Positions 1 to 64,000 of a stretch of DNA of 64,000 nt are shown here, in pieces; positions within the stretch are counted from its first letter, which is position 1, and the number at the start of each line of letters is the position of its first letter. The position numbers and the translations under genes are program-made. The notes under the pieces were generated by a model. The model saw nothing but the letters and a program-made list of their open reading frames with translations, ran no database searches and was not told the origin of the DNA. Source of the DNA: Ensifer sp. IC3342 (GTDB lineage Bacteria; Pseudomonadota; Alphaproteobacteria; Rhizobiales; Rhizobiaceae); assembly GCF_020193655.1 (NCBI RefSeq), contig NZ_JADYVE010000001.1, forward strand, positions 1,116,001-1,180,000, given 5' to 3'.

Positions 1-2194
1 TGGCGTGGAACTGGTGCGTGCGCACCATGGTCGCAAGTGTCTTGCCGGCCCGGTCCGCATCGCGAATGAACTTGGCGTGCCGGACCTGATCCTCGAGCGC
101 CACCGAAAGAAGATAGGGCTGATAATGCAGCCGCACATAAGCCTCGCGGTCCGTCTTCGACCAATCGGTCAGCGCCTCCTCCAGCATGTGGGCCGCGTGT
201 TTTGCCCGCTCCTTTCGGGACAACTCCGAGAAGCCGCCGGAGAGCAGAAGCTCGGTCTCGTAGTAGAGCGTGCGCAGCAATTGCCCCTTCCAGCCGTTCC
301 ACACGCCAGGCCCCACCGCCCGGATGTCGCAGACCGTCAGGATGAGCAGCATTTTCAGGCGATCGAGCGATTGCACGCGTTCAGCGAAATCGACGATGGT
401 CTTGCGATCGTTGAGGTCGCGGGTCTGGGCCACCATCGACATGGTGAGATGCTCCTCGACCAGCCAGACCACGGTTTCGGTCTGCTTCGGAGAAAGCCCC
501 AAACGCGGGCAGAGCTTGCGGGCCACCTTGGCGCCGGCGACCGAGTGGTCCTCCGGCCGGCCCTTGGCGATGTCGTGCAGCAGCACGGCGACATAGAGAG
601 CCTCGCGGTCCTCGATGCCCGGCATCAGCGTCGCCGAAAGCGGATGCGCCTCCTCCTCGATGCCCCGTTCGACCCGCGAGAGAATATCGACCGTGCGCAG
701 CAGATGCTCATCCACCGTATAGTGATGATACATGTTGAACTGCATCATCGACACGATCTTGCCGAAATCCGGGATGAAGCGGCCGAGGACGCCGGACTCG
801 TTCATGCGTCTCAGGATCAGTTCCGGATTGCGCCTGGACGTCAGGATCGAGAGGAACAGCCTGTTGGCTTCCTCATCTTCCCGCAGTTGCGGCGTGATCA
901 GGCTCAGCGAGCGGGTCACTTGCTTTAGCGCGGCCGGATGGAACTCCAGACCGTTTATGTCGGCGACGTGGAAGAGCCGTAGCAGGTTTACCGGATCGCG
1001 CTTGAAGACATCTGGGCTCGAAAGCGTGATGCGTCCGCCGTCGTCGACGAAGTCGAGCGTGCCGGCGATCTTGCGGGTGCGATGCTTGAACCGGCTGATC
1101 ACCCCGGAAATTCCCGGTGCGTCCTTCGCCTGCTGGTCTTCGAGCGCCGCGCAGAAGATGCGCGTCAAATCACCCACGTCCTTGGCGACGAGGAAGTAGT
1201 GCTTCATGAAGCGCTCGACGGCCGAGAGCCCGGGATGATCGTGATAGCCAAGCGCCTCGGCGATCTCGCGCTGTATGTCGAAGGAGAGCCGCTCTTCCGC
1301 CTTGCCCGTCAGGAAATGCATGTGGCAACGCACTGCCCAGAGGAAATCCTCCGATTTCTGGAAAAGTTTGTATTCCTGCCGCGAGAGGACGCCGAGCTTG
1401 ACGAGATCGGCCGAGTCCTTGACCCGGTAGAAATACTTGGCGATCCAGAACAGCGTGTGCAGGTCACGGAGTCCGCCCTTGCCTTCCTTGATGTTCGGCT
1501 CGACGAGGTAGCGCGTGTCGCCCGCCTTGCGATGGCGCTGGTCGCGTTCGGCGAGCTTGGCGGCAATGAAATCGGGACCGGTGTTCCGGACGATCTCGTG
1601 GTCGAAGCGCGTTTCGAGTTCGTTCGCCAGCGCCTCGGAACCGCAGATGTAGCGGCATTCAAGGATCGCCGTGCGAATTGTCATGTCGGCGCGTGACAGC
1701 CGGATGCATTCCTCGATCGTACGCGTCGCATGACCGACCTTGAAGCCCAGGTCCCAGAGGATATAGAGCATGAACTCGATCGCGGGCTCCGCCCATACCG
1801 CCTTTTTTGCGGGCAGCAGGAAGAGAAGGTCGATGTCCGACCCCGGCGCCAAAGTTCCGCGTCCGTAGCCGCCGACGGCCGTCACCGCGATGCGAGACGC
1901 CGGCGGCGCCTTCGCCGCGTCGAAAACCTCGTTCAGCACGAAATCATGCAGGAGGGTGATGAGCTGGTCCTGGAGCCAGGAGATGCGTTCGGCGCATTTG
2001 ATCCCGGCGCCGTCGGCGGCAAGCAGTTCGCGCGCCTTGGCGCGGCCCGCAAGATTGGCCTGCTTGAATGCGGTAAGCAGCGCCTGACGCATCGGTTCTC
2101 GCTGCTCCGCATGAGCAGAGGCGATGAAGCTGCATTTCGCTCTGAGCGCCGCAACATCGAGAATTTCGGGAAAGGAAGTTTCGTGTCTGGCCAT
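1..2194 (-). CDS. glnD: Bifunctional PII uridylyltransferase/uridylyl-removing enzyme GlnD (3' end outside the window)
   Basis: GlnD uridylylates and de-uridylylates PII proteins (GlnB/GlnK) in response to glutamine and so sets the nitrogen status signal in the cytoplasm. The reading frame runs off the left edge, so about 731 N-terminal residues of a protein usually near 950 are present. Visible are the nucleotidyltransferase motif [19 protein letters not shown] (about residues 100-120) and the HD-domain motif [14 protein letters not shown]. The C-terminal ACT domains lie beyond the edge. I placed the start at MARHETSF, where rhizobial GlnD proteins begin as I remember them. An in-frame ATG at 2242 adds 16 residues and has a better ribosome binding site (AGGAG, 9 bases before the ATG), so it may be the true start. 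mutS lies upstream on the same strand, about 250 bp away. Confidence 0.95.
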
Positions 2195-2318
2195 GAAGTG
2201 CCGAGGGGCGTCCTGTCCGACTGGTTGAGTAATCCGCTGCATCTGCCAGCGCTCCTGCATGTCGCCGTGGACCGGCCGGAAACATGCAGCATTTCAAAAT
2301 GCCACGTCCTTTGCGCGC

Positions 2319-2361
2319 CTACTGCGACGTTTGCGCGTCTGAAAGACGCACGGCGGTGTAG
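2319..2361. repeat. Dispersed palindromic element (copy 1) between glnD and mutS
   Basis: An imperfect inverted repeat centred on GCGCGTCT-GAA-AGACGCAC, with outer arms CTACTGCG and GGTGTAG. It is preceded by the block AACATGCAGCATTTCAAAA. Related copies lie near 9003, 15042, 31121, 38351 and 63785. The copy sits in the 2195-2489 gap, which otherwise holds only the possible extended 5' end of glnD and its leader. Confidence 0.6.
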
Positions 2362-2489
2362 ACGACACGCGGCGCTGTATAGCCTTTCTATCCCGCGAAT
2401 AACAGGAAAAATCGGCTGGCAGCGCCGCGCGGCTTTTCAGACGCTGCAGTACTTTGAGTTGGCGCATGCAATAGCCGGTCCAAGCACGG

Positions 2490-5237
2490 TCAGCGGGCGG
2501 CGGCCAGTTGTTTCTTCAGCGAATAGAGGGCGTCAAGGGCGTCGCGCGGCGTCATGTCGTCGGGATTGAGCGCCTTCAGCGCCTCCTCGACCTTCGAAGG
2601 CCCGGCCCTCGCCGATTCCTCGCGCCGTATCGCCACCTGGAAAAGCGGCAGGTCGTCGATCAGCTGACTTGCCGGGTTCTTGCGGTCGGCGTCCTCGAGT
2701 TTGGCAAGCACATCCTTGGCGCGCGCGACGACCGACGCCGGCAGACCCGCAAGCCGCGCCACCTGGATCCCGTAGGATCGGTCGGCAGCGCCGGGGCCGA
2801 CCTCGTGCAGAAAGATCACGTCGCCGTCCCATTCCTTGACCCGCATCGTCGCGTTCGAGAGCCGGCCAAGCTTTTCGGAAAGCACGGTCAGCTCATGGAA
2901 ATGGGTGGCGAAGAGCCCGCGGCAACGATTGACCTCGTGCAGGTGCTCGACCGCGGCCCAGGCAATCGACAGGCCGTCGAAGGTGGCGGTGCCGCGGCCG
3001 ATTTCGTCGAGGATCACCAGCGAGCGGTCCGTCGCCTGGTTGAGGATCGCCGCGGTTTCGACCATCTCGACCATGAAGGTCGAGCGGCCGCGGGCGAGAT
3101 CGTCGGACGCGCCAACGCGAGAGAAGAGACGGTCGACAACGCCGATATGCGCCGCCGCTGCCGGGACGAACGATCCCATCTGCGCCATGATCGCAATCAG
3201 CGCATTCTGGCGCAGGAAGGTCGATTTACCGCCCATGTTGGGACCGGTGAGCAGCCAGATCGCCCCGCCCTCGTAACCGTCCGGCGGCGAGAGGTCACAG
3301 CCGTTGGCAACGAAGGCGTTGGCCGCCTGGCGCCGGAGCGCCTGCTCGACGACCGGATGGCGCCCGCCGTCGATCGCGAACATCCGCGAGCGGTCGACGA
3401 CAGGGCGCGCATAGTTCTGCTCTTCGGCAAGGACGGCGAGGCCAGTCGAGACATCGAGCGTTGCAAGCGCCAGCGCCGCCGCCTTGATTGTCTCGGCATG
3501 CGCGACGACCTCGCCCGCCATTGCCTCGAACGCTTCGAGCTCGATCGCAAGGGCCCGGTCCGCCGCGTTGGCGATCTTGGTTTCGAGCTCCGCGAGCTCG
3601 GTCGTCGTGAACCGCATGGCATTTGCCATGGTCTGGCGGTGTATGAAGCGCGCGCGTCCTGCGTCCGTGTCGGTCATCGCGCCGGCATTTCCCGCAGTCA
3701 CCTCGATGAAATAACCAAGCACGTTGTTGTGCTTGATCTTCAGCGATTTGATCCCCGTTTCGTCGCAATATTGCAATTGCAGGCTCGCGATCACACGGCG
3801 CGACTGGTCGCGCAACGCTCGCATTTCATCGAGTTCGTCATGCGCTCCTTCGCGCACGAAGCCGCCGTCGCGCTTCAAGAGCGGGAGTTCTTCCGCGAGC
3901 ATTGACTCCAGTCTCGCGAGCAACGCCTCCGGCAATGCCTTGATCGCGGCATGCGCCTCGGTCAGTTCTGTCGAGAGGCTGCCGCTCGACAACAGCGTCG
4001 ATATCGTCTCCGCGGCCCGAAGCCCGGCTTTTATCGCTCCAAGATCACGCGGACCGCCGCGGCCGAGCGCCAGCCGCGACAGCGCGCGCGGCATATCGGG
4101 CGCGCGCCGCAAGGCGTCGCGCAGGTCCGTCGCAAAACTCGGCTGGTCGGCGAGGACCTCGATCGAATCGAGCCGGATGTTGATCCGATCGGGATCGGTC
4201 AGCGGCGACATCAGCCGCTCCGCGAGAAGCCGTGCACCACCGCTCGTCACCGTCCGGTCGAGGGCTCGGAGCAACGTTCCCTCGCGCGCGCCGGAAAGCG
4301 TCTTCACCAGTTCGAGGTTGGCGCGGGTCGCCGGATCGATGAAGAGCGTCGAGGCGACGCTTTCCCGCTCAGGAATCCCGAGCGCCGGGCGTTCGGCAAG
4401 CTGGGTCTTCTCGACATAGGAGATCGCCGCCGAGGCCGCCGCGAGTTCGGCGCGCGAAAAGCTGCCGAAGCCGTCGAGCGTCTTCACGCCATAATAGCGG
4501 GCGATGCGGCCTTCCGCCGTCGCACTGTCGAACAATACGGCCGGCTGCGGCACCGCGACCCGGCCGAGCACGTCGAAGACCGGCCGAAGCTCCGGATCGT
4601 GAAAGACGGTATCCGGCAGGATCAATTCACGCGGCTCGATGCGCAATATATCCGCGAGCAAGCGGCCCTCGGCCGTCTCGGCAAGGCGGAAAATGCCGGT
4701 CGATATATCGATCCAGGCGAGCGCATAGGCCGGTTCCGAGCCGCTGCGGATGCGGGCAAGCGCCATCAGATAATTTGATTCTGCCGGCGAAAGCAGCTTG
4801 TCCTCGGTGATCGTTCCCGGCGTCACCAGCCGGACAACGTCGCGGCGCACGACCGACTTGCTGCCCCGCTTCTTCGCTTCGGCCGGATCCTCGACCTGCT
4901 CGCAGACGGCGACCCTAAAACCGAGGGCGATCAGCTTCTGCAGGTAGTCGTCGGCCGCGTGAACCGGCACGCCGCACATCGGGATCTCCTGGCCCAAGTG
5001 CTGGCCGCGCTTCGTCAGCGTGATCCCGAGCGCGCGCGAGGCTTCGACCGCATCCTGGAAGAACAGCTCGTAGAAGTCGCCCATCCGGTAGAACAACAGC
5101 GAATCCGGATTGTTCGCCTTGATCTCGATGTACTGCTCCATCATCGGAGTCGCGGTGGAGCGGCTCTCCTCGCTTGCCAGATCGGACACGGATAGGACAT
5201 CGCCCGTGCGGCTCGATGGGTCTGTCACGAAATTCAT
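2490..5237 (-). CDS. mutS: DNA mismatch repair ATPase MutS
   Basis: MutS binds base mismatches and small loops as a clamp and recruits MutL to start repair. The 915-residue protein is slightly longer than E. coli MutS because of an N-terminal extension of about 30 residues before the conserved MMEQYIEIK block. The mismatch-contacting Phe-x-Glu lies in MGDFYELFF. The ATPase has Walker [10 protein letters not shown] near residues 665-673 and Walker [12 protein letters not shown] with the Asp near 744. The C-terminus contains the ATHFHELT helix. The first Met (5237) is used. An internal Met of MMEQYIE is possible but would remove little. The gene diverges from tme across about 100 bp. Confidence 0.97.
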
Positions 5238-5339
5238 GATTGTTCCAAAAAAAGAGATGTCACACTATCCGCAAGCATTTATAGACGACAATAACAAAGA
5301 GGCTGACCTCGGCGGTCGCCCACAGGAGGTTGAGGAAAC

Positions 5340-7625
5340 ATGCCGGCTACCGACAAGACCGACCGCACGATGACGAGCGTCACCGCCCAGGAAGCGCTCG
5401 ACTTCCACTCACAAGGTCGGCCCGGAAAACTGGAGATCGCCCCGACAAAGGCGATGGCGACGCAGCGCGATCTGTCGCTCGCCTACTCGCCCGGCGTCGC
5501 CGTGCCCGTGAAGGCGATCGCCGAGGACCCTGCAACCGCCTATGACTACACGACGCGCGGCAACATGGTGGCGGTGATTTCCAACGGTACGGCGATCCTC
5601 GGCCTCGGCAATCTCGGTGCGCTTGCCTCGAAGCCGGTCATGGAAGGCAAGTCGGTCCTGTTCAAGCGATTCGCCGACGTCGATTCGATCGACCTCGAAG
5701 TCGATACGGAGAATGTCGACGAATTCGTCAACTGCGTGCGCTTTCTCGGCCCGTCTTTCGGAGGCATCAACCTCGAGGACATCAAGGCGCCGGACTGTTT
5801 CATCATCGAGCAGCGGCTGCGCGAGGTCATGGACATTCCCGTGTTCCATGACGACCAGCATGGCACCGCGATCATCGCCGCCGCCGGCTTGATCAATGCG
5901 CTGACGCTCACCGGCCGTGACTTCAAGACGACCAGGCTCGTCTGCAACGGCGCGGGCGCTGCAGCCATCGCCTGTATCGAGCTCATCAAGGCGATGGGTT
6001 TCAACGGGGAAAACGTCATTCTCTGCGATACCAAGGGCGTGATCTACAAGGGTCGCACGGACGGGATGAACCAGTGGAAGTCCGCACACGCGGTCGATAC
6101 CGACCGCCGGACGCTGGCCGAGGCGCTGGACGGCGCTGACGTGTTCTTCGGACTGTCGGCAAAGGGTGCGCTTTCGACGGAGATGGTGCTTTCGATGGCG
6201 CCGAAACCGATCATCTTCGCCATGGCCAATCCGGATCCCGAAATCACGCCGGAGGAAGTCGCCCGCATCCGCGACGACGCGATCGTCGCGACCGGTCGTT
6301 CCGACTACCCGAATCAGGTCAACAACGTTCTCGGCTTCCCCTATATCTTCCGCGGCGCGCTCGACGTGCGCGCCTCTACAATCAACGACGCCATGAAGAT
6401 CGCCGCGGCAGAGGCGCTTGCGAGCCTTGCGAAGGAAGACGTGCCGGATGACGTCGCCGCCGCCTACCAGGGCAACCGGCCACGCTTCGGACCACAATAC
6501 ATCATTCCCGTTCCCTTCGATCCGCGCCTCATCTCGGCGATCCCGATCGCCGTCGCGAAGGCGGCCATGGAAACAGGCGTCGCGCGCAAGCCGATAACCG
6601 ATCTTGCCGACTATGCGCAGCAGCTTTCGGCGCGGCGCGACCCGATTGCCTCAACGCTGCAGCGCATCTTCGAGCGCGTCCGCCGCCAGCCGAAGCGCAT
6701 CGTCTTTGCCGAAGGCGAGGAAGTGCAGATGATGCGCTCCGCGATCGCCTATGCCAATCAGGCACTCGGCACGGCGATCCTGCTCGGACGCGAGGAGCAG
6801 ATGCGCGAAACCGCCGAGCGGGAAGGCATCGACCTCAACCGCGCCGGCATTCAGATCGTCAACGCACGCCTTTCCAAGCGCGTCGGCGCCTATACCGATT
6901 TTCTCTATGCCCGGCTCCAGCGCAAGGGCTATCTTTTCCGCGACGTGCAGCGGCTGATCAACAACGACCGCAACCATTTCGCCGCCTGCATGGTGGCGCT
7001 CGGCGATGCCGACGGCATGGTGACGGGCCTGACGCGCAATTATTCGACCGCGCTCGAAGACGTGCGCCGCTGCATCGACGCCAAGCCCGGCCACCGGGTC
7101 ATCGGCGTATCGCTCGCACTCTGCCGCGGCCGCACGGTGCTCGTCGCCGACACGGCGGTGCACGACATGCCGACCGCGGAGGAACTGGCCGACATCGCCG
7201 AGGAGGCCGCCGGGCTCGCCAAGCGCCTTGGCTATGTGCCGCGCGTCGCTATGCTTGCCTATTCGACCTTCGGCCACCCGTCGGGCGAACGCTCCGAAAG
7301 GGTGCGCGAGGCGGTGAAGATCCTCGACAGGCGCCGCGTCGACTTCGAATACGACGGCGAGATGGCGGCGGACGTGGCGCTCAATACCCGGGTGATGGAG
7401 CAATATCCGTTCTGCCGGCTTTCCGGCACCGCCAACGTGCTGGTCATGCCGGCGTTCCACTCTGCCTCGATCTCGACCAAGATGCTCCAAGAACTCGGCG
7501 GCTCGACCGTCATCGGCCCGCTGCTCGTCGGCCTCGACAAGTCGGTGCAGATCGCATCCATGTCGGCCAAGGATTCGGATATCGTCAACATGGCCGCAAT
7601 CGCCGCCTACAATGCCGGGACCTGA
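5340..7625 (+). CDS. tme: NADP-dependent malic enzyme with C-terminal phosphotransacetylase-like domain
   Basis: The enzyme decarboxylates malate to pyruvate and supplies NADPH. In Sinorhizobium the NADP enzyme is named tme and the separate NAD enzyme dme. The 761-residue protein is a fusion: malic enzyme at about residues 1-430 (VFHDDQHGTAIIAAAGL, then the Rossmann motif GAGAAAIAC) and a PTA-like domain from about residue 435 (RIVFAEGEE) to the end. The PTA-like part is regarded as regulatory in this family. The start is supported by AGGAGG 11 bases upstream; a second Met lies ten codons later. The context (between mutS and olsB) and length fit Tme better than Dme, but sequence alone does not settle the cofactor. 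Confidence 0.92.
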   Translation: MPATDKTDRTMTSVTAQEALDFHSQGRPGKLEIAPTKAMATQRDLSLAYSPGVAVPVKAIAEDPATAYDYTTRGNMVAVISNGTAILGLGNLGALASKPVMEGKSVLFKRFADVDSIDLEVDTENVDEFVNCVRFLGPSFGGINLEDIKAPDCFIIEQRLREVMDIPVFHDDQHGTAIIAAAGLINALTLTGRDFKTTRLVCNGAGAAAIACIELIKAMGFNGENVILCDTKGVIYKGRTDGMNQWKSAHAVDTDRRTLAEALDGADVFFGLSAKGALSTEMVLSMAPKPIIFAMANPDPEITPEEVARIRDDAIVATGRSDYPNQVNNVLGFPYIFRGALDVRASTINDAMKIAAAEALASLAKEDVPDDVAAAYQGNRPRFGPQYIIPVPFDPRLISAIPIAVAKAAMETGVARKPITDLADYAQQLSARRDPIASTLQRIFERVRRQPKRIVFAEGEEVQMMRSAIAYANQALGTAILLGREEQMRETAEREGIDLNRAGIQIVNARLSKRVGAYTDFLYARLQRKGYLFRDVQRLINNDRNHFAACMVALGDADGMVTGLTRNYSTALEDVRRCIDAKPGHRVIGVSLALCRGRTVLVADTAVHDMPTAEELADIAEEAAGLAKRLGYVPRVAMLAYSTFGHPSGERSERVREAVKILDRRRVDFEYDGEMAADVALNTRVMEQYPFCRLSGTANVLVMPAFHSASISTKMLQELGGSTVIGPLLVGLDKSVQIASMSAKDSDIVNMAAIAAYNAGT

Positions 7626-7984
7626 GGGCCGGGACCTGACGGGCAAGAAGCGGTGCATCGTTTCGAGACAGGCGCTGCATCGGCGGCAAACACTGCTTGG
7701 CGAAACGTACAGCAACGGCACACATATTCTCAATAAAACAAGAGCCCACTTCTCCGGCAAAGGAAGTGGGCTCAATACATTATGGCAGATCCATCGCTTA
7801 GGTCATAAAAATGAGAGGAAATTGATTGCAATATACGCGCCCCCAGACGCATTGCGAATCTTTCCATTTATTTTTTACATTCCTTCGTCATGAAATCCAG
7901 ATCAACCATAGAAATACACTTCACCCTTTCACTAAGGAAAGTCAAACACATACTTAACAACTGGTTAATACTGCAGTCCACTGC
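7626..7984. other. Convergent intergenic region, tme-olsB
   Basis: About 360 bp of relatively AT-rich sequence between convergent genes. Apart from the 11-bp-arm terminator hairpin near 7742-7773 I see no gene, repeat or RNA signature. The short open frame crossing it (from about 7612) has no ribosome binding site and no recognisable motifs. Confidence 0.6.
7742..7773 (-). terminator. Terminator hairpin downstream of olsB (possibly bidirectional)
   Basis: Perfect 11-bp arms GAGCCCACTTC and GAAGTGGGCTC enclose a 10-nt loop. Read on the minus strand the stem is followed by TTGTTTTATT, the usual U-rich tail, so it fits termination of olsB. On the plus strand the tail is weaker (AATACATT), but it may also stop tme transcripts. 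Confidence 0.75.
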
Positions 7985-8875
7985 TCAGGATACGGTCGAA
8001 GCAAATCGCCCGGCGTCCGCGCCGTAGTAGTTGAGGTAGCGGCCGGAAATATTGCTGATCGGCAGCACGATCAGCACATCGGTCGTGCGGAAAGCGTGAT
8101 CCACCACAGCGCCGTCGCCCACCATCGCACCGAGCCGCATGTAGCCCTTGATCAGCGGCGGAAGAGCGGCAAGCGCCTTCTTGGGATTGATCGCTTCGGA
8201 GGGCATCAGGTCCATGGTCCGATGAAGCTCCGGCCGGGCGGAAACCTTCCACTCCCCTTGAGCCAGAACATTGTGGTGCAGGAAGGAGAGTGCCAGTGCA
8301 TGCTCTTCCGGAACGACGCCCGGGAACGAGCCGCATCCGAACATGGCGTCGACGCCGTGCTTCAGCGCGTAGGCCCAATTGCCCTGCCAGAGTAGTTCGA
8401 CGGTGCGCTTCGTCCGATATTCCGGCAGCACGCAGGAACGGCCGAGTTCCATGAAGCGCTTGTCCGGATGGCGCTGCAGCAGTTGGGCGATCGCAAACTC
8501 CGAAGCCGAGTAGAAGCCGCCGGCCCGCTCTGCGACGTCCTGGCGCAACAGTCGGTAGGTGCCGACGATTTGGTCTTCCGTGTCGCCTTCGATCGACGTA
8601 TCGAGAACCAGCAGATGGTCGCAAATCGAATCCCAGCTGTCGACGTCGCGCTTGCGCCGCTCGGCATCCGGCCCCGCCTGCGCCTTCATCTCCTCGACGA
8701 AGACCTTGTAGCGTACCGCCTGTGCAGCATCGACCTCGGCTGCGGAGCGCGCAAGCCGTGTCTCGAGATTGCCGATCCGTCCGAGAACCTCGGTTGCCGG
8801 GGTCGCAATCGTCTTGCGGATGCAAGGCTGTGAAGTGTCGATCACGTTCGCCGAATCCAGAAGTTCGATCGTCAT
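7985..8875 (-). CDS. olsB: L-ornithine N-alpha-acyltransferase OlsB (ornithine lipid synthesis)
   Basis: OlsB transfers a 3-hydroxyacyl chain from acyl carrier protein to ornithine, giving lyso-ornithine lipid. OlsA then adds the second acyl chain. Ornithine lipids replace phospholipids in rhizobial membranes under phosphate limitation. The 296-residue protein has the GNAT-like hemolysin/OlsB fold: RYKVFVEEMKAQ near residue 55, FMELGRSCVLPEYR near 145 and FGCGSFPGV near 180. Its place next to tme matches S. meliloti, where olsB was characterised. No strong ribosome binding site precedes the ATG. A weak PhoB-box-like sequence lies at 8926-8943. Confidence 0.9.
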   Translation of the reverse strand: MTIELLDSANVIDTSQPCIRKTIATPATEVLGRIGNLETRLARSAAEVDAAQAVRYKVFVEEMKAQAGPDAERRKRDVDSWDSICDHLLVLDTSIEGDTEDQIVGTYRLLRQDVAERAGGFYSASEFAIAQLLQRHPDKRFMELGRSCVLPEYRTKRTVELLWQGNWAYALKHGVDAMFGCGSFPGVVPEEHALALSFLHHNVLAQGEWKVSARPELHRTMDLMPSEAINPKKALAALPPLIKGYMRLGAMVGDGAVVDHAFRTTDVLIVLPISNISGRYLNYYGADAGRFASTVS

Positions 8876-8925
8876 CCCGTGTTATCCCGAATCGCTTGTG
8901 CCTGCCGGGCTTAAACCACGTTTCT

Positions 8926-8943
8926 GCAACAAGATAGTGACAC
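8926..8943 (-). promoter_or_regulatory. Weak candidate Pho box upstream of olsB
   Basis: The minus strand reads GTGTCAC-TATC-TTGTTGC. This resembles the two CTGTCAT-type half-sites with a 4-bp spacer bound by PhoB, but only the first half-site is good (5/7). It lies about 50 bp before the olsB start. Known phosphate control of ornithine lipids makes it plausible; the match itself is poor. Confidence 0.25.
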
Positions 8944-9002
8944 GGAGACGGCTTGCAAGCCCGGCACCGCGGGGGTGACTTGCGTGCCGGACCCTGCGTC
9001 GC

Positions 9003-9062
9003 CGCGCGTCTTGTCAGGCGCGCAAAGCACGCTGCGGCACTTTGAATTGCTGCATGCCTTTA
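9003..9062 (-). repeat. Dispersed palindromic element (copy 2), degenerate
   Basis: Read on the minus strand this contains CATGCAGCAATTCAAAGTGC followed by a CGCAGCGTGCTTTGCGCGCC block. That is the same order of motifs as at 2290-2361 and 31100-31140. It lies between the convergent-facing olsB promoter and the end of the hybrid kinase gene. Confidence 0.5.
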
Positions 9063-9104
9063 TCCTTAAATCGGCAGAGATTTAAGCAACCAAGCAGTAG
9101 TTCT

Positions 9105-11336
9105 TCAGGCTTCGAGAAGGCGTGTAATTTCGGCCGTGAGGCGCTCTGGTTCCGCCGGCTTCGGCAATACCGAGTCCGCTCCGGCTGCGATCAGGAGCTC
9201 GTGCAGGTCGTCGCGTGTATCGGACGTCAACACTATCACGGGCAAACGGCGGCGGTGCCCGGCCGTTTCCTCCTCGCGCAGGCGCTTCAGCATCGCCAGG
9301 CCATCGCCGCCCGGCATGTTGAGGTCGGTAAGGATCAGGCGTGGCCTCTTGTGTGTCGTTTCGCCGGGCCCATGCAACGCGCGATCGAGGCTTGCGAAAT
9401 CTCCAACCTGGCGGACCAGATATCCTGCTCGCCGGAGTATCGTCCTCAGGATGAGCGCATTGACCGGATCGTCCTCGGCAAGGAGTATATCGTAATCGCC
9501 CTGTTCGCCTGCCTCGCCCGACGCCTCCCGCAGTATAGGCCGGTTGTCGTTGATCGCATCCCGCTTCTCGATGCCCTTCAGCCGCCCGAGCAAGACCTCC
9601 ACCAGCGACTTTTCGCGCAAGGGGCGGATGAGCCATGCCTCATAGCCATCGATCTGGTTCACCGGATGAACGGTGCGCTCCTCCGGGTTGATGAGGTAGG
9701 TTCGGCGCAGCTTCAGGCAGGCGATTTCCGGTCGCAGTGCAAGGAGACGGCGGAACTCATCCGAATGGCGATGGTCAACGATGATGTCGGTCAGCGCCAG
9801 GTCGTTCGACAAGACGGCGGCGGCGATGGCTTCGGCGGCGGCAAGCGTCGGCGCGCGATGACACACTCCGCCAAGGGTCGTAATCGTCGCGGAGAGCGCG
9901 TTCAGGACGGGACCATCAGGAGCCAGCGCCAGCACGTGGGCACCGGATAGCACGCCATCTCGCGCGGCAGCCGAAGGACCAGCCCCGATCAACGGAAACC
10001 GGACTTCGAACCGGCTTCCCCGGCCGGCGGCGCTGGAAGCGGTCAGGCTGCCGCCGAAAGCCTCCATGATCCTGCGTGAAATCGCGAGACCCAGGCCGGT
10101 TCCCTTGGCGCGCTGACTATCGTCCCCGGCCTGCTCGAATTCCTCGAATACGCGCCCGAGCTCATCGGCCGACATTCCAGGGCCAGTGTCGTCGATCCGG
10201 ATCCTGACGCCGCCATCGGCAACGTCGGCGGCAATGAGGACGCCACCGATCTCAGTGAACTTCACGGCATTGCCGATCACGTTGAAGAGCACCTGCCTGA
10301 GGCGTGCGGCGTCGAACACCGTTGCTGCCGGCACGTCGGCTGCAACGGTTGCGGCGATCTCTATGCCTTTCTCGTGCGCGCGGTGAGCGAGCATCTCAAC
10401 CACGCTCTCGATGACGAGGCGCAGGTCCTGCTGCGACGGGCGCAACTGAAACCGCCCGGCCGAAAGCGAGGAGAAGTCGATCAGATCCTCGACCAGTTGC
10501 ACCAATGCATGGCCGGATTGCTGCATGCCGGCGAGGTAGTTCTTCTGCTCCGCTGACAGCCGGGTCTGGCCGAGCAGGTGGCTCATACCCAGAATGCCGG
10601 AGAGTGGCGTGCGGACCTCGTGGCTGACGGTGGCAAGAAGACGCGACTTCGCGCGGCTTGCCTCCTCGGCGCGGCGGCGGGCCTCTTCCCGTTCGCGCGC
10701 GGCGCGCGCCTCCTCGGTCACGTCGCGAGCGATGCTGTGACGCATCAGCCTGCCGGTTGCCGGCTCGCGGGCGATCACGTCATGCCAGTCGTAAAGGTGG
10801 ATCCCCCTGGGCGTCGCAATACGCGCAAGATAATGGTTTGGTTCGGTCTTCGGCTCGAAGCTTAGCCCTATCCCCGCGCAGGTCATCCCGCGTACGTCGG
10901 CGCGGTCGCAGACCTTGTGAAAAACGGAGTTGGCGTAGACGATCTGGCCGTCCATCGTGCGCACGATGGCAAGATCGCCAAGTCCGTCATGAATTGTCGA
11001 AAGCAGCGTCGAGGTTTCAAACCGCTGCCAGTCTTCGTCACAGGCGACCTCACGCAACGCTTCCCCTCGCCCGTCCGCCGTGTCGATGCCCCCGGCGAGA
11101 AGCAGGAAGGCCCCGGCAAGGCCGCCGGCAGCCACAAGCGCCGAAAACAGGGGGAAGCCGTTCGCCGAGCCCGCCGCAAAGAGGATCGCCGCCGAGGCGA
11201 TGCCTGCAAGAGCGCAGGCGGCGCGCGCCGGCCAATGGCCTTTGGCATCGGCGGCCAACGGTGCGACCCCGCCCGCACGGGCTCCCGTGCCGAAACCGGA
11301 ATCGATCCGCTGCTTAAGTCGTGACGCTTCGCTCAT
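9105..11336 (-). CDS. Hybrid sensor histidine kinase/response regulator
   Basis: This is a membrane-bound hybrid two-component protein of 743 residues. Two hydrophobic segments lie at about residues 38-58 and 63-82, followed by a PAS-like domain (about 105-210), a short coiled coil rich in Glu/Arg, and HisKA with SHEVRTPLSG (phospho-acceptor His239). The HATPase domain has NAVKFTE, DTGPGMS and GTGLGLAI. A degenerate receiver-like stretch without the phosphorylatable Asp (about 470-590) precedes a canonical C-terminal receiver (LLAEDDPVN; ILTDLNMPGG with Asp671). It is the last gene after lspA, 55 bp downstream, and may be cotranscribed with it. I recognise no signal, and no output domain other than the receiver is present. 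Confidence 0.9.
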   Translation of the reverse strand: MSEASRLKQRIDSGFGTGARAGGVAPLAADAKGHWPARAACALAGIASAAILFAAGSANGFPLFSALVAAGGLAGAFLLLAGGIDTADGRGEALREVACDEDWQRFETSTLLSTIHDGLGDLAIVRTMDGQIVYANSVFHKVCDRADVRGMTCAGIGLSFEPKTEPNHYLARIATPRGIHLYDWHDVIAREPATGRLMRHSIARDVTEEARAAREREEARRRAEEASRAKSRLLATVSHEVRTPLSGILGMSHLLGQTRLSAEQKNYLAGMQQSGHALVQLVEDLIDFSSLSAGRFQLRPSQQDLRLVIESVVEMLAHRAHEKGIEIAATVAADVPAATVFDAARLRQVLFNVIGNAVKFTEIGGVLIAADVADGGVRIRIDDTGPGMSADELGRVFEEFEQAGDDSQRAKGTGLGLAISRRIMEAFGGSLTASSAAGRGSRFEVRFPLIGAGPSAAARDGVLSGAHVLALAPDGPVLNALSATITTLGGVCHRAPTLAAAEAIAAAVLSNDLALTDIIVDHRHSDEFRRLLALRPEIACLKLRRTYLINPEERTVHPVNQIDGYEAWLIRPLREKSLVEVLLGRLKGIEKRDAINDNRPILREASGEAGEQGDYDILLAEDDPVNALILRTILRRAGYLVRQVGDFASLDRALHGPGETTHKRPRLILTDLNMPGGDGLAMLKRLREEETAGHRRRLPVIVLTSDTRDDLHELLIAAGADSVLPKPAEPERLTAEITRLLEA

Positions 11337-11391
11337 GCCGTCGAAATAGCATGGCAGGACTTCCGAATGCCTTCAGCCCGTTTCTAAAGTT

Positions 11392-11883
11392 TTAGCGATC
11401 GCGCCTTTTCGCCAACATGAGCTCGTCGAGGATGATCGCGCCCGCACCGACCGTGATGAAGCTATCCGCGAGGTTGAAAACCGCAAAGGACCAATTGGCG
11501 GTGTGGAACAGGATATAGTCAATGACGTAGCCGAAGAGCAGCCGATCGACGAGGTTGCCGAGCGCACCCGCGATAATCATCGCATAGCCGAGGTGAGCGA
11601 AGAACCTGTCTTTCGGCGTGCGGCGCCAGAGCCAGAGCACGAAGGCGACGACGGCCAGACGCATGCCGACGATGAACCAGTCTTCCATCCCGGAAAGCAT
11701 GGAGAAGGCCACGCCGTAGTTGTAGGTCCGGTAGAGCGCGAGCATGGGAATGACCGCGACCGCCTGCTGAAAGGGCAGAAACGCCTCGACCAGATATTTG
11801 ATGAGCTGGTCGGCGACGAGCGCGAGCAGAATGAAGACCGCAATCGGCAGCGGCCTCGAAAACAGAACCTGCCGCTCACTCAT
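11392..11883 (-). CDS. lspA: Lipoprotein signal peptidase LspA
   Basis: LspA is the inner-membrane aspartyl peptidase that removes signal peptides from diacylglyceryl-prolipoproteins. The 163-residue protein has four predicted membrane segments. The catalytic motifs are [19 protein letters not shown] (first Asp) and [14 protein letters not shown] (second Asp). The start MSERQVLF overlaps the stop of the upstream methyltransferase gene by ATGA, implying translational coupling. A longer in-frame extension upstream lies wholly within that gene and is rejected. Confidence 0.95.
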
Positions 11884-12740
11884 GCGCCGGCATCCAATGA
11901 CAACAGGTGGCGGCGCGCTTCGAACAGCATGATCCCGGTGGCAATTGCGAGATTGAGCGAGTCCGCCCGGCCTGACTGCGGAATGCGAGCGAGCGCGCCC
12001 GCTTCGCGGGCAAGCTCCTCGGGAAGGCCCGCCTGTTCGTTGCCCATCAGGAGCACGACAGGCTTCGACTTGTAATCGATGGTCCGGTAGTCGACCGAGC
12101 CTGCCAGATGCGTTGCCACGACCCTGACGCCGGCCGCCTTTTGCCACTTGACGAACTCTTCGGCGCTGGCGCGCGCGACGGGCACGGCGAAGACGGAGCC
12201 CATCGTCGCCCGCACGGTCTCGAGCGAGAACGGGTCGGTGGTCTCGCCGACGAGGATGATGCCCGAGGCGCCGGCCGCATCCGCCGTCCGGATGATCGTG
12301 CCGAGATTGCCGGGATCGCGAACGCGGTCGAGCGCCACATAGGTCTCGCCTGCCTCGGGTCGAAGGTCCTTCAGCGCGCGATAACGCTGTTCGAAGATAC
12401 CGACCACCATCTGCGGATTGTCGCGCCGGGTGATCGTCGAAAGCACCTTCTCGCTGACCTCGAGCACCAGGCCGCCCTTGGCAACGGTCTTGGCCGCCAC
12501 CTGCTCAACCTGCGGTTTGCCCTTCGCCGCCTTGGCGTAGACGAGGATCTTGATCTTCCAGCCGAGATCGAGCGCATCGATCACCAGCTTCAGGCCCTCC
12601 GCCATGAAGGAACGCGTCTCGTCGCGATGCTTCTTCTGTGCAAGCGAACGGATGTCCTTGATGATCGGATTGGTGAGGCTGGTCACCTCCTTCACATGGC
12701 CAACGCGCGGCGTGCCGTGATCGCTTCTGTCAGTGTTCAT
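11880..12740 (-). CDS. SpoU/TrmH-family RNA 2'-O-methyltransferase
   Basis: This 286-residue SPOUT methyltransferase probably modifies the 2'-OH of a ribosomal or transfer RNA nucleotide using S-adenosylmethionine. The C-terminal trefoil-knot domain has all three SpoU motifs: [19 protein letters not shown] near residue 143, [15 protein letters not shown] near 227 and [20 protein letters not shown] near 257. The N-terminal part (about residues 18-110) resembles the SpoU substrate-binding domain. The gene overlaps the upstream methyltransferase and downstream lspA by ATGA at both ends. The exact RNA target cannot be told from the sequence. Confidence 0.9.
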
Positions 12741-13906
12741 TTGGGTACCCAGCGGCTGAAGAGGGAAGTGGAAAGCGCCCGCCCCGGCTCCTTGCCGTTG
12801 AGACCGCCCTCGCGGATGATGAGCTCTCCCGACTCGACCCGGCCGCCGCGCCCGCGCATCGTTTCGCGCATGAGCTCGTGAATCGAATAGAAGCTCGCGC
12901 GGATGGAATAGGCCGTGAGCACAAGCCCGCGCGCGTCAGGCGACAGGATCTCACGGCAGATGTCGAGCATTGCCGCCAGATGGTCGAAGAGCTGCCAAAC
13001 CTCGCCGTTCGGGCCACGGCCGAACTTAGGCGGATCGGTCAGGATGATGTCATAGCGGCTGCCGCGCCGTTCCTCGCGCTGGATGAACTTCATCGCATCG
13101 TCGCAGATCCAGCGGATCGGCAGCTTTTCGGCGCGCGCCAGCGTCTGGTTTTCGCGCGCCCAGCCGATCGCCTTCTTGGAGGCGTCGACATGCGTCACCT
13201 CGGCGCCCGCCTTGGCGGCAATCAGCGAGGCGACGCCCGTGTAACCGAAGAGATTGAGAACCTTGAGCGGCCGCCCGGCCGTCGTCACCTGGTCCTTCAC
13301 CCAGGACCAATGGGCAAGCTGCTCGGGAAAAACGCCAACGTGCCGAAACGAGGTGAAGCGGCCGAGAAAATCGGTGTCGAGAAGCTGCATCGGCCAGGTT
13401 TCGCCCAGCACCTCCCGCGGGAAACGCCAACGCCCCATCCCATCTTCGTCGGTATCGCCCGTGAAGATCGCATCGGCCTTCTCCCAAACCGACGCCGGCA
13501 GCGCCTTCGGCCATAGCGCCTGCGCTTCGGGGCGGACGATGCGATAGGGTCCGTATTGTTCTAGCTTCTCGCCATTGCCGCTGTCGATCAGATGGTAGCC
13601 TGCCGTCGCCGCCGTCTCGAGAATGAGCGGCACGGTCTCGGCCGGCTTATCGCCAGTTCTTTGCCGGACGGGACGCGTTGGGAGCGCCTCCTGGGCGGAT
13701 CGCTGCCGCTCGCCCTTCGCCGGCGCAGCTTTTGCGGGCGGCCCGCCGCTCTTGGCCTTGAACCCCGCCCCCTTCACCGGGGGGAGCCTTTGCTCATGAC
13801 GGCCGCCACGCGCCTCAGCGCCCCGGCCTTTCGCCGCCGTGACCGAGGGGTTCTTCGACCGCCGATCTTTTTCTTTCACGCGCTGATCCTTGGACTCAAA
13901 AATCAA
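12737..13906 (-). CDS. Class I SAM-dependent methyltransferase (RlmI/RlmK-like), start uncertain
   Basis: This is probably an rRNA (cytosine) methyltransferase. Motif I is VLNLFGYTGVASLIAAKAG, an acidic VDASKKAIGWAREN follows, and the catalytic-site motif is DIILTDPPKFGRGP. The first ~95 residues are a Lys/Arg/Pro/Ala-rich basic tail of low complexity, which could be an RNA-binding extension. No ATG is available between the tail and the catalytic domain. I chose the TTG at 13906 (LIFESKDQR) ahead of the basic tail; the GTG at 13879 is a close alternative. The open frame continues to 14482 but there overlaps the divergent CoxG gene, so a longer protein is unlikely. It is the first gene of the ATGA-coupled operon with the SpoU gene and lspA. 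Confidence 0.8.
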   Translation of the reverse strand: MIFESKDQRVKEKDRRSKNPSVTAAKGRGAEARGGRHEQRLPPVKGAGFKAKSGGPPAKAAPAKGERQRSAQEALPTRPVRQRTGDKPAETVPLILETAATAGYHLIDSGNGEKLEQYGPYRIVRPEAQALWPKALPASVWEKADAIFTGDTDEDGMGRWRFPREVLGETWPMQLLDTDFLGRFTSFRHVGVFPEQLAHWSWVKDQVTTAGRPLKVLNLFGYTGVASLIAAKAGAEVTHVDASKKAIGWARENQTLARAEKLPIRWICDDAMKFIQREERRGSRYDIILTDPPKFGRGPNGEVWQLFDHLAAMLDICREILSPDARGLVLTAYSIRASFYSIHELMRETMRGRGGRVESGELIIREGGLNGKEPGRALSTSLFSRWVPK

Positions 13907-14077
13907 ACCACTCGGCGTATCCGCTGATGAACCGAAGCCGCATCCAGCCGGCCCTTCATACCCTCCGTCCAGGGGGGCGATACGCCTAAACCGTGCAAAT
14001 AGCACCGCCGATGCTCTTGGCAAAGCCGTTTCCGATTTGCCAAGATCGAAGTCCGGAGCAGGACGGGAGGAACAGGC

Positions 14078-14536
14078 ATGGACATGACGGGCGAAGAACG
14101 CATCGTTGCGCGGCGCGATGCAGTTTGGCAATACTTGAACGATCCGGAGATCCTGAGGCGATGCATTCCGGGCTGCCAGTCGCTCGAGATGAAATCGCCG
14201 ACGGAACTGACGGCCGTGGTCAAGGTGAAGATCGGACCAGTTTCGGCGACCTTCAACGGCAATGTCGTCCTTTCCAATCTCAATGCGCCCCAGAGCTACA
14301 CGATATCGGGCGAGGGCAAGGGCGGCATTGCCGGTTTTGCCAAGGGCGGCGCAGATGTCACGCTTGTCGAGGAGGGCGATGAAACGGTGCTGCGCTACGA
14401 CGTCAAGGCCGAGGTCGGCGGCAAAATCGCTCAACTCGGCTCGCGCCTGATCGATTCGACAGCGAAAAAGCTCGCGCAACAATTCTTCGCCGATTTCAAC
14501 GTCGCAGTCAGCGGAGCGGCGGAAGCGGCGAGCTGA
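14078..14536 (+). CDS. CoxG-like SRPBCC-domain protein
   Basis: A 152-residue protein of the carbon monoxide dehydrogenase subunit G (CoxG) family, a single SRPBCC ligand-binding fold. The diagnostic order is VWQYLNDPEILRRCIPGC near residue 15, VKVKIGPVSATFNG near 50, and GKGGIAGFAKGGADVTL near 73. In carboxydotrophs CoxG anchors CO dehydrogenase, but many proteobacteria carry stand-alone homologues of unknown role and no cox genes are nearby. The start is supported by GGGAGG about 9 bases upstream. The gene diverges from the methyltransferase operon. Confidence 0.85.
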   Translation: MDMTGEERIVARRDAVWQYLNDPEILRRCIPGCQSLEMKSPTELTAVVKVKIGPVSATFNGNVVLSNLNAPQSYTISGEGKGGIAGFAKGGADVTLVEEGDETVLRYDVKAEVGGKIAQLGSRLIDSTAKKLAQQFFADFNVAVSGAAEAAS

Positions 14537-14563
14537 TCACACGCAGCGGGAAGACACAGCGGA

Positions 14564-14908
14564 TCAGTTCTGCGGCGCTGGCAGCGTTGTCTGCGATGCC
14601 AGTTTCTCCGCCTGGCTGCGCTGCTTTTCCGCTTCACGATGCCACTTTAATGCTTGGTTGGCCTCGTTGCGGGCGCGGCGACGGTATTTTCCTTGACTGA
14701 GCCAAGTCGCCCCAGCCCCAAGGATCAGCCCAACGATGACGGCGAGAAACAGGAACACGAAAAAGGGGGCCGAAACGGAAAGTACGCTGTCGGCCGGGTT
14801 GAACGGATTGAACGCGAAGGTTACCGCCTGACGATTGGCAACGCTCAGTACGATCAGGATGATCCCCAAGGGCACCAGTACAACGATATTGATCAGTCTC
14901 TTGAGCAT
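14564..14908 (-). CDS. LapA-domain (DUF1049) inner-membrane protein
   Basis: This 114-residue protein has two hydrophobic segments (about residues 5-25 and 45-68) joined by a short periplasmic loop containing FAFNPFNPADS. A charged cytoplasmic tail (KYRRRARNEANQALK) follows. That layout is typical of the lipopolysaccharide assembly protein A / DUF1049 family, which in other bacteria helps regulate LPS synthesis. It lies downstream of ihfB on the same strand, separated by about 240 bp that contains two repeats, and converges on the CoxG gene. Confidence 0.85.
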   Translation of the reverse strand: MLKRLINIVVLVPLGIILIVLSVANRQAVTFAFNPFNPADSVLSVSAPFFVFLFLAVIVGLILGAGATWLSQGKYRRRARNEANQALKWHREAEKQRSQAEKLASQTTLPAPQN

Positions 14909-15041
14909 GCATCCGCTCCGGCTGTCGCGTCGGCCCGAAAAATCGCGACGATTTTCGCAAGGCCGCCGCCCAGGTTCAAGGGTATGGAGCCCTTCTCGTG
15001 CGCCGAAAGCACACTCGCTCCATCGATCCGAATTGTTGCGA

Positions 15042-15100
15042 TCTAGAGCGCCGCGCGTTCAGATGAACGCACGAAGGACGCTCTCGCACTTTGATTTCTA
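15042..15100 (-). repeat. Dispersed palindromic element (copy 3), degenerate
   Basis: Inverted arms GCGCGTTCA and TGAACGCAC flank GA, within an element bounded by CTAGAGCG and GCTCTC. On the minus strand it is preceded by ATCAAAGTGCGAGAGCGTCC, recalling the block seen in copies 1 and 2. Confidence 0.5.
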
Positions 15101-15146
15101 GAGCATCTTATCCGCTTTCGGTGATTCCACCCGAAAGCGGGACGCT
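15097..15146. repeat. CTAGAGCAT hairpin repeat downstream of ihfB
   Basis: TCTAGAGCAT is followed within a few bases by perfect 10-bp arms CCGCTTTCGG and CCGAAAGCGG around a 9-nt loop. A relative of this unit overlaps the rpoN stop codon at 20557-20606. The hairpin immediately follows the ihfB stop and may act as a transcript 3' end. Confidence 0.55.
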
Positions 15147-15446
15147 TTAGTCGTCGTTGCCGTTCATACCGGGATTGAGGCGCTCGCGCAGTTCCTTGCC
15201 GGTTTTGAAGAAGGGGACCCATTTCTCCTCGACGAAGACGGAGTCGCCCGTGCGCGGATTGCGACCCGAGCGCGACGGCCTGTTCTTGACCGAGAAGGCA
15301 CCGAAGCCGCGTAACTCAACACGGTTTCCGGCCGCCAGTGCATCCGTGATCTCATCAAGAACCGCATTGACGATATTTTCGACGTCGCGGTGGTAGAGAT
15401 GCGGATTGCGTGCGGCCACAATCTGCACCAGTTCTGACTTGATCAC
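15147..15446 (-). CDS. ihfB: Integration host factor subunit beta
   Basis: IHF-beta pairs with IHF-alpha to bend DNA sharply and supports recombination, replication and sigma-54 promoters. The 99-residue protein has the HU/IHF fold: [18 protein letters not shown] at the N-terminus, then [17 protein letters not shown] and [12 protein letters not shown]. The intercalating Pro sits in NPRTG. VELRGFG and the length are characteristic of the beta rather than alpha subunit. It lies 115 bp downstream of sppA, as in many rhizobia. Confidence 0.95.
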
Positions 15447-15561
15447 TGTCGCCCCCTTGGTTTTTTGCTTTTTCTGTCTGTTTCGTGGCTTCGACAGGCG
15501 TCACAACGCTCACTCTGAGCCAACCGAGCCTTCGGCTCAGGACAACTTATGACGCCGTCTC

Positions 15562-16521
15562 CTATTGCCCATCAACCTGCCAAACCGAAACAAGACCGTC
15601 AAGAAACAACTTCTCGCCGCCGATTTTTTCGAGTCCCTTCATTGCCGGAAAAGCGTCATATCCCAAAGCCTTGATCCACTCGGAGACGACCCCGCCGAGG
15701 CCGAAAGGCAATGTTCCGCTCGGCGCCTCCCAGTCCACCACCGGAAGGCCCTTCGGGATGTTGCGGCTGACGAGGAACGCCCTGATCTCGTCGTCACCAC
15801 CCAGCGTATCGATGAGCCTGTCCTTCAGCGCCTGCCGCCCGGTGAAGATACGGCCATCGGCAAGGGCGAGCGCGTCCGGCCGTGGGATCTTGCGCCGTTC
15901 GGCCACAAGATCGACGAACCAGCCGTAGCTGTCATCGATCATCGCCTGGATCATCGCCCTGGCCTCCTGGCTCGGCGGATGGAAAGGAGAGGGTTCGGCC
16001 TTGAGTGGTCGCGATTTTATCGACTCGAGCGACACGCCGAGTTTGTCCATCAGGGTCTTGACCTGCGGGTACTGGAAGATCACGCCGATCGAGCCGGTGA
16101 TGGAGGTCTCTCCGGCGACGATGTGGTCACCGGCAAGCGCGATCATATAGCCGGCCGAGGCGGCGAGCGTTCGGACGTCCGAAACGACCGGCTTCTTCGC
16201 GGCGACCTTGCGGATCGCCTTGTAGATGACCTCGCCGCCATAGGTGGTGCCGCCCGGCGACGAGATCGTCACGATGAGCGCCCTGACCGAATCGTTGTCG
16301 GCGATACGCTCCAGCCGCTCGACCAGCTCACGGTCGTCCTGGATCAAGCCAGATACGGCAACGCGCGCAACGTGGTGGCGCGCGCGCCCGGTCACCTCGC
16401 TCCAGCCCGAGAAGGCATAAAGCACGAGGCCCACGCCCACGAGGATTGCGGCAGCCGCCCAACGCCAGAAGCTCAACTTGCGGCGCAAGCTGCGACGATC
16501 GGCTATGGCAAGTTCGTCCAT
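15562..16521 (-). CDS. sppA: Signal peptide peptidase SppA (S49 family)
   Basis: SppA is a membrane-anchored serine protease that degrades cleaved signal peptides. One transmembrane segment (FWRWAAAAILVGVGLVLYAF, about residues 18-38) is followed by a periplasmic S49 domain with ISSPGGTTYGGEVIYKAI and LAASAGYMIA, which carries the catalytic Ser. TGSIGVIFQYP lies further on. At 319 residues it is the short, single-domain form. The start MDELAIADRR is chosen for its GGGAGAG ribosome binding site. The frame is open 15 codons upstream without such a site. Confidence 0.93.
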   Translation of the reverse strand: MDELAIADRRSLRRKLSFWRWAAAAILVGVGLVLYAFSGWSEVTGRARHHVARVAVSGLIQDDRELVERLERIADNDSVRALIVTISSPGGTTYGGEVIYKAIRKVAAKKPVVSDVRTLAASAGYMIALAGDHIVAGETSITGSIGVIFQYPQVKTLMDKLGVSLESIKSRPLKAEPSPFHPPSQEARAMIQAMIDDSYGWFVDLVAERRKIPRPDALALADGRIFTGRQALKDRLIDTLGGDDEIRAFLVSRNIPKGLPVVDWEAPSGTLPFGLGGVVSEWIKALGYDAFPAMKGLEKIGGEKLFLDGLVSVWQVDGQ

Positions 16522-16781
16522 GGGTCTCTCCCGTTTTTCTTGGCTCGAGGTTCTGTCAGTTTCCAACGGAACATGCTATTTGCGCGAGCCGCGGCAAATT
16601 AGATAGCGGTGGTTGACGGCCGTTAAAAGCCGCAACCGCTTTTTTCGCAGCCCTTCAAAGTTTTTGTCGCTCCATTGTCGGACGACAGGAAAATAACCAT
16701 ATTCGCGGTGACTTACGCCATTGTATGTAAATGCGGATCCTCCGGGGCCGCCGAGACTCAAGGGAACCGACAGGCCTCTCC

Positions 16782-17450
16782 ATGCTGAACGAAGCACGAT
16801 TTCCCGGAATCTTTGCAGATTCGGGCACGAGTTCTTCCGATGCCTATGCTTCGGCGGCGCGGCATTCTGCGCGGGTGAGACGCCTCAAGGTTCTGTTGCC
16901 GCTCGTCGCCAGCATCATCGCCATGATCTTCGTGGCCGTTTCCTTCGTGCGCGCCTTCCTGCCGGAAGAGTTGCAACTCGAAACGGCAACGATCGAGAAC
17001 GGAAAGATCGTCATGCGGAATCCCGCGATCTCCGGTCGCAACAAGCAGGACATCAGCTATTCCATGAAAGCGCAGCGTGCGCTTCAGGACATAGCAAATC
17101 CGGACCTCATCACGCTCGAAACCATTCACGCCGAAATGCCTGTTAACGATACGTTGATCGCAACGGTGGATGCGGCCAGCGGCATCTACGATCGCGGCGC
17201 CAACACGCTGGATATGAACGCACCGTTCACGATTTCCATGAATAATGGCGTCAACGCCGATTTTCAGTCGGCCTATCTGGACATCAATGCCGGCGAGATG
17301 GAAACGAAGCGCCCGATCGCGATCAGCATGAACGGCGGATCGATCATTGCGCAGACGCTGCGAATGACAGATAAGGGACGTATTGTAACATTTGAGGGCA
17401 TGGTCAAGGTCAATGTCGACCCGAGCGCCATCCGCAAGAACGCAAAATAG
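16782..17450 (+). CDS. lptC: LPS export periplasmic protein LptC
   Basis: LptC is a bitopic inner-membrane protein that passes lipopolysaccharide from LptBFG to LptA. The 222-residue protein has a cytoplasmic N-terminus, one transmembrane segment (LLPLVASIIAMIFVAVSFV, about 37-56) and a periplasmic beta-jellyroll-like remainder (DUF1239/LptC). It is identified by that layout and by its position before lptA and lptB, with 14 bp to lptA. I chose MLNEARF as the start; an in-frame ATG at 16731 would add 17 residues. Neither start has a strong Shine-Dalgarno sequence. Confidence 0.87.
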   Translation: MLNEARFPGIFADSGTSSSDAYASAARHSARVRRLKVLLPLVASIIAMIFVAVSFVRAFLPEELQLETATIENGKIVMRNPAISGRNKQDISYSMKAQRALQDIANPDLITLETIHAEMPVNDTLIATVDAASGIYDRGANTLDMNAPFTISMNNGVNADFQSAYLDINAGEMETKRPIAISMNGGSIIAQTLRMTDKGRIVTFEGMVKVNVDPSAIRKNAK

Positions 17451-17464
17451 GACCTGGTGCACCC

Positions 17465-18028
17465 ATGTCGGTCAAACCTGCCGTGTTTTTTAGAATTTCA
17501 GCCAGTCTCGCTGTTGCCGGGCTCGGTGCGTTGATGATTGTTACCAGCGCTTCGGCACAGGCCACCTCCAGCCGGATGAGGGGCCTTCAGCTCTCGAATG
17601 ACAAGCCGATCCAGATCGAGAGCGACAAGCTCGAGATCAAGGATCCCGAGAGCAAGGCCATCTTCACCGGCAACGTGAAGGTCGTCCAGGGCACGACTAC
17701 ACTGCAGGCGGGCACCATGACCGTCTTCTACAAGACGGAAGGCGGCGCCACGGTGACGAGCGGCAATGCCGATATCGACCGGATCGAGGTTAGCAACAAG
17801 GTGTTCCTCAGTTCCGGAGCGCAGCAGGCGACGGGCGACAGCGGCCTTGTAAACATGACCGAGCAGACGATCGTCCTCAAGGGCGAGAAGGTGGTCCTGT
17901 CGGAAGGCAAGAACGTCTTCGTCGGCTGCCAGCTGAACGTACAGATGGATACGGGCGAAGCACAGCTCGAAGCCTGCGGCGGCCGCGTGCAGATTCAACT
18001 TGACCCGCAGTCCCGCAAGCAGAACTGA
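17465..18028 (+). CDS. lptA: LPS transport periplasmic protein LptA (OstA-like)
   Basis: LptA forms the periplasmic bridge that carries lipopolysaccharide to the outer-membrane LptDE complex. The 187-residue precursor has a signal peptide (hydrophobic stretch at about residues 9-30, likely cleaved after TSASAQA). The OstA domain follows: IQIESDKLEIKDPESKAIFT, GNVKVVQGTTTLQAGTM, then further beta-rich repeats. It lies 14 bp after lptC and 12 bp before lptB, consistent with one transcript. Confidence 0.93.
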   Translation: MSVKPAVFFRISASLAVAGLGALMIVTSASAQATSSRMRGLQLSNDKPIQIESDKLEIKDPESKAIFTGNVKVVQGTTTLQAGTMTVFYKTEGGATVTSGNADIDRIEVSNKVFLSSGAQQATGDSGLVNMTEQTIVLKGEKVVLSEGKNVFVGCQLNVQMDTGEAQLEACGGRVQIQLDPQSRKQN

Positions 18029-18040
18029 CGTAGACCGCTC

Positions 18041-18853
18041 GTGCAGATTCCTTTTCTTCACAAACGCAAACGGGTCAAAAAGCCGTCGGCGGGCCCCAGC
18101 GCCGTCCATGCGGTTGACAAGGCGCGCTACGACGGCACCCTGATCGCCCGCGGCTTGACGAAAACCTATCGTTCGCGCTGCGTCGTCAACGGGGTCTCGC
18201 TCGTCGTGCGCCGCGGCGAGGCTGTCGGCCTGCTCGGCCCCAACGGCGCCGGCAAGACGACTTGCTTCTACATGATTACCGGCCTCGTGCCGGTCGACGA
18301 GGGCTCGATCGAGATCAATGGCAACGACGTCACGACGATGCCGATGTACCGCCGGGCCCGCCTCGGCGTCGGTTATCTGCCGCAGGAAGCGTCGATCTTC
18401 CGCGGCTTGACTGTCGAGGAAAACATCCGCGCAGTGCTGGAGGTCCACGACGAAAACCTCGACCGGCGCGAAAGCAAGCTCGACGACCTGCTTGGCGAAT
18501 TTTCGATCACGCACTTACGCAAATCGCCCGCCATCGCGCTTTCCGGCGGCGAGCGCCGGCGCCTGGAAATCGCGCGGGCGCTTGCCACCGATCCGACCTT
18601 CATGCTGCTCGACGAGCCCTTCGCAGGCGTCGACCCGATCTCGGTCGCCGACATCCAGGCGCTCGTGCGACATCTGACCTCGCGCGGCATTGGTGTCCTC
18701 ATCACCGACCACAATGTCCGCGAGACTCTCGGTCTCATCGACCGGGCCTATATCATCCATGCCGGCGAAGTTCTGACGCACGGCCGCGCCAACGACATCG
18801 TCACCAATCCGGATGTCCGCCGGCTCTATCTCGGCGATAATTTCAGCCTGTAG
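18041..18853 (+). CDS. lptB: LPS export ABC transporter ATP-binding protein LptB
   Basis: LptB is the ATPase that powers lipopolysaccharide extraction by LptFG. The 270-residue protein starts with GTG and has an N-terminal extension of about 30 residues (HKRKRVKKPSAGPSAV) before the ABC domain. Walker A is GPNGAGKTT near residue 67, the signature is LSGGERRRLEIARAL near 168, Walker B is FMLLDEPFAGVDP near 188, and the switch His is in ITDHNVRET. It precedes rpoN by 151 bp, the conserved arrangement in proteobacteria. Confidence 0.95.
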   Translation: MQIPFLHKRKRVKKPSAGPSAVHAVDKARYDGTLIARGLTKTYRSRCVVNGVSLVVRRGEAVGLLGPNGAGKTTCFYMITGLVPVDEGSIEINGNDVTTMPMYRRARLGVGYLPQEASIFRGLTVEENIRAVLEVHDENLDRRESKLDDLLGEFSITHLRKSPAIALSGGERRRLEIARALATDPTFMLLDEPFAGVDPISVADIQALVRHLTSRGIGVLITDHNVRETLGLIDRAYIIHAGEVLTHGRANDIVTNPDVRRLYLGDNFSL

Positions 18854-19004
18854 GCGACATTGCGGGCGAATCCGCTGCTTCCGCCCGCAACCGTGCTTGA
18901 CCAAAACTCCTTAATAAGCAATTTTTGGGCCAACTAACAAAAAGGCCTGTCGAGAGTACCTGGCGACACGGCCTTGGAGATCGTGACGGGGGTTACGCGT
19001 CAGC

Positions 19005-20561
19005 ATGGCTTTGTCCGCCAGCCTATATCTGCGCCAGTCTCAGTCGCTGGTCATGACGCCGCAACTGATGCAGTCGATCCAGCTGCTTCAGATGACCCAC
19101 CTGGAGCTCAATCAGTTCATCGCCCAGGAAGTCGAAAAAAATCCGCTGCTCGAATTTCAAGCCGGCGACGAGACGATCACTGCCCAGGATCGCTCCGCAC
19201 ACGAGGATCCCGCGCTGGCATCCAGCGAGGCGGCGCCGGATGAGGCCGTCGGCCAGGGCGACCTTTACGATAGCGCGACGTCGAGCCCGGGCGAGAGGCT
19301 CAGCGATCAGCTCGACGCCGATTTCGCCAACGTCTTCCCGGATGACACGCCACCGCAGCGCGCCGATGCGCCGGAACTGCTCGGTCAATGGAAGTCGATG
19401 CCCGGCGGCGAAGGTGACGGCAGCGAGGACTACGACCTCGACGATTTCGTCGCCGGCCGAAAAACCTTGAGGGACGTTCTCCTGGAACAGCTGCCCCTCG
19501 CGCTGACCGCCCCCGGCGACCGGCTTGTCGCGCAACACCTCATCGACCAGCTCGACGAGGCGGGCTACCTTCACGTAGACCTCGCCGACACGGCGGCCAG
19601 GCTCGGCACGACCAGCGAAGATGTGATGCGCGTGCTCCTAATCCTGCAGCAATTCGACCCACCCGGCGTCTTCGCACGCACGCTCAGCGAATGCCTTGCC
19701 ATCCAGTTGCGCGCACGCGATCGTTTCGATCCGGCGATGGAGGCTTTGATCGACAACCTCGAGCTTCTGGCACGCCGCGACTTCGCAAGCCTCAAGAAGA
19801 TCTGCGGTGTCGACGAGGAAGATCTCGTCGATATGCTTGCCGAAATCCGCAAGCTCGATCCGAAGCCCGGCACCAGCTTCGAGACGAGCGTCAGCGAGGC
19901 GATCGTGCCGGACGTCATCGTGCGTGCCGGACCTGATGGAGGCTGGCTGGTCGAACTCAATCCCGACGCCCTGCCCCGGGTTCTCGTCAACCACGACTAT
20001 TTTGCCGCGATCTCGCGCGGGACCCAGAAGAACAGCGCCGACCAGGCCTTTCTCAGTGATTGCCTGCAAAATGCCAACTGGCTAACGCGCAGTCTCGACC
20101 AACGGGCCCGCACGATCATGAAGGTGGCGAGCGAGATCGTCCGCCAGCAGGACGCCTTTCTCGTCAACGGTGTCGATCATCTTCGCCCGCTCAATCTCAG
20201 GATGGTGGCCGACGCGATCAAGATGCATGAATCGACGGTCAGCCGCGTCACCTCGAACAAGTACATGCTGACGCCGCGCGGGCTTTTCGAACTGAAATAC
20301 TTCTTCACCGTCTCGATCGGCTCGGCCGAAAACGGCGACGCCCATTCGGCGGAATCCGTTCGTCACCGCATTCGCACCATGATCCAGCAGGAGAGCGCAG
20401 ACGCGGTGCTTTCCGATGACGACATCGTCGATCTGCTCAAGCAGTCCGGCGTCGACATAGCCCGGCGCACTGTGGCCAAATATCGCGAGGCGATGAATAT
20501 CCCCTCCTCGGTCCAGCGGCGCCGCGAAAAGCGAGCGCTTGCCAAGGCGGCCGGCTTCTAG
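19005..20561 (+). CDS. rpoN: RNA polymerase sigma-54 factor RpoN
   Basis: Sigma-54 directs transcription from -24/-12 promoters with AAA+ activators. In rhizobia these include nitrogen fixation and dicarboxylate transport genes. The 518-residue protein has the Gln/Leu-rich activator-interacting region I (LRQSQSLVMTPQLMQSIQLL), an acidic region II (about 60-150), and the core-binding and HTH regions. The RpoN box ARRTVAKYRE falls near residues 486-495. The stop codon TAG lies inside a CTAGAGCAT repeat. Downstream hpf and ptsN form the usual rpoN neighbourhood. Confidence 0.97.
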   Translation: MALSASLYLRQSQSLVMTPQLMQSIQLLQMTHLELNQFIAQEVEKNPLLEFQAGDETITAQDRSAHEDPALASSEAAPDEAVGQGDLYDSATSSPGERLSDQLDADFANVFPDDTPPQRADAPELLGQWKSMPGGEGDGSEDYDLDDFVAGRKTLRDVLLEQLPLALTAPGDRLVAQHLIDQLDEAGYLHVDLADTAARLGTTSEDVMRVLLILQQFDPPGVFARTLSECLAIQLRARDRFDPAMEALIDNLELLARRDFASLKKICGVDEEDLVDMLAEIRKLDPKPGTSFETSVSEAIVPDVIVRAGPDGGWLVELNPDALPRVLVNHDYFAAISRGTQKNSADQAFLSDCLQNANWLTRSLDQRARTIMKVASEIVRQQDAFLVNGVDHLRPLNLRMVADAIKMHESTVSRVTSNKYMLTPRGLFELKYFFTVSIGSAENGDAHSAESVRHRIRTMIQQESADAVLSDDDIVDLLKQSGVDIARRTVAKYREAMNIPSSVQRRREKRALAKAAGF

Positions 20562-20606
20562 AGCATCCGCTTTCGGTGATTTGACCGCGAATGCGGATTT
20601 TTTGCG
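20557..20606 (+). terminator. Repeat-derived terminator at the rpoN 3' end
   Basis: ATCCGC...TTCGG and CCG..GAA...GCGGAT pair into a bulged stem followed by six T's, a good Rho-independent terminator for rpoN. The same CTAGAGCAT...CCGCTTTCGGTGATT unit occurs after ihfB at 15097. Here the rpoN stop TAG is part of the repeat. Confidence 0.65.
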
Positions 20607-20796
20607 ACTCGCAATTGACTCCCTGCGACACAAGCGATATGAGCGCGCCGCAATTGCCGAGGACCTACTCCACTTCGGCGGTTTCCCGAGCGGCCGAACC
20701 GCGGCGCAGATGCGCCGCCCTTGCGTGAAAAGCTTGGATGACGAAGGCGCTTGGAATAGACTGGACGCGCAAATCACGAACGAGAGAGGAAACTCC

Positions 20797-21369
20797 ATGA
20801 GTGTGCGTGTATCCGGCAAACATATGGAAATCGGAGATTCGTTCCGCGCCCGCATCGGGGAGCAGATCGACCAAGCGGTTACCAAATATTTCGATGGAGG
20901 ATATTCAAGCCAGGTCACTGTGGAAAAGTCTGGATCGCGTTTCAGCGCCGACTGCAAACTTCATCTCGACACGGGCGTGGTATTGCAGGCGAATGGCCAG
21001 GCGAATGAGCCGCAGGCGGCCTTTGATGCGGCCTCGGACCGGATCGAGAAGCGGCTCCGGCGCTACAAGCGTAAGCTCAAGGATCACCACAACGGCAACG
21101 GGCAGAATGCCGCCGAAGTGGCCTACACGGTGATGGACTCGGTGCCTGACGTGGACGAAGAGGTCCCCGAGGATTATGCACCGACCATCGTTGCCGAAAG
21201 CACGAAACAGTTGAGGACGATGTCCGTCGCGAGCGCCGTCATGGCGCTCGATATGACGGACGAACCGGTGCTGATGTTCCGCAGCCCGGGCAAGGAAGAC
21301 CTGAACATCGTCTATCGGCGTAACGATGGAAATATTGGCTGGATCGACGCCGCCAATATCAAGGCATGA
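20797..21369 (+). CDS. hpf: Long-form ribosome hibernation promoting factor
   Basis: Long HPF binds the 30S decoding region and dimerises 70S ribosomes into inactive 100S particles in slow growth. The 190-residue protein has the N-terminal S30AE domain (MSVRVSGKHMEIGDSF to about residue 105). A linker follows, then the C-terminal dimerisation domain ending MFRSPGKEDLNIVYRRNDG-NIGWID. The start is chosen because of GAGAGAGGA just upstream; an open extension to 20539 lacks such a site. A 46-nt hairpin overlaps its stop codon. Confidence 0.93.
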   Translation: MSVRVSGKHMEIGDSFRARIGEQIDQAVTKYFDGGYSSQVTVEKSGSRFSADCKLHLDTGVVLQANGQANEPQAAFDAASDRIEKRLRRYKRKLKDHHNGNGQNAAEVAYTVMDSVPDVDEEVPEDYAPTIVAESTKQLRTMSVASAVMALDMTDEPVLMFRSPGKEDLNIVYRRNDGNIGWIDAANIKA

Positions 21370-21413
21370 GCGGAACGGGGGAATGTCGGGGAAGCCGGCA
21401 TTCCCCGCCGCTC
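21368..21413 (+). other. Long hairpin at the hpf stop codon
   Basis: Nested inverted arms: outer GAGCGG/CCGCTC, inner GGGGAATG/CATTCCCC, with a TCGG/CCGG-like top. There is no T-tract after it, so it is more likely an RNA stabiliser, processing site or weak attenuator between hpf and ptsN than a standard terminator. Confidence 0.55.
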
Positions 21414-21475
21414 AGATACGCGGACAGCCGGAAAAGCCCGACTTTTCTGTGCATGGTAACCGCCAATATAAAGAT

Positions 21476-21524
21476 GGTTAGAGCCAGCAAGACACATTTG
21501 TGATGATGTTGTCAGGCTCTAACC
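21476..21524 (+). promoter_or_regulatory. Stem-loop in the ptsN leader
   Basis: Perfect 10-bp arms GGTTAGAGCC and GGCTCTAACC are separated by 29 nt. The 3' arm ends 19 bases before the ptsN ATG, so the structure could limit access to the ribosome binding region or be an operator. I cannot assign it to a known family. Confidence 0.5.
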
Positions 21525-21543
21525 GGCGAACGAGGACAAAAGA

Positions 21544-22008
21544 ATGGCATTGGCAGGTTTGCTGCATCAAAATGCAATTATCCCGGCCATGAGGGCCAAC
21601 TCGAAAAAACAACTCCTTCAGGAATTGGCGGCAAAAGCATCCAAACTTACCGGACTTTCGGAGCGTGATATCTTCGACGTCATTCTCCAGCGGGAACGGC
21701 TCGGTTCCACCGGCGTCGGCAACGGCATCGCCATTCCGCACGGAAAGCTCAACAACCTTCCCTCGATTGTCGGCATCTTCGCGCGACTCGACACGCCCGT
21801 CGACTTCGAGGCACTGGATGACCAGCCGGTCGATCTCGTATTCCTGCTGCTGGCGCCCGAAGGTGCCGGTGCCGATCACCTGAAGGCGCTGTCGCGCATT
21901 GCCCGCGTGCTTCGCGATCACGACATGGTCGCAAAGATCAGGGCGAGCGATTCCGCCAGCGCAATCTACACGCTGCTCAACGACGACACGACCTCGCACG
22001 CGGCATGA
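21544..22008 (+). CDS. ptsN: PTS IIA-like nitrogen regulatory protein PtsN (EIIA-Ntr)
   Basis: EIIA-Ntr is the terminal phosphate acceptor of the PtsP-PtsO-PtsN chain, which regulates potassium, nitrogen and carbon functions rather than transporting sugar. The 154-residue protein carries the phosphorylated His66 in GNGIAIPHGKL, then FARLDTPVDFEALDDQPVD and LVFLLLAPEGAGADHLKAL. It follows hpf, as is usual near rpoN, but has its own 170-bp leader containing two inverted repeats. It converges on the LuxR gene with 10 bp between stops. Confidence 0.95.
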   Translation: MALAGLLHQNAIIPAMRANSKKQLLQELAAKASKLTGLSERDIFDVILQRERLGSTGVGNGIAIPHGKLNNLPSIVGIFARLDTPVDFEALDDQPVDLVFLLLAPEGAGADHLKALSRIARVLRDHDMVAKIRASDSASAIYTLLNDDTTSHAA

Positions 22009-22018
22009 ACGGCCGCCG

Positions 22019-22828
22019 TCAATAAAGCTGACGGCGGTTCAAATGATCGATGAAAATCCGGAACAATGCGCCTTGGCCGGAAATGCCGAGGCGACGATAG
22101 ATGTTCTTGCGGTGGATCCGAACCGTGCCCTCGGCGATGTTCATCGTCTTTCCGATCGAAAGATTGCTGTGGCCGCGCAAGATCAGCCGGACGATCGTGC
22201 GCTGTTGCCTGGTGAGCCGGTCGGCGCAAAGACTGTCGAAGGCCCCCTCCATGGCATCGGATCCATTTCCTGTCGCGCTTGCGACCGCGATGCCCCTTTG
22301 ACGCCAGTCCGACCGGATCGCCTCACGCACGATTGGTTCGTAGAGCCTCAGCCGCTCCAGTTCCTGATCGCTGAACGGCGCACCCTCGCCGCAGCGCATC
22401 AGCGAATAGGTCGCCTGCATCGACTCCTCGAGCGGAACGACGAAGCCCACCTCCTCGATCAGTGATCCGGACTCCATCGACACACAGGGATGGACCTCAC
22501 TCGACGATGAAAAGTTCGACTGGAAGAACCGGTCGGGCGCAAGCTCTCGCATCCGCCACAGACCCGCCGGCTGGCCGTTGTTGCAGGCGACGTAGAACGG
22601 ATCGAGCAGATAGGCACCGCCAAGGTAGGCATTCAACGCTTGCGGCGAGACGCCATGCGTATCGCCGTCGTGCAGCAGGATCGGGCGCGCGTCGTAGGGA
22701 AAGGCGAAAACGACCGACAGGTCGAAAGGGGCAATCGCACGCAGCATGGCGTCGAGTGCAGCGCCGAAATCCGGCGTGCCGATAAACCTGATCATCGTGG
22801 AGATGTCTGGCGGTTCCCTTGCCAGCAT
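22019..22828 (-). CDS. LuxR-type HTH transcriptional regulator
   Basis: This 269-residue protein has a C-terminal LuxR/GerE helix-turn-helix (LTRQQRTIVRLILRGHSNL, then TMNIAEGTVRIHRKNIYRRL, about residues 200-260). The N-terminal ~190 residues are probably a ligand-binding domain. I do not see a receiver domain, and I cannot confirm an acyl-homoserine-lactone domain by eye. It is transcribed away from the SDR/lactone-oxidase pair with 134 bp between starts, so it is the obvious candidate regulator of that pair. The first Met is used; Met12 (MIRFIGTPDFG) is an alternative. Confidence 0.82.
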   Translation of the reverse strand: MLAREPPDISTMIRFIGTPDFGAALDAMLRAIAPFDLSVVFAFPYDARPILLHDGDTHGVSPQALNAYLGGAYLLDPFYVACNNGQPAGLWRMRELAPDRFFQSNFSSSSEVHPCVSMESGSLIEEVGFVVPLEESMQATYSLMRCGEGAPFSDQELERLRLYEPIVREAIRSDWRQRGIAVASATGNGSDAMEGAFDSLCADRLTRQQRTIVRLILRGHSNLSIGKTMNIAEGTVRIHRKNIYRRLGISGQGALFRIFIDHLNRRQLY

Positions 22829-22962
22829 CGCTTCAAGCGTTCCCCTTCGCCGTATCGCCCACGGGATATCGACAGGCCCCGCTTCGTCAACAATAATTCC
22901 CTGAACATGCGACGGCAGCCCGCCTGGAGCGCCGAGCTCGGGCGGACGGAAAGGGAAGCGTG

Positions 22963-23730
22963 ATGGCAGGTAGGCTTTCGGGCAAGATTGCGCTCATCAG
23001 CGGCGGCGCCGGCGGATGCGGGCTCGCTGCATCACAACTCTTTGCCCGCGAGGGCGCCAAGGTTGGCATCGTCGACTTGCCGAAGAGCAAGGGCGAAGAG
23101 GTCGCGGCAGCCATCCGCGCCGAGGGCGGCGAAGCCCTCTTCGCCGCTGCCGATGTTTCCGTGTCCGCCGAGGTCACCGCCGCGGTCAATACCGTGGAGC
23201 GCGCCTTCGGCCCGATCACCGTGCTCTTCAACCACGCCGGCATCCTTGCGGTTGGCCCGTTCCTCGAAACGGAAGAAGCGGAGTGGGACCGGCTGATGGC
23301 GGTGAACGTGAAGAGCATGTTCCTGATGACCAAAGCGGTCCTCCCCGGCATGCTCAAGGCGGGCGCCGGCAGCATCATCTGCACCTCGTCGATTTCCGCC
23401 GTCGCCGCGACACCGATGGAGGTGCTTTATGACACCACCAAGGGCGCCTGCCACATGTTCGCCCGCGCGATCGCCGTCGAATTCCGCGACCGGGGCATCC
23501 GCTGCAATGCCGTCTGCCCCGGCTTCATCGCGACCGACCACGGCAAGCGCGAGATCGCGGGCCTGAGCAAATACGGCGTTGACGTGTCGGAGGCGGCGAT
23601 CGCCGCCCAGCAGGGGCGGATGTGCGACCCGATCGAGGTCGCCAACGCTGCCTTGTTCCTCGCAAGCGACGAGGCGAGCTTCGTCAACGGTACGCATCTG
23701 TTCGTCGACAATTGCTTCACGGCAGTCTGA
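22963..23730 (+). CDS. Short-chain dehydrogenase/reductase
   Basis: A 255-residue classical-type SDR that oxidises or reduces a small alcohol or sugar with NAD(P). The cofactor motif is ISGGAGGCGLAASQ near residue 11, with NHAG in place of NNAG. The catalytic Ser lies in ICTSSISAV, and YDTTK (usual YxxxK) near 154. An Asp after beta-2 (GIVDLPKS) suggests NAD preference. The start is the ATG at 22963; a GTG directly before it adds one residue. Sixteen bases separate it from the lactone oxidase, so the two are probably cotranscribed and act on the same sugar-derived substrate. Confidence 0.88.
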   Translation: MAGRLSGKIALISGGAGGCGLAASQLFAREGAKVGIVDLPKSKGEEVAAAIRAEGGEALFAAADVSVSAEVTAAVNTVERAFGPITVLFNHAGILAVGPFLETEEAEWDRLMAVNVKSMFLMTKAVLPGMLKAGAGSIICTSSISAVAATPMEVLYDTTKGACHMFARAIAVEFRDRGIRCNAVCPGFIATDHGKREIAGLSKYGVDVSEAAIAAQQGRMCDPIEVANAALFLASDEASFVNGTHLFVDNCFTAV

Positions 23731-23746
23731 AAGAGGGGAGACAGGA

Positions 23747-24982
23747 ATGCTGGAGTCGGGCGGCCACTGGCGAAATTGGGTGGGGAATCAATCATGTATC
23801 GTGCGCCACAAGGGTGCACCGGACAGCGAAGCGGCGCTCGCTGAAATGGTCCGGGAGGCGACCGCCATCGGGCTCAATGTGCGCTGCGCCGGATCGGGCC
23901 ACTCGTTCACCCCGGTGGTCGCAACGAGCGGGCTCCTGCTCACCCTTTCCGGCATGCAGGGCGTGGTCGGCATCGACCAGGCGCGCAGGCGGGTCTCCGT
24001 GAGGGCGGGGACGACGATCAACCAGCTTGGCAAGGTCCTGAAATCGAGCGGGCTATCGCTCATCAACCAGGGCGATATCGACAGCCAAGCCCTTGCCGGC
24101 GCGTTGACGACCGGCACGCACGGAACCGGTGCGAAACTCGGCAACATGGCCTCGCAGATCGTCGGCATGCGCCTCATCCAGCCCGATGGCAGCATTCTCG
24201 TCGTCGACGAGACGACGCCAGATCTCCTGGAAGCCGCGCGTGTCTCTGTCGGCATGCTCGGGGTGATCTCCGAAATCACCCTTCAGACGATGGATGCCTA
24301 CAATCTTCATGAGAAGCTCTGGCGCTGCGATTTCGACGAGTGCATGGAGCAGCATGACGAGCTCGCCGCCGAGCACCGCCATTTCGGCTTCTTCTGGTGC
24401 CCGGTGCCCGAAAGCCGCCATTGCTACTGCCTGCCGGACACGTCGGCGGTTTCGACCACCAGCAAGACCTCGGATGTCTGCGAGATGAAGGTGATTGACA
24501 TCACCGACAGGCCGCCGATGGAGCAGGCATTCGAAAAGATTGCCTATTCCTCCGAAATCTACCCGATCGAATACATACCCAACTTCCACGAACTTGAATA
24601 TGCGGTCCCCGTCTCCCACGGCAAGGATGCCGTCCGGGCGGTGCGCGAGCTGATGCTCGAAAAGCATCCGACCTGCATCTATCCGATCGAGTATCGCTTC
24701 ACGGCAGGCGATTCCGGCTGGATCAGCCCGTTCTATGAGCAGGATTCAATCACGCTGTCGATCTCGGGAGAGCCCGGCACCGACTACTGGGAATACCTGA
24801 CGGACGTCGACACGATCCTGCGCCAGTACGGCTCGCGCCCGCATTGGGGCAAGCTGCACTTCCTTGGAGCCGAGGATGTGACGGCGCTCTATCCGCGCGC
24901 TGGCGACTTTCGCGCGCTCCGCGCCCGGGTCGATCCCGAAGGCCGCTTCCTCAACGATCATCTCCGGCAACTCTTTGCCTGA
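23747..24982 (+). CDS. FAD-linked D-arabinono-1,4-lactone oxidase-family protein
   Basis: A 411-residue aldonolactone/alditol oxidase of the VAO flavoprotein superfamily. The FAD domain contains RCAGSGHSFTP with His52, the residue that binds FAD covalently in related oxidases. TTGTHGTGAKLGNMASQIV follows, and the C-terminal ALO domain carries RPHWGKLHF, the HWxK motif of the active site. The substrate is likely a sugar lactone or polyol, but cannot be fixed from sequence. The start follows AGAGGGGAGACAGGA. A much longer open frame upstream is inside the SDR gene and is not used. Confidence 0.87.
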   Translation: MLESGGHWRNWVGNQSCIVRHKGAPDSEAALAEMVREATAIGLNVRCAGSGHSFTPVVATSGLLLTLSGMQGVVGIDQARRRVSVRAGTTINQLGKVLKSSGLSLINQGDIDSQALAGALTTGTHGTGAKLGNMASQIVGMRLIQPDGSILVVDETTPDLLEAARVSVGMLGVISEITLQTMDAYNLHEKLWRCDFDECMEQHDELAAEHRHFGFFWCPVPESRHCYCLPDTSAVSTTSKTSDVCEMKVIDITDRPPMEQAFEKIAYSSEIYPIEYIPNFHELEYAVPVSHGKDAVRAVRELMLEKHPTCIYPIEYRFTAGDSGWISPFYEQDSITLSISGEPGTDYWEYLTDVDTILRQYGSRPHWGKLHFLGAEDVTALYPRAGDFRALRARVDPEGRFLNDHLRQLFA

Positions 24983-24993
24983 GCCTGTCGGTC

Positions 24994-25026
24994 AAACGCC
25001 GCACCTCCCAGGGAGGCGCGGCGTTT
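24994..25026 (+). terminator. Terminator between the lactone oxidase gene and grpE
   Basis: Arms AAACGCCGC and GCGGCGTTT flank a short GC-rich loop, followed by CAAATTTTCTC on the plus strand. The genes converge here, so it may act in both directions. Confidence 0.75.
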
Positions 25027-25052
25027 CAAATTTTCTCAACTTACCGGCAGGC

Positions 25053-25679
25053 TCAGGCAGACGGCGTGCCGTTTTCGGTGGCGGCGGCCTTCGGGCCGCC
25101 CTTGGAAACGCCGACCATCGCCGGGCGCAGTACGCGCTCGCCGATGACATAGCCCGCCTGGATGACCTGGACGACCGTGTTGTTCGGAACCTCGGCGTTC
25201 GGAACTTCGAACATTGCCTGATGGAAATTCGGGTCGAACTTCTGACCGACCGGCTCGAGCTTCTTCACACCATGACGCTCCAGCGCTGCGAGCATCGAGC
25301 GCTCGGTCATTTCCACGCCTTCAATCAGGGCATTGAGGCCGGCTTCGCCGGCTTCCTTCGCCTCGGCCGGAATGGCCTCGAGGGCGCGACGAAGGTTGTC
25401 GGACACGGCCAGCATGTCGCGCGCGAAGCCGGCGACCGAATAGGCCTTGGCATCCTTGACGTCACGCTCGGTGCGGCGGCGCAGATTGTCCATCTCGGCG
25501 GCCAGACGCAGATATTTGTCGCGCAGTTCCACATTCTCCGCCTTGGCGAGTTCCAGCGGATCCGGTGCGGCGGCAGGAGCTTCAGCCTCCGGCGCTTCCG
25601 CAGCCTCCGGCGCGGCGGTGTTTACAGGTTCTTCTGCCGCAGTCGCCTCAGGTCCGTGTTTGTTCGTGTCGTCGGTCAT
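25053..25679 (-). CDS. grpE: Nucleotide exchange factor GrpE
   Basis: GrpE releases ADP from DnaK and so drives the Hsp70 cycle. The 208-residue protein has an acidic Ala/Glu-rich tail (about 1-55), a long coiled coil ([20 protein letters not shown]), then the beta-wing domain with [20 protein letters not shown] and [17 protein letters not shown]. The start MTDDTNKHG has CCGGAG a few bases upstream; the open frame extends 52 codons further without support. hrcA lies upstream on the same strand, 152 bp away. Confidence 0.95.
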
Positions 25680-25831
25680 GACGTTCTCCGGATGTGTCTC
25701 TGTGTCTTCGACATCGCCAAGCAAGCGCAAGTCGCTTTGCTCGATCTTGGTCTTGTCTGGATTTGAAGCCGATATCGAGGTTTGGGGCCGAAAAATCAAG
25801 GGCGGAATGCCGCTACGCCGGAATTGCCGCT

Positions 25832-26911
25832 TCAACGCGACAGGCGCGACATCAACTGCGCGGTGTAATCGACCATGGGGACGATCCGCGAATAATTAAG
25901 CCGCGTCGGGCCAATGACGCCGACCGCGCCGACGATGCGGTCGTCGCTGTCGCGATAAGGCGCGACGATCAGCGACGAGCCGGAGAGCGAAAAAAGCTTG
26001 TTTTCCGATCCGATGAAAATGCGCACGCCGGGGCCGCTCTCCGCGAGGTCGAGAAGCTCGATCAGGCTGTCCTTCTTTTCGAGGTCGTCGAAAAGCATCC
26101 GAAGGCGGTCGATATCCTCGGCCCCTTCCAGCCCCTCGAGCAGGTTGGCGCGGCCACGAACGATAAGGCGCGCCGGCTTTTCGTCGCCCTCGCTGCCGGA
26201 CCAGATCGCAAGCCCCCGCTCGACCAGATCCTGCGACAGGACATCGAGCTCGCCGCGCACGGTGGCCTTGAGCTTTTGCAATTGCGCGCGCACCTCGGCG
26301 ATGGTTTGCCCGCCAAGATGGGCGTTCAAGAAATTGGCAGCCTCGGTCAGCTGCGCGCTCGTGACGCCCGCCGGAAGCTCGATGATGCGGTTCTCGACCT
26401 GATCATGTTCGCCAACGAGGACGGCAAGCGCCTTGGTCGGTGCCAGGCGGATGAACTCGACGTGCTTGAGCACCGGATCGCTCTTGGTGGTGATGACGAG
26501 GCCGGCGCCGCGCGACATGCCCGAAAGCATCTGGCTCGCCTCGGTAAGCAGGCTTTCCACCGGCTGGTCTCGATCGCCGCGGCGGAACTGGCGTTCGATC
26601 GAAGCGCGCTCTTCCGCCGAAAGGTTGCCGACCTGCATGAAAGCGTCGACGAAGAAGCGCAGACCCGTCTGAGTCGGAAGGCGGCCGGCGCTGACATGGG
26701 GCGAATAGATGAGGCCAAGATGCTCGAGATCGCTCATCACGTTGCGCACGGAGGCCGGCGAAAGCGACATCGGCAGCAGCCGCGAAAGGTTGCGCGACCC
26801 GAGCGGCTCACCGCTCTCCAGGTAGGTCTCCACAATGCGGCGAAAAATTTCACCGGAACGCTCATCCAGCGCCGCCGCGATCTCCTTCGCTCCGGAATTG
26901 CGCAGTACCAT
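25832..26911 (-). CDS. hrcA: Heat-inducible transcription repressor HrcA
   Basis: HrcA represses groESL and related chaperone genes at the CIRCE inverted repeat and needs GroEL to stay active. The 359-residue protein has an N-terminal winged helix ([20 protein letters not shown], then [18 protein letters not shown]) followed by the HrcA dimerisation/insert domain ([33 protein letters not shown]). [11 protein letters not shown] is chosen as the start; the frame is open 40 codons further towards rph. I see no CIRCE element in the hrcA-rph gap or before grpE. Confidence 0.95.
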
Positions 26912-27068
26912 ATCACTCCGTGCAGCAGTCGTTCCTATCAAGCTGAAATATAATGGGCCGCGCCGGCAATGGCAAAAGAGAAAAATCGATCCCCCCAGCC
27001 GATATCTGCCGGTTCCCTTTGCGTTCGCCATGCTCTAGAAGGCTCAGCAGAGAAAATAGGAGTTGACG

Positions 27069-27788
27069 ATGCGGCCATCCGGCAGAAAAACCGACCAAAT
27101 GCGCAAGGTTTCCTTCGAGCGCAATTTTTCCAAGCATGCGGAAGGTTCCTGCCTCGTGCGTTTCGGCGACACGCATGTGCTGTGCACGGCGAGCCTCGAG
27201 GAAAAGGTCCCCGCCTGGCTGCGCAACGGCGGCAAAGGGTGGGTCACTGCGGAATACGGCATGCTGCCGCGTGCGACCGGCGAGCGGATGAAGCGCGAGG
27301 CGGCGAGCGGAAAGCAGAGCGGCCGCACACAGGAAATCCAGCGGCTGATCGGACGTTCGCTCCGCGCTGTCGTCGATCTGCCGGCGCTCGGCGAACGCCA
27401 GATCTCGATCGATTGCGACGTCATCCAGGCGGACGGAGGTACGCGCACGGCCTCGATTACCGGGGCCTGGATCGCACTCCACGACTGTCTGAAGTGGATG
27501 GAGGCGCGCAACATGATCAAGGTCGAACGGGTGCTCAAGGACCACGTCGCGGCCATTTCCTGCGGTATCTTCGCCAGCCAGGCGGTGGTCGACCTCGACT
27601 ATCTCGAAGACTCCGCCGCCGAGACGGATGCCAATTTCGTCATGACCGGCAGCGGCGGGCTCGTCGAGATCCAGGGAACGGCTGAAGGAAAACCCTTCAC
27701 CGAGGAGGAGTTCGCAAGCCTGATGTCGCTCGCCAAGAACGGCATCGCAGAACTCATTGCGCTGCAGAAGCAGGCAATCGCCGGCTGA
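27069..27788 (+). CDS. rph: Ribonuclease PH
   Basis: RNase PH is a phosphorolytic 3'-5' exoribonuclease that trims tRNA precursors. The 239-residue protein begins [14 protein letters not shown] and has the typical [20 protein letters not shown] and [19 protein letters not shown]. It continues with QTDGGT-type [15 protein letters not shown] and ends with the conserved [10 protein letters not shown] region. A TTG two codons earlier is possible but unnecessary. It diverges from hrcA and leads a plus-strand run with the VOC gene, rdgB and hemW, all tightly spaced. Confidence 0.96.
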
Positions 27789-27803
27789 TCGAAAGGACGA
27801 GAT

Positions 27804-28220
27804 TTGACCCCGGCGCTGGAAGGCATTCTCGAAACTGCGCTCTATGCGGAAGATCTCGATCGCGCCGAGGCCTTCTACGGCACGGTGCTCGGCTTGCAGC
27901 GCATCACCCGTGCCGGCAATCGACACGTGTTCTTCCGCTGCGGCGCAGGAATACTCCTGATCTTCAATCCCGCCGAGACGGTGAAACCGCCTGCGCCGGG
28001 AGCGCTTCCCGTGCCGCCGCACGGGACGACGGGAAAGGGGCACATGTGCTTCCGGGTCGCGGCGCAGGCGCTCGACGCATGGAAGGAGAAGCTCGAAGCC
28101 GCTGGCGTTCCGATCGAGGCGGACATCCGCTGGCCCAACGGCGCCCGCTCCTTTTACTTCCGCGATCCGGCCGGCAACAGCCTGGAATGCGCGGAGCCGG
28201 GCCTTTGGGCGATTGATTGA
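27804..28220 (+). CDS. VOC-family (glyoxalase/bleomycin resistance-like) protein
   Basis: A 138-residue single vicinal-oxygen-chelate domain: [20 protein letters not shown] near residue 9, [16 protein letters not shown] near 37, and [19 protein letters not shown] at the end with the metal-ligand Glu. The only plausible start is TTG at 27804, preceded by AAAGGACGAG. No Met occurs until mid-protein. It lies 15 bp after rph and overlaps the open frame of rdgB, so it is likely cotranscribed. The substrate is unknown. Confidence 0.85.
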
Positions 28221-28255
28221 ACGCGGCCGCAGCCGCCTTTATGAAACGGAAGAGA

Positions 28256-28900
28256 ATGCGCAAACTGGATGACAAAACGCTCGTCGTCGCGAGCCACAAT
28301 GCCGGCAAGATCCGCGAAATCCGCGACCTGATCGGTCCGCTCGGCTTCGAGGCGAAGTCGGCCGCCGATCTCAACTTCGTCGAGCCGGAGGAGACCGGCA
28401 CGACGTTTGAGGAAAATGCGACGATCAAGGCGCTCGCCTCCGCAAGGGCCTCCGGCCTGCCGGCGCTTTCGGATGATTCCGGTCTCGCGATCGAAGCCCT
28501 CGACGGCGCGCCGGGCGTCTACACGGCCAACTGGGCCGAACGCGAAGACGGCAGCCGCGATTTCGCCATGGCGATGGAAAAGGTGGAAAAGGCGCTCAAG
28601 GAGAAAGGCGCTATGACGCCAGAGAGCCGAACTGCGCGCTTCGTCTCCGTGCTTTGCCTTGCCTGGCCGGATGGCCATGTCGAGCTCTTCCGCGGCGAGG
28701 TCGAGGGCCAAGTCGTCTGGCCGCCGCGCGGAACCAGTGGCTTCGGCTACGACCCGGTCTTTCAACCGAAAGGCTACGACACCACTTTTGGCGAGATGAC
28801 CGCGGAAGAGAAGCATGGCTGGAAGCCGGGCGACGCGAGCGCGCTTTCGCACCGCGCCCGCGCCTTCAAGCTGTTCGCCGAAACCTGCCTCGGCGCCTGA
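28256..28900 (+). CDS. rdgB: RdgB/HAM1 family non-canonical purine NTP pyrophosphatase
   Basis: The enzyme hydrolyses dITP, XTP and dHAPTP to monophosphates and keeps deaminated purines out of nucleic acids. The 214-residue protein shows [13 protein letters not shown] near residue 10, [14 protein letters not shown] near 48, and [20 protein letters not shown] near 67. [10 protein letters not shown] lies near 163 and ALSHRARA near the end. The start MRKLDDK has GGAAGAG just upstream; ATG at 28241 and TTG at 28217 are upstream alternatives. Confidence 0.95.
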
Positions 28901-28912
28901 AAGACGAACGCA

Positions 28913-30094
28913 ATGCATGTAACTCCGCTCTCGGCGATCGGTGACGGCATGGATCCCGGCTTCGGGGTCTATGTGCACTGGCCGTTTTGCGCGGCGAAGT
29001 GCCCCTACTGCGATTTCAATAGCCATGTGCGCCATCAGCCGGTGGATCAGCCGCGCTTCGTTACGGCCTTCCTGCGGGAAATGGCGGAAGCGCGCGAACT
29101 CTCTGGTCCGCGGACGGTCACCAGCATCTTCATGGGCGGCGGCACGCCTTCGCTGATGGATCCGGCGACCGTCGATGCAATCCTCAACGGCATCGCCAAC
29201 CACTGGCACGTGCCTGATGGCATCGAGATCACCATGGAGGCCAATCCGTCGAGCGTCGAGGCGACACGCTTCCACGGCTATCGTGCCGCCGGCGTCAACC
29301 GCGTCTCGCTCGGCGTGCAGGCGTTGAACGACCGGGATCTCAAATTCCTGGGGCGGCTGCACAATGTCGAGGATGCACTGAAGGCTGTCCGGCTGGCGCG
29401 GGAAGTTTTTCCCCGCATGTCGTTCGACTTGATCTATGCCCGCCCGAATCAGACCGTCGAGGACTGGGAGCGGGAATTGAAGGAGGCGGTCTCCTACGCG
29501 GTCGACCATCTCGCGCTCTATCAATTGACGATCGAGGAAGGCACGCCCTTCTACGGGCTGCACAAGGCCGGCAAGCTCGTCGTTCCGGACGGCGAGCAGT
29601 CGGCCGTGCTCTACGAGGCGACGCAGGAGATCACAGCGTCAATCGGCATGCCGGCCTATGAAGTGTCCAATCACGCACGGCCAGGTGCGGAAAGCCGGCA
29701 CAATCTCACCTATTGGCGCTATGGCGACTATGCAGGCATCGGCCCCGGCGCCCACGGACGCCTGACGACCGCGGGCGCGAAGGTGGCGACGGCGACGGAA
29801 CGCAAGCCCGAGGAATGGCTTCGCCTCGTGGAAGAGCAGGGCCACGGCATGATCGAGCGCGAACTGCTGGACCGTGAGGCCCAGGCCGACGAACTCCTGT
29901 TGATGGGCCTTCGGCTCAGGGAAGGTGTCGATCTGGCCCGCTGGCAGAGCCTTTCCGGCCGCGATCCCGACCCCGATCGCGAACAGTTCCTGATTGAGCA
30001 CGGGTTCATCGAACGGCTCGGCAACTCACGGCTGCGCTGCACGCCGGCCGGCATGCTGATCCTCGACGCGGTGGTCGCCGATCTCGCCTGCTGA
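28913..30094 (+). CDS. hemW: Radical SAM heme chaperone HemW (HemN-like)
   Basis: HemW binds heme and a radical-SAM 4Fe-4S cluster and delivers heme to membrane proteins. It was formerly annotated as oxygen-independent coproporphyrinogen III oxidase. The 393-residue protein has the cluster motif FCAAKCPYCDFNSHV (CxxxCxxC) near residue 24. SIFMGGGTPSLM, NRVSLGVQALNDRDLKFLGR and ISFDLIYARP-like MSFDLIYARPNQT follow, with a HemN C-terminal domain. It is the last gene of the rph-VOC-rdgB run. It lacks the extra N-terminal region of true HemN. Confidence 0.93.
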   Translation: MHVTPLSAIGDGMDPGFGVYVHWPFCAAKCPYCDFNSHVRHQPVDQPRFVTAFLREMAEARELSGPRTVTSIFMGGGTPSLMDPATVDAILNGIANHWHVPDGIEITMEANPSSVEATRFHGYRAAGVNRVSLGVQALNDRDLKFLGRLHNVEDALKAVRLAREVFPRMSFDLIYARPNQTVEDWERELKEAVSYAVDHLALYQLTIEEGTPFYGLHKAGKLVVPDGEQSAVLYEATQEITASIGMPAYEVSNHARPGAESRHNLTYWRYGDYAGIGPGAHGRLTTAGAKVATATERKPEEWLRLVEEQGHGMIERELLDREAQADELLLMGLRLREGVDLARWQSLSGRDPDPDREQFLIEHGFIERLGNSRLRCTPAGMLILDAVVADLAC

Positions 30095-30156
30095 TGGGAG
30101 CAATAGCAGCGACAGCCGAGCGCGGAGATTGCCCCGCACCTTGTCCCTCTCCGCGC

Positions 30157-31023
30157 TCAATCGCCTTTCTTAACCGGCGCAACAATCGCCCAACTGATGC
30201 CGAAGGGATCGCGAAGCTGCCCGTAATAATCGCCCCAGAAGGCGACCTCCAATGGCATCGTCACCTCCGCGCCCGCGGCGACGGCACGCTTCCACCAGAA
30301 ATCCGCGTCGTTGACGACGAGATGCAGAACGACGCCCTCCTGTGGCTTCCACGGGTAACCGAATTCCGGGAACGGATCGTTCAGCATCAGTGCGCCGCCA
30401 TTGATCGTCAGATGGCAGTGGATGAGGCGTTTGCCGTCCTCGGCATATTTGCGGTCCACCTCCTTGGCGCCGAACGCACGGCCGTAGAATTCCGCCGTGA
30501 CATTCGCGTCCTGGACGTTGAGATAGGCGATGACGCCGGCCATCGGCGGGCGCGACGGCGCTTGCCAATCGACCTCTGATGTCGGATCGAGGTCGATCGC
30601 CGCCCTGAAGCTCCCGTCCATGTAGAAGGGCACCGACTCGTGCTGGTGGGCGATCTTCCATCCATCCTCCGTACGCTTCAAACCCAGCGTCTGGCGAAAC
30701 CAGAGTGCGGCCTTTTCGCCGTCCAGTTTCTCGCCGGAGAGATGGGTGAGCGCCGTCGCGAAGGCGACGTCGCCGCCTGCCGAGATTTCCAGCTCCTGAA
30801 GCCGGTAGCCGAGCGGCCCCTTCCAGGTGGAGAACCACTGCTCAAGGCCCTCGGCGCCGGCCGCTGTTTCCTTAAGAGGCGGCGCCAGCGAATAGACAAG
30901 GCAATCTTCCGTGCCGTGGGCAAGCACGCGACGCGCGTCCTTCTCGCGCATGGCGCCTGCCCAATCCTCGATCACCGCACGAATCTCGTCGACGGCGGCG
31001 GTTCTCTTTCTGATGTCGGACAT
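30157..31023 (-). CDS. SnoaL-like/VOC fusion protein
   Basis: A 288-residue two-domain protein. Residues about 8-130 form an NTF2/SnoaL-like ketosteroid-isomerase fold (AVIEDWAGAMREKDARRVLAH, then GWKIAHQHESVPFYMDG). Residues about 160-285 form a PhnB-type VOC domain (VIAYLNVQDANVTAEFYGRAFG, LNDPFPEFG, GQLRDPFGISWAI). The function is unknown; such proteins are often encoded with DGPF/ECF42 sigma genes, as here. It is downstream of the AHSA1 gene on the same strand, with a 137-bp gap that contains half of a palindromic repeat. The start has AAGGAGATG upstream. Confidence 0.82.
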   Translation of the reverse strand: MSDIRKRTAAVDEIRAVIEDWAGAMREKDARRVLAHGTEDCLVYSLAPPLKETAAGAEGLEQWFSTWKGPLGYRLQELEISAGGDVAFATALTHLSGEKLDGEKAALWFRQTLGLKRTEDGWKIAHQHESVPFYMDGSFRAAIDLDPTSEVDWQAPSRPPMAGVIAYLNVQDANVTAEFYGRAFGAKEVDRKYAEDGKRLIHCHLTINGGALMLNDPFPEFGYPWKPQEGVVLHLVVNDADFWWKRAVAAGAEVTMPLEVAFWGDYYGQLRDPFGISWAIVAPVKKGD

Positions 31024-31099
31024 GGTTCATCTCCTTGATCAACGGGGAGGCGGAAACCCGCTGCACGTTTCCTTGGACCGGAATCGATTCAAGGGCAAA

Positions 31100-31142
31100 A
31101 CATGCAGCAAATTCCAAGTTCTACAGCGACCTTTGTGCGTGG
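31100..31142 (-). repeat. Dispersed palindromic element (half copy)
   Basis: AACATGCAGCAAATTCCAAG is followed by CTACAGCGACCTTTGTGCGT, the same two blocks in the same order as at 2290-2340. The second arm of the palindrome is absent or replaced by GGGCCGCCGGCCC. Confidence 0.5.
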
Positions 31143-31160
31143 GCCGCCGGCCCGCTCGTC

Positions 31161-31643
31161 TCAGAGTCTTGCGACAAGCGCGGCGAGCTGGTCGGCGCAT
31201 TGACCCCAGCCCTCATGAAAACCCATCTTTTCGTGCGCTTCCCGGTCCGCCACGCTCCAGTGGCGGGCGCGGGCGGTGTAGCGGGTCTTGCCGTTCTCGT
31301 CCTCGAATGTCAGGATCGCCGTCATGAAGGGCTTTTCCGAAGGCTTCCAGGCTTCTGTGTATGCATCGGTCAGGACCAGCTTTTCGTTCGGAACAACCTC
31401 CAGATAGACGCCCTGATTGGGATAGAGCTCGCCCTCCGGGGAGCGCATGACGAACCGGTTGGTACCACCTGGCCTCACATTGAGCTCCGCTTCCGTGATC
31501 GTCCACGGCAAGGGTGCAAACCATTGCTTCAGGAGCTCCGCATCCGTGAAGGCGCGATAAACCTTTTCGCGTGGCGCATCGATGAGGCGGGTGAGCACCA
31601 GTTCGCGCTCGTCGGCGGGCTTGATGTCGGTCGCTGCATTCAT
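31161..31643 (-). CDS. AHSA1/SRPBCC (activator of Hsp90 ATPase-like) protein
   Basis: A 160-residue single SRPBCC domain: LVLTRLIDAPREKVYRAFTD near residue 15, LLKQWFAPLPW near 38, then NRFVMRSPEGELYPNQGVYL. It ends EGWGQCADQLAALVARL, as in START/AHSA1-like ligand-binding proteins often linked to DGPF/sigma loci. The start is ATG 31643, with GGAGG 7 bases upstream; the TTG two codons before is rejected. A TGTCGG-N17-CGTC promoter motif lies 33 bp upstream, matching that before the YciI-sigma operon. Confidence 0.85.
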   Translation of the reverse strand: MNAATDIKPADERELVLTRLIDAPREKVYRAFTDAELLKQWFAPLPWTITEAELNVRPGGTNRFVMRSPEGELYPNQGVYLEVVPNEKLVLTDAYTEAWKPSEKPFMTAILTFEDENGKTRYTARARHWSVADREAHEKMGFHEGWGQCADQLAALVARL

Positions 31644-31675
31644 TTTCAATTCCTCCGTGGTGATTTCGGTCTAAG

Positions 31676-31702
31676 GACGAAGCGGAAAATCAGAGTCCGA
31701 CA
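31676..31702 (-). promoter_or_regulatory. Candidate ECF42 promoter before the AHSA1 gene
   Basis: The minus strand reads TGTCGG (31702-31697), 17 bp, CGTC (31679-31676). Motif and spacing are identical to the element at 33389-33415. The -10-like CGTC lies 32 bp before the start codon. Confidence 0.6.
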
Positions 31703-31718
31703 GCGACAGCCAAAATTT

Positions 31719-32993
31719 TTATTGTTTTTCCTCGGCAAGGTGCGGGCGACCTGTTTCCGCCGCAAGATGATCGAGCTGCATGCGGATATAGGCGGCCTCT
31801 GCCGCGTTCGTCGCAAGAGCAATGGCGCGGTCGAACGCGACGCGCGCTTCCCCGGCGCGCCCCATCTGCTTGAGCAGCCCCCCGCGCAGACCATGATAGT
31901 AGAAATAGCCCGAGAGCCTTTCGCCAAGCGGCTCGACCAACGCCAAGGCAGCTTCCGGTCCCTCGCGCTTCGACACTGCGACGGCGCGATTGAGGGTGAC
32001 GACGGGCGACGGTTGCAGACGTTCGAGCGTCTGATAGAGCAGGTCGATTTCTTCCCAGTCCGTCAGTTCGGGACGCTCGGCCCGCGCATGAAGTGCCGCA
32101 ATGGCGGCCTGGACCTGGTAGGGGCCGGGACGCCGGTGCCGCATGGCCTTGTCGATCATCGCGAGCGCCTCGGTGATCATTCCCCTGTTCCACAGCCGCC
32201 GGTCCTGATCTTCGAGCAGGACGATGGCGCCATGTGCATCGAAGCGCGCGCGGGCACGCGAATGCTGGAGCAGAAGCAGCGCGGTCAGCCCCATGATTTC
32301 CGGTTCGGCCGGAAACAGTCTGAGGAGCAGCCGGGCGAGCCGGATCGCCTCGTCGCATAGATCCGCCGACACCCCCTCGGGGCCATTCATCGCCGAATAG
32401 CCTTCGTTGAAGACGAGATAAATCATCGTCGCCACCGCCGCGAGGCGCTCGGCGCGGTCAGCGGCATCGGGCGTCTCGAAGGGAATCCCCGCCGCCGCGA
32501 CGCGCGCCTTGGCGCGGGTGATGCGCTGCTCCATCGCCGCCTCGCTGACCAAGAAGGCGCGCGCGATCTGCCTGACGGAGAGGCCGGAGACGACCCGGAG
32601 CGCCAGCGCGATTTGCTGGGTCGCCGGCAGGGCGGGATTGCTGCAGACGAAGAGCAGCCGCAGGATGTCGTCGCGGTAATGCGAGCCGTCGAGGCGGTCG
32701 GCGAGTTCGCTCTCCCTGTCTTCGAGGTCCGACAGCAATTCCTCCGGCGGCAGCACCGTTTCGCGCGCTTGGCGCCGCACCTTGTCGATGCCGCTGTTGC
32801 GGCCGACGAAGATCAGCCAGGCCGCGGGATCCCGCGGCGGGCCACTCTTCGGCCAGGCCTTCAATGCCCGGATGCAGGCCTCCTGGAAGGCTTCCTCGGC
32901 CATGTCGAGATTGCGAAAATAGCGCAGGAGCGCGCCCATCGCCTGCGGCCGGGCGGAAACCAGAGCGAGGTCGATCCAGGCAGTGTCTGTCAT
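31719..32993 (-). CDS. ECF42-type RNA polymerase sigma factor with C-terminal extension
   Basis: A 424-residue extracytoplasmic-function sigma factor. Sigma region 2 lies at about residues 18-78 (GALLRYFRNLDMAEEAFQEA; DPAAWLIFVGRNSGIDKVRR) and region 4 at about 105-165 (LRVVSGLSVRQIARAFLVSE, EQRITRAKAR). A long C-terminal helical, TPR-like extension begins with the group hallmark YLVFNEGYS (192-200) and contains TLNRAVAVSKREGP. In group ECF42 this extension takes part in controlling activity, and no anti-sigma gene is present here. The gene overlaps the upstream DGPF/YciI gene by ATGA, the diagnostic ECF42 partnership. It probably controls its own operon and the AHSA1 gene. Confidence 0.93.
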   Translation of the reverse strand: MTDTAWIDLALVSARPQAMGALLRYFRNLDMAEEAFQEACIRALKAWPKSGPPRDPAAWLIFVGRNSGIDKVRRQARETVLPPEELLSDLEDRESELADRLDGSHYRDDILRLLFVCSNPALPATQQIALALRVVSGLSVRQIARAFLVSEAAMEQRITRAKARVAAAGIPFETPDAADRAERLAAVATMIYLVFNEGYSAMNGPEGVSADLCDEAIRLARLLLRLFPAEPEIMGLTALLLLQHSRARARFDAHGAIVLLEDQDRRLWNRGMITEALAMIDKAMRHRRPGPYQVQAAIAALHARAERPELTDWEEIDLLYQTLERLQPSPVVTLNRAVAVSKREGPEAALALVEPLGERLSGYFYYHGLRGGLLKQMGRAGEARVAFDRAIALATNAAEAAYIRMQLDHLAAETGRPHLAEEKQ

Positions 32994-33364
32994 GAGGGAA
33001 GCTCACCGGGTTTATAGAGAGCGAGCGGGCGGATCTCGTAGGAGCCCGAGCTCGGATTGGCGGTACTGAGGTCGCGGGCGAAGTCGAGGGCCTCGTCGAG
33101 CGATCCGCAATCGATCAGGTAGAAGCCGAGCAGTTGCTCCTTGGTTTCGGCGAAGGGGCCGTCGATGACGATTGTCTCGCCTGGGGCATGGCGCAGCGTG
33201 GTGGCCGCCGTCGTAGGCAAGAGGCGCGCAACCGGCCCCAGCTTGCCGGCTTCGACATACTTGCGCTGGACGCCGGTAAGATCGCGCATGACCCTGTCCT
33301 CCTCCTCCTTGCTCCACGCACTCGTGACACTTTCATCGTTGTAGCAAAGCACCGCATAAAGCAT
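32990..33364 (-). CDS. DGPF/YciI-family protein
   Basis: A 124-residue YCII-related protein beginning MLYAVLCYNDESVTSAWS and containing the name-giving IDGPFAETKEQLLGFYLIDC (about residues 62-81), then the EALDFARDLS helix. The biochemical role of DGPF proteins is not established. Their genes are typically next to ECF42 sigma factors. The start is set by GAGGAG eight bases upstream and a family-typical length; the frame is open 44 codons further without support. Its TGA overlaps the ATG of the sigma gene, so translation is coupled. Confidence 0.92.
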   Translation of the reverse strand: MLYAVLCYNDESVTSAWSKEEEDRVMRDLTGVQRKYVEAGKLGPVARLLPTTAATTLRHAPGETIVIDGPFAETKEQLLGFYLIDCGSLDEALDFARDLSTANPSSGSYEIRPLALYKPGELPS

Positions 33365-33388
33365 TGAAAACTCCTCGGCTGGTCTGAA

Positions 33389-33415
33389 GACGAATGGAGC
33401 TAGTGATAGCCGACA
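33389..33415 (-). promoter_or_regulatory. Candidate autoregulated ECF42 promoter before the YciI-sigma operon
   Basis: The minus strand reads TGTCGG (33415-33410), 17 bp, CGTC (33392-33389), 24 bp before the YciI ATG. It resembles the TGTCGA/CG(A/T)C-type promoters I recall for ECF42 and is duplicated before the AHSA1 gene. Confidence 0.6.
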
Positions 33416-33572
33416 AGCGAGGCGAAAAAAATGAATCGATTGCGGAATTGGCCCGCCGGCGGGTGAGAAAAAATGCGCATGGTCTTGCGCCCGCATCCCG
33501 CTCCAATCCTTATGGCGAGTTCACGCTCGCGATTCTGGTTCGACTCGGTCCAAAATCGCAGCATGCGCGCAA

Positions 33573-33599
33573 CAAAAAAAGGCCCGGCGGAACCGGGCC
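33573..33599 (-). terminator. Rho-independent terminator of dnaA
   Basis: GGCCCGG-CGGAA-CCGGGCC stem-loop, followed on the minus strand by seven T's, 36 bp after the dnaA stop. Confidence 0.9.
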
Positions 33600-33635
33600 A
33601 ATTCGTAGGCTTCAGCCTACCTATCGACGGATTGC

Positions 33636-35183
33636 TTATTCGTTGATCAGCCGCTTCAAGAGTTCGATCTCATGGCTGAGCTTCGTATCCGCCGCGATCA
33701 TCTCTTCGATCTTGCGAACCGCATGCAAGACGGTCGTGTGATCGCGACCACCAAAGCGTCGGCCGATTTCCGGGAAGGAGCGCGGCGTCAGGGTCTTCGA
33801 CAGATACATGGCGATCTGCCGTGGCTTGACGATGACGCGCGTGCGGCGGTTCGACACCAGTTCCTGGCGCGATACGTTGTAGTGCTTGGCGACGACGCGC
33901 TGGATGTCCTCGATGCGGACGCGGCGCGGTTCACCGGCATTGACCAGGTGACCGAGCAGTTCGTCGACGCGCTCGATCGAAAGCTGCGGCTCGAAGGAGC
34001 GACGGAAGAGCAGCTGGTTGAAAGCGCCCTCCAGTTCGCGGCCGCTGGCCGTGACATTGCGCGCGACATGGCAAAGGATATCGGTCGGAATATCGAGCGA
34101 TGCGTCATCCTGGCGCGCGGCCTCGAGCCGCCGCTTCAGCATCTCCAGGCGCATCTCGTAGTCCGGACCTTCCATCTCGATCGCAACACCGCCCTGAAGC
34201 CGCGAGCGAACGCGGCTGTCGAGCGATTCCAGCTCCCACGGTGCGCGGTCGGCAGCGACCACGACCTGTTTGGCCGAGTCGAGCAGCATGTTCAGGAGAT
34301 GGCAGAACTCGTGCTGGATCGACTTGCCCTGCAGGAACTGCATGTCATCGATCACCAGAAGATCGATGTTGCGCAGCGATTCCTTGAGAGATAGAGCGTC
34401 GTTGTCGCGGATCGCGGTCGCGAAGCGCCACATGAAGTATTCCGCCGTCAGATAGACGACGCGTGGCGCCCGCGCGCTCTGCAGGGCGGCAATTGCGATC
34501 GCCTGCAGGAGATGCGTCTTGCCGAGCCCAACGCTTGAATGGATGAAGAGCGGATTGAAGCGCACCGCGCCGGCGCCAGCCTCGGCGATGGTGCGCGCGG
34601 CTGCAAGCGCCACCCGGTTCGACGAACCTTCGACGAAACTGTCGAAATTGTAGCGCTGGTCGAGCGGCGAGCCGAAAAGCGGTGCCTGGGCCGGTTTCTG
34701 GACCGCTGCCACCGCCGCCGCGGCGACCGAGGCAATCGGCTGGGCCGCTGCCGGACGGCGTACCGGGGCCACCGGAGCCGTTTCTGCCGCCGCCGGCATC
34801 GCGTCTTCGTGGGCAGCCGGACGCGCACCGCGCGTTGCGGTGCGGACGAGGATTTCCACCTTCAGAATTTCGCCGTCTTCCTGCTGGAACAGACTGGTGA
34901 TGAGATCGAGATATCGGTTGTTGATCCAGGACTTCAGAAACGTCGTGGGCACCGAAAGACGTACAACGCTCTTGGAAATCGAATGGAGCTTGAGACGTCC
35001 AAACCAGCTTGCGAAGACATCCGGACCGACTTGAGCTTTCAAACGCTGACTTACGCGCTCAAAAAGTGCGTCATGCCGCATGTCCTGTTTTTCCCCCGCC
35101 GCCTGAGACTGATTGCTTCCGGCCTGACGCGCGTCAGGTGCCGTCGCCAAATTCATCTGCATGTTGCCGCCTTCCAAATTCAT
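33636..35183 (-). CDS. dnaA: Chromosomal replication initiator protein DnaA
   Basis: DnaA binds DnaA boxes at oriC, melts the origin and loads helicase. The 515-residue protein has domain I ([19 protein letters not shown]), an Ala/Pro-rich variable linker (about 120-170), and the AAA+ domain. The latter carries Walker [15 protein letters not shown] (GKT at 221-223), Walker [14 protein letters not shown], and sensor and box VII motifs. The C-terminal DNA-binding domain contains [19 protein letters not shown]. Three starts are possible: MNLEGGN (used, SD very close), MQMNLAT with GGAAGG well placed, and MRHDALF. The catalytic protein is unaffected. It is followed by a strong terminator and preceded by a 0.9 kb region rich in GANTC. 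Confidence 0.97.
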
Positions 35184-36039
35184 GCTCCGATGCCGTCATT
35201 GCTGCCGGCCTCATCTCTTATGCCCGTCCGCCACGGCCGCCTTCGAAGCCATGCCGCGTCCGACGGGCGCCCTGTCGCACCGAAAGCCGGGCTCCTCATA
35301 TCCCGTTTCGGTGCGCGCTGCGCTCATCCGCTCGCTTCCGTGAGCGAATGTCCCCTAGCGCCTCGCCTTTACCGACTCCACCCGGCCGCTTTCAAGCGGC
35401 GTTAGAGTCGCATTCCTCACCGGCTGCGCCGCACCCTCGTACGAAGCGGGCAGCCCACCTTTCTCCTTCTTTCTGGAACGCCTCCCGGCGCCCTCCCTTT
35501 GCCTGGCCATCCACGCAACCACAAGACGAAAGATCCTCGTTCCGGAACGAAGCATCGGTCCGGTTTTTCTATCTCGACTTGTATGATTGAACGACGTGGA
35601 ATGACCCCGCCACAGAGAACAGAAAGCTCGAAGCCACCTCAATCGAAATGGCCCTGTTCTTCCCTTTACAGATATGATCCGTGTCCCCTGTGCGAGGCAT
35701 TTAGGCAGGATCGATCCTCAAGATCAATCGCGAATTTTACCGACCGTTAAACGCCGCCGGTTGACTCTCTCGCCGCCTTTTGCTTGCCGCATTCTGAGTC
35801 CATCAAGAATCGCTGTTGAATCAAGGGTTTTGATTTTTACGCGCTTGCTTAGCTGGCGAAAAAGAAAAAAAATAAAAATTCGCTTGACTCGCCTCGGACC
35901 CCGCTCGTCCCCGATCTTCGACGACACTCGCGCAAAGACCTCTCATAAGTCATTGAAATTACATCAAAAATTTTGTCATCGCAGTGACATACGCTAAAAT
36001 CGCCGATTTGCCCGTTGCCGTGACAGAAGTATGAATCCG
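35184..36039. other. Long dnaA upstream region with GANTC cluster
   Basis: About 0.86 kb separates dnaA from the rpsT terminator. I find no consensus DnaA boxes (TTATNCACA) and no convincing gene. Open frames here have poor composition, no ribosome binding sites, and partly overlap dnaA. The region becomes AT-rich towards 35820-36000 and contains GANTC sites at about 35374, 35405, 35763, 35796, 35807, 35818, 35886 and 36033. It most likely holds the dnaA promoter(s) and a long untranslated leader. Confidence 0.6.
35763..35890 (-). promoter_or_regulatory. Cluster of five CcrM (GANTC) sites upstream of dnaA
   Basis: GANTC occurs at 35763, 35796, 35807, 35818 and 35886, five sites in 128 bp where about 0.5 would be expected by chance. 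CcrM methylates GANTC in Alphaproteobacteria and hemimethylation controls some cell-cycle promoters, including dnaA in Caulobacter. The role here is inferred. Confidence 0.5.
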
Positions 36040-36062
36040 AAAAACCCGGCGCAAGCGCCGGG
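36040..36062 (-). terminator. Rho-independent terminator of rpsT
   Basis: CCCGGCG-CAAG-CGCCGGG stem-loop, with five T's after it on the minus strand, about 30 bp beyond the rpsT stop. Confidence 0.88.
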
Positions 36063-36093
36063 CGTTTCATCAACAGATTTTTATTTAGCCGGA

Positions 36094-36360
36094 TTAGGCC
36101 GAAAGGGCCTTCACGCGCTGTGCAAGGCGGGAAACCTTGCGCGATGCCGTGTTGGCATGCAGCACGCCCTTGGTGGCGGCGCGCATCAGTTCCGGCTGCG
36201 CTGCCTTGAGGGCGGCAGCGGCGACTGCCTGATCGCCGGAGGCGATGGCTTCTTCCACCTTGCGGATGAAGTTGCGGACGCGCGAACGACGGGCCTTGTT
36301 CACTGCGGTGCGGCGTGCGATCTTGCGGGTCGCCTTTTTCGCCGAAGTTGTATTGGCCAT
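36094..36360 (-). CDS. rpsT: 30S ribosomal protein S20
   Basis: S20 is a primary 16S rRNA-binding protein of the small subunit. The 88-residue, Lys/Arg/Ala-rich protein starts [17 protein letters not shown] and continues [20 protein letters not shown], the typical S20 pattern. The start is set by family length and by GAGAGG before the ATG; the open frame extends upstream without support. It has its own terminator and lies upstream of dnaA, the usual order in Rhizobiales. Confidence 0.97.
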
Positions 36361-36554
36361 TGATGCCTCTCTTCGAAAACTGACATGAACTCCGCCTTCG
36401 CCGTGCCGGGTCACTGCGACCTGTCATCCAAAGCAATTCGGGAGCATTATCGGAAAGCCTCAGAAAGCGGCGTTCCAAACTGAGGGCGGCGTATAGCTGG
36501 AATCCGCCCTCTCGTCAACGCGCAAAATTGAGAAAACTGCGCGGTTTGCGCGCG

Positions 36555-37328
36555 TCACTTATGCTTGAATTCGGCTTTGCGCTTTCCGACGAAGGCAGCC
36601 ATCCCCTCCTTCTGATCCTCGGTGGCGAAGAGCGACTGGAAAAGCCGCCGCTCGAAGCGCAGACCTTCGGCCGAGGTAACCTCCAGCGAGCGGTTGACCG
36701 CCTCCTTGGCCATCATCACCGCAGGCAGCGAGAAGGCGGCGATCTTTTCGGCGGCGGCAAGCGCTTCTTCCATCAGTTTTTCAGGCGCCACCACACGCGA
36801 AACGAGTCCTGACCGCTCGGCTTCCGCTGCATCCATCATCCGGCCGGTCAGAACCAGATCCATGGCTTTCGCCTTGCCGACGGCGCGGGTGAGGCGCTGC
36901 GAGCCACCCATGCCGGGAATGACGCCGAGGGTAATCTCCGGTTGCCCGAACTTCGCCGTCTCCGAAGCAATGATGATGTCGCACATCATCGCGAGCTCGC
37001 AGCCGCCGCCGAGCGCAAAGCCGGAAACGGCGGCAATCACCGGCTTGCGGGCACCGGCCACCCGCTCCCAGCCGCCGAGAAAATCGCCAAGATAGGAATC
37101 GACGAAATCGAGCGCCTGCATCTCCTTGATATCGGCGCCGGCCGCGAATGCGCGCTCCGAACCGGTCAGCACGATCGCGCCGATGTCCTTGCTAGCATCG
37201 AAGGCCTTAAACGCCGCATCGAGCTCCCGCATCACGGTCGAATTCAGAGCGTTCAGCGCCTGCGGGCGGTTGAGCGTGATCAGGCCCACGCGTCCACGTG
37301 TCTCGACCAGCAACGTCTCGTAACTCAT
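36555..37328 (-). CDS. Enoyl-CoA hydratase (crotonase family)
   Basis: The enzyme hydrates trans-2-enoyl-CoA to 3-hydroxyacyl-CoA in beta-oxidation. The 257-residue crotonase-fold protein contains [16 protein letters not shown] near residue 14, the oxyanion-hole motif [12 protein letters not shown] near 58, and [20 protein letters not shown] near 105. The catalytic Glu pair lies around [22 protein letters not shown]. meliloti names a gene at this position fadB1, from memory. It lies 39 bp downstream of mutM and is probably cotranscribed with it. Confidence 0.93.
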
Positions 37329-37367
37329 TCTCGATCTCCTCCATTCGGATGCGCCCGGTCGAGCGCT

Positions 37368-38258
37368 CTATTTCTGGCAGCGCGGGCAGTAGAAGGTCGA
37401 GCGCCCGGCATGAACGATGCGGGCGACGGTACCGCCGCAGCCCGGCTTGGGGCAAGTCTCGCCTTCACGATCGTAGACCGAAAAGGAATGCTGGAAATAG
37501 CCAAGCGAGCCGTCCGCCTGGATGTGGTCCTTCAAGGATGAGCCGCCGGCGGCGATGGCGTCGGCGATCACGTCGCGGATCGCCTGCGTCAACGTCACCA
37601 GGGCTTGCTTCGCGTGCCCGCGCTTATCCACCAGCGAGCCGGCCGGACGGGAGGGCGACAGATCCGACCGCCATAGCGCTTCGCAAACATAGATGTTGCC
37701 AAGGCCGGCAACGATCTTCTGATCCAGAAGCGCTGCCTTGAGCGGCTGCGCCTTGCCGGCAAAGCGTGCGGCGAGATAGGCGGCATCGAGCGCGTTGCCG
37801 GTCGGCTCCTGGCCGAGGTCGCGGAAGAACACGTGATCGGCTATCCCGTCGCGCCGGGCGAGATCCATGAAGCCGAAGCGGCGCGGGTCGTTGTAGATCA
37901 CGCGGGCGGGGCCGGATCGGCCGTTGAGATAAAAAATCACGTGGTCGTGCTTCTCGTCCTTGCCGCGCGGATGATGGAACTTGCCCGGTGTGGCGGGATC
38001 GTCGCCGGCCTCGATCCGGAAAGAACCGGACATGCCGAGATGCGCAATGATCACATCGCCACCTTCGAGATCGATCATCAGATATTTGGCGCGGCGCGAC
38101 AGGGAAACGATGCGGCGCCCCGAGACGGACGCTGAAAAGTTGTCGGGAAAGGGAAAGCGCAGGTCCGGTCTGCGCAACTCCGCCCGCACGAGAATCGCCC
38201 CCTCCATGGTCGGCGCCAGTCCCCGCTTCACCGTCTCGACCTCGGGCAATTCCGGCAT
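37368..38258 (-). CDS. mutM: Formamidopyrimidine-DNA glycosylase (Fpg)
   Basis: MutM removes 8-oxoguanine and ring-opened purines and cuts the abasic site by beta/delta elimination. The 296-residue protein begins [14 protein letters not shown], so the processed Pro and following Glu are the catalytic residues. The helix-two-turn-helix includes [17 protein letters not shown], and the C-terminal zinc finger has four Cys in CPKPGCGG and FYCPRCQK. The start must be this Met because the catalytic Pro follows it; the frame is open 18 codons upstream. It faces ubiE, in the common mutM/ubiE arrangement. Confidence 0.97.
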
Positions 38259-38350
38259 TGTTCGTCTTCCTTTTTGCGCTCCCGCACCGGTCGTGTGCGG
38301 CATTCCCTTCATGGCATTGATGTCCTATAGGGATGCAGCGATTTAACGTG

Positions 38351-38393
38351 TTACAGCGACCCTCGTGCGTCCCAAAGACGCACGACGCTGTAG
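38351..38393. repeat. Dispersed palindromic element (copy 4) between mutM and ubiE
   Basis: Perfect 8-bp arms CGTGCGTC and GACGCACG around CCAAA, with outer arms ACAGCG and CGCTGTAG. It lies in the divergent mutM-ubiE intergenic region and is the most regular copy in the window. Confidence 0.65.
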
Positions 38394-38479
38394 GCCGCAG
38401 CGATCCTCACCGCTGAGATAGCGCGGACGGGGCGATTTCGCTATGGTGCCGGCAAATTTGGTTGAAGTGGAGTTTCGTG

Positions 38480-39256
38480 ATGACGGATGAGCGCGTATCG
38501 GCCAATGGGGGCATGGAAACCTCCTTCGGTTTTCGCGAGGTCGGCGCGGGCGAAAAGCAGCCGCTTGTCAACGATGTCTTCCACAAGGTCGCCAGGCGCT
38601 ACGACATCATGAACGACGTGATGTCGGCCGGGCTTCACCGTGTCTGGAAGGATGCGATGATCGCGGCGCTCAATCCGCCGCGGCGGGAGGGCTATCGGGT
38701 GCTTGATGTGGCCGGCGGCACCGGCGACATCGCGTTCCGCATCGTCGAAGCCTCCGATCGCAAGGCCCATGCGACAGTGCTCGATATTAATGGGTCGATG
38801 CTCGCCGTCGGCGCCGAGCGGGCTAGAAAGAAGAAGCTTTCGCCCAATCTCGATTTCGTCGAGGCTAATGCCGAGGATCTGCCTTTCGCTTCGAATTCCT
38901 TCGATGCCTACACGATTGCCTTCGGCATCCGCAACGTGCCGCGCATCGACGTGGCGCTCAAGGAGGCCTATCGCGTGTTGAAGCGCGGCGGGCGGCTGCT
39001 GGTGCTCGAGTTTTCCGAGGTCGAGATGCCGCTACTGGACCGTTTCTATGATGCCTGGTCGTTCAATGCGATTCCCAAATTCGGCAAGTTGATCACGGGC
39101 GACGACGCGCCCTACCAGTATCTGGTCGAATCGATCCGGAAGTTTCCGAACCAGCGCGATTTCGCCGCGATGATCAAGGATGCCGGCTTTTCACGCGTCT
39201 CGTTCACCAACTATACCGGCGGTATTGCAGCACTTCATTCCGGCTGGAAAATCTGA
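38480..39256 (+). CDS. ubiE: Ubiquinone/menaquinone C-methyltransferase UbiE
   Basis: UbiE performs the SAM-dependent C-methylation of the benzoquinol (or demethylmenaquinol) ring. The 258-residue protein has [23 protein letters not shown]-type [20 protein letters not shown], and motif [16 protein letters not shown]. It also has [18 protein letters not shown] and ends [17 protein letters not shown]. The ATG at 38480 gives the usual length; a TTG at 38462 opens the frame earlier. The stop lies 5 bp before ubiB. Confidence 0.96.
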
Positions 39257-39261
39257 ACGCA

Positions 39262-40836
39262 ATGAGCACGCCTGGAGCATATTTCCGCCTCGTGCGGATT
39301 GGCTGGGTCCTTGCGCGCGAGGACGCGTTTTCTGCCGTCCCGTCCGAGCATCTTCCTCCGCTTGCGCGCTTCGTGCAGCGGCTCGCAGGATTGCTTGCCC
39401 GCCGTAGGGCCCGGTTGGAGGCCCGCACCGGCCGGCTTGCCCGGGCGGTCGAGCGGCTCGGTCCATCCTATGTCAAGATCGGCCAGTTCCTGGCGACGCG
39501 CCCAGACGTCGTCGGGGCGGAGCTCGCCGCCGATCTCTCGCTCTTGCAGGATCGCATGGCGACGTTCCCCGAAAGCGACGCCAGGGCCGCGATCGAAGGC
39601 TCGCTCGGCCGATCGGTCGATACGCTTTTTGCCGAATTTTCCGAGCCGATGGCGGCCGCCTCGATCGCACAGGTTCATCCCGCCGTCGTTCTGCGCGACG
39701 GCAAGCGCGAAAAGGTGGCCGTCAAGGTCATCCGTCCCGGCGTGCGCCAGCGCTTTGCCGCCGACATCGAGGCCATGTACCTGGTCTCCCGAATGCAGGA
39801 GCGGTTTCTTCCCTATACACGGCGGCTGAGGCCGGTCGAGGTTACAAAGACGCTGGAGCAGACGACCAAGGTCGAAATGGACCTGAGGCTTGAGGCGGCA
39901 GCACTTTCCGAACTCGGAGAAAACACCAAGGAAGATTCCGGTTTCCGCGTGCCCAAGGTCGACTGGGAACGCACCGGCCGCGACGTCGTCACCATGGAAT
40001 GGATCGACGGCGTGAAGATGTCGGACATCGAAGGACTGAAGCGGGCCGGCCACGATCTCAACCGGCTCGCCGAAACGCTCATCCAGTCTTTCCTGCGGCA
40101 CACCCTGCGCGACGGCTTTTTCCACGCGGACATGCACCAGGGCAATCTATTCGTCGACGACGCCGGCCACATCGTCGCCGTCGACATGGGCATCGTCGGG
40201 CGGCTCGGCAAAAAGGAACGCCGCTTTCTCGCCGAGATCCTCTACGGCTTCATCATGCGCGACTACCAGCGCGTCGCCGATGTGCATTTCGAGGCCGGCT
40301 ACGTGCCCTCGCATCATGATGCCGCGAGCTTCGCCCAGGCGATCCGGGCGATCGGCGAGCCGATCCATGGTCAGCCGGCCGAAACCATCTCGATGGCGAA
40401 GCTCTTGACGCTGCTCTTCGAGGTCACCGAGCTCTTCGACATGCAGACGCGCCCGGAGCTCGTCATGCTACAGAAGACCATGGTCGTCGTCGAAGGTGTT
40501 GCCCGTACGCTCAACCCGCGTTTCAACATGTGGAAAGCGTCAGAGCCAGTCGTCGGCAAATGGATCAGGGACAATCTCGGGCCGAAGCGTATCGTTGCAG
40601 ACCTTCGCGATGGTTTGCATGCGGCGCTGAGAGTTGCCGAGGCGGTGCCAGAGATCGCCGCCCGGACCGAGCGCTTCTCGGCGGAAATCATGGCGATGAG
40701 CGAGAACGGGCTGCGCTTCAATGCCGAGACCGCGCAAGCGATCGGCAAGGCCGAGGCGCGCCACACGCGCTCCGGGCGCATTGCTCTCTGGATCATCGCG
40801 GCAACGCTTATCTATATCGCCTGGCAGCTTGGGTGA
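39262..40836 (+). CDS. ubiB: Ubiquinone biosynthesis accessory kinase-like protein UbiB
   Basis: UbiB is an atypical protein-kinase-like ATPase needed for ubiquinone synthesis, anchored in the inner membrane. The 524-residue protein has the ADCK/UbiB hallmarks: KIGQF in SYVKIGQFLATRPDVVG, the Ala-rich loop MAAASIAQVHPA, VAVKVIRPG, FFHADMHQGNLFVDDAG, and VDMGIVGRLG. A single C-terminal membrane anchor (IALWIIAATLIYIAWQ) ends the protein. It directly follows ubiE. In many Alphaproteobacteria coaBC follows, but here about 3.9 kb intervenes. Confidence 0.96.
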   Translation: MSTPGAYFRLVRIGWVLAREDAFSAVPSEHLPPLARFVQRLAGLLARRRARLEARTGRLARAVERLGPSYVKIGQFLATRPDVVGAELAADLSLLQDRMATFPESDARAAIEGSLGRSVDTLFAEFSEPMAAASIAQVHPAVVLRDGKREKVAVKVIRPGVRQRFAADIEAMYLVSRMQERFLPYTRRLRPVEVTKTLEQTTKVEMDLRLEAAALSELGENTKEDSGFRVPKVDWERTGRDVVTMEWIDGVKMSDIEGLKRAGHDLNRLAETLIQSFLRHTLRDGFFHADMHQGNLFVDDAGHIVAVDMGIVGRLGKKERRFLAEILYGFIMRDYQRVADVHFEAGYVPSHHDAASFAQAIRAIGEPIHGQPAETISMAKLLTLLFEVTELFDMQTRPELVMLQKTMVVVEGVARTLNPRFNMWKASEPVVGKWIRDNLGPKRIVADLRDGLHAALRVAEAVPEIAARTERFSAEIMAMSENGLRFNAETAQAIGKAEARHTRSGRIALWIIAATLIYIAWQLG

Positions 40837-41154
40837 TTGGTTGTAATTGTCCCGCACCCTAACCGCCCTTCCCGCGAGCGGAGCAAGGGGATTGAGAGCG
40901 CGTCGGCAGCCCGGGTGAGGCCCCACCGCGGAAACTTTGCCCCCTCCTGCGACCCCCTTCCGATTCTTCGCATCCTGAAGTAGCATCCCGCCATGGACAG
41001 TCGTTTTGCGCTCGTGATGATGGTGACTACGCAGACCCTAGGGTGTGCGGGGAGCCTGTTGCGCTAAGCGGACCGTCTCCACGCCAACCCTGCCGAGGTA
41101 AGCAGGGTTCCGGCTCTGTTTCCTCGGTCTTACATCATGACGAGAGAGGAAACG
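40837..41154. other. Intergenic region after ubiB with degenerate RIME and structured leader
   Basis: The first ~150 bp (40851-40990) resemble a decayed RIME unit: CCGCACCCTAACCGCCC, a GCGAGCGGAG remnant, and a CCCGGGTGAGGCCCC end. The next ~110 bp contain a series of compact inverted repeats (see 41028-41132). No coding sequence is supported here. Confidence 0.5.
41028..41132 (+). promoter_or_regulatory. Structured leader of unknown type before the GNAT gene
   Basis: Three successive inverted repeats: CGCA-G-ACCCTAGGGT-G-TGCG (41031-41050), GGAG...CTCC (about 41051-41080), and AACCCTGC-CGAGGTAA-GCAGGGTT (41086-41109). The start codon with GAGAGAGGA follows 45 bp later. The arrangement looks like a folded 5' leader, but I cannot match it to a riboswitch class by eye. 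Confidence 0.35.
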
Positions 41155-41658
41155 ATGACCGCTAACCAACCCGAATTGCTGATCCGCGCCGCGTCCACCA
41201 CAGACTGGGAGGCGCTCGCCGCCTTGCGGGACTTGCCCGGCGTTCGGGCGGGCACATTGCGGTTGCCCTTCGCGCGGCGGGAACAGACGCGGAAATGGCT
41301 CGAAAACCTCACAGAATCTGACATGATCATCGTCGCCGAACTCGACGGGCGGATTGTCGGGCTCGCCGGCCTGCACCGCCACCAGGGCCGGCGGCAGCAT
41401 GCCGCCGATCTCGGCATGTCGGTGCACGACGACTACCGGCGGCGGGGCATCGGCAAGGCGCTGCTCGACGCGCTGATCGACGCGGCCGACCGGTGGCTCG
41501 GCATTTCCCGCCTCGAGTTGACGGTCTTTACCGATAACGAAGCGGCGATCGGACTTTACCGCCAGGCGGGTTTCGTCACCGAGGGCGTGCTGAAATCCTG
41601 GGCGCTGCGGGACGGCGCGCTTGTCGATGTGCTGGCCATGGCGCGGCTGCGCCCATGA
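41155..41658 (+). CDS. GNAT-family N-acetyltransferase
   Basis: A 167-residue acetyl-CoA-dependent acetyltransferase. The acetyl-CoA loop is DDYRRRGIGKALLDALIDA (about residues 97-115), preceded by the beta strand AADLGMSVH and followed by RLELTVFTDNEAAIGLYRQAG, typical of motif B. The substrate (amine, antibiotic or protein N-terminus) is unknown. The start at 41155 follows GAGAGAGGAAACG; an ATG six codons earlier has no such site. The stop overlaps an ATG of the AraC frame by ATGA. It belongs to the accessory block between ubiB and coaBC. Confidence 0.9.
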   Translation: MTANQPELLIRAASTTDWEALAALRDLPGVRAGTLRLPFARREQTRKWLENLTESDMIIVAELDGRIVGLAGLHRHQGRRQHAADLGMSVHDDYRRRGIGKALLDALIDAADRWLGISRLELTVFTDNEAAIGLYRQAGFVTEGVLKSWALRDGALVDVLAMARLRP

Positions 41659-41750
41659 ACGGAACGCAGCTTCCGGCGGCCGCGGCCGGCGACGATCCCA
41701 GCGCCTTGCGATCGACCACCGAATGTCATTCGTCACCCGGGAAGGAACAC

Positions 41751-42605
41751 ATGCAGCACGAAACCCCTCTTCTTCCGGCCGGTGCCCTCATCCGACAGGC
41801 GGGACGCGCGTGCTTTCACCGGCTCGTGAGTACCACCCCTGCGCTTGTCCAGGTGCGTTCAGGAACCAAGGTGGTGATCATCCGCGACACTCCTCTGCAC
41901 CTCTCAGCCGGCGACTTTGGCCTGTTACCCGATCATCAGCCCATGACGATCGAGAACATTCCCAAGGCACCGCAGAGCTATGAAGCCCGCGCCCTGCCCA
42001 TTCCACGCCACTTGTTTGAAGAGACCTACGCCCGCCTGGCTTCCGTCACGCCTCCTCGGACACTACTTGCGATGAAGGCCGTGGACCTGCCGGGCGAGGC
42101 GGTCGCGCTGTTTGACTTCTGCTGCTCGGCGGAAAGTCTCGCGACCCTCCCGACCGCTGTCGCCACGGTCCGATTGATGGAACTCATAACCTGGTTTGCG
42201 CTCAGCGGCGCCCTGTTGGGCCAAAGGGGAAGCCTGCTGCTGCAGGATCGCCTGCGGCAGATGATCGAGACCGACCCCGCCCACGACTGGACTTTGGGCC
42301 ATGCCGCGCGCGCCTTCCACATGAGCGAGGCCACGCTCCGCCGCAAGTTGGCGGCGGAGAACACCAGCTTCACCGAGACATTGAGCGACACGCGCATGAC
42401 GCGGGCGCTGGCGCTGCTGCAGACGACAATCTTGCCTATCGCCAACATCGCCCAGGAAGTGGGTTACGATTCGCCGTCCCAATTTGCGGCACGGTTCAAG
42501 GAACGGTTTGGCGTCAATCCGCGCGACGTGCGTGGCGGTTCCGCGATATTTGAGCGGATCGGGATAGAAGTTGCGCATATCGGGGCAGACAAAATTTCTG
42601 CCTGA
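41751..42605 (+). CDS. AraC-family transcriptional regulator
   Basis: A 284-residue regulator with two C-terminal AraC helix-turn-helix motifs: TLGHAARAFHMSEATLRRKL (about 180-200) and PIANIAQEVGYDSPSQFAAR (about 228-248), followed by FKERFGVNPRDVRG. The N-terminus is a cupin-like sensing domain (about 10-110). The start MQHETPLL has GGGAAGGAAC upstream; a further ATG at 41655 overlaps the GNAT stop and would add 32 poorly conserved-looking residues. The target is unknown; the adjacent PEBP gene, 38 bp downstream, is a candidate. Confidence 0.87.
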   Translation: MQHETPLLPAGALIRQAGRACFHRLVSTTPALVQVRSGTKVVIIRDTPLHLSAGDFGLLPDHQPMTIENIPKAPQSYEARALPIPRHLFEETYARLASVTPPRTLLAMKAVDLPGEAVALFDFCCSAESLATLPTAVATVRLMELITWFALSGALLGQRGSLLLQDRLRQMIETDPAHDWTLGHAARAFHMSEATLRRKLAAENTSFTETLSDTRMTRALALLQTTILPIANIAQEVGYDSPSQFAARFKERFGVNPRDVRGGSAIFERIGIEVAHIGADKISA

Positions 42606-42643
42606 CGTAGGCTTGCTTCATTGGCAACTGCAGGAAAACACCT

Positions 42644-43186
42644 ATGCGCCCCATCACAACACTTCTCGCCTTGAGCTTTCTCGGCGCCACCGTCGCGCAC
42701 GCCGAGATGAAACTGACCTCGAAAGACCTGACACCAGGCAAGCCGATGGCCAATGCGCAGGTCTTCAACGGGTTCGGCTGCAGTGGGAAGAATATCTCAC
42801 CACACCTGGCATGGTCGGGTGCGCCGGCGGGCACCAAGAGCTTCGCGGTCATGGCTTATGATCCCGATGCCCCCACTGGTTCGGGCTGGTGGCACTGGAC
42901 GGTGTTCAACCTTTCCGCCGACGCCGCCGAGATCGCAACCGGGGCAAGCGGAGAAAAGAAGCTTCCCGCAGGCGCGGTAGAGGGCCGCACCGATTTCGGC
43001 GCGTCCGGCTACGGTGGCGCATGCCCGCCTGAAGGTCATGGACCACACCACTACCAGTTCACGGTTTACGCTTTGTCTCAGGACAAGCTCCCCCTCGATG
43101 AAAACGCCCCCGCCGCCATGGTCGGTTTCTTTGTCCGAGCCAATGCACTGGACCAAGCGACGATCGAGGTAACGTACGAGCGCTGA
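42644..43186 (+). CDS. Periplasmic PEBP (YbhB/YbcL)-family protein
   Basis: A 180-residue phosphatidylethanolamine-binding-protein fold. A signal peptide (MRPITTLLALSFLGATVAHA, cleavage after AHA) is followed by SCSGKN-like GCSGKNISPHLAWSGAP, SFAVMAYDPDAPTGSGWWHW, DFGASGYGGACPPEGHGPHH and a C-terminal VTYER. All are conserved around the ligand pocket. The role in bacteria is uncertain. AGGA lies upstream of the ATG. It follows the AraC gene closely and ends before a 106-bp gap to the SDR gene. Confidence 0.9.
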   Translation: MRPITTLLALSFLGATVAHAEMKLTSKDLTPGKPMANAQVFNGFGCSGKNISPHLAWSGAPAGTKSFAVMAYDPDAPTGSGWWHWTVFNLSADAAEIATGASGEKKLPAGAVEGRTDFGASGYGGACPPEGHGPHHYQFTVYALSQDKLPLDENAPAAMVGFFVRANALDQATIEVTYER

Positions 43187-43292
43187 TCTGCACTGCCCCG
43201 CGGCGGATTTCCCGCCACGGGGCCCCATTGACGACATCACTCAGGCGCGCTCCAACAGTGCGAGCGGCAACAATCAGCGGGGGGAGCGGATC

Positions 43293-44072
43293 ATGGATCT
43301 CGGTATTGCAGGCAAACGGGCGCTCGTGCTTGGCGGGAGCAAGGGACTTGGACGCGGCATCGCCGAAGCGCTCGCGGCCGAAGGCGTTGCCGTCGCGCTG
43401 ACCGGCCGGGACGCGCAGGCAACCGGCAAGGTCGCCGCCGAGATCGGTTCGACCGCTGCGGGATTTTCGCTCGACCTTACGAAACCGGAAACGATCGACG
43501 CTTTTCTGGATCGATTGACCGCCGAATTCGGCTTGGTCGACATTCTGGTGCTGAACGGCGGCGGACCGCCGCCGACGCGCGCCGCCGACATCGATCCCGA
43601 GTTCTGGCGGGCACAATTCGAGGCGATGGTTCTGGCAGGCATGCGCATCACCCATCGCCTGCTGCCGGCTATGCGCCAGCGCCGCTTCGGCCGCATCATC
43701 GCCATTGCCTCGACCAGCATCCGCGAGCCGATACCGGGCCTCACCGCCTCCAATGCCTTGCGCAGCGCGCTTGCCGGCTGGATGAAGACGCTCGCGGGCG
43801 AGGTCGCGGCCGACGGCGTCACCGTCAACATGCTGCTGCCGGGGCGGCTGGCGACCGATCGCATGCTTTCCTTCGACCGCATGGATGCGGAAAGCGAAGG
43901 GGTCAGCGTCGAAACCGTCGCCGCGCGGAGCCAGTCGGAAATCCCGATCGGCCGCTATGGCACGCCTGCGGAATTCGGTGCGGCCGCCGCTTTCCTTGCC
44001 AGCCGCCAGGCCGCCTATGTCACCGGTATCGCGCTGCCGATCGACGGCGGTCTCAGCCGGTCGATGCTTTAG
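43293..44072 (+). CDS. Atypical SDR oxidoreductase lacking the YxxxK motif
   Basis: A 259-residue Rossmann SDR with cofactor motif VLGGSKGLGRGIAEAL near residue 12, NGGGPPPTRAADID in place of NNAG, and IAIASTSIREPIPGLTASNA at the active site. Where classical SDRs have YxxxK, this one reads SNALRSALAGWMKTLAGE, so the catalytic Tyr/Lys pair is absent. That is a known divergent SDR subgroup with unclear chemistry. The C-terminus YVTGIALPIDGGLSRSML is standard. It is transcribed towards the frameshifted deaminase, 85 bp away. Confidence 0.88.
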   Translation: MDLGIAGKRALVLGGSKGLGRGIAEALAAEGVAVALTGRDAQATGKVAAEIGSTAAGFSLDLTKPETIDAFLDRLTAEFGLVDILVLNGGGPPPTRAADIDPEFWRAQFEAMVLAGMRITHRLLPAMRQRRFGRIIAIASTSIREPIPGLTASNALRSALAGWMKTLAGEVAADGVTVNMLLPGRLATDRMLSFDRMDAESEGVSVETVAARSQSEIPIGRYGTPAEFGAAAAFLASRQAAYVTGIALPIDGGLSRSML

Positions 44073-44157
44073 GCGCGGAGTCGCAGCGCGCCTTAGACGC
44101 GATCCGCAAGAGACTATATCCTCCGGATCCACCCACCGACACCACAGGAGCGGATCC

Positions 44158-44672
44158 ATGGACGAAGAGCAGCGCTTTTTACGCGAGGCCGTGTCGCTCG
44201 CGCGCAGCAATATGGAAAACGGCGGCTGCCCCTTCGGCGCCGTCGTAGTCAAGGATGGCGAAGTGATTGCGACCGGCGTCAACGAGATGGGCCGGACGGG
44301 CGATCCGACCTCGCATGCGGAACTCAATGCGCTGCGTGCTGCGGCCAAAGCCCTTCAGTCGCTGCGGCTGGAGGGCTGCGCCGTCTACGCCAGCGGTCAG
44401 CCATGCCCAATGTGCCTTGCCGCTATGCGCATGGCGGGCATTACCGAGATCGCCTATGCCCATTCGAATGCGCAAGCAGAGCCTTACGGACTGTCGACCT
44501 CGGCGATCTACGGGAACTGGCCAAGCCGATCGCGGAACAGACCATGCGCTTTCGCCATGTACGTCTTGAAGCGCAAGATGCGGTGCCGCTTTATGACGAA
44601 TGGCAGAAACGGCAACAGACAAAGTTAGCCGCTGCACCGGCTCCAATTGCGTACCGCAGGCGCGTCGGATAG
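44158..44672 (+). pseudogene. Nucleoside/guanine deaminase-like gene with a -1 frameshift
   Basis: The first ~119 codons encode a cytidine/deoxycytidylate deaminase-fold protein with the zinc ligands HAE (SHAELNALRAA) and PCxxC (GQPCPMCLAAMRM), close to guanine deaminases. After SAIYG the frame turns to nonsense (NWPSRSRNRPC). The overlapping frame resumes the expected sequence ELAKPIAEQTMRFRHVRL and continues to a stop at 44672. One base appears missing in the GGG run at 44512-44514. The start has ACAGGAGCG upstream. It is either a genuine pseudogene, a phase-variable product, or a sequencing error. Without the shift the product would end at 44628 with an altered C-terminus. Confidence 0.8.
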
Positions 44673-44715
44673 GGTCGCCATCAAACAACCGGGAGCGGCC
44701 AAGAGCCGAAGCGGA

Positions 44716-45924
44716 ATGACACTTTCCGGCAAGCGCATACTTCTCATCATTTCGGGCGGCATCGCCGCCTACAAGAGCCTCGACCTCATTCGTCGTCTGC
44801 GCGAGCGCGGCGCCGAGGTTCGGCCGGTGATGACGGCGGCTGCGCAGGAGTTCGTGACGCCGCTGGCCGTCGGCGCCCTTTCCGCCTCCCATGTCTTCAC
44901 TGACCTTTTCTCGCGCGAGGACGAGCAGGATGTCGGCCATATCCGGCTGGCACGCGAGTGCGATCTCGTCATCGTTGCTCCGGCGACCGCCGATCTGATG
45001 GCCAAGATGGCGAGCGGGCTTGCCAACGACCTCGCCTCGACCATCCTTCTCGCGACGGACCGACCCGTGTTGCTCGCTCCGGCAATGAACCCGAAAATGT
45101 GGGCGCATCCGGCGACGCGCCGCAACCGCAAAACCTTGAGCAGCGACGGCGTTCGTTTCGTCGGGCCCGCCGCGGGCGAAATGGCCGAAAGCGGAGAGGC
45201 CGGCGAAGGCCGGATGGCCGAGCCGCTCGAGATTGTCGCCGCCGTCGAGAAACTCTTGAATGGCGGACAAAAGCCCTTAGCGAGGCGAAAGGCGATCGTC
45301 ACCTCTGGACCGACGCATGAGCCGATCGATCCGGTGCGCTACATCGCCAACCGCTCTTCCGGCAAGCAAGGCCACGCGATTGCCGCGGCGCTCGCGAAAC
45401 TCGGAGCGGAGGTCACGCTTGTTTCCGGTCCGGTGACGATTCCCGATCCATCAGGCGTTCGCGTTATCCATGTCGAGCGCGCCGAGGAAATGCGCGATGC
45501 GGTGCTTGCGGCACTTCCGGCGGACGTGGCCGTCATGGTCGCGGCGGTTGCGGACTGGCGCGTTGCCTCGGCCGCCGGCAACAAGATCAAGAAGAAACCC
45601 GGCGAAGCCCCTCCCCCACTCCAGCTTGCGGAAAACCCCGATATCCTGAAGACGATCGGCCATCATCCCTCCCGGCCAACACTGGTGATCGGCTTTGCCG
45701 CAGAGACGGAAAACGTCACCGAGAACGGTCGCGCCAAGCTGGAACGGAAAGGCGCCGATTACATTCTCGCGAACGACGTCTCGCACGCGACCGGCATCAT
45801 GGGCGGCGATCGCAACCGGGTGAAGCTGATCGGTCGCAACGGCGTCGAAGATTGGCCGGATATGGACAAGGAAGACGTGGCGGCAAAGCTTGCCGCGCGT
45901 ATTGCCGACGCGCTTTCGCGATAG
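44716..45924 (+). CDS. coaBC: Bifunctional phosphopantothenoylcysteine decarboxylase/phosphopantothenate-cysteine ligase
   Basis: CoaBC makes 4'-phosphopantetheine in coenzyme A synthesis: the CoaB half joins cysteine, and the CoaC half decarboxylates with FMN. The 402-residue protein has the CoaC half with GGIAAYKSLDLIRRL, the catalytic His in VGHIRLARECD, APATADLMAKMASGLANDL and PAMNPKMW. The CoaB half has TSGPTHEPIDPVRYIANRSS, VAAVADWR and KIKKKPGE. The start is at MTLSGKRILL; the open frame extends 23 codons upstream into poor sequence. It is separated from ubiB by accessory genes and from dut by the iol region. Confidence 0.96.
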   Translation: MTLSGKRILLIISGGIAAYKSLDLIRRLRERGAEVRPVMTAAAQEFVTPLAVGALSASHVFTDLFSREDEQDVGHIRLARECDLVIVAPATADLMAKMASGLANDLASTILLATDRPVLLAPAMNPKMWAHPATRRNRKTLSSDGVRFVGPAAGEMAESGEAGEGRMAEPLEIVAAVEKLLNGGQKPLARRKAIVTSGPTHEPIDPVRYIANRSSGKQGHAIAAALAKLGAEVTLVSGPVTIPDPSGVRVIHVERAEEMRDAVLAALPADVAVMVAAVADWRVASAAGNKIKKKPGEAPPPLQLAENPDILKTIGHHPSRPTLVIGFAAETENVTENGRAKLERKGADYILANDVSHATGIMGGDRNRVKLIGRNGVEDWPDMDKEDVAAKLAARIADALSR

Positions 45925-45950
45925 TCCTTAATAGCCTGTCGCGAGATAAA

Positions 45951-46787
45951 CTACAGTTGCGCTACAGCGCCGCGTGGCGCCTCCGTTAGCGGCCCCTCCC
46001 GCACCTCGATCCCGGCGGTACCGAAAAGGCGCACGTCGATGCCATTTTCGCCGACAATGACAGCCGCACCGTCCGGGATCTCGACCCAGGCATTGTCGTC
46101 GTCGTTGAGCGGTTCGGAGACCAGACAGTAGCCGCCACTCGGCCCCATCGGCGCCGCATAGAGCGTCGGTGCCTTCCAGTCGGTGGCGTAGCGTATCGCG
46201 TAGAGATCCCGGCCATCGGACAAGGCGGCGGTGAAGCGGACGAGCGGCGAGCGACCGAGACGATCGGCAAGCCGCTCGACGAAGGCAAGCGCTTCGGCAA
46301 TCGCCCCGAGCGGATCGCGATCGAGGCCGAACTGCATGGCCAAGAGGAAGAGCAGCTCCGAGTCCGTCGTGCCGGTGCGCGCGGCATAGAGATCATTGTC
46401 GAGCATACTCTCCATTGGCCGGCGCAGATGCTCGAAATCGCCGATCTGGCCGTTATGCATGAAGGACCAGCGGCCGAAGACGAAGGGGTGGCAATTGTCG
46501 CGGCGCGTGCCGCCGCCGGTTGCCGCGCGGACGTGGGCTAGGAATAGCGGCGAGCGGATCTGCCGGGCGATGCTCTTGAGATTGCAGTCGGACCAGGCGG
46601 GAAGGATGTCGCGGTAGCGGCCCGGCTCCGGACGATCACCGTACCAGGCAATACCGAACCCATCGCCGTTGGTCGCGGTTTTGGCGCGCGTTGCACAATG
46701 GGACTGCTCGATCAGGGAGTGCGCCGGAGAGGTTACGAGTTCCTCGAGATAAAGCGGCTCTCCGCGATAGGCTGCCCAACGGCACAT
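45951..46787 (-). CDS. Class II glutamine amidotransferase (YafJ/EgtC-like)
   Basis: A 278-residue Ntn hydrolase that releases ammonia from glutamine or a gamma-glutamyl compound. Met1 is followed by the nucleophile Cys2 (MCRWAAYRGEP), then NGDGFGIAWYG near residue 40, LAHVRAATGG near 83, and CHPFVFGRWSFMHNGQIGDF near 98. No synthetase domain is attached, as in YafJ and EgtC. There are no ergothioneine genes nearby, so the substrate stays open. It faces coaBC tail to tail across 26 bp. Confidence 0.92.
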   Translation of the reverse strand: MCRWAAYRGEPLYLEELVTSPAHSLIEQSHCATRAKTATNGDGFGIAWYGDRPEPGRYRDILPAWSDCNLKSIARQIRSPLFLAHVRAATGGGTRRDNCHPFVFGRWSFMHNGQIGDFEHLRRPMESMLDNDLYAARTGTTDSELLFLLAMQFGLDRDPLGAIAEALAFVERLADRLGRSPLVRFTAALSDGRDLYAIRYATDWKAPTLYAAPMGPSGGYCLVSEPLNDDDNAWVEIPDGAAVIVGENGIDVRLFGTAGIEVREGPLTEAPRGAVAQL

Positions 46788-47040
46788 GCGTCCTTCACTC
46801 CGGCTTTTCGAGGCGATTCGTTAACCATCGTTACCGGATGTTCCAACGAAACATGGTAAAAATGCGTTAACAAATTAACCCCCTTCCCCGCTTCCTAGCG
46901 GATTCGCCGCACCGGAGCTGTTTCTCGCGGCACATTGTCGGCACCGGGAAGTTTTTCGAACAAATATTCCATATTGACAACATTCGCACATTTCATTTCA
47001 TTTCCACGAATGCAAGGGGCCTTTGCCCGGGAGGATTGAC
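46788..47040. other. Divergent intergenic region with the iolY promoter
   Basis: About 250 bp between the amidotransferase start and iolY. Besides the IolR-like site and -35 hexamer at 46957-46979 it is AT-rich with repeated TTAAC/GTTAAC words (46820-46880). I see no further feature. Confidence 0.5.
46957..46979 (+). promoter_or_regulatory. IolR-like operator abutting a -35 box before iolY
   Basis: CGAA-CAAATA-TTCC (46957-46970) matches GGAA-N6-TTCC at 7 of 8 positions. It is followed after ATA by TTGACA (46974-46979). The iolC upstream site has the same TTCCATATTGAC geometry. Confidence 0.6.
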
Positions 47041-48171
47041 ATGAGCGGCAAACGCAAACTGGGCGTCGGCCTAATCGGCACGGGTTTCATGGGCAAGGCC
47101 CACGCCCTTGGCTTCACGACTGCGGCGCGCGTATTCGATCTTCCCTTCGAACTGGATCTGGTTTCCGTCGCTGACGTGAGCGAAGAAAGCGCCGAAGGCG
47201 CGCGCGGGCGCCTCGGTTTCCGCAAGGCAACGGCGGACTGGCGCGAGTTGTTGACCGATCCGGACATCGACATCATCGACATCACCACGCCCAACCTTTT
47301 GCACAAGGAGATGGCGCTGGCCGCGATCGCCCATGGCAAGCACGTCTATTGCGAGAAGCCGCTGGCACCGACCGTCGGCGATTGCGCGGAAATGGTCGCC
47401 GCGGCCGAGAGCGCCGGCATCGTCACCCAGGTCGGCTTCAACTATCTCAAGAACCCGCTGATTTTCCTCGCCAAGGACATCATCGAAAGCGGCGAGATCG
47501 GCGAGATCCGCTCTATGCGCGGGATTCATGCCGAGGATTTCATGGCGGATGCCAACGTTCCTTGGGGCTGGCGGCTCGATCCGCGCAGCGGCGGCGGTGC
47601 GCTTGCTGATATCGGCAGCCACATCATCGCCTCAATGCGCCACCTCGTCGGACCAATCAGGTCCGTGCTCGCCGAGACGATCATCCAGATTCCGGAACGC
47701 CCGGTCTCGCGCGGCGCGGCCGAGACGCGCACCGTCGAAGTCGATGACATCACCCGTGCTTTTGTACGCTTCGAGAACGGCGCAACCGGCAGCTTCGAGG
47801 CAAGCTGGATCGCCACCGGCCGCAAGATGCAGCATGACTTCGAAATCTACGGATCGAAGGGCAGCATTGTCTTCACTCAGGAGCGGCTGAACGAAATCAA
47901 GGTCTACTATGCGGGCGACGACATCCGTAGTCGTGGCTTCCGCACGATCTGGGCCGGACCCGAGCACCCGCCCTACGGCGCGTTCTGCGTGGCGCCGGGC
48001 CACCAGATCGGCTTTAACGATCTGAAGGCGATCGAAGTCCACGAATTTCTTGAGGCGATCGCCAAGGGTGGCACGCCCGCAACCGATTTCCGCGAGGGCT
48101 ACGAGGTCCAAAAGGTGCTGTCGGCGACCTACCTGTCAGCACGGACGAACGAATGGGTCGAAATCGGCTGA
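47041..48171 (+). CDS. iolY: Gfo/Idh/MocA-family dehydrogenase, probable IolY
   Basis: A 376-residue NAD(P)-dependent sugar/cyclitol dehydrogenase: LGVGLIGTGFMGKAHALGF near residue 6, then HVYCEKPLAPTVGDC near 101 (the EKP motif), and GGGALADIGSHIIASMRHL near 183. In S. meliloti the gene beside iolR at this position is iolY, reported to be needed for scyllo- or chiro-inositol use rather than myo-inositol. This is recalled, not tested here. The start follows GGGAGG. An IolR-like operator sits in its promoter. Confidence 0.85.
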   Translation: MSGKRKLGVGLIGTGFMGKAHALGFTTAARVFDLPFELDLVSVADVSEESAEGARGRLGFRKATADWRELLTDPDIDIIDITTPNLLHKEMALAAIAHGKHVYCEKPLAPTVGDCAEMVAAAESAGIVTQVGFNYLKNPLIFLAKDIIESGEIGEIRSMRGIHAEDFMADANVPWGWRLDPRSGGGALADIGSHIIASMRHLVGPIRSVLAETIIQIPERPVSRGAAETRTVEVDDITRAFVRFENGATGSFEASWIATGRKMQHDFEIYGSKGSIVFTQERLNEIKVYYAGDDIRSRGFRTIWAGPEHPPYGAFCVAPGHQIGFNDLKAIEVHEFLEAIAKGGTPATDFREGYEVQKVLSATYLSARTNEWVEIG

Positions 48172-48202
48172 GGGTGTCGGTACTTGGGGAATGCTCGGGA
48201 AA

Positions 48203-48256
48203 ATGCCCCTCACGCTAACCACACCCCATAGGCAGGGAGAGGGGCCTTTGCGCCGG
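48203..48256. repeat. Degenerate RIME-like repeat between iolY and iolR
   Basis: CCCCTCACGCTAACCACACC...GGCAGGGAGAGGGGCC is one arm pair of the RIME palindrome seen at 53301 and 54400, with mismatches. Confidence 0.5.
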
Positions 48257-48324
48257 CGCTTTTCCGCGATTCTCCTTCGCCCCGCGGACGTGACCGAACC
48301 GCCCGAGGTAAAGAACGGAAAAAT

Positions 48325-48338
48325 GGAACATCCATTCT
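48325..48338 (+). promoter_or_regulatory. IolR-like operator before iolR
   Basis: GGAA-CATCCA-TTCT matches GGAA-N6-TTCC at 7 of 8 positions and lies about 64 bp before the iolR ATG, suggesting autoregulation. Confidence 0.5.
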
Positions 48339-48401
48339 ACCGCGACCGTAATCAATCGATTAGAATGAGGCAACGAAACAAGACGAGTCCGGAGATTCTG
48401 A

Positions 48402-49262
48402 ATGATGCCGACGCCCGAAACGACCACCGATGTCCCTCAGGATTTCGAGGCGCTGAAGGCCGTCATCCTCGAACGCAAGGCGCAACTGCCGAAGCGGCTG
48501 AAGCAGGTCGCCGCCTATTCGCTCGACAATCCGGACGAGATCGCCTTCGGCACGGCCGCGAGCATCGCCACGTCCGCCGATGTCCAGCCGTCGACGCTCG
48601 TGCGCTTCGCGCAGCATTTCGGTTTCGAAGGTTTTTCGAGCCTGCAGCAGATCTTTCGAGCGCGGCTCAGGGAACGCACTCCCGGATACGAAGAGCGGCT
48701 GAAAGCGCTGAGCCAGAACGAACACAGCAAGCTCGAAAGCGGGTCGATCTTCAACGGCTTCGTCGCCGCCGCCCATCGATCGCTGGATAATGTTGCCACA
48801 TCTGTCGACCCGGAGGCCTTCGAGCGCGCCGTCGACATCCTCGCCAAGGCCGACACGATCTATCTCATCGCCAAGCGCCGTTCCTACCCCATTTCCAGTT
48901 ACATGGCCTACGCCTTCGGCAAGCTGAAAGTGAAGTATCAGCATGTCGGGACGGCGGCCGGCATAGACGACGACATGCTGGCCATGGCGACGAAACAGGA
49001 TGCGGCCTTCGCGGTTAGCTTTTCGCCCTATGCCTCGGAAAGCGCCAGTCAGGCGCGATTCCTCGCCAGCCGCAAAGTGCCGGTCGTGTCGCTTACCGAT
49101 TCGGCTTTCTCGCCACTCGCCGAATCGTCGAAGGTCTGGTTCGAGCTGGTCGAGGCCGACCATGCCGGTTTCCGTTCGCTTTCCGCAAGCATGGCCTTTG
49201 CGATGGCACTGACGGTGGCGATCGCCGAAAAGCGGCAGCGAATGGCGGATGGCGGCGCTTGA
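48402..49262 (+). CDS. iolR: RpiR-family repressor IolR
   Basis: IolR represses inositol catabolic genes until an inositol catabolite is present. The 286-residue protein has the N-terminal RpiR HTH (PKRLKQVAAYSLDNPDEIAF, then ADVQPSTLVRFAQHFGFEGF, about residues 28-72). A SIS phosphosugar-binding domain follows (VDILAKADTIYLIAKRRSYP; VVSLTDSAFSPLAESSKVWF). Its position directly before iolC and after iolY fixes the name. The ATG at 48402 is used, though no clear SD is visible. Confidence 0.93.
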   Translation: MMPTPETTTDVPQDFEALKAVILERKAQLPKRLKQVAAYSLDNPDEIAFGTAASIATSADVQPSTLVRFAQHFGFEGFSSLQQIFRARLRERTPGYEERLKALSQNEHSKLESGSIFNGFVAAAHRSLDNVATSVDPEAFERAVDILAKADTIYLIAKRRSYPISSYMAYAFGKLKVKYQHVGTAAGIDDDMLAMATKQDAAFAVSFSPYASESASQARFLASRKVPVVSLTDSAFSPLAESSKVWFELVEADHAGFRSLSASMAFAMALTVAIAEKRQRMADGGA

Positions 49263-49263
49263 T

Positions 49264-49307
49264 AGAATGAAAATTCCATATTGACGAAACGGCGGAATTT
49301 ATGTTTC
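49264..49307 (+). promoter_or_regulatory. Tandem IolR-like operators and -35 box before iolC
   Basis: AGAA-TGAAAA-TTCC (49264-49277) and GGAA-TTTATG-TTTC (49294-49307) each match GGAA-N6-TTCC at 7 of 8 positions. They are exactly 30 bp apart, about three helical turns. TTGACG (49281-49286) lies between them with the same offset as at iolY. Confidence 0.6.
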
Positions 49308-49374
49308 ATAACCTCATCGCCCAGGACATAATCATAATTGTCGGCGCCGACGCGGCGCCCGCGGGGAGGAAGCA

Positions 49375-51327
49375 GTGAGCCAGAGTCCATCGCCCCAAAG
49401 CCCGTCGGCAAAGGGAGCCAAGCCCCTCGACCTCGTCACGATCGGCCGGGCCTCGGTCGATCTATATGGCCAGCAGATCGGCACACGGCTCGAGGACGTG
49501 GCAAGCTTTGCCAAATCGGTCGGCGGTTGCCCCTGCAACATCTCGGTCGGCACCGCGCGCCTCGGGCTGAAATCGGCGCTGCTGACGCGTGTCGGCGACG
49601 AGCAGATGGGCCGCTTCATCCGCGAGCAGTTGCAACGTGAGGGTGTCGAGACACGCGGCATCGTGACAGATCCCGAGCGGCTTACGGCGCTGGCGATCCT
49701 CGCCGTCGAAAACGACAAGTCCTTCCCGCTGCTCTTCTATCGCGACAACTGCGCCGATAACGCGCTCTGCGAGGACGATGTCGCGGAAGACTTCATCCGT
49801 TCCGCGCGCGCGGTCCTCGTTTCGGGGACGCATTTCTCTAAGCCGAATACCGATGCCGCCCAGCGCAAGGCGATTCGCATTGCCAAGGAGAGCGGCGCGA
49901 AGGTCGTCTTCGACATCGATTACCGCCCCAATCTCTGGGGTCTTGCCGGCCACGACGCGGGCGAAAGCCGTTATATCGCCTCCGACCGCGTCTCCGCCCA
50001 TCTGAAGACCGTTCTCGGCGACTGCGATCTGATCGTCGGCACCGAGGAAGAGGTTCTGATCGCGTCCGGCGAGAGCGATCTGCTCAAGGCGCTCAAAACC
50101 ATCCGCTCGCTGTCCAAAGCCACAATCGTGCTGAAGCGCGGGCCGATGGGCTGCATCGTCTATGACGGCCCGATCTCTGACAATCTCGAGGACGGCATCG
50201 TCGGCAAGGGGTTTCCGATCGAGGTCTACAACGTACTTGGCGCGGGTGACGCCTTCATGTCCGGCTTCCTGCGCGGGTGGCTGACCGGCGAACCGCATGC
50301 AACGTCGGCCACCTGGGCCAATGCCTGCGGCGCCTTCGCGGTGTCGCGCCTGCTCTGCGCGCCGGAAATCCCGACCTGGACCGAACTCAAATTCTTCCTC
50401 GAAAACGGCAGCAAGGAAAAGGCGCTCCGCAAGGACGAGGCGATCAATCACGTTCACTGGGCGACGACCCGCCGTCGCGACATCCCGCTTTTGATGGCGC
50501 TTGCCATCGATCACCGCAGCCAGCTGGAAGACATCGCGGAAGGCAAGCCGGAACTTCTGGCACGCATCCCGGCCTTCAAAGTCCTTGCGGTTAAGGCGGC
50601 TGCCCAGGTCTCCGCCGGCCGGCCCGGTTTCGGCATGCTGATCGACGACAAATATGGCCGCGACGCACTCTATGCCGCCGGCGCCTACCGCGATTTCTGG
50701 ATCGCCAAGCCGATCGAGCTTCCCGGCTCGCGTCCGCTGCAGTTCGAATTCAGCCAGGACCTCGGCAGCCGCCTCATCGACTGGCCGGTCGATCATTGCA
50801 TCAAGGTGCTGTCGTTCTTCCATCCCGATGATCCGGCCGAACTCAAGGCCGCGCAGATCGCCAAGCTTCGTTCCGCCTTCGAAGCGGCGCGCAAAGTCGG
50901 CCGCGAGATCTTGATCGAAATCATTGCCAGCAAGCACGGCACGCTCGACGATCTGACCGTTCCGCGGGCGCTCACCGAACTTTACGATGCCGGCTTGAAG
51001 CCCGATTGGTGGAAGCTGGAGCCACAGGCGAGCCGAGGAGCCTGGGCGGCGATCGATGCCGTGATCGAAACGCGCGACCCGCTCTGCCGCGGCGTCGTCC
51101 TGCTTGGCCTCGAGGCGCCCTACGAGGTGCTGAAGGACGGCTTTGCCGCCGCGCGCACGTCGAAGATGGTCAAGGGTTTTGCGGTCGGCCGGACGATCTT
51201 CGCCGACGCCAGCAAGGCCTGGCTCGCCGGCACCATGACCGACGAGCAGGCGGTCGCCGACATGGCGGCAAGGTTCAAGGCGCTGGTGGATCTCTGGCTG
51301 CAACTGGGTGAAACAAAGGCTGCATAG
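49375..51327 (+). CDS. iolC: 5-dehydro-2-deoxygluconokinase IolC fused to a DUF2090 domain
   Basis: IolC phosphorylates 5-dehydro-2-deoxygluconate in myo-inositol breakdown. Residues about 18-335 are a PfkB kinase (VGGCPCNISVGTARLGL; catalytic GAGDAFMSGF with Asp292). Residues about 350-650 are a DUF2090 domain related to class I aldolases (MALAIDHRSQLEDIAEGKPE). In rhizobia this fusion is usual, and the second half may handle the following aldolase (IolJ) step, which otherwise has no gene here. The start is GTG with GGGGAGGA upstream. The gene leads iolC-iolD-iolE-iolB. Confidence 0.94.
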   Translation: MSQSPSPQSPSAKGAKPLDLVTIGRASVDLYGQQIGTRLEDVASFAKSVGGCPCNISVGTARLGLKSALLTRVGDEQMGRFIREQLQREGVETRGIVTDPERLTALAILAVENDKSFPLLFYRDNCADNALCEDDVAEDFIRSARAVLVSGTHFSKPNTDAAQRKAIRIAKESGAKVVFDIDYRPNLWGLAGHDAGESRYIASDRVSAHLKTVLGDCDLIVGTEEEVLIASGESDLLKALKTIRSLSKATIVLKRGPMGCIVYDGPISDNLEDGIVGKGFPIEVYNVLGAGDAFMSGFLRGWLTGEPHATSATWANACGAFAVSRLLCAPEIPTWTELKFFLENGSKEKALRKDEAINHVHWATTRRRDIPLLMALAIDHRSQLEDIAEGKPELLARIPAFKVLAVKAAAQVSAGRPGFGMLIDDKYGRDALYAAGAYRDFWIAKPIELPGSRPLQFEFSQDLGSRLIDWPVDHCIKVLSFFHPDDPAELKAAQIAKLRSAFEAARKVGREILIEIIASKHGTLDDLTVPRALTELYDAGLKPDWWKLEPQASRGAWAAIDAVIETRDPLCRGVVLLGLEAPYEVLKDGFAAARTSKMVKGFAVGRTIFADASKAWLAGTMTDEQAVADMAARFKALVDLWLQLGETKAA

Positions 51328-51394
51328 GATCGCGCGGCGATAATGCAGCGGAAAGAGCGAAGCAAGCGCTTCGCTCACGAGGAGGAAACAGAAA

Positions 51395-53248
51395 ATGAGC
51401 CAGAAAACCGTGCGCCTCACCATGGCCCAGGCCGTGGCGCGGTTCCTGACCAAACAGATGACGATCATCGACGGTAAGCGCGTCCCGATCTTCGGCGGTG
51501 TCTTTGCGATCTTCGGCCACGGCAACGTCGCTGGCGTCGGCGAGGCGCTCTACTCCGTGCGGGAAACGTTGCCGACCTACCGCGCGCAGAACGAGCAGGG
51601 CATGGCGAATGCCGCGATCGCGTTTGCCAAGGCGAGCTTCCGCCGCCGCTTCATGGCCTGCACGACCTCGATCGGCCCGGGCGCGTTGAACATGGTCACC
51701 TCGGCGGCGCTCGCCCATGTCAACCGGCTGCCGGTTCTTCTTCTGCCCGGCGACGTCTTCGCCAATCGCCGGCCCGATCCGGTGCTGCAGCAGGCCGAAA
51801 GCTTCGGCGATGGCACGATCTCGGCGAATGACTGTTTCCGCCCGGTCTCGCGCTATTTCGACCGCATCACCCGGCCGGAGCAGATCATTCCGGCGCTGCG
51901 TCGGGCCATGCAGGTTCTGACCGACCCGGCTGATTGCGGTCCGGTCACACTCTCGCTCTGCCAGGACGTCCAGGCGGAAGCCTATGACTATCCGGAATCC
52001 TTCTTCGACGAGAAGGTATGGGTACCCCGGCGGATCGAGCCCGATCTCGACGAGTTGGCCGCGGCGATCGCGTTGCTCAAATCCGCCAGGAAACCGATGA
52101 TCATCGCCGGCGGCGGCGTGCTCTATTCGGAAGCAAGCGCGGAACTCGCGGACTTTGCCGAAAAGCACGGCATTCCCGTCGTAGAAACCCAGGCCGGCAA
52201 ATCCTCGCTGCCGCACTCCCACCCGCTCAACATGGGATCGGTCGGCGTCACCGGCACGTCCGCCTCCAACGCGCTCGCCGAGGAGGCCGATGTGGTCCTT
52301 GCCATCGGCTCGCGGCTCCAGGATTTCACCACCGGTTCCTGGGCGCTCTTCAAGAACGATGGGCTAAAGATCATCGGCCTCAACGTGCAACCCTTCGACG
52401 CCGGCAAGCACAATGCCCTGCCGCTGATTTCCGATGCGCGGGCCGGCCTCAATCGGATCTCCGGCGGGCTCGGCGGCTACAAGACCGACAGCGCCTGGAC
52501 GGAGAAGGCCAAGGCTGGCAAGTCCGGATGGCTGACCGCGGCGGACAAGGCGACGGCAACGACCAATGCGGCGCTTCCTTCAGACGCCCAGGTGATCGGC
52601 GCCGTCCAGCGTGGACGTGGCGGCAAGAAGACGACGCTCGTCTGTGCCGCCGGCGGGCTCCCTGGCGAACTGCATAAGCTGTGGCAGGCGGACGCGCCAG
52701 GCAGCTATCATATGGAATATGGCTTCTCGACCATGGGCTATGAAGTGGCCGGCGGCCTCGGCGTCAAGCTCGCCAAACCCGACAGCGACGTGGTCGTCAT
52801 GGTCGGCGACGGCAGCTACATGATGCTGAACTCCGAGATCGCCTCTTCGATCATGCTCGGCGCCAAGATCACGGTCGTGCTCCTCGACAATGCCGGCTAT
52901 GGCTGCATAAATCGGCTGCAGATGGCAACGGGCGGCGCCAACTTCAACAATCTGTTGAAGGACACGCATCACGTGACCCTGCCGGGCATCGATTTCGCCG
53001 CCCATGCCGGCGCCATGGGCGCTGTCACACGCAAGGTCGCCTCGATCCCCGAACTCGAAGCCGCGCTCGCCGAAACGGCGGAGGAACAGCGCACGACCGT
53101 CATCGTCATCGATACCGATCCGCTGATTACGACGGAAGCTGGTGGTCATTGGTGGGATGTCGCGGTTCCGGAGGTTTCGGATCGCGAGCAGGTGAAGACA
53201 GCCCGCGAGGGGTATGAGAAGGCGCTCCAATCGCAGCGCTTCGGCTGA
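51395..53248 (+). CDS. iolD: 3D-(3,5/4)-trihydroxycyclohexane-1,2-dione hydrolase IolD
   Basis: IolD opens the ring of trihydroxycyclohexanedione to 5-deoxyglucuronate using thiamine diphosphate. The 617-residue protein has the three ThDP-enzyme domains: PYR with the activating Glu in YRAQNEQGMANAA near residue 65, the central domain with KSSLPHSHPLNMGSVGVTGT, and PP with the cofactor motif GDGSYMMLNSEIASSIM near 470. The start follows GAGGAGGAAAC. It lies 67 bp after iolC. A RIME element separates it from iolE. Confidence 0.95.
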   Translation: MSQKTVRLTMAQAVARFLTKQMTIIDGKRVPIFGGVFAIFGHGNVAGVGEALYSVRETLPTYRAQNEQGMANAAIAFAKASFRRRFMACTTSIGPGALNMVTSAALAHVNRLPVLLLPGDVFANRRPDPVLQQAESFGDGTISANDCFRPVSRYFDRITRPEQIIPALRRAMQVLTDPADCGPVTLSLCQDVQAEAYDYPESFFDEKVWVPRRIEPDLDELAAAIALLKSARKPMIIAGGGVLYSEASAELADFAEKHGIPVVETQAGKSSLPHSHPLNMGSVGVTGTSASNALAEEADVVLAIGSRLQDFTTGSWALFKNDGLKIIGLNVQPFDAGKHNALPLISDARAGLNRISGGLGGYKTDSAWTEKAKAGKSGWLTAADKATATTNAALPSDAQVIGAVQRGRGGKKTTLVCAAGGLPGELHKLWQADAPGSYHMEYGFSTMGYEVAGGLGVKLAKPDSDVVVMVGDGSYMMLNSEIASSIMLGAKITVVLLDNAGYGCINRLQMATGGANFNNLLKDTHHVTLPGIDFAAHAGAMGAVTRKVASIPELEAALAETAEEQRTTVIVIDTDPLITTEAGGHWWDVAVPEVSDREQVKTAREGYEKALQSQRFG

Positions 53249-53300
53249 TCGCCACGAATGGCGCTCGCGTTTCCGCGCGGGCGCCGCTTTACGTCTAATG

Positions 53301-53410
53301 CCCCCTCACCCTAACCCTCTCCCCGCAGGCGGGGAGAGGGGACTTGAGGGACGCGGCATATCCCTTCTCCCCGCACGCGGGGAGAAGGTGGCGGCAGCCG
53401 GATGAGGGGC
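53301..53410. repeat. RIME-type mosaic element between iolD and iolE
   Basis: A 110-bp unit bounded by CCCCTCACCCT and GATGAGGGG, with two palindromes: CCCTCTCCCCGC/GGGGAGAGGG (53315-53340) and CCTTCTCCCCGC/GGGGAGAAGG (53363-53388). It matches the Rhizobium-specific intergenic mosaic element type. An inverted copy lies after iolE. Confidence 0.85.
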
Positions 53411-53492
53411 CTTGTCGCCCACATCCCTTCCCCACCGAACGAGAGACACGAAGCATCCGCTTCAATCAGACGACGAATAGAAAGTGAAAGAC

Positions 53493-54395
53493 ATGATCCG
53501 CTACGGAACCAACCCGATTGCATGGAGCAATGACGACGATCATTCGATCGGAGCGCATCTGACACTTGAGGATTGCCTTTCCGATTGCCAGAAGATCGGC
53601 TTCGACGGCATCGAGAAAGGCCACAAGATGCCCTCCGACCCGGAGGCACTGAAGCAGAAACTCGCCTCTTATGATCTCGTCTTCGTTTCCGGCTGGCACT
53701 CCACCAATCTTCTGACGCATGACGTCGAAGCCGAGAAGAAGGCAATCCAGCCGCATCTCGATCTCCTGAAGCACAATGGCTGCAAGGTGGCGATCGTCTG
53801 CGAAACCTCCAATGCCATTCACGGCGACGATTCGAAATCCGTCGCCAAAGACAAGCCGGTGCTACCGGCGGATCAATGGAAGAAATTCGGCGCCGACCTG
53901 GAGGCGATCGCGCAGTATTGCGCCGACCAGGGCATCGATCTCGTCTATCACCATCACATGGGCACGATCGTCCAGACTGGCGAGGAGATCGATCTTTTGA
54001 TGCAGAACACGGGACCGGCGACGAAGCTTCTGCTCGACACCGGCCACGCATGGTTCGGCGGCTCCGATCCGGCGGAAGTCGCGCGGAAATACATGCACCG
54101 CGTTCGCCACATCCATTGCAAGAATGTCCGTCCCGCGATCCGCAAGGAAGTGGAGAGCCAGGGCCTCTCCTTCCTCGAGGGCGTGCGCCGCGGCGTCTTC
54201 ACGGTGCCGGGCGACTCCGAAGGCGGCGTCGACTTCCTCCCTGTGCTGAAAATCGCAGCCGAACACGGCTATAATGGCTGGTTGGTGATCGAGGCGGAGC
54301 AGGACTCGGCCGTGCGCAATCCGTTCGAGTACCAGTCGCTCGGGCTGAAGTCGCTGAAGGCGTTTGCGAAGGAAGCGGGGCTGGACCGGATATAA
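53493..54395 (+). CDS. iolE: Inosose dehydratase IolE
   Basis: IolE dehydrates 2-keto-myo-inositol (scyllo-inosose) to trihydroxycyclohexanedione, the IolD substrate. The 300-residue protein has a xylose-isomerase-like TIM barrel: [68 protein letters not shown] with metal ligands, and [19 protein letters not shown]. The ATG at 53493 is used; a GTG three codons earlier is possible. RIME elements on both sides separate it by about 245 bp from iolD and 196 bp from iolB. Confidence 0.94.
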
Positions 54396-54399
54396 CGCG

Positions 54400-54555
54400 C
54401 CCCTCATCCGGCTGCCGCCACCTTCTCCCCGCTTGCGGGGAGAAGGGGTTTGCCGCGCCCTCCACGTCCATCGCCTGCGCAAAGGCGAGAAGGCAGAGCG
54501 ACCAACTCCAGAATCCCCTCTCCCCGCGAGCGGGGAGAGGGCCAGGGTGAGGGGC
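54400..54555. repeat. RIME-type mosaic element, inverted, between iolE and iolB
   Basis: Starts CCCCTCATCCGGCTGCCGCC and ends CAGGGTGAGGGG, with palindromes CCTTCTCCCCGC..GGGGAGAAGG (54421-54446) and CCCTCTCCCCGC..GGGGAGAGGG (about 54515-54541). It is the reverse-complement arrangement of the 53301 copy with a longer spacer. Confidence 0.85.
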
Positions 54556-54591
54556 AGCCTCCAGTGTCATCAAGATTAGGAGACCGTCGAA

Positions 54592-55392
54592 ATGTCCAAA
54601 CTGCTTGTCAAACCGAAGGCACAATCCGGCCTGATGCAGGAAATCACGCCCGAGAGCGCTGGCTGGACCTATGTCGGTTTCGCGCTCAACCGATTGAAGC
54701 CCGGCGAAAGCGCGGCGGGCGAAGCCGGTGAGAAGGAACTCTGCCTCGTTCTCGTCAGCGGTAAGGCGAAGATTTCCGTCGACGGCGAAGACTTCGGCGA
54801 ACTCGGCAAGCGCATGACGCCTTTCGAGGGACAGCCCTATGCCGTCTACGTGCCGAAGGGCAGCAAGTGGCAGGCTGAGGCGATGACCGATCTCGACCTT
54901 GCGATCTGCTCCGCGCCCGGTGGCGAGGGTTTCAAGGCCAAGGTCATCCGTCCTGGCACGCACCCGCAGATGACGCGCGGCAAGGGCACTAACACCCGTT
55001 ATGTCACCAACATCATGCCGGAGGACGACGGATCGGCGCAGTCGCTGCTCGTCGTCGAGGTGATCACGCCGGGCGGGCACACCTCGTCCTATCCGCCGCA
55101 CAAGCACGATCAGGACAACCTGCCGGCCGAAAGCTATCTCGAGGAAACCTATTACCACCGCCTCAATCCGCCGCAGGGCTTTGCGATGCAGCGCGTCTAC
55201 ACGGACGACCGCTCGCTCGACGAGACGATGGCGGTGGAGGACGGCGACGTCACGCTTGTGCCTAAGGGTTATCACCCTGTCGCGGCCGTTCACGGTTACG
55301 ACGTCTATTATTTGAACGTCATGGCGGGACCGAAGCGGATCTGGAAGTTCTATAACGCCAAGGAACACGAGTGGCTGTTCACCGGCATCTGA
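54592..55392 (+). CDS. iolB: 5-deoxy-glucuronate isomerase IolB
   Basis: IolB isomerises 5-deoxy-glucuronate to 5-dehydro-2-deoxygluconate, the IolC substrate. The 266-residue KduI/IolB-family double cupin contains KELCLVLVSGKAKISVDGED, then GGHTSSYPPHKHDQDN with metal-binding His residues. It continues ESYLEETYYHRLNPPQGFAM and PKGYHPVAAVHGYDVYYLNV. AGGAG lies 10 bases upstream of the ATG. It is the last iol gene in the cluster. iolA (methylmalonate-semialdehyde dehydrogenase) and the transporter are not in this window. Confidence 0.95.
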   Translation: MSKLLVKPKAQSGLMQEITPESAGWTYVGFALNRLKPGESAAGEAGEKELCLVLVSGKAKISVDGEDFGELGKRMTPFEGQPYAVYVPKGSKWQAEAMTDLDLAICSAPGGEGFKAKVIRPGTHPQMTRGKGTNTRYVTNIMPEDDGSAQSLLVVEVITPGGHTSSYPPHKHDQDNLPAESYLEETYYHRLNPPQGFAMQRVYTDDRSLDETMAVEDGDVTLVPKGYHPVAAVHGYDVYYLNVMAGPKRIWKFYNAKEHEWLFTGI

Positions 55393-55463
55393 GGAGACTC
55401 TCTGGACGTTTGCCCCGGCTGGTCTATCGTATCGCTCAAGCGGAAACGTGCGAGGAGCGGCCG

Positions 55464-55868
55464 ATGCGGATCGATGGTCAATGCCATTGCGGCTATGTCA
55501 CCTATGAGGCGGAGATTGACCCGGACGACGTGTCGATCTGCCATTGCACCGATTGCCAGCAACTGACAGGCTCGGCCTATCGCGTCACAGCGAGTACGCC
55601 GCGGGCGTCCTTCCGTCTGACCGGCGCCGAGCCAAAACTTTACGTCAAGATCGCCGAGAACGGGCGAAAGCGCCTGCAGTTCTTCTGCCCCGAATGCGGC
55701 TCGCCGATCTACACGACCGGCACGGACGAAGACGCCGAGGAGATCGGCATCCGCCTTGGCACGATCAACCAGCGGCGCGCGCTTGCGCCGCGGTCGCAGA
55801 TCTGGTGCTCGTCCGCCCTGCCCTGGATCGCGGACATTGGCAAGCTGCCCGGCAAGTTGCGGGATTAG
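55464..55868 (+). CDS. GFA-family (CENP-V/GFA domain) zinc protein
   Basis: A 134-residue protein with the glutathione-dependent formaldehyde-activating enzyme-like fold. Zinc-binding Cys residues are CHCGYV (near residue 7), CHCTDCQQLTGSAY (near 30) and FFCPECGSPIYTTG (near 76). Most such proteins have no proven activity. The start MRIDGQCHCG follows GAGGAG. The open frame continues upstream into iolB and is not used. The AraC gene follows 4 bp after its stop. Confidence 0.9.
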   Translation: MRIDGQCHCGYVTYEAEIDPDDVSICHCTDCQQLTGSAYRVTASTPRASFRLTGAEPKLYVKIAENGRKRLQFFCPECGSPIYTTGTDEDAEEIGIRLGTINQRRALAPRSQIWCSSALPWIADIGKLPGKLRD

Positions 55869-55872
55869 CGGC

Positions 55873-56679
55873 ATGACGAAGGGCCAATTCAGAATGCTGC
55901 GTCGCCGGATCGCCGGCGTCGATGCGGTCGAAGCGGCGACGAACCACAGCTTTCCGCGCCACACACATGATCAGTTCGGCATCGGCCTTATCCACCAAGG
56001 CGCGCAAAAATCCCTGAGCGGACGCGGGCCGGTGGAGGCCGCGCGCGGCGACGTGATCACCGTCAACCCCAACGAAGTCCACGACGGCGCGCCGATCGGC
56101 GATGCCGGTCGCTCCTGGCGGATGCTCTATCTTGATCCGGCAATCGTCGAAGCCGCCGTCAGCGATATCAGCGAAGGCGGACGACGAATATGCGAGTTTG
56201 CCAATCCGGTCATCCGAAACGCCGCCCTTGCTGCGCATTTCCGCGAACTCTTCGCAATCGCGACCACCTCGGAAGGCGGCGACGCGACCATTCGCTGGGG
56301 CGAGCTCGTTCTGATGCTTTTTGCAGAGGTGATGCGGTGCGTCCCACGCAGCACACGCAAGGTGCCGGGATCGATCGCCACAGCGCGCAGCCTGATCGAT
56401 GACGACCCGCTAGCTTCCATAACACTGGCTGATCTGGCGCGCGAAAGCAGCCTCAGTCGATTCCAGCTGGTGCGGGGATTTGCGAAGGCGACCGGCCTCA
56501 CGCCCCACGCCTATCTGGTTCAACGGCGGATCGACATTGTCCGGCGCCTGATCGCCGAAGGCACTCCGCTCGCAGAAGCGGCGATCGCCGGTGGCTTTGC
56601 CGACCAGAGCCACATGACGCGCGTCTTCGTGCGCACCTACGGCGTTTCGCCGGGCGCCTATGTCGCAGCCTTGGGCTAG
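55873..56679 (+). CDS. AraC-family transcriptional regulator
   Basis: A 268-residue regulator: an N-terminal AraC cupin domain (about 10-150; TNHSFPRHTHDQFGIGLIHQ) and two C-terminal HTH motifs, SITLADLARESSLSRFQLVR (about 180-200) and PLAEAAIAGGFADQSHMTRV (about 235-255), ending VRTYGVSPGAYVAAL. This subtype is often encoded beside small-molecule exporters, here the DMT transporter 178 bp downstream. The start at 55873 has little SD; Met8 is an alternative. It is very close to the GFA gene. Confidence 0.88.
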   Translation: MTKGQFRMLRRRIAGVDAVEAATNHSFPRHTHDQFGIGLIHQGAQKSLSGRGPVEAARGDVITVNPNEVHDGAPIGDAGRSWRMLYLDPAIVEAAVSDISEGGRRICEFANPVIRNAALAAHFRELFAIATTSEGGDATIRWGELVLMLFAEVMRCVPRSTRKVPGSIATARSLIDDDPLASITLADLARESSLSRFQLVRGFAKATGLTPHAYLVQRRIDIVRRLIAEGTPLAEAAIAGGFADQSHMTRVFVRTYGVSPGAYVAALG

Positions 56680-56731
56680 GAAAAGTGTGCGCGGTTTTCC
56701 GCCCGCATCCCGTGTCTCAACTTATTAGAAT

Positions 56732-56781
56732 CGATCACGTTCATGATTTTGGGTCGATTCGACCCAAAAATCATCGTGATC
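56732..56781. repeat. 50-bp imperfect palindrome
   Basis: GATCACG..ATGATTTTGGGTCG-ATT-CGACCCAAAAATCAT-CGTGATC: arms of about 22 bp with a few unpaired bases. It lies between the AraC and DMT genes. It resembles a dispersed intergenic palindrome more than a terminator, because no T-tract follows. Confidence 0.65.
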
Positions 56782-56857
56782 TAGCGCCTGCAATTCCGTT
56801 CAAGACCGCCGGGCGCCGATCGGTTTTTCTGCAGCCCTCACGCGAGGGTCAGCGGTC

Positions 56858-57760
56858 ATGTCGAAGCAATTTCAGGGTTATGTCTATCTGTCGCTTGCGA
56901 TGGCACTCGTCGGCAGCACCGTGATCGCGAGCAAGGTCATAGCGTCCGGACTGCCGCCGTTCACGGCCACGGCCTTGCGCTTCGCGCTCGCCTTTCCGCT
57001 CTTCCTCGTGCTGATGCGCGCGACCGCGACGCATTGGCCGAAGTTGCAACGACGCGATTGGCTCATCCTGTTCATCCAGGCGGGCGCCGGCAGCGTCGGT
57101 TATACGACGCTGCTGATTTCCGGCCTGCGGCTGACAGCGGCCGCCGATGCCGGCGTCATCATCGGTACGCTGCCCATCGTTTCGGCAGCGATCGCCATTG
57201 TCGTTCTCGGCGAACGGCCGGATCGTTCTATCCTGATGGCGATTGCCCTCGCCGCTGCGGGCGTGCTTTCGATCGTCTTCCGGGCAGACAGCGGTGGTGC
57301 GCATTCGCTCCTCGGCAACATCCTGGTCTTTGGCGCCGTCATTTGCGAAGGCCTCTTCATTCTCATCAACAAGCGCCTGACAACCGCGATTTCGCCCCTC
57401 GCCCTGTCGACGCTGATGGCCGGTCTGGGCGTCGCTGTCTCGGCACCGATTGCCCTGCTCGAAATTCCACAAACGGCTGCGGTAACCTCGCAATCGCTCA
57501 TCGCGGTCGGCTACTACGCCCTGGTTCCGACAATCGGTGGCTTTCTGCTCTGGTACGCGGGGCTCATGAAAGTGAGCGGCACGGAGGCGTCGGTGTTCAC
57601 GGCACTTGCCCCTGTCTCAGCAGTTCTCCTCGCCTTTGCCATACTCGGAGAGCCGATTTCCGCCAATCAGCTGATCGGCATCGTTTGCGTGCTCGCCGCC
57701 GTCCTCAGTTTTGGTCTTCGGTTGCCGAGCGCCGATCGAAATCGCTCGGAAGCTGGATGA
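56858..57760 (+). CDS. DMT/EamA-family transporter
   Basis: A 300-residue inner-membrane protein with ten hydrophobic segments in two EamA repeats (about residues 7-140 and 150-290). Examples are LALAMALVGSTVIASKVIAS at the start, GVIIGTLPIVSAAIAIVVLG at mid-repeat, and ASVFTALAPVSAVLLAFAIL in the second. Probably an exporter of an amino acid or small metabolite. It is the likely target of the upstream AraC regulator. The start is weakly supported (GAGGGTCAGCGGTC before ATG). Confidence 0.9.
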   Translation: MSKQFQGYVYLSLAMALVGSTVIASKVIASGLPPFTATALRFALAFPLFLVLMRATATHWPKLQRRDWLILFIQAGAGSVGYTTLLISGLRLTAAADAGVIIGTLPIVSAAIAIVVLGERPDRSILMAIALAAAGVLSIVFRADSGGAHSLLGNILVFGAVICEGLFILINKRLTTAISPLALSTLMAGLGVAVSAPIALLEIPQTAAVTSQSLIAVGYYALVPTIGGFLLWYAGLMKVSGTEASVFTALAPVSAVLLAFAILGEPISANQLIGIVCVLAAVLSFGLRLPSADRNRSEAG

Positions 57761-57826
57761 AGTTGCATTCCCGAGCGCGATGCCGACACCGCCGTAATCG
57801 CCGTTCACACCAGAGAGGCAGCAAGA

Positions 57827-58519
57827 ATGTATTTCCGCCATGCAAGCGACATCTGGAGGGACTTTCCCGGACTTTCCGCCGGAATTCTTCACGCCCAAGG
57901 CATCCACCGGGACGTCACCATTGATGCGCACATTGCCGGATTCGAGGCCGCGGCGAAAGCACGGCTCGCAGCAAGCACGGAGGGTGATTTTCCAGAGATC
58001 CAGGCCTGGCGGCGCGCCTTCTCGCGCATGGGTTTGAAGCCCACACAATATCGCTCGGCCTCCGAGGCGCTGCTGCGGCGTTTCCGCAGGGATGGGTCCC
58101 TGCCACGGATTCACCCGTTGATCGACCTTTGCAACGCGGCATCACTCGCATTCGCCATTCCAATCGCGGTTTTCGATCTTTCCAGAGTGGCCGGTCATCT
58201 CGAGGTTCGTTACGCCTCCGGCAGCGAGACCTACACCACGTTTTCCGGCGAAACCGAACATCCCGAGCAACACGAAGTGATCTTCGCGGATAGCGAAGGG
58301 CGGGCCCATGCGCGCCGCTGGACGAACCGCCAGAGCGGCCATTCGGCGGTCAGTGACGAGACGACGGCCGTGCTTGTCGTCGCCGAAGCGCTGCACGCCG
58401 ATGCTGCGACAGACGTGGGCCGGCTCGTCCATGAATTGGCGGGAGCCGTGGCCGCGGTCTGGGCCGTCACTCCGCGCAGCGTTGTGTTGGATATGTCGAC
58501 CCCGCGCTTCGATATTTGA
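57827..58519 (+). CDS. B3/B4 tRNA-binding-domain protein
   Basis: A 230-residue protein made of the B3/B4 domain of phenylalanyl-tRNA synthetase beta subunit, standing alone. It contains IQAWRRAFSRMGLKPTQYRS near residue 45, RDGSLPRIHPLIDLCNAASL near 85, then GSETYTTFSGETEHPEQHEV. Such proteins may hydrolyse mischarged tRNA, but most are uncharacterised. It lies 66 bp after the DMT gene on the same strand, so it may be cotranscribed. The start has AGAGAGGCAGCAAGA upstream. Confidence 0.85.
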   Translation: MYFRHASDIWRDFPGLSAGILHAQGIHRDVTIDAHIAGFEAAAKARLAASTEGDFPEIQAWRRAFSRMGLKPTQYRSASEALLRRFRRDGSLPRIHPLIDLCNAASLAFAIPIAVFDLSRVAGHLEVRYASGSETYTTFSGETEHPEQHEVIFADSEGRAHARRWTNRQSGHSAVSDETTAVLVVAEALHADAATDVGRLVHELAGAVAAVWAVTPRSVVLDMSTPRFDI

Positions 58520-58642
58520 AGCCGGGGCGCACCTGCGTCCCCAATGGGTCCAATGTCCGCGCGACGGGCCGAAATCCTTTGACGATGCAAACCGGACGCC
58601 AATATCATCCGCACCAAATCACAATGCGAGACGAAAGCGGCG

Positions 58643-59014
58643 ATGCCCCACGAACGCGCCACGCCATGGCTTCTGAACCTCAAGCAGGCGCTTCTCGATC
58701 GGGGCGGGCTCGAGGAAATCTTTCGCCACGTCCGCAATCTGGTTGTCGCGACTCTGGTCATCGCGGCCGGCCTGCATGCCGTCGAGCATCCCGACATCAT
58801 CGATGCGAAGGGGCTGTTGAGTATCCCGGTCGCCGGCTACTTCGTCTTCTCGACCGGGATTGCGCTGTTTTTCCTCAACTTCGCGGACGGACTTCATCGG
58901 CTTGGGAAGATCAAGCGGCACGTCGCCCTGCAGCTGCTGCTGGTGGCCGTCTACGTGTTGGTCACCGTCCGTGTCGCCCAACTAATCCTGGCACTCCGGA
59001 TGACGCCGTCGTAG
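58643..59014 (+). CDS. Small membrane protein of unknown function
   Basis: Not recognised. A 123-residue protein with an amphipathic N-terminus (LNLKQALLDRGGLEEIFRHV) and three predicted membrane segments at about 33-50, 58-80 and 92-115. Charged GLHRLGKIKRH forms the loop between the second and third. Composition and codon use look like the surrounding genes, so it is probably real. The start is an ATG with GAAAGCGG upstream. It stands between the B3/B4 gene and the convergent prfC. Confidence 0.65.
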   Translation: MPHERATPWLLNLKQALLDRGGLEEIFRHVRNLVVATLVIAAGLHAVEHPDIIDAKGLLSIPVAGYFVFSTGIALFFLNFADGLHRLGKIKRHVALQLLLVAVYVLVTVRVAQLILALRMTPS

Positions 59015-59057
59015 CCGGCGCTGCGCGGGCGCCGGCTACGTACTTCGCGTGGATCGA

Positions 59058-60641
59058 TCACGCCGCCTTGGCGACGTGATATTCCTTGATCGCCACCATC
59101 CTGATCGCCGGATGACGTTCCGCCTCGTAGCGCAGTGAGAAGCTGTCCTGCGCCATGAACACCGGGTCGCCATCGAGGTCGCGGGCGATGTCGCCGCGAC
59201 GCGCCGCGATGAACTTGTCCAGTTCGCCCGGATGATCGGCGGAAATCCAGCGGCAGACGGAGAAGCGCGACATCTCAAAGGAAACGGGCAGGCCGTATTC
59301 CGCCTGCAGGCGCTCCTTCAGAACGTCGAGCTGCAACGCGCCAACGACGCCGACGATTGCCGGCGAGCCGTCGTCCGGCGAGAAGAGCTGCACGACGCCC
59401 TCTTCCGCCATCTGCTGCAGCGCTTCCTTCAGCTTTTTCGCCTTCATCGCGTCCTCGAGCCGGACGCGGCGGAGGATTTCCGGCGCGAAGTTTGGCACGC
59501 CCTGGAAGACGAGCGGCTCGCCTTCGGTCAGAGTGTCACCGATGCGGAGTGTTCCGTGGTTCGGGATGCCGACGACATCGCCGGCAAAGGCCGTGTCGGC
59601 AAGCTGGCGCTGCGAGGCGAAGAAGAACTGCGGCGCGGACAGCCCCATCTGCTTGCCGGTGCGCGAGAGCCGCGCCTTCATGCCGCGCTCGAGCTTGCCC
59701 GAGCAGACACGGACGAAGGCGATGCGGTCACGATGGTTCGGGTCCATGTTCGCCTGGATCTTGAAAACGAAGGCCGTCATCTTCTCGTCCGTCGCCTCGA
59801 CCGTGCGGATGTCGGCCACCTGGGCCCGCGGCGGCGGCGCGAATTCGCTCAACGCATTGATGAGGTCGCGCACGCCGAAATTCCTGAGCGCTGAGCCGAA
59901 GAAGACCGGCGTCAGATGGCCTTCGAGAAAAGCCTTTTGATCGAATGGCTTGCAGGCCTCGATCGCCAGCGTCGTCTCCTCGATGAAGGCGTCACGCTCG
60001 TTTTCCGGCAGGCGATGCGAAGCCATTTCCGGGTCGTTGACCTTGGTGAGCCGCTCCTGCGTGTCGGCGCCGCGCACCTCGTTGGTGGCGAGGTGATAGG
60101 TGCCACAGAAGGTCTTCGAGCGGCCGATCGGCCAGGTGACCGGCGCGCAGTCAAGCGCCAGCTTCTCCTCGACCTCGTCGAGGATCTCGAAGGGATCGCG
60201 GCTCTCGCGGTCCATCTTGTTGACGAAGGTGATGATCGGGATGTCGCGCAAGCGGCAGACTTCGAAGAGTTTCAGCGTGCGCGGCTCGATGCCCTTGGCG
60301 GCGTCGATGACCATGACGGCCGCATCCACCGCCGTCAGCGTGCGATAGGTGTCGTCGGCGAAGTCCTCGTGGCCCGGCGTGTCGAGCAGGTTGAAGACCG
60401 TGTCGTTGTATTCGAAGGTCATCACCGAGGTGACGACGGAAATGCCGCGTTCGCGCTCGATCTTCATCCAGTCCGATCGGGTCTGAATGCGGTCCTTCTT
60501 GGCCTTGACTTCGCCCGCTAGCTGAATTGCGCCGCCGAAGAGGAGGAGCTTTTCGGTGAGCGTCGTTTTACCGGCGTCCGGGTGCGAAATGATCGCAAAT
60601 GTGCGGCGGCGGGAAACCGCCTCGGCAATGCTTTCGGCCAT
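59058..60641 (-). CDS. prfC: Peptide chain release factor 3
   Basis: RF3 is the GTPase that removes RF1/RF2 from the ribosome after peptide release. The 527-residue protein has the G1 motif ISHPDAGKTTLTEKLL near residue 18, the switch region RERGISVVTSVM, G3 DTPGHEDF near 88, and G4 FVNKMDRESRDP near 140. RF3-specific domains follow (PEILRRVRLEDAMKAKKLKE; C-terminal FEMSRFSVCRWISAD). The start MAESIAEAV is chosen by family length; the frame is open 114 codons upstream into the dut promoter side. It diverges from dut. Confidence 0.96.
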   Translation of the reverse strand: MAESIAEAVSRRRTFAIISHPDAGKTTLTEKLLLFGGAIQLAGEVKAKKDRIQTRSDWMKIERERGISVVTSVMTFEYNDTVFNLLDTPGHEDFADDTYRTLTAVDAAVMVIDAAKGIEPRTLKLFEVCRLRDIPIITFVNKMDRESRDPFEILDEVEEKLALDCAPVTWPIGRSKTFCGTYHLATNEVRGADTQERLTKVNDPEMASHRLPENERDAFIEETTLAIEACKPFDQKAFLEGHLTPVFFGSALRNFGVRDLINALSEFAPPPRAQVADIRTVEATDEKMTAFVFKIQANMDPNHRDRIAFVRVCSGKLERGMKARLSRTGKQMGLSAPQFFFASQRQLADTAFAGDVVGIPNHGTLRIGDTLTEGEPLVFQGVPNFAPEILRRVRLEDAMKAKKLKEALQQMAEEGVVQLFSPDDGSPAIVGVVGALQLDVLKERLQAEYGLPVSFEMSRFSVCRWISADHPGELDKFIAARRGDIARDLDGDPVFMAQDSFSLRYEAERHPAIRMVAIKEYHVAKAA

Positions 60642-60731
60642 GATTGAGGTTCCTGTGGGTTGCGGCGTCTTTACAGGCTCAGGAGCCAATATGCAATTGA
60701 CTGCGGCGGGGCTCGCGACGCTTATGGCGGA

Positions 60732-61208
60732 ATGACCAAGCGCCCCCTCGAACACCGCCCTGCCCTCACCCTTATCCGCCTGCCGCACGCGCAGGACCTC
60801 GACCTGCCCGCCTATGAAACGGCGGGCGCCGCAGGCATGGATTTGCGCGCGGCCGTTCCGGCCGGCGAGCCGATGACGATCAAGCCGGGCGCGCGCGCCT
60901 TGGTGCCGACGGGTTTCATCTTCGAAATTCCGGCAGGCTATGAAGGCCAGGTGCGGCCGCGCTCGGGTCTTGCCTTCAAGCACGGCATCACCTGCCTCAA
61001 CACGCCGGGAACGATCGACAGCGACTATCGCGGCGAAGTGAAGGTGCTGCTCATCAACCTTGGCGAGGAGGACTTTGTCGTCGAGCGCGACATGCGCATC
61101 GCCCAGATGGTGGTCGCACCCGTGACGCGGGTGGCAATCCGCGAGGCGGACGGGCCCAGCACGACAGCACGCGGCGCCGGTGGCTTCGGCTCGACCGGTT
61201 CCAAGTAA
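60732..61208 (+). CDS. dut: Deoxyuridine 5'-triphosphate nucleotidohydrolase (dUTPase)
   Basis: dUTPase hydrolyses dUTP to dUMP, which prevents uracil incorporation and feeds thymidylate synthesis. The 158-residue protein has all five trimeric dUTPase motifs: [52 protein letters not shown], and the C-terminal P-loop-like [13 protein letters not shown]. The ATG at 60732 is used; the SD is weak. In many Alphaproteobacteria it lies next to coaBC; here 14.8 kb including the iol cluster separates them. Confidence 0.96.
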
Positions 61209-61254
61209 TGCATGTCGCCCAAAGCTGTGCAGCGGTTTTGGGATAAAACAAGAT

Positions 61255-61689
61255 CTAAAGCGGCGGCAGACGCCGCTTGACCGGCGTCGACTTGACGATC
61301 GAGGTGTTGGTTTGTGCCTTTTCTGCGATACGGTCGAGGATCGTATCGAGTTCCTCCATATCCCTCACCAGCATCTTGGCGATGAAGCAGTCATCGCCGG
61401 TGATCTTGTCGCATTCGACAATCTCAGGCGTTTCCTGAATGAGCTTTTCGACGATATGCAGCATGCCGGGCATGGGCCGGACGCGCACCACCGCCTGCAA
61501 CGGATAGCCAAGTCGCGCCGGATTGACGGAGACGGTGAAGCCATTGATGACGCCGCGCTCCTCGAGCTTGCGCAGCCTGTCGGCCGCACTCGGCGAGGAG
61601 AGGCCCGCCTCTTGCGCGAGCTCCTTCAGCGACACGCGGGCATTGGCCGCGAGAATCTCGAGAATGCGGCTATCGACATCATCCAGCAT
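61255..61689 (-). CDS. Lrp/AsnC-family transcriptional regulator
   Basis: A 144-residue regulator with an N-terminal AsnC HTH (MLDDVDSRILEILAANARVS, then ELAQEAGLSSPSAADRLRKL) and the C-terminal RAM/ACT-like ligand domain (VRVRPMPGMLHIVEKLIQET; DCFIAKMLVRDMEELDTILD). The start is the Met before LDDVDS; a further Met 13 codons upstream is less typical. It diverges from the second DMT transporter gene with 135 bp between starts, the usual pairing of Lrp regulators with amino-acid exporters. Confidence 0.9.
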   Translation of the reverse strand: MLDDVDSRILEILAANARVSLKELAQEAGLSSPSAADRLRKLEERGVINGFTVSVNPARLGYPLQAVVRVRPMPGMLHIVEKLIQETPEIVECDKITGDDCFIAKMLVRDMEELDTILDRIAEKAQTNTSIVKSTPVKRRLPPL

Positions 61690-61824
61690 CAGGCCACCCC
61701 CGGTAAGGCAGAATAGCAAATTCACCATCTATAATTAGGCACCATAACCAGTTTTCCTTTTTGATTCCATATAAAGTCGCGCAACAGCCGATTATTGTTG
61801 TGCGATCAGATAAGGAGACCAGCC

Positions 61825-62739
61825 ATGGACGGAGAACTGAAGCGCGGAAGCGTCGAGATGACGGCGGCAATGCTGATTTCGGGGACAATCGGCTGGTTCG
61901 TGCTGATGTCCGGCCAGCCCGTCACAGGTGTTGTCTTCTGGCGTTGCGTCTTCGGGGCGTTGACGCTGATCGCGCTCGCGGCGATGTTCGGGCTCATCGA
62001 CTTCCGCCAGCTAAAGCCGCGCGTCATCTTCCTCTCCGCGCTTGGCGGCGTGGCCATCGTCGTCAACTGGCTCCTGCTTTTCGCCGCCTATTCGCGCGCG
62101 TCGATCTCGATCGCCACGATGGTCTACAACACCCAACCCTTCATGCTGCTCGGCCTCGGCGCGCTGTTCCTCGGCGAACGGATCACAGTCACCAAGCTTT
62201 TCTGGCTTTCGGTCTCCTTCGCCGGAATGCTGGCGATCGTTTCGGCCAAGCCGGGCGGCGGCTTCGATCCCGACCACTATCTGGCCGGCATCGCACTCTC
62301 CATCGGCGCAGCCTTCTTCTACGCCGTCGCCGCGCTCCTTACCAAGCTTCTCAAGGGCACGCCGCCGCATCTTATCGCGCTCATCCAGGTGATCACCGGG
62401 GCGATCATGCTGGCACCCTTCGCGCTCTCCGCACCGCTGCCTCAGGACGCATGGCAATGGACGCTGCTCGTCGCCGTCGGCGTCGTTCATACCGGCATCA
62501 TGTATATCCTGCTCTATGGGGCGATCCAGCGGCTCCCGACGCACATGACGGGCGCGCTCTCCTTCATCTATCCGATCGCCGCGATCCTCGTCGATCGCGT
62601 GGCTTTCGGCCACGAATTGCAGGCGACACAGATCGCCGGGTCGGTGGCAATCCTCTTGGCCGCAGCCGGCATGAATCTCGGCTGGAAACTTCGGCTGAAC
62701 TCGCCTATCCAGCGGGTGCGCGAAGGGAGAGCTTCATGA
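61825..62739 (+). CDS. DMT/EamA-family transporter
   Basis: A 304-residue inner-membrane protein with about ten membrane segments in two EamA repeats: MTAAMLISGTIGWFVLMSGQ, WRCVFGALTLIALAAMFGL, FAAYSRASISIATMVYNTQP, and HLIALIQVITGAIMLAPFAL in the second half. Probably an amino-acid or metabolite exporter under the adjacent Lrp regulator. The start at 61825 follows AAGGAGACC. Its TGA overlaps the ATG of the NIPSNAP gene. Confidence 0.92.
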   Translation: MDGELKRGSVEMTAAMLISGTIGWFVLMSGQPVTGVVFWRCVFGALTLIALAAMFGLIDFRQLKPRVIFLSALGGVAIVVNWLLLFAAYSRASISIATMVYNTQPFMLLGLGALFLGERITVTKLFWLSVSFAGMLAIVSAKPGGGFDPDHYLAGIALSIGAAFFYAVAALLTKLLKGTPPHLIALIQVITGAIMLAPFALSAPLPQDAWQWTLLVAVGVVHTGIMYILLYGAIQRLPTHMTGALSFIYPIAAILVDRVAFGHELQATQIAGSVAILLAAAGMNLGWKLRLNSPIQRVREGRAS

Positions 62740-63041
62740 TCACGTGCTACCTGAAATATGTCATCGACCCTTATAAACTCGCGGAATTCGAACATTATGC
62801 GAAGCTCTGGATCCCGCTGGTCAATAGGCTCGGCGGCACGCATCACGGCTACTTCCTGCCGCATGAAGGCGCAAACAACATCGCTCTGGCGCTGTTCAGC
62901 TTTCCTTCGCTTGCCGCTTACGAAAGCTACCGCGCAGAGATGGCGGCCGATCCTGAATGCCAGTCCGCCTTCGCTTTTGCCGAGGAGACTCGCTGCATCT
63001 TGAGCTACGAGCGCAGCTTCATGCGCCCCGTGTTCGACTAG
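62736..63041 (+). CDS. NIPSNAP-family protein
   Basis: A 101-residue ferredoxin-like (dimeric alpha/beta barrel) protein: MITCYLKYVIDPYKLAEFEH, then LWIPLVNRLGGTHHGYFLPH and a C-terminal RCILSYERSFMRPVF. NIPSNAP proteins have no firmly known activity. It overlaps the DMT transporter gene by ATGA, so the two are translated together and probably serve one pathway. Its stop overlaps by 3 bp the stop of the convergent ChaC-like gene. Confidence 0.9.
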   Translation: MITCYLKYVIDPYKLAEFEHYAKLWIPLVNRLGGTHHGYFLPHEGANNIALALFSFPSLAAYESYRAEMAADPECQSAFAFAEETRCILSYERSFMRPVFD

Positions 63042-63748
63042 GTCTCGCCCGAGACTGCTTGCTCGATGCACTGGGCAACGAGCGCTTGCAGCCGCCATAG
63101 GTTGCGGTCCCGAATGCCCATGGCCTCGAGATGCGTCACGGTGTTGAGCAGATACTCCGCTCCCGAACCGACATGGCCGCACGCTCGCGCCAGGATTTCG
63201 GCGACGGCTTCCGGGGAAAGGCTCCCGGCATAGAATGGCGAAGCGCGGTTCATGACGAAGGTCAAGGCTGCGACGGAACCATGTGCGGTCTCGACCTTGA
63301 TCCAGCGCGGCATGCTGTTGGGCGGTTTATAGGTGAACTCACGCCGGAAGAGTTTTCCGAGTTGCCCCTCAATGTCGTCATCCGGCAATTCGTAGAGAAC
63401 ACCCCGACACTGTCCTCCGCGATCGAGCGCCATCATGAGACCCGGCCGTTCGGGCGTTCCCCGGAAGCGGGTCATCCGAAAGCAAAAGGAACGATGCCAG
63501 CCCCTGGCAACGCCTACCGTTTCGCCGACATGTTCTATCTCCGGTTTCCAGATCAACGATCCATAGGCGAAGAGCATCGTTGGCGACGCCGGAGCCGGAT
63601 GGCTCCTTACCATCCGCTCCACCCATTCGTCGTAGTCCGCGTCGCTATGAAGGACTGCGCCCGGCCCCGGGCCGCCATCGGCAATCGCTCGGTGAACCTG
63701 CGCGACGTGCGCCGGGGTCAAGCTGAGGGATCTTGGTTTGCCGGGCAT
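63038..63748 (-). CDS. ChaC-like gamma-glutamylcyclotransferase
   Basis: A 236-residue protein of the ChaC family, which cleaves glutathione to 5-oxoproline and Cys-Gly. Motifs: MLFAYGSLIWKPEIEHVGET near residue 56, RGWHRSFCFRMTRFRGTPE near 80, GGQCRGVLYELP near 110, then AGSLSPEAVAEILARACGHV and a C-terminal YLLNTVTHLEAMGI. The start MPGKPRSLS is chosen for its GAGAGG about 8 bases upstream; ATGs at 63754 and 63766 and a longer frame to 63838 are possible. The longer frame would cross a palindromic repeat. Confidence 0.88.
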   Translation of the reverse strand: MPGKPRSLSLTPAHVAQVHRAIADGGPGPGAVLHSDADYDEWVERMVRSHPAPASPTMLFAYGSLIWKPEIEHVGETVGVARGWHRSFCFRMTRFRGTPERPGLMMALDRGGQCRGVLYELPDDDIEGQLGKLFRREFTYKPPNSMPRWIKVETAHGSVAALTFVMNRASPFYAGSLSPEAVAEILARACGHVGSGAEYLLNTVTHLEAMGIRDRNLWRLQALVAQCIEQAVSGET

Positions 63749-63784
63749 GATCATCCTCTCCGCCATGCCTACTGGACCACAACA

Positions 63785-63822
63785 ACCTTTGCGCGTCAGA
63801 AAGAAGCGCGGCGCTATAGAAG
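63785..63822. repeat. Dispersed palindromic element (copy 5), degenerate
   Basis: CCTTTGCGCGTCAGAAAGAA followed by GCGCGGCGCTATAG matches the second half-to-half layout of the 2319 copy. It lies between the ChaC-like gene and the LysE-family gene. Confidence 0.5.
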
Positions 63823-63864
63823 ATCGCGCGCCGCGCACCCGGAAGCAAGTTGCGGCCCGTAGCT

Positions 63865-64000
63865 TTATCTGCGCGCCTCCGCCGCCATGCTGACGGCAAG
63901 GCTCGCAAGCACGGTGCTCATCAGCCAGCGCTGTAAGAGCATGAACAGGGGGCGGCCGGCAAGGAAGGCGGCGATCGAGCCCGCCGTCACCGCGATCAAG
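63865..64000 (-). CDS. LysE-family translocator, 3' end only
   Basis: The last ~44 codons of a minus-strand gene entering from the right edge: LIAVTAGSIAAFLAGRPLFM, then LLQRWLMSTVLASLAVSMAA and EARR before TAA. The hydrophobic segment, the RPLFMLLQRWL pattern and the end are typical of the C-terminus of LysE/RhtB amino-acid exporters. Identification rests on this short tail only. Confidence 0.65.
   Translation of the reverse strand, partial: LIAVTAGSIAAFLAGRPLFMLLQRWLMSTVLASLAVSMAAEARR

Follow-up and report, generated by a model that had tools for sequence, protein, structure and literature searches.

An RpoE10-type ECF42 sigma factor locus of Ensifer sp. IC3342, its conserved promoters, and a predicted regulon of about ten units

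Introduction

A closely comparable sigma factor locus has been described in Sinorhizobium meliloti, where SMc01150, named RpoE10 and classed as ECF42, adjoins the YCII gene SMc01151 (Lang et al., 2018; PMC6180224). Table 1 of that study gives TGTCGG-N17-CGTC before SMc01151, SMc01149, and SMb20475 (PMC6180224). Overexpression of RpoE10 in strain Rm1021 raised six genes, four of which, forming the operons SMc01149-SMc01148 and SMb20475-SMb20474, went up twofold or more, the rises of these four named genes spanning 1.1–1.8 log2 units (PMC6180224). The transcription start of SMc01149 was mapped by RNA-seq together with 5′-RACE and, by our count on the published sequence, lies 9 nt after CGTC (PMC6180224). 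SMc01151 itself showed no change under RpoE10 overexpression, and the authors point out an overlap between its motif and its mapped start (PMC6180224).

The extension of ECF42 sigma factors is of TPR nature and has been proposed to control their activity, its sigma4-proximal part being required. ECF-10 of Pseudomonas putida was reportedly studied by Tettmann in 2014, and group work on the Streptomyces venezuelae and Xanthomonas campestris sigma factors is said to have come from Liu in 2018 and Wu in 2019.

Here we describe the corresponding locus in a 64,000-nucleotide stretch of Ensifer sp. IC3342 DNA, referred to as the window. In kind, the locus is already known: it is an RpoE10-type system whose promoters were mapped in a sister species (PMC6180224). 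The window thus confirms published work from another species, and the useful part of the analysis is comparative: about ten units predicted to form a regulon, together with two extra, putative promoter features. No description of an extended ECF42 regulon appeared among the titles, abstract openings, and paper passages covered by a literature search, which leaves that absence unproven.

Genes of the locus

All features of the locus lie on the minus strand of the window. The sigma operon opens with a yciI/DGPF-type gene at 32990..33364 (PF03795, YCII, E 7.5e-20), followed by the gene for the ECF42-type sigma factor, the RpoE10 orthologue, at 31719..32993 (424 aa). The two genes overlap at 32990-32993, which bears out the ATGA coupling read in the first-pass annotation. 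A YciI homologue stands directly 5′ of the sigma gene in 81/81 orthologous loci, a set consisting of the window and the best 80 of 502 relatives from a contig scan with the sigma protein. Downstream lie an AHSA1/SRPBCC gene (31161..31643; PF08327, E 2.3e-37), the target of the second promoter, and a SnoaL-glyoxalase (VOC) fusion gene (30157..31023; PF13474 and PF00903). Judged by position and promoter sequence, the yciI gene is the orthologue of SMc01151; on the same grounds the AHSA1 gene is that of SMc01149 and, by its position, the fusion gene is that of SMc01148. The fusion gene is probably the second gene of the AHSA1 transcription unit, because SMc01149 and SMc01148 are predicted to form an operon in S. 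meliloti (PMC6180224). Upstream of the operon, an intrinsic terminator (33581..33599; an 8-pair stem, then TTTTTTT) lies 3′ of a gene that we read as dnaA, and so sets the operon promoter apart from dnaA. No anti-sigma gene was found among the neighbors read (dnaA, yciI, sigma, AHSA1, SnoaL/VOC), nor any additional gene between these, as the first-pass annotation had held for the anti-sigma gene.

The intergenic stretch between the AHSA1 and SnoaL-VOC genes (31024-31160) is a dispersed repeat, with copies in 5/35 other stretches compared from the same genome (L001, L132, L137, L138, and L141) at 77–87% identity across 53–87 bp. We take it to be, possibly, a palindromic element of the RIME type.

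The sigma protein

The 424-aa translation carries both YLVFNEGY and a long C-terminal extension, just as had been read from the sequence at the outset. A YLVFNEGY-type signature is a feature of the ECF42 group; among the best 80 of 502 relatives it takes the form YLVFNEGY in 73/80 and YLIFNEGY in 7/80. The Pfam matches comprise Sigma70_r2 (PF04542), Sigma70_r4_2 (PF08281), DUF6596 (residues 183-284, E 5.3e-35), and a weak TPR. PF04542 and PF08281 are the sole sigma-region models matched in Pfam, with no other sigma-70 regions. Past region 4 the protein extends for about 260 residues, with DUF6596 inside this extension. Its length is that expected of the long ECF42 extension, and TPR repeats are weakly seen: TPR_21, at residues 365-411, is the only TPR model matched and scores below its curated cut-off. 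Among 25 of the 26 NCBIfam families listed for the protein, the general sigma70-ECF family alone exceeds its cut-off, and a search of solved structures gave three weak matches, confined to the sigma regions. The earlier assignment to ECF42 is upheld by the DUF6596 extension, by the YCII neighbor, and by the lack of an anti-sigma gene among the neighbors. One DUF6596 match was found in this genome, the sigma gene; a second DUF6596 (ECF42-type) match above cut-off occurs in 6/20 genus genomes (L318-L323).

Two promoters in the window

Promoter 1 (33389..33415), before yciI and the sigma gene, is made up of TGTCGG at 33415-33410, N17, and CGTC at 33392-33389. Promoter 2 (31676..31702), before AHSA1, repeats the arrangement with TGTCGG at 31702-31697, N17, and CGTC at 31679-31676. 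Both pairs stand where the first-pass annotation had placed them, with a spacer of exactly 17 bp, and its distances to the ATG, 24 nt for promoter 1 (YCII gene) and 32 nt for promoter 2 (AHSA1), are likewise correct. The group ECF42 promoter has a −35 of TGTCGA or, more loosely, a TGTCG-type −35 with a CG[AT]C −10, and a TGTCG-type −35 and a CG[AT]C −10 are found at both window motifs. Promoter 1 is nearly identical in sequence to the SMc01151 motif (PMC6180224). By analogy with SMc01149, transcription from promoter 2 is predicted to start at 31667, 9 nt after CGTC. Starts had been predicted 5–9 bp after CGTC, and the S. meliloti value falls at the edge of that range (PMC6180224). The further claim, that a second promoter serves the SRPBCC and SnoaL-VOC genes, finds its support in S. 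meliloti as well, where SMc01149-48 is RpoE10-induced (PMC6180224).

Across the 7.42-Mb genome, TGTCGG-N17-CGTC occurs at 37 places versus 16 for the reversed pattern. At this genome density, any one 60-bp upstream stretch, read on one strand, would contain a match with a probability of about 1.5e-4, and two such matches would come together with one of about 2e-8. Within the window, the loose pattern TGTCGR-N16-18-CGWC gives 12 matches versus 3.7 expected, and TGTCGG-N16-18-CGTC gives 4 versus 0.9. The motif alone is not decisive; position and conservation are.

Conservation of the promoters

TGTCGR-N17-CGWC stands 5′ of yciI in 77/81 loci (76/80 without the window; best 80 of 502 relatives), and in a scan allowing spacers of 16–18 the matches at those promoter positions were N17. 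The exceptions are three Neorhizobium-type loci that are one base off (GGTCGG; L053, L055, and L065) and one locus with no match (L083). Among the best 80 of 502 relatives and the window, the downstream promoter is present in 28/28 Sinorhizobium/Ensifer-type loci (the window and L006-L032), and in other clades it is present in 33/53 loci, 1230–2800 nt from the sigma start. The expectation that orthologous loci should keep both motifs is thereby borne out. In 23 of the 28 Sinorhizobium/Ensifer-type loci the second promoter is followed by AHSA1, and in the other 5 by a 131–137-aa membrane protein; in other clades, AHSA1 follows 26/33 downstream promoters (best 80 of 502 relatives). In the five Ensifer loci concerned (L027 and L029-L032), the membrane protein, DoxX-like by reading, begins about 35 nt past the downstream motif in place of AHSA1. 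Similar-looking membrane proteins follow the second promoter in five Bradyrhizobium loci (L073, L075, L076, L079, and L082).

A further element of both promoters is an A/T tract upstream of TGTCGG, at 33425..33432 in promoter 1 and at 31712..31723 in promoter 2, where it overlaps the 3′ end of the sigma gene. Scored as five or more A/T in a row between −23 and −6 (6–23 nt 5′ of TGTCGG), it is present in 77/77 operon promoters and 57/61 downstream promoters of the window and the best 80 of 502 relatives. In these promoters, nine further 18-nt intervals scored alike contain such a run in 0–10/77 and 0–18/61 cases, respectively. Because the run is confined to −23 to −6, the tract is tied to position and does not reflect general intergenic A/T richness. 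This comparison with neighboring intervals supersedes an earlier background of 6.2%, drawn from random, mostly coding positions. Conceivably, the tract is an UP element.

A candidate wider regulon

When GAGG and an ATG were also required, five sites were left in this genome versus none for the reversed pattern; they precede yciI, AHSA1, a PhnB-type VOC gene, a DUF1428 gene, and a VOC gene. A reading of all 37 sites added RibD_C (36 nt), alpha/beta-hydrolase (50 nt), GST (97 nt), and a second PhnB gene (about 230 nt), while at the remaining 28/37 sites no gene of these families was recognized by eye. Compared with the sites at 24–50 nt, the second PhnB site (L141, leader 112–232 nt) and the GST site (~100 nt) carry less weight as candidates. 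With degenerate boxes (TGTCGR/CGWC, RGGA, and ATG) the rows numbered 9 for N17, 17 for N18, and 8 for N16, and no gene of these families was seen by eye behind the N16 and N18 boxes. Since N18 rows outnumbered N17 rows, the bare N17 count of the loose pattern was discarded as evidence. The regulon was argued from the identity of the genes, from the control with reversed patterns, and from conservation.

In 20 Sinorhizobium genomes, this one included, YTGTCGG-N17-CGTCYT occurs at 139 places versus 22 for the reversed pattern (row sums). Of these places 121 were examined, the other 18 being taken as copies of the two sigma-locus promoters, as judged by spacer sequence and by position within ~1 kb of a DUF6596 match. 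Each was compared by tblastn (E 1e-6, start within 330 nt) with ten reference genes, from the families VOC/PhnB, DUF1428, RibD_C, GST, hydrolase, DUF6958, AHSA1, and yciI. A reference gene follows 99/121 sites and is missing behind 22/121, a proportion that is partly circular because the ten references were chosen after the motif matches had been seen; some of the GST and PhnB matches are 29–40% identical. Forty other genomes of the family gave 60 places versus 31 reversed (row sums), a modest excess concentrated in few of them. With its one DUF6596 match, this genome points to one sigma factor as the natural candidate.

Several observations accompany these counts. In four genomes (G006, G002, G003, and G004) a second motif faces away from the DUF1428 motif and precedes another PhnB-like gene; the divergent pairs (L203/L204, L232/L233, L237/L238, and L268/L269) are ~95 bp apart in three of them and ~20 bp apart in G003. 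In the list of TGTCGG-N17-CGTC sites from the window's own genome, no exact second site stands beside DUF1428. In four relatives (L173, L205, L242, and L250) the motif lies 25–29 nt before a small protein, a candidate target family; the L205 protein, when scanned, proved to be DUF6958, and tblastn matched the remaining three to it.

The CTATC element of the operon promoter

Promoter 1 contains a second conserved element, CTATC (33405..33409), at the start of its spacer. CTAT occupies spacer positions 1-4 in 27/28 Sinorhizobium/Ensifer-type operon promoters (best 80 of 502 relatives and the window) and occurs anywhere in the spacer in 2/28 second promoters of these loci. Across the 28 loci, the mean pairwise identity of the operon promoter spacer is 93.5% at positions 1-5 versus 54.7% at positions 6-17, and positions 1-5 of the downstream promoter spacer in the same 28 genomes reach 45.6%. 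In other clades a comparable feature sits elsewhere: TA at spacer position 10 is present in 46/49 operon promoters versus 2/61 downstream promoters (best 80 of 502 relatives). That the promoter 1 motif is kept in 77/81 loci means that the site matters, in whatever mode it may be used. An operon promoter that is conserved yet apparently unresponsive poses a specific puzzle.

Weighing the alternatives

The motif copies beyond the window might be chance occurrences, leaving a regulon of this locus and the published SMb20475 unit. Such a reading would accommodate the sites that match no reference gene, the reversed pattern's own 22 sites in 20 genomes, and the small number of genes that responded in S. 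meliloti (PMC6180224), but we regard it as highly improbable in view of the excess of 139 over 22 and of two tests that began from the orthologues: the DUF1428 site is present in 17/19 genomes that have the gene, both misses retaining a recognizable site in which the first T differs, and the RibD_C site is present in 19/20. Among distant RibD_C paralogues, 0/9 carry the N17 site, and L317 has an N18 version. The A/T tract, which played no part in the choice of sites, argues in the same direction, being present at 77/99 reference-gene sites versus 0/22 of the others (Fisher p 2.7e-12, uncorrected for relatedness); in nine other intervals the 99 sites show a run in 0–16 cases, so that here again it is confined to −23 to −6. 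A tension nevertheless exists with the published response. In S. meliloti genome G005, taken as 4H41, the motif precedes RibD_C, VOC, DUF1428, and GST-like genes; set against the six genes raised in Rm1021, a strain that differs from G005, this means that most predicted targets have not been seen to respond (PMC6180224). Either the distant sites require the activating signal, or their response was too small to detect, or RpoE10 does not target them. The published rises of 1.1–1.8 log2 units (PMC6180224) suit a sigma factor that stays largely inactive in the absence of its signal.

With regard to the operon promoter, a simple model, in line with the first-pass annotation, has the sigma factor activating its own operon through promoter 1 and driving just the neighboring AHSA1-SnoaL/VOC genes. 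The motif before yciI in 77/81 loci (window and best 80 of 502 relatives) agrees with this model, and ECF sigma factors are commonly autoregulated (PMC3616915). However, self-activation was not seen in S. meliloti, where SMc01151 failed to respond to RpoE10 overexpression and has a mapped start that overlaps its motif (PMC6180224), and further copies of the motif stand before genes of related families; the model appears unlikely to us. A tentative alternative, possible though short of probable, is that promoter 1 is composite. CTATC, within the ECF42 spacer, would possibly serve as −10 for a housekeeping promoter that overlaps the ECF42 one and supplies basal YciI and sigma factor; the two holoenzymes would compete, so that overexpressed sigma factor brings no net rise. 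A nested −10 of this kind would explain both the overlap of the S. meliloti start with the motif and the absence of a net response there (PMC6180224). The near-invariance of the first five spacer positions in the operon promoter, as opposed to the second promoter, and the TA of other clades are consistent with such an arrangement. Against it, the candidates for a −35 are weak by eye, the position of the spacer element differs between clades, and a repressor site would give an identical picture. A consensus scan of 30000-34000, with an E. coli-type consensus, returned no sigma-70-like site, for which reason the nested promoter is put forward as hypothetical.

Proposed mechanism and implications

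The reading that we prefer for the locus as a whole, and consider very probable, is that of an RpoE10-type ECF42 sigma factor with promoters of the form A/T-TGTCGG-N17-CGTC at AHSA1, at its own operon, and at about seven unlinked sites. Once active, the sigma factor would direct RNA polymerase to promoters composed of the A/T tract, TGTCGG, a 17-bp spacer, and CGTC. Promoter 2 would drive AHSA1-SnoaL/VOC, as overexpression and start mapping showed in S. meliloti (PMC6180224). Promoter 1, which precedes the yciI-sigma operon and is strongly conserved, may be used otherwise, self-activation not being seen in S. meliloti (PMC6180224). The seven or so further sites, before VOC/PhnB, DUF1428, RibD_C, GST, and hydrolase genes, would belong to the same regulon. 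Activity would probably be set by the C-terminal TPR-type extension and not by an anti-sigma factor, as has been proposed for the group. We infer that the A/T tract contributes to promoter function and that AHSA1 is induced in this strain in the same manner.

Somewhat less securely, but still with moderate confidence, sequence comparison suggests that one Sinorhizobium ECF42 sigma factor serves about ten dispersed units through a three-part promoter, and that the spacer element of the operon uncouples it from simple self-activation. The units comprise two PhnB-type VOC genes, another VOC gene, DUF1428, RibD_C, GST, alpha/beta-hydrolase, AHSA1-SnoaL/VOC, and the yciI operon, with DUF6958 counted among them in some species. 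If true, the regulon would be larger than the six reported genes and would hint at a coordinated response that detoxifies small molecules. Reviews treat the signal to which ECF42 sigma factors respond as not known. The three-part promoter with its roughly ten conserved targets would provide a concrete reporter set for finding it.

Comparison with described ECF42 systems

The −35 element of the loci compared here departs from that of the group at large, reading TGTCGG in 73/77 operon promoters (window and best 80 of 502 relatives) versus TGTCGA. Streptomyces venezuelae (Sven_0747 and others) and Xanthomonas campestris have ECF42 sigma factors that carry a long TPR-type extension required for activity and, as here, lack an anti-sigma factor (PMC8103513, PMC8999054, PMC9023288). 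Pseudomonas putida ECF-10, another ECF42 sigma factor, has comparable genomic surroundings according to Lang et al. (PMC6180224). The RpoE10 study itself concerns another species and deals with three promoters and six induced genes; its accessible text makes no mention of the VOC, PhnB, DUF1428, RibD_C, GST, and hydrolase sites predicted here, nor of an A/T tract or a conserved spacer element (PMC6180224). Otherwise the likeness of the two loci is close. In S. meliloti, as in the window, no anti-sigma gene was identified, the genes follow in the order yciI, sigma, hydrophobic-ligand-binding-domain gene, and glyoxalase-type gene, and TGTCGG-N17-CGTC stands before both SMc01151 and SMc01149 (PMC6180224).
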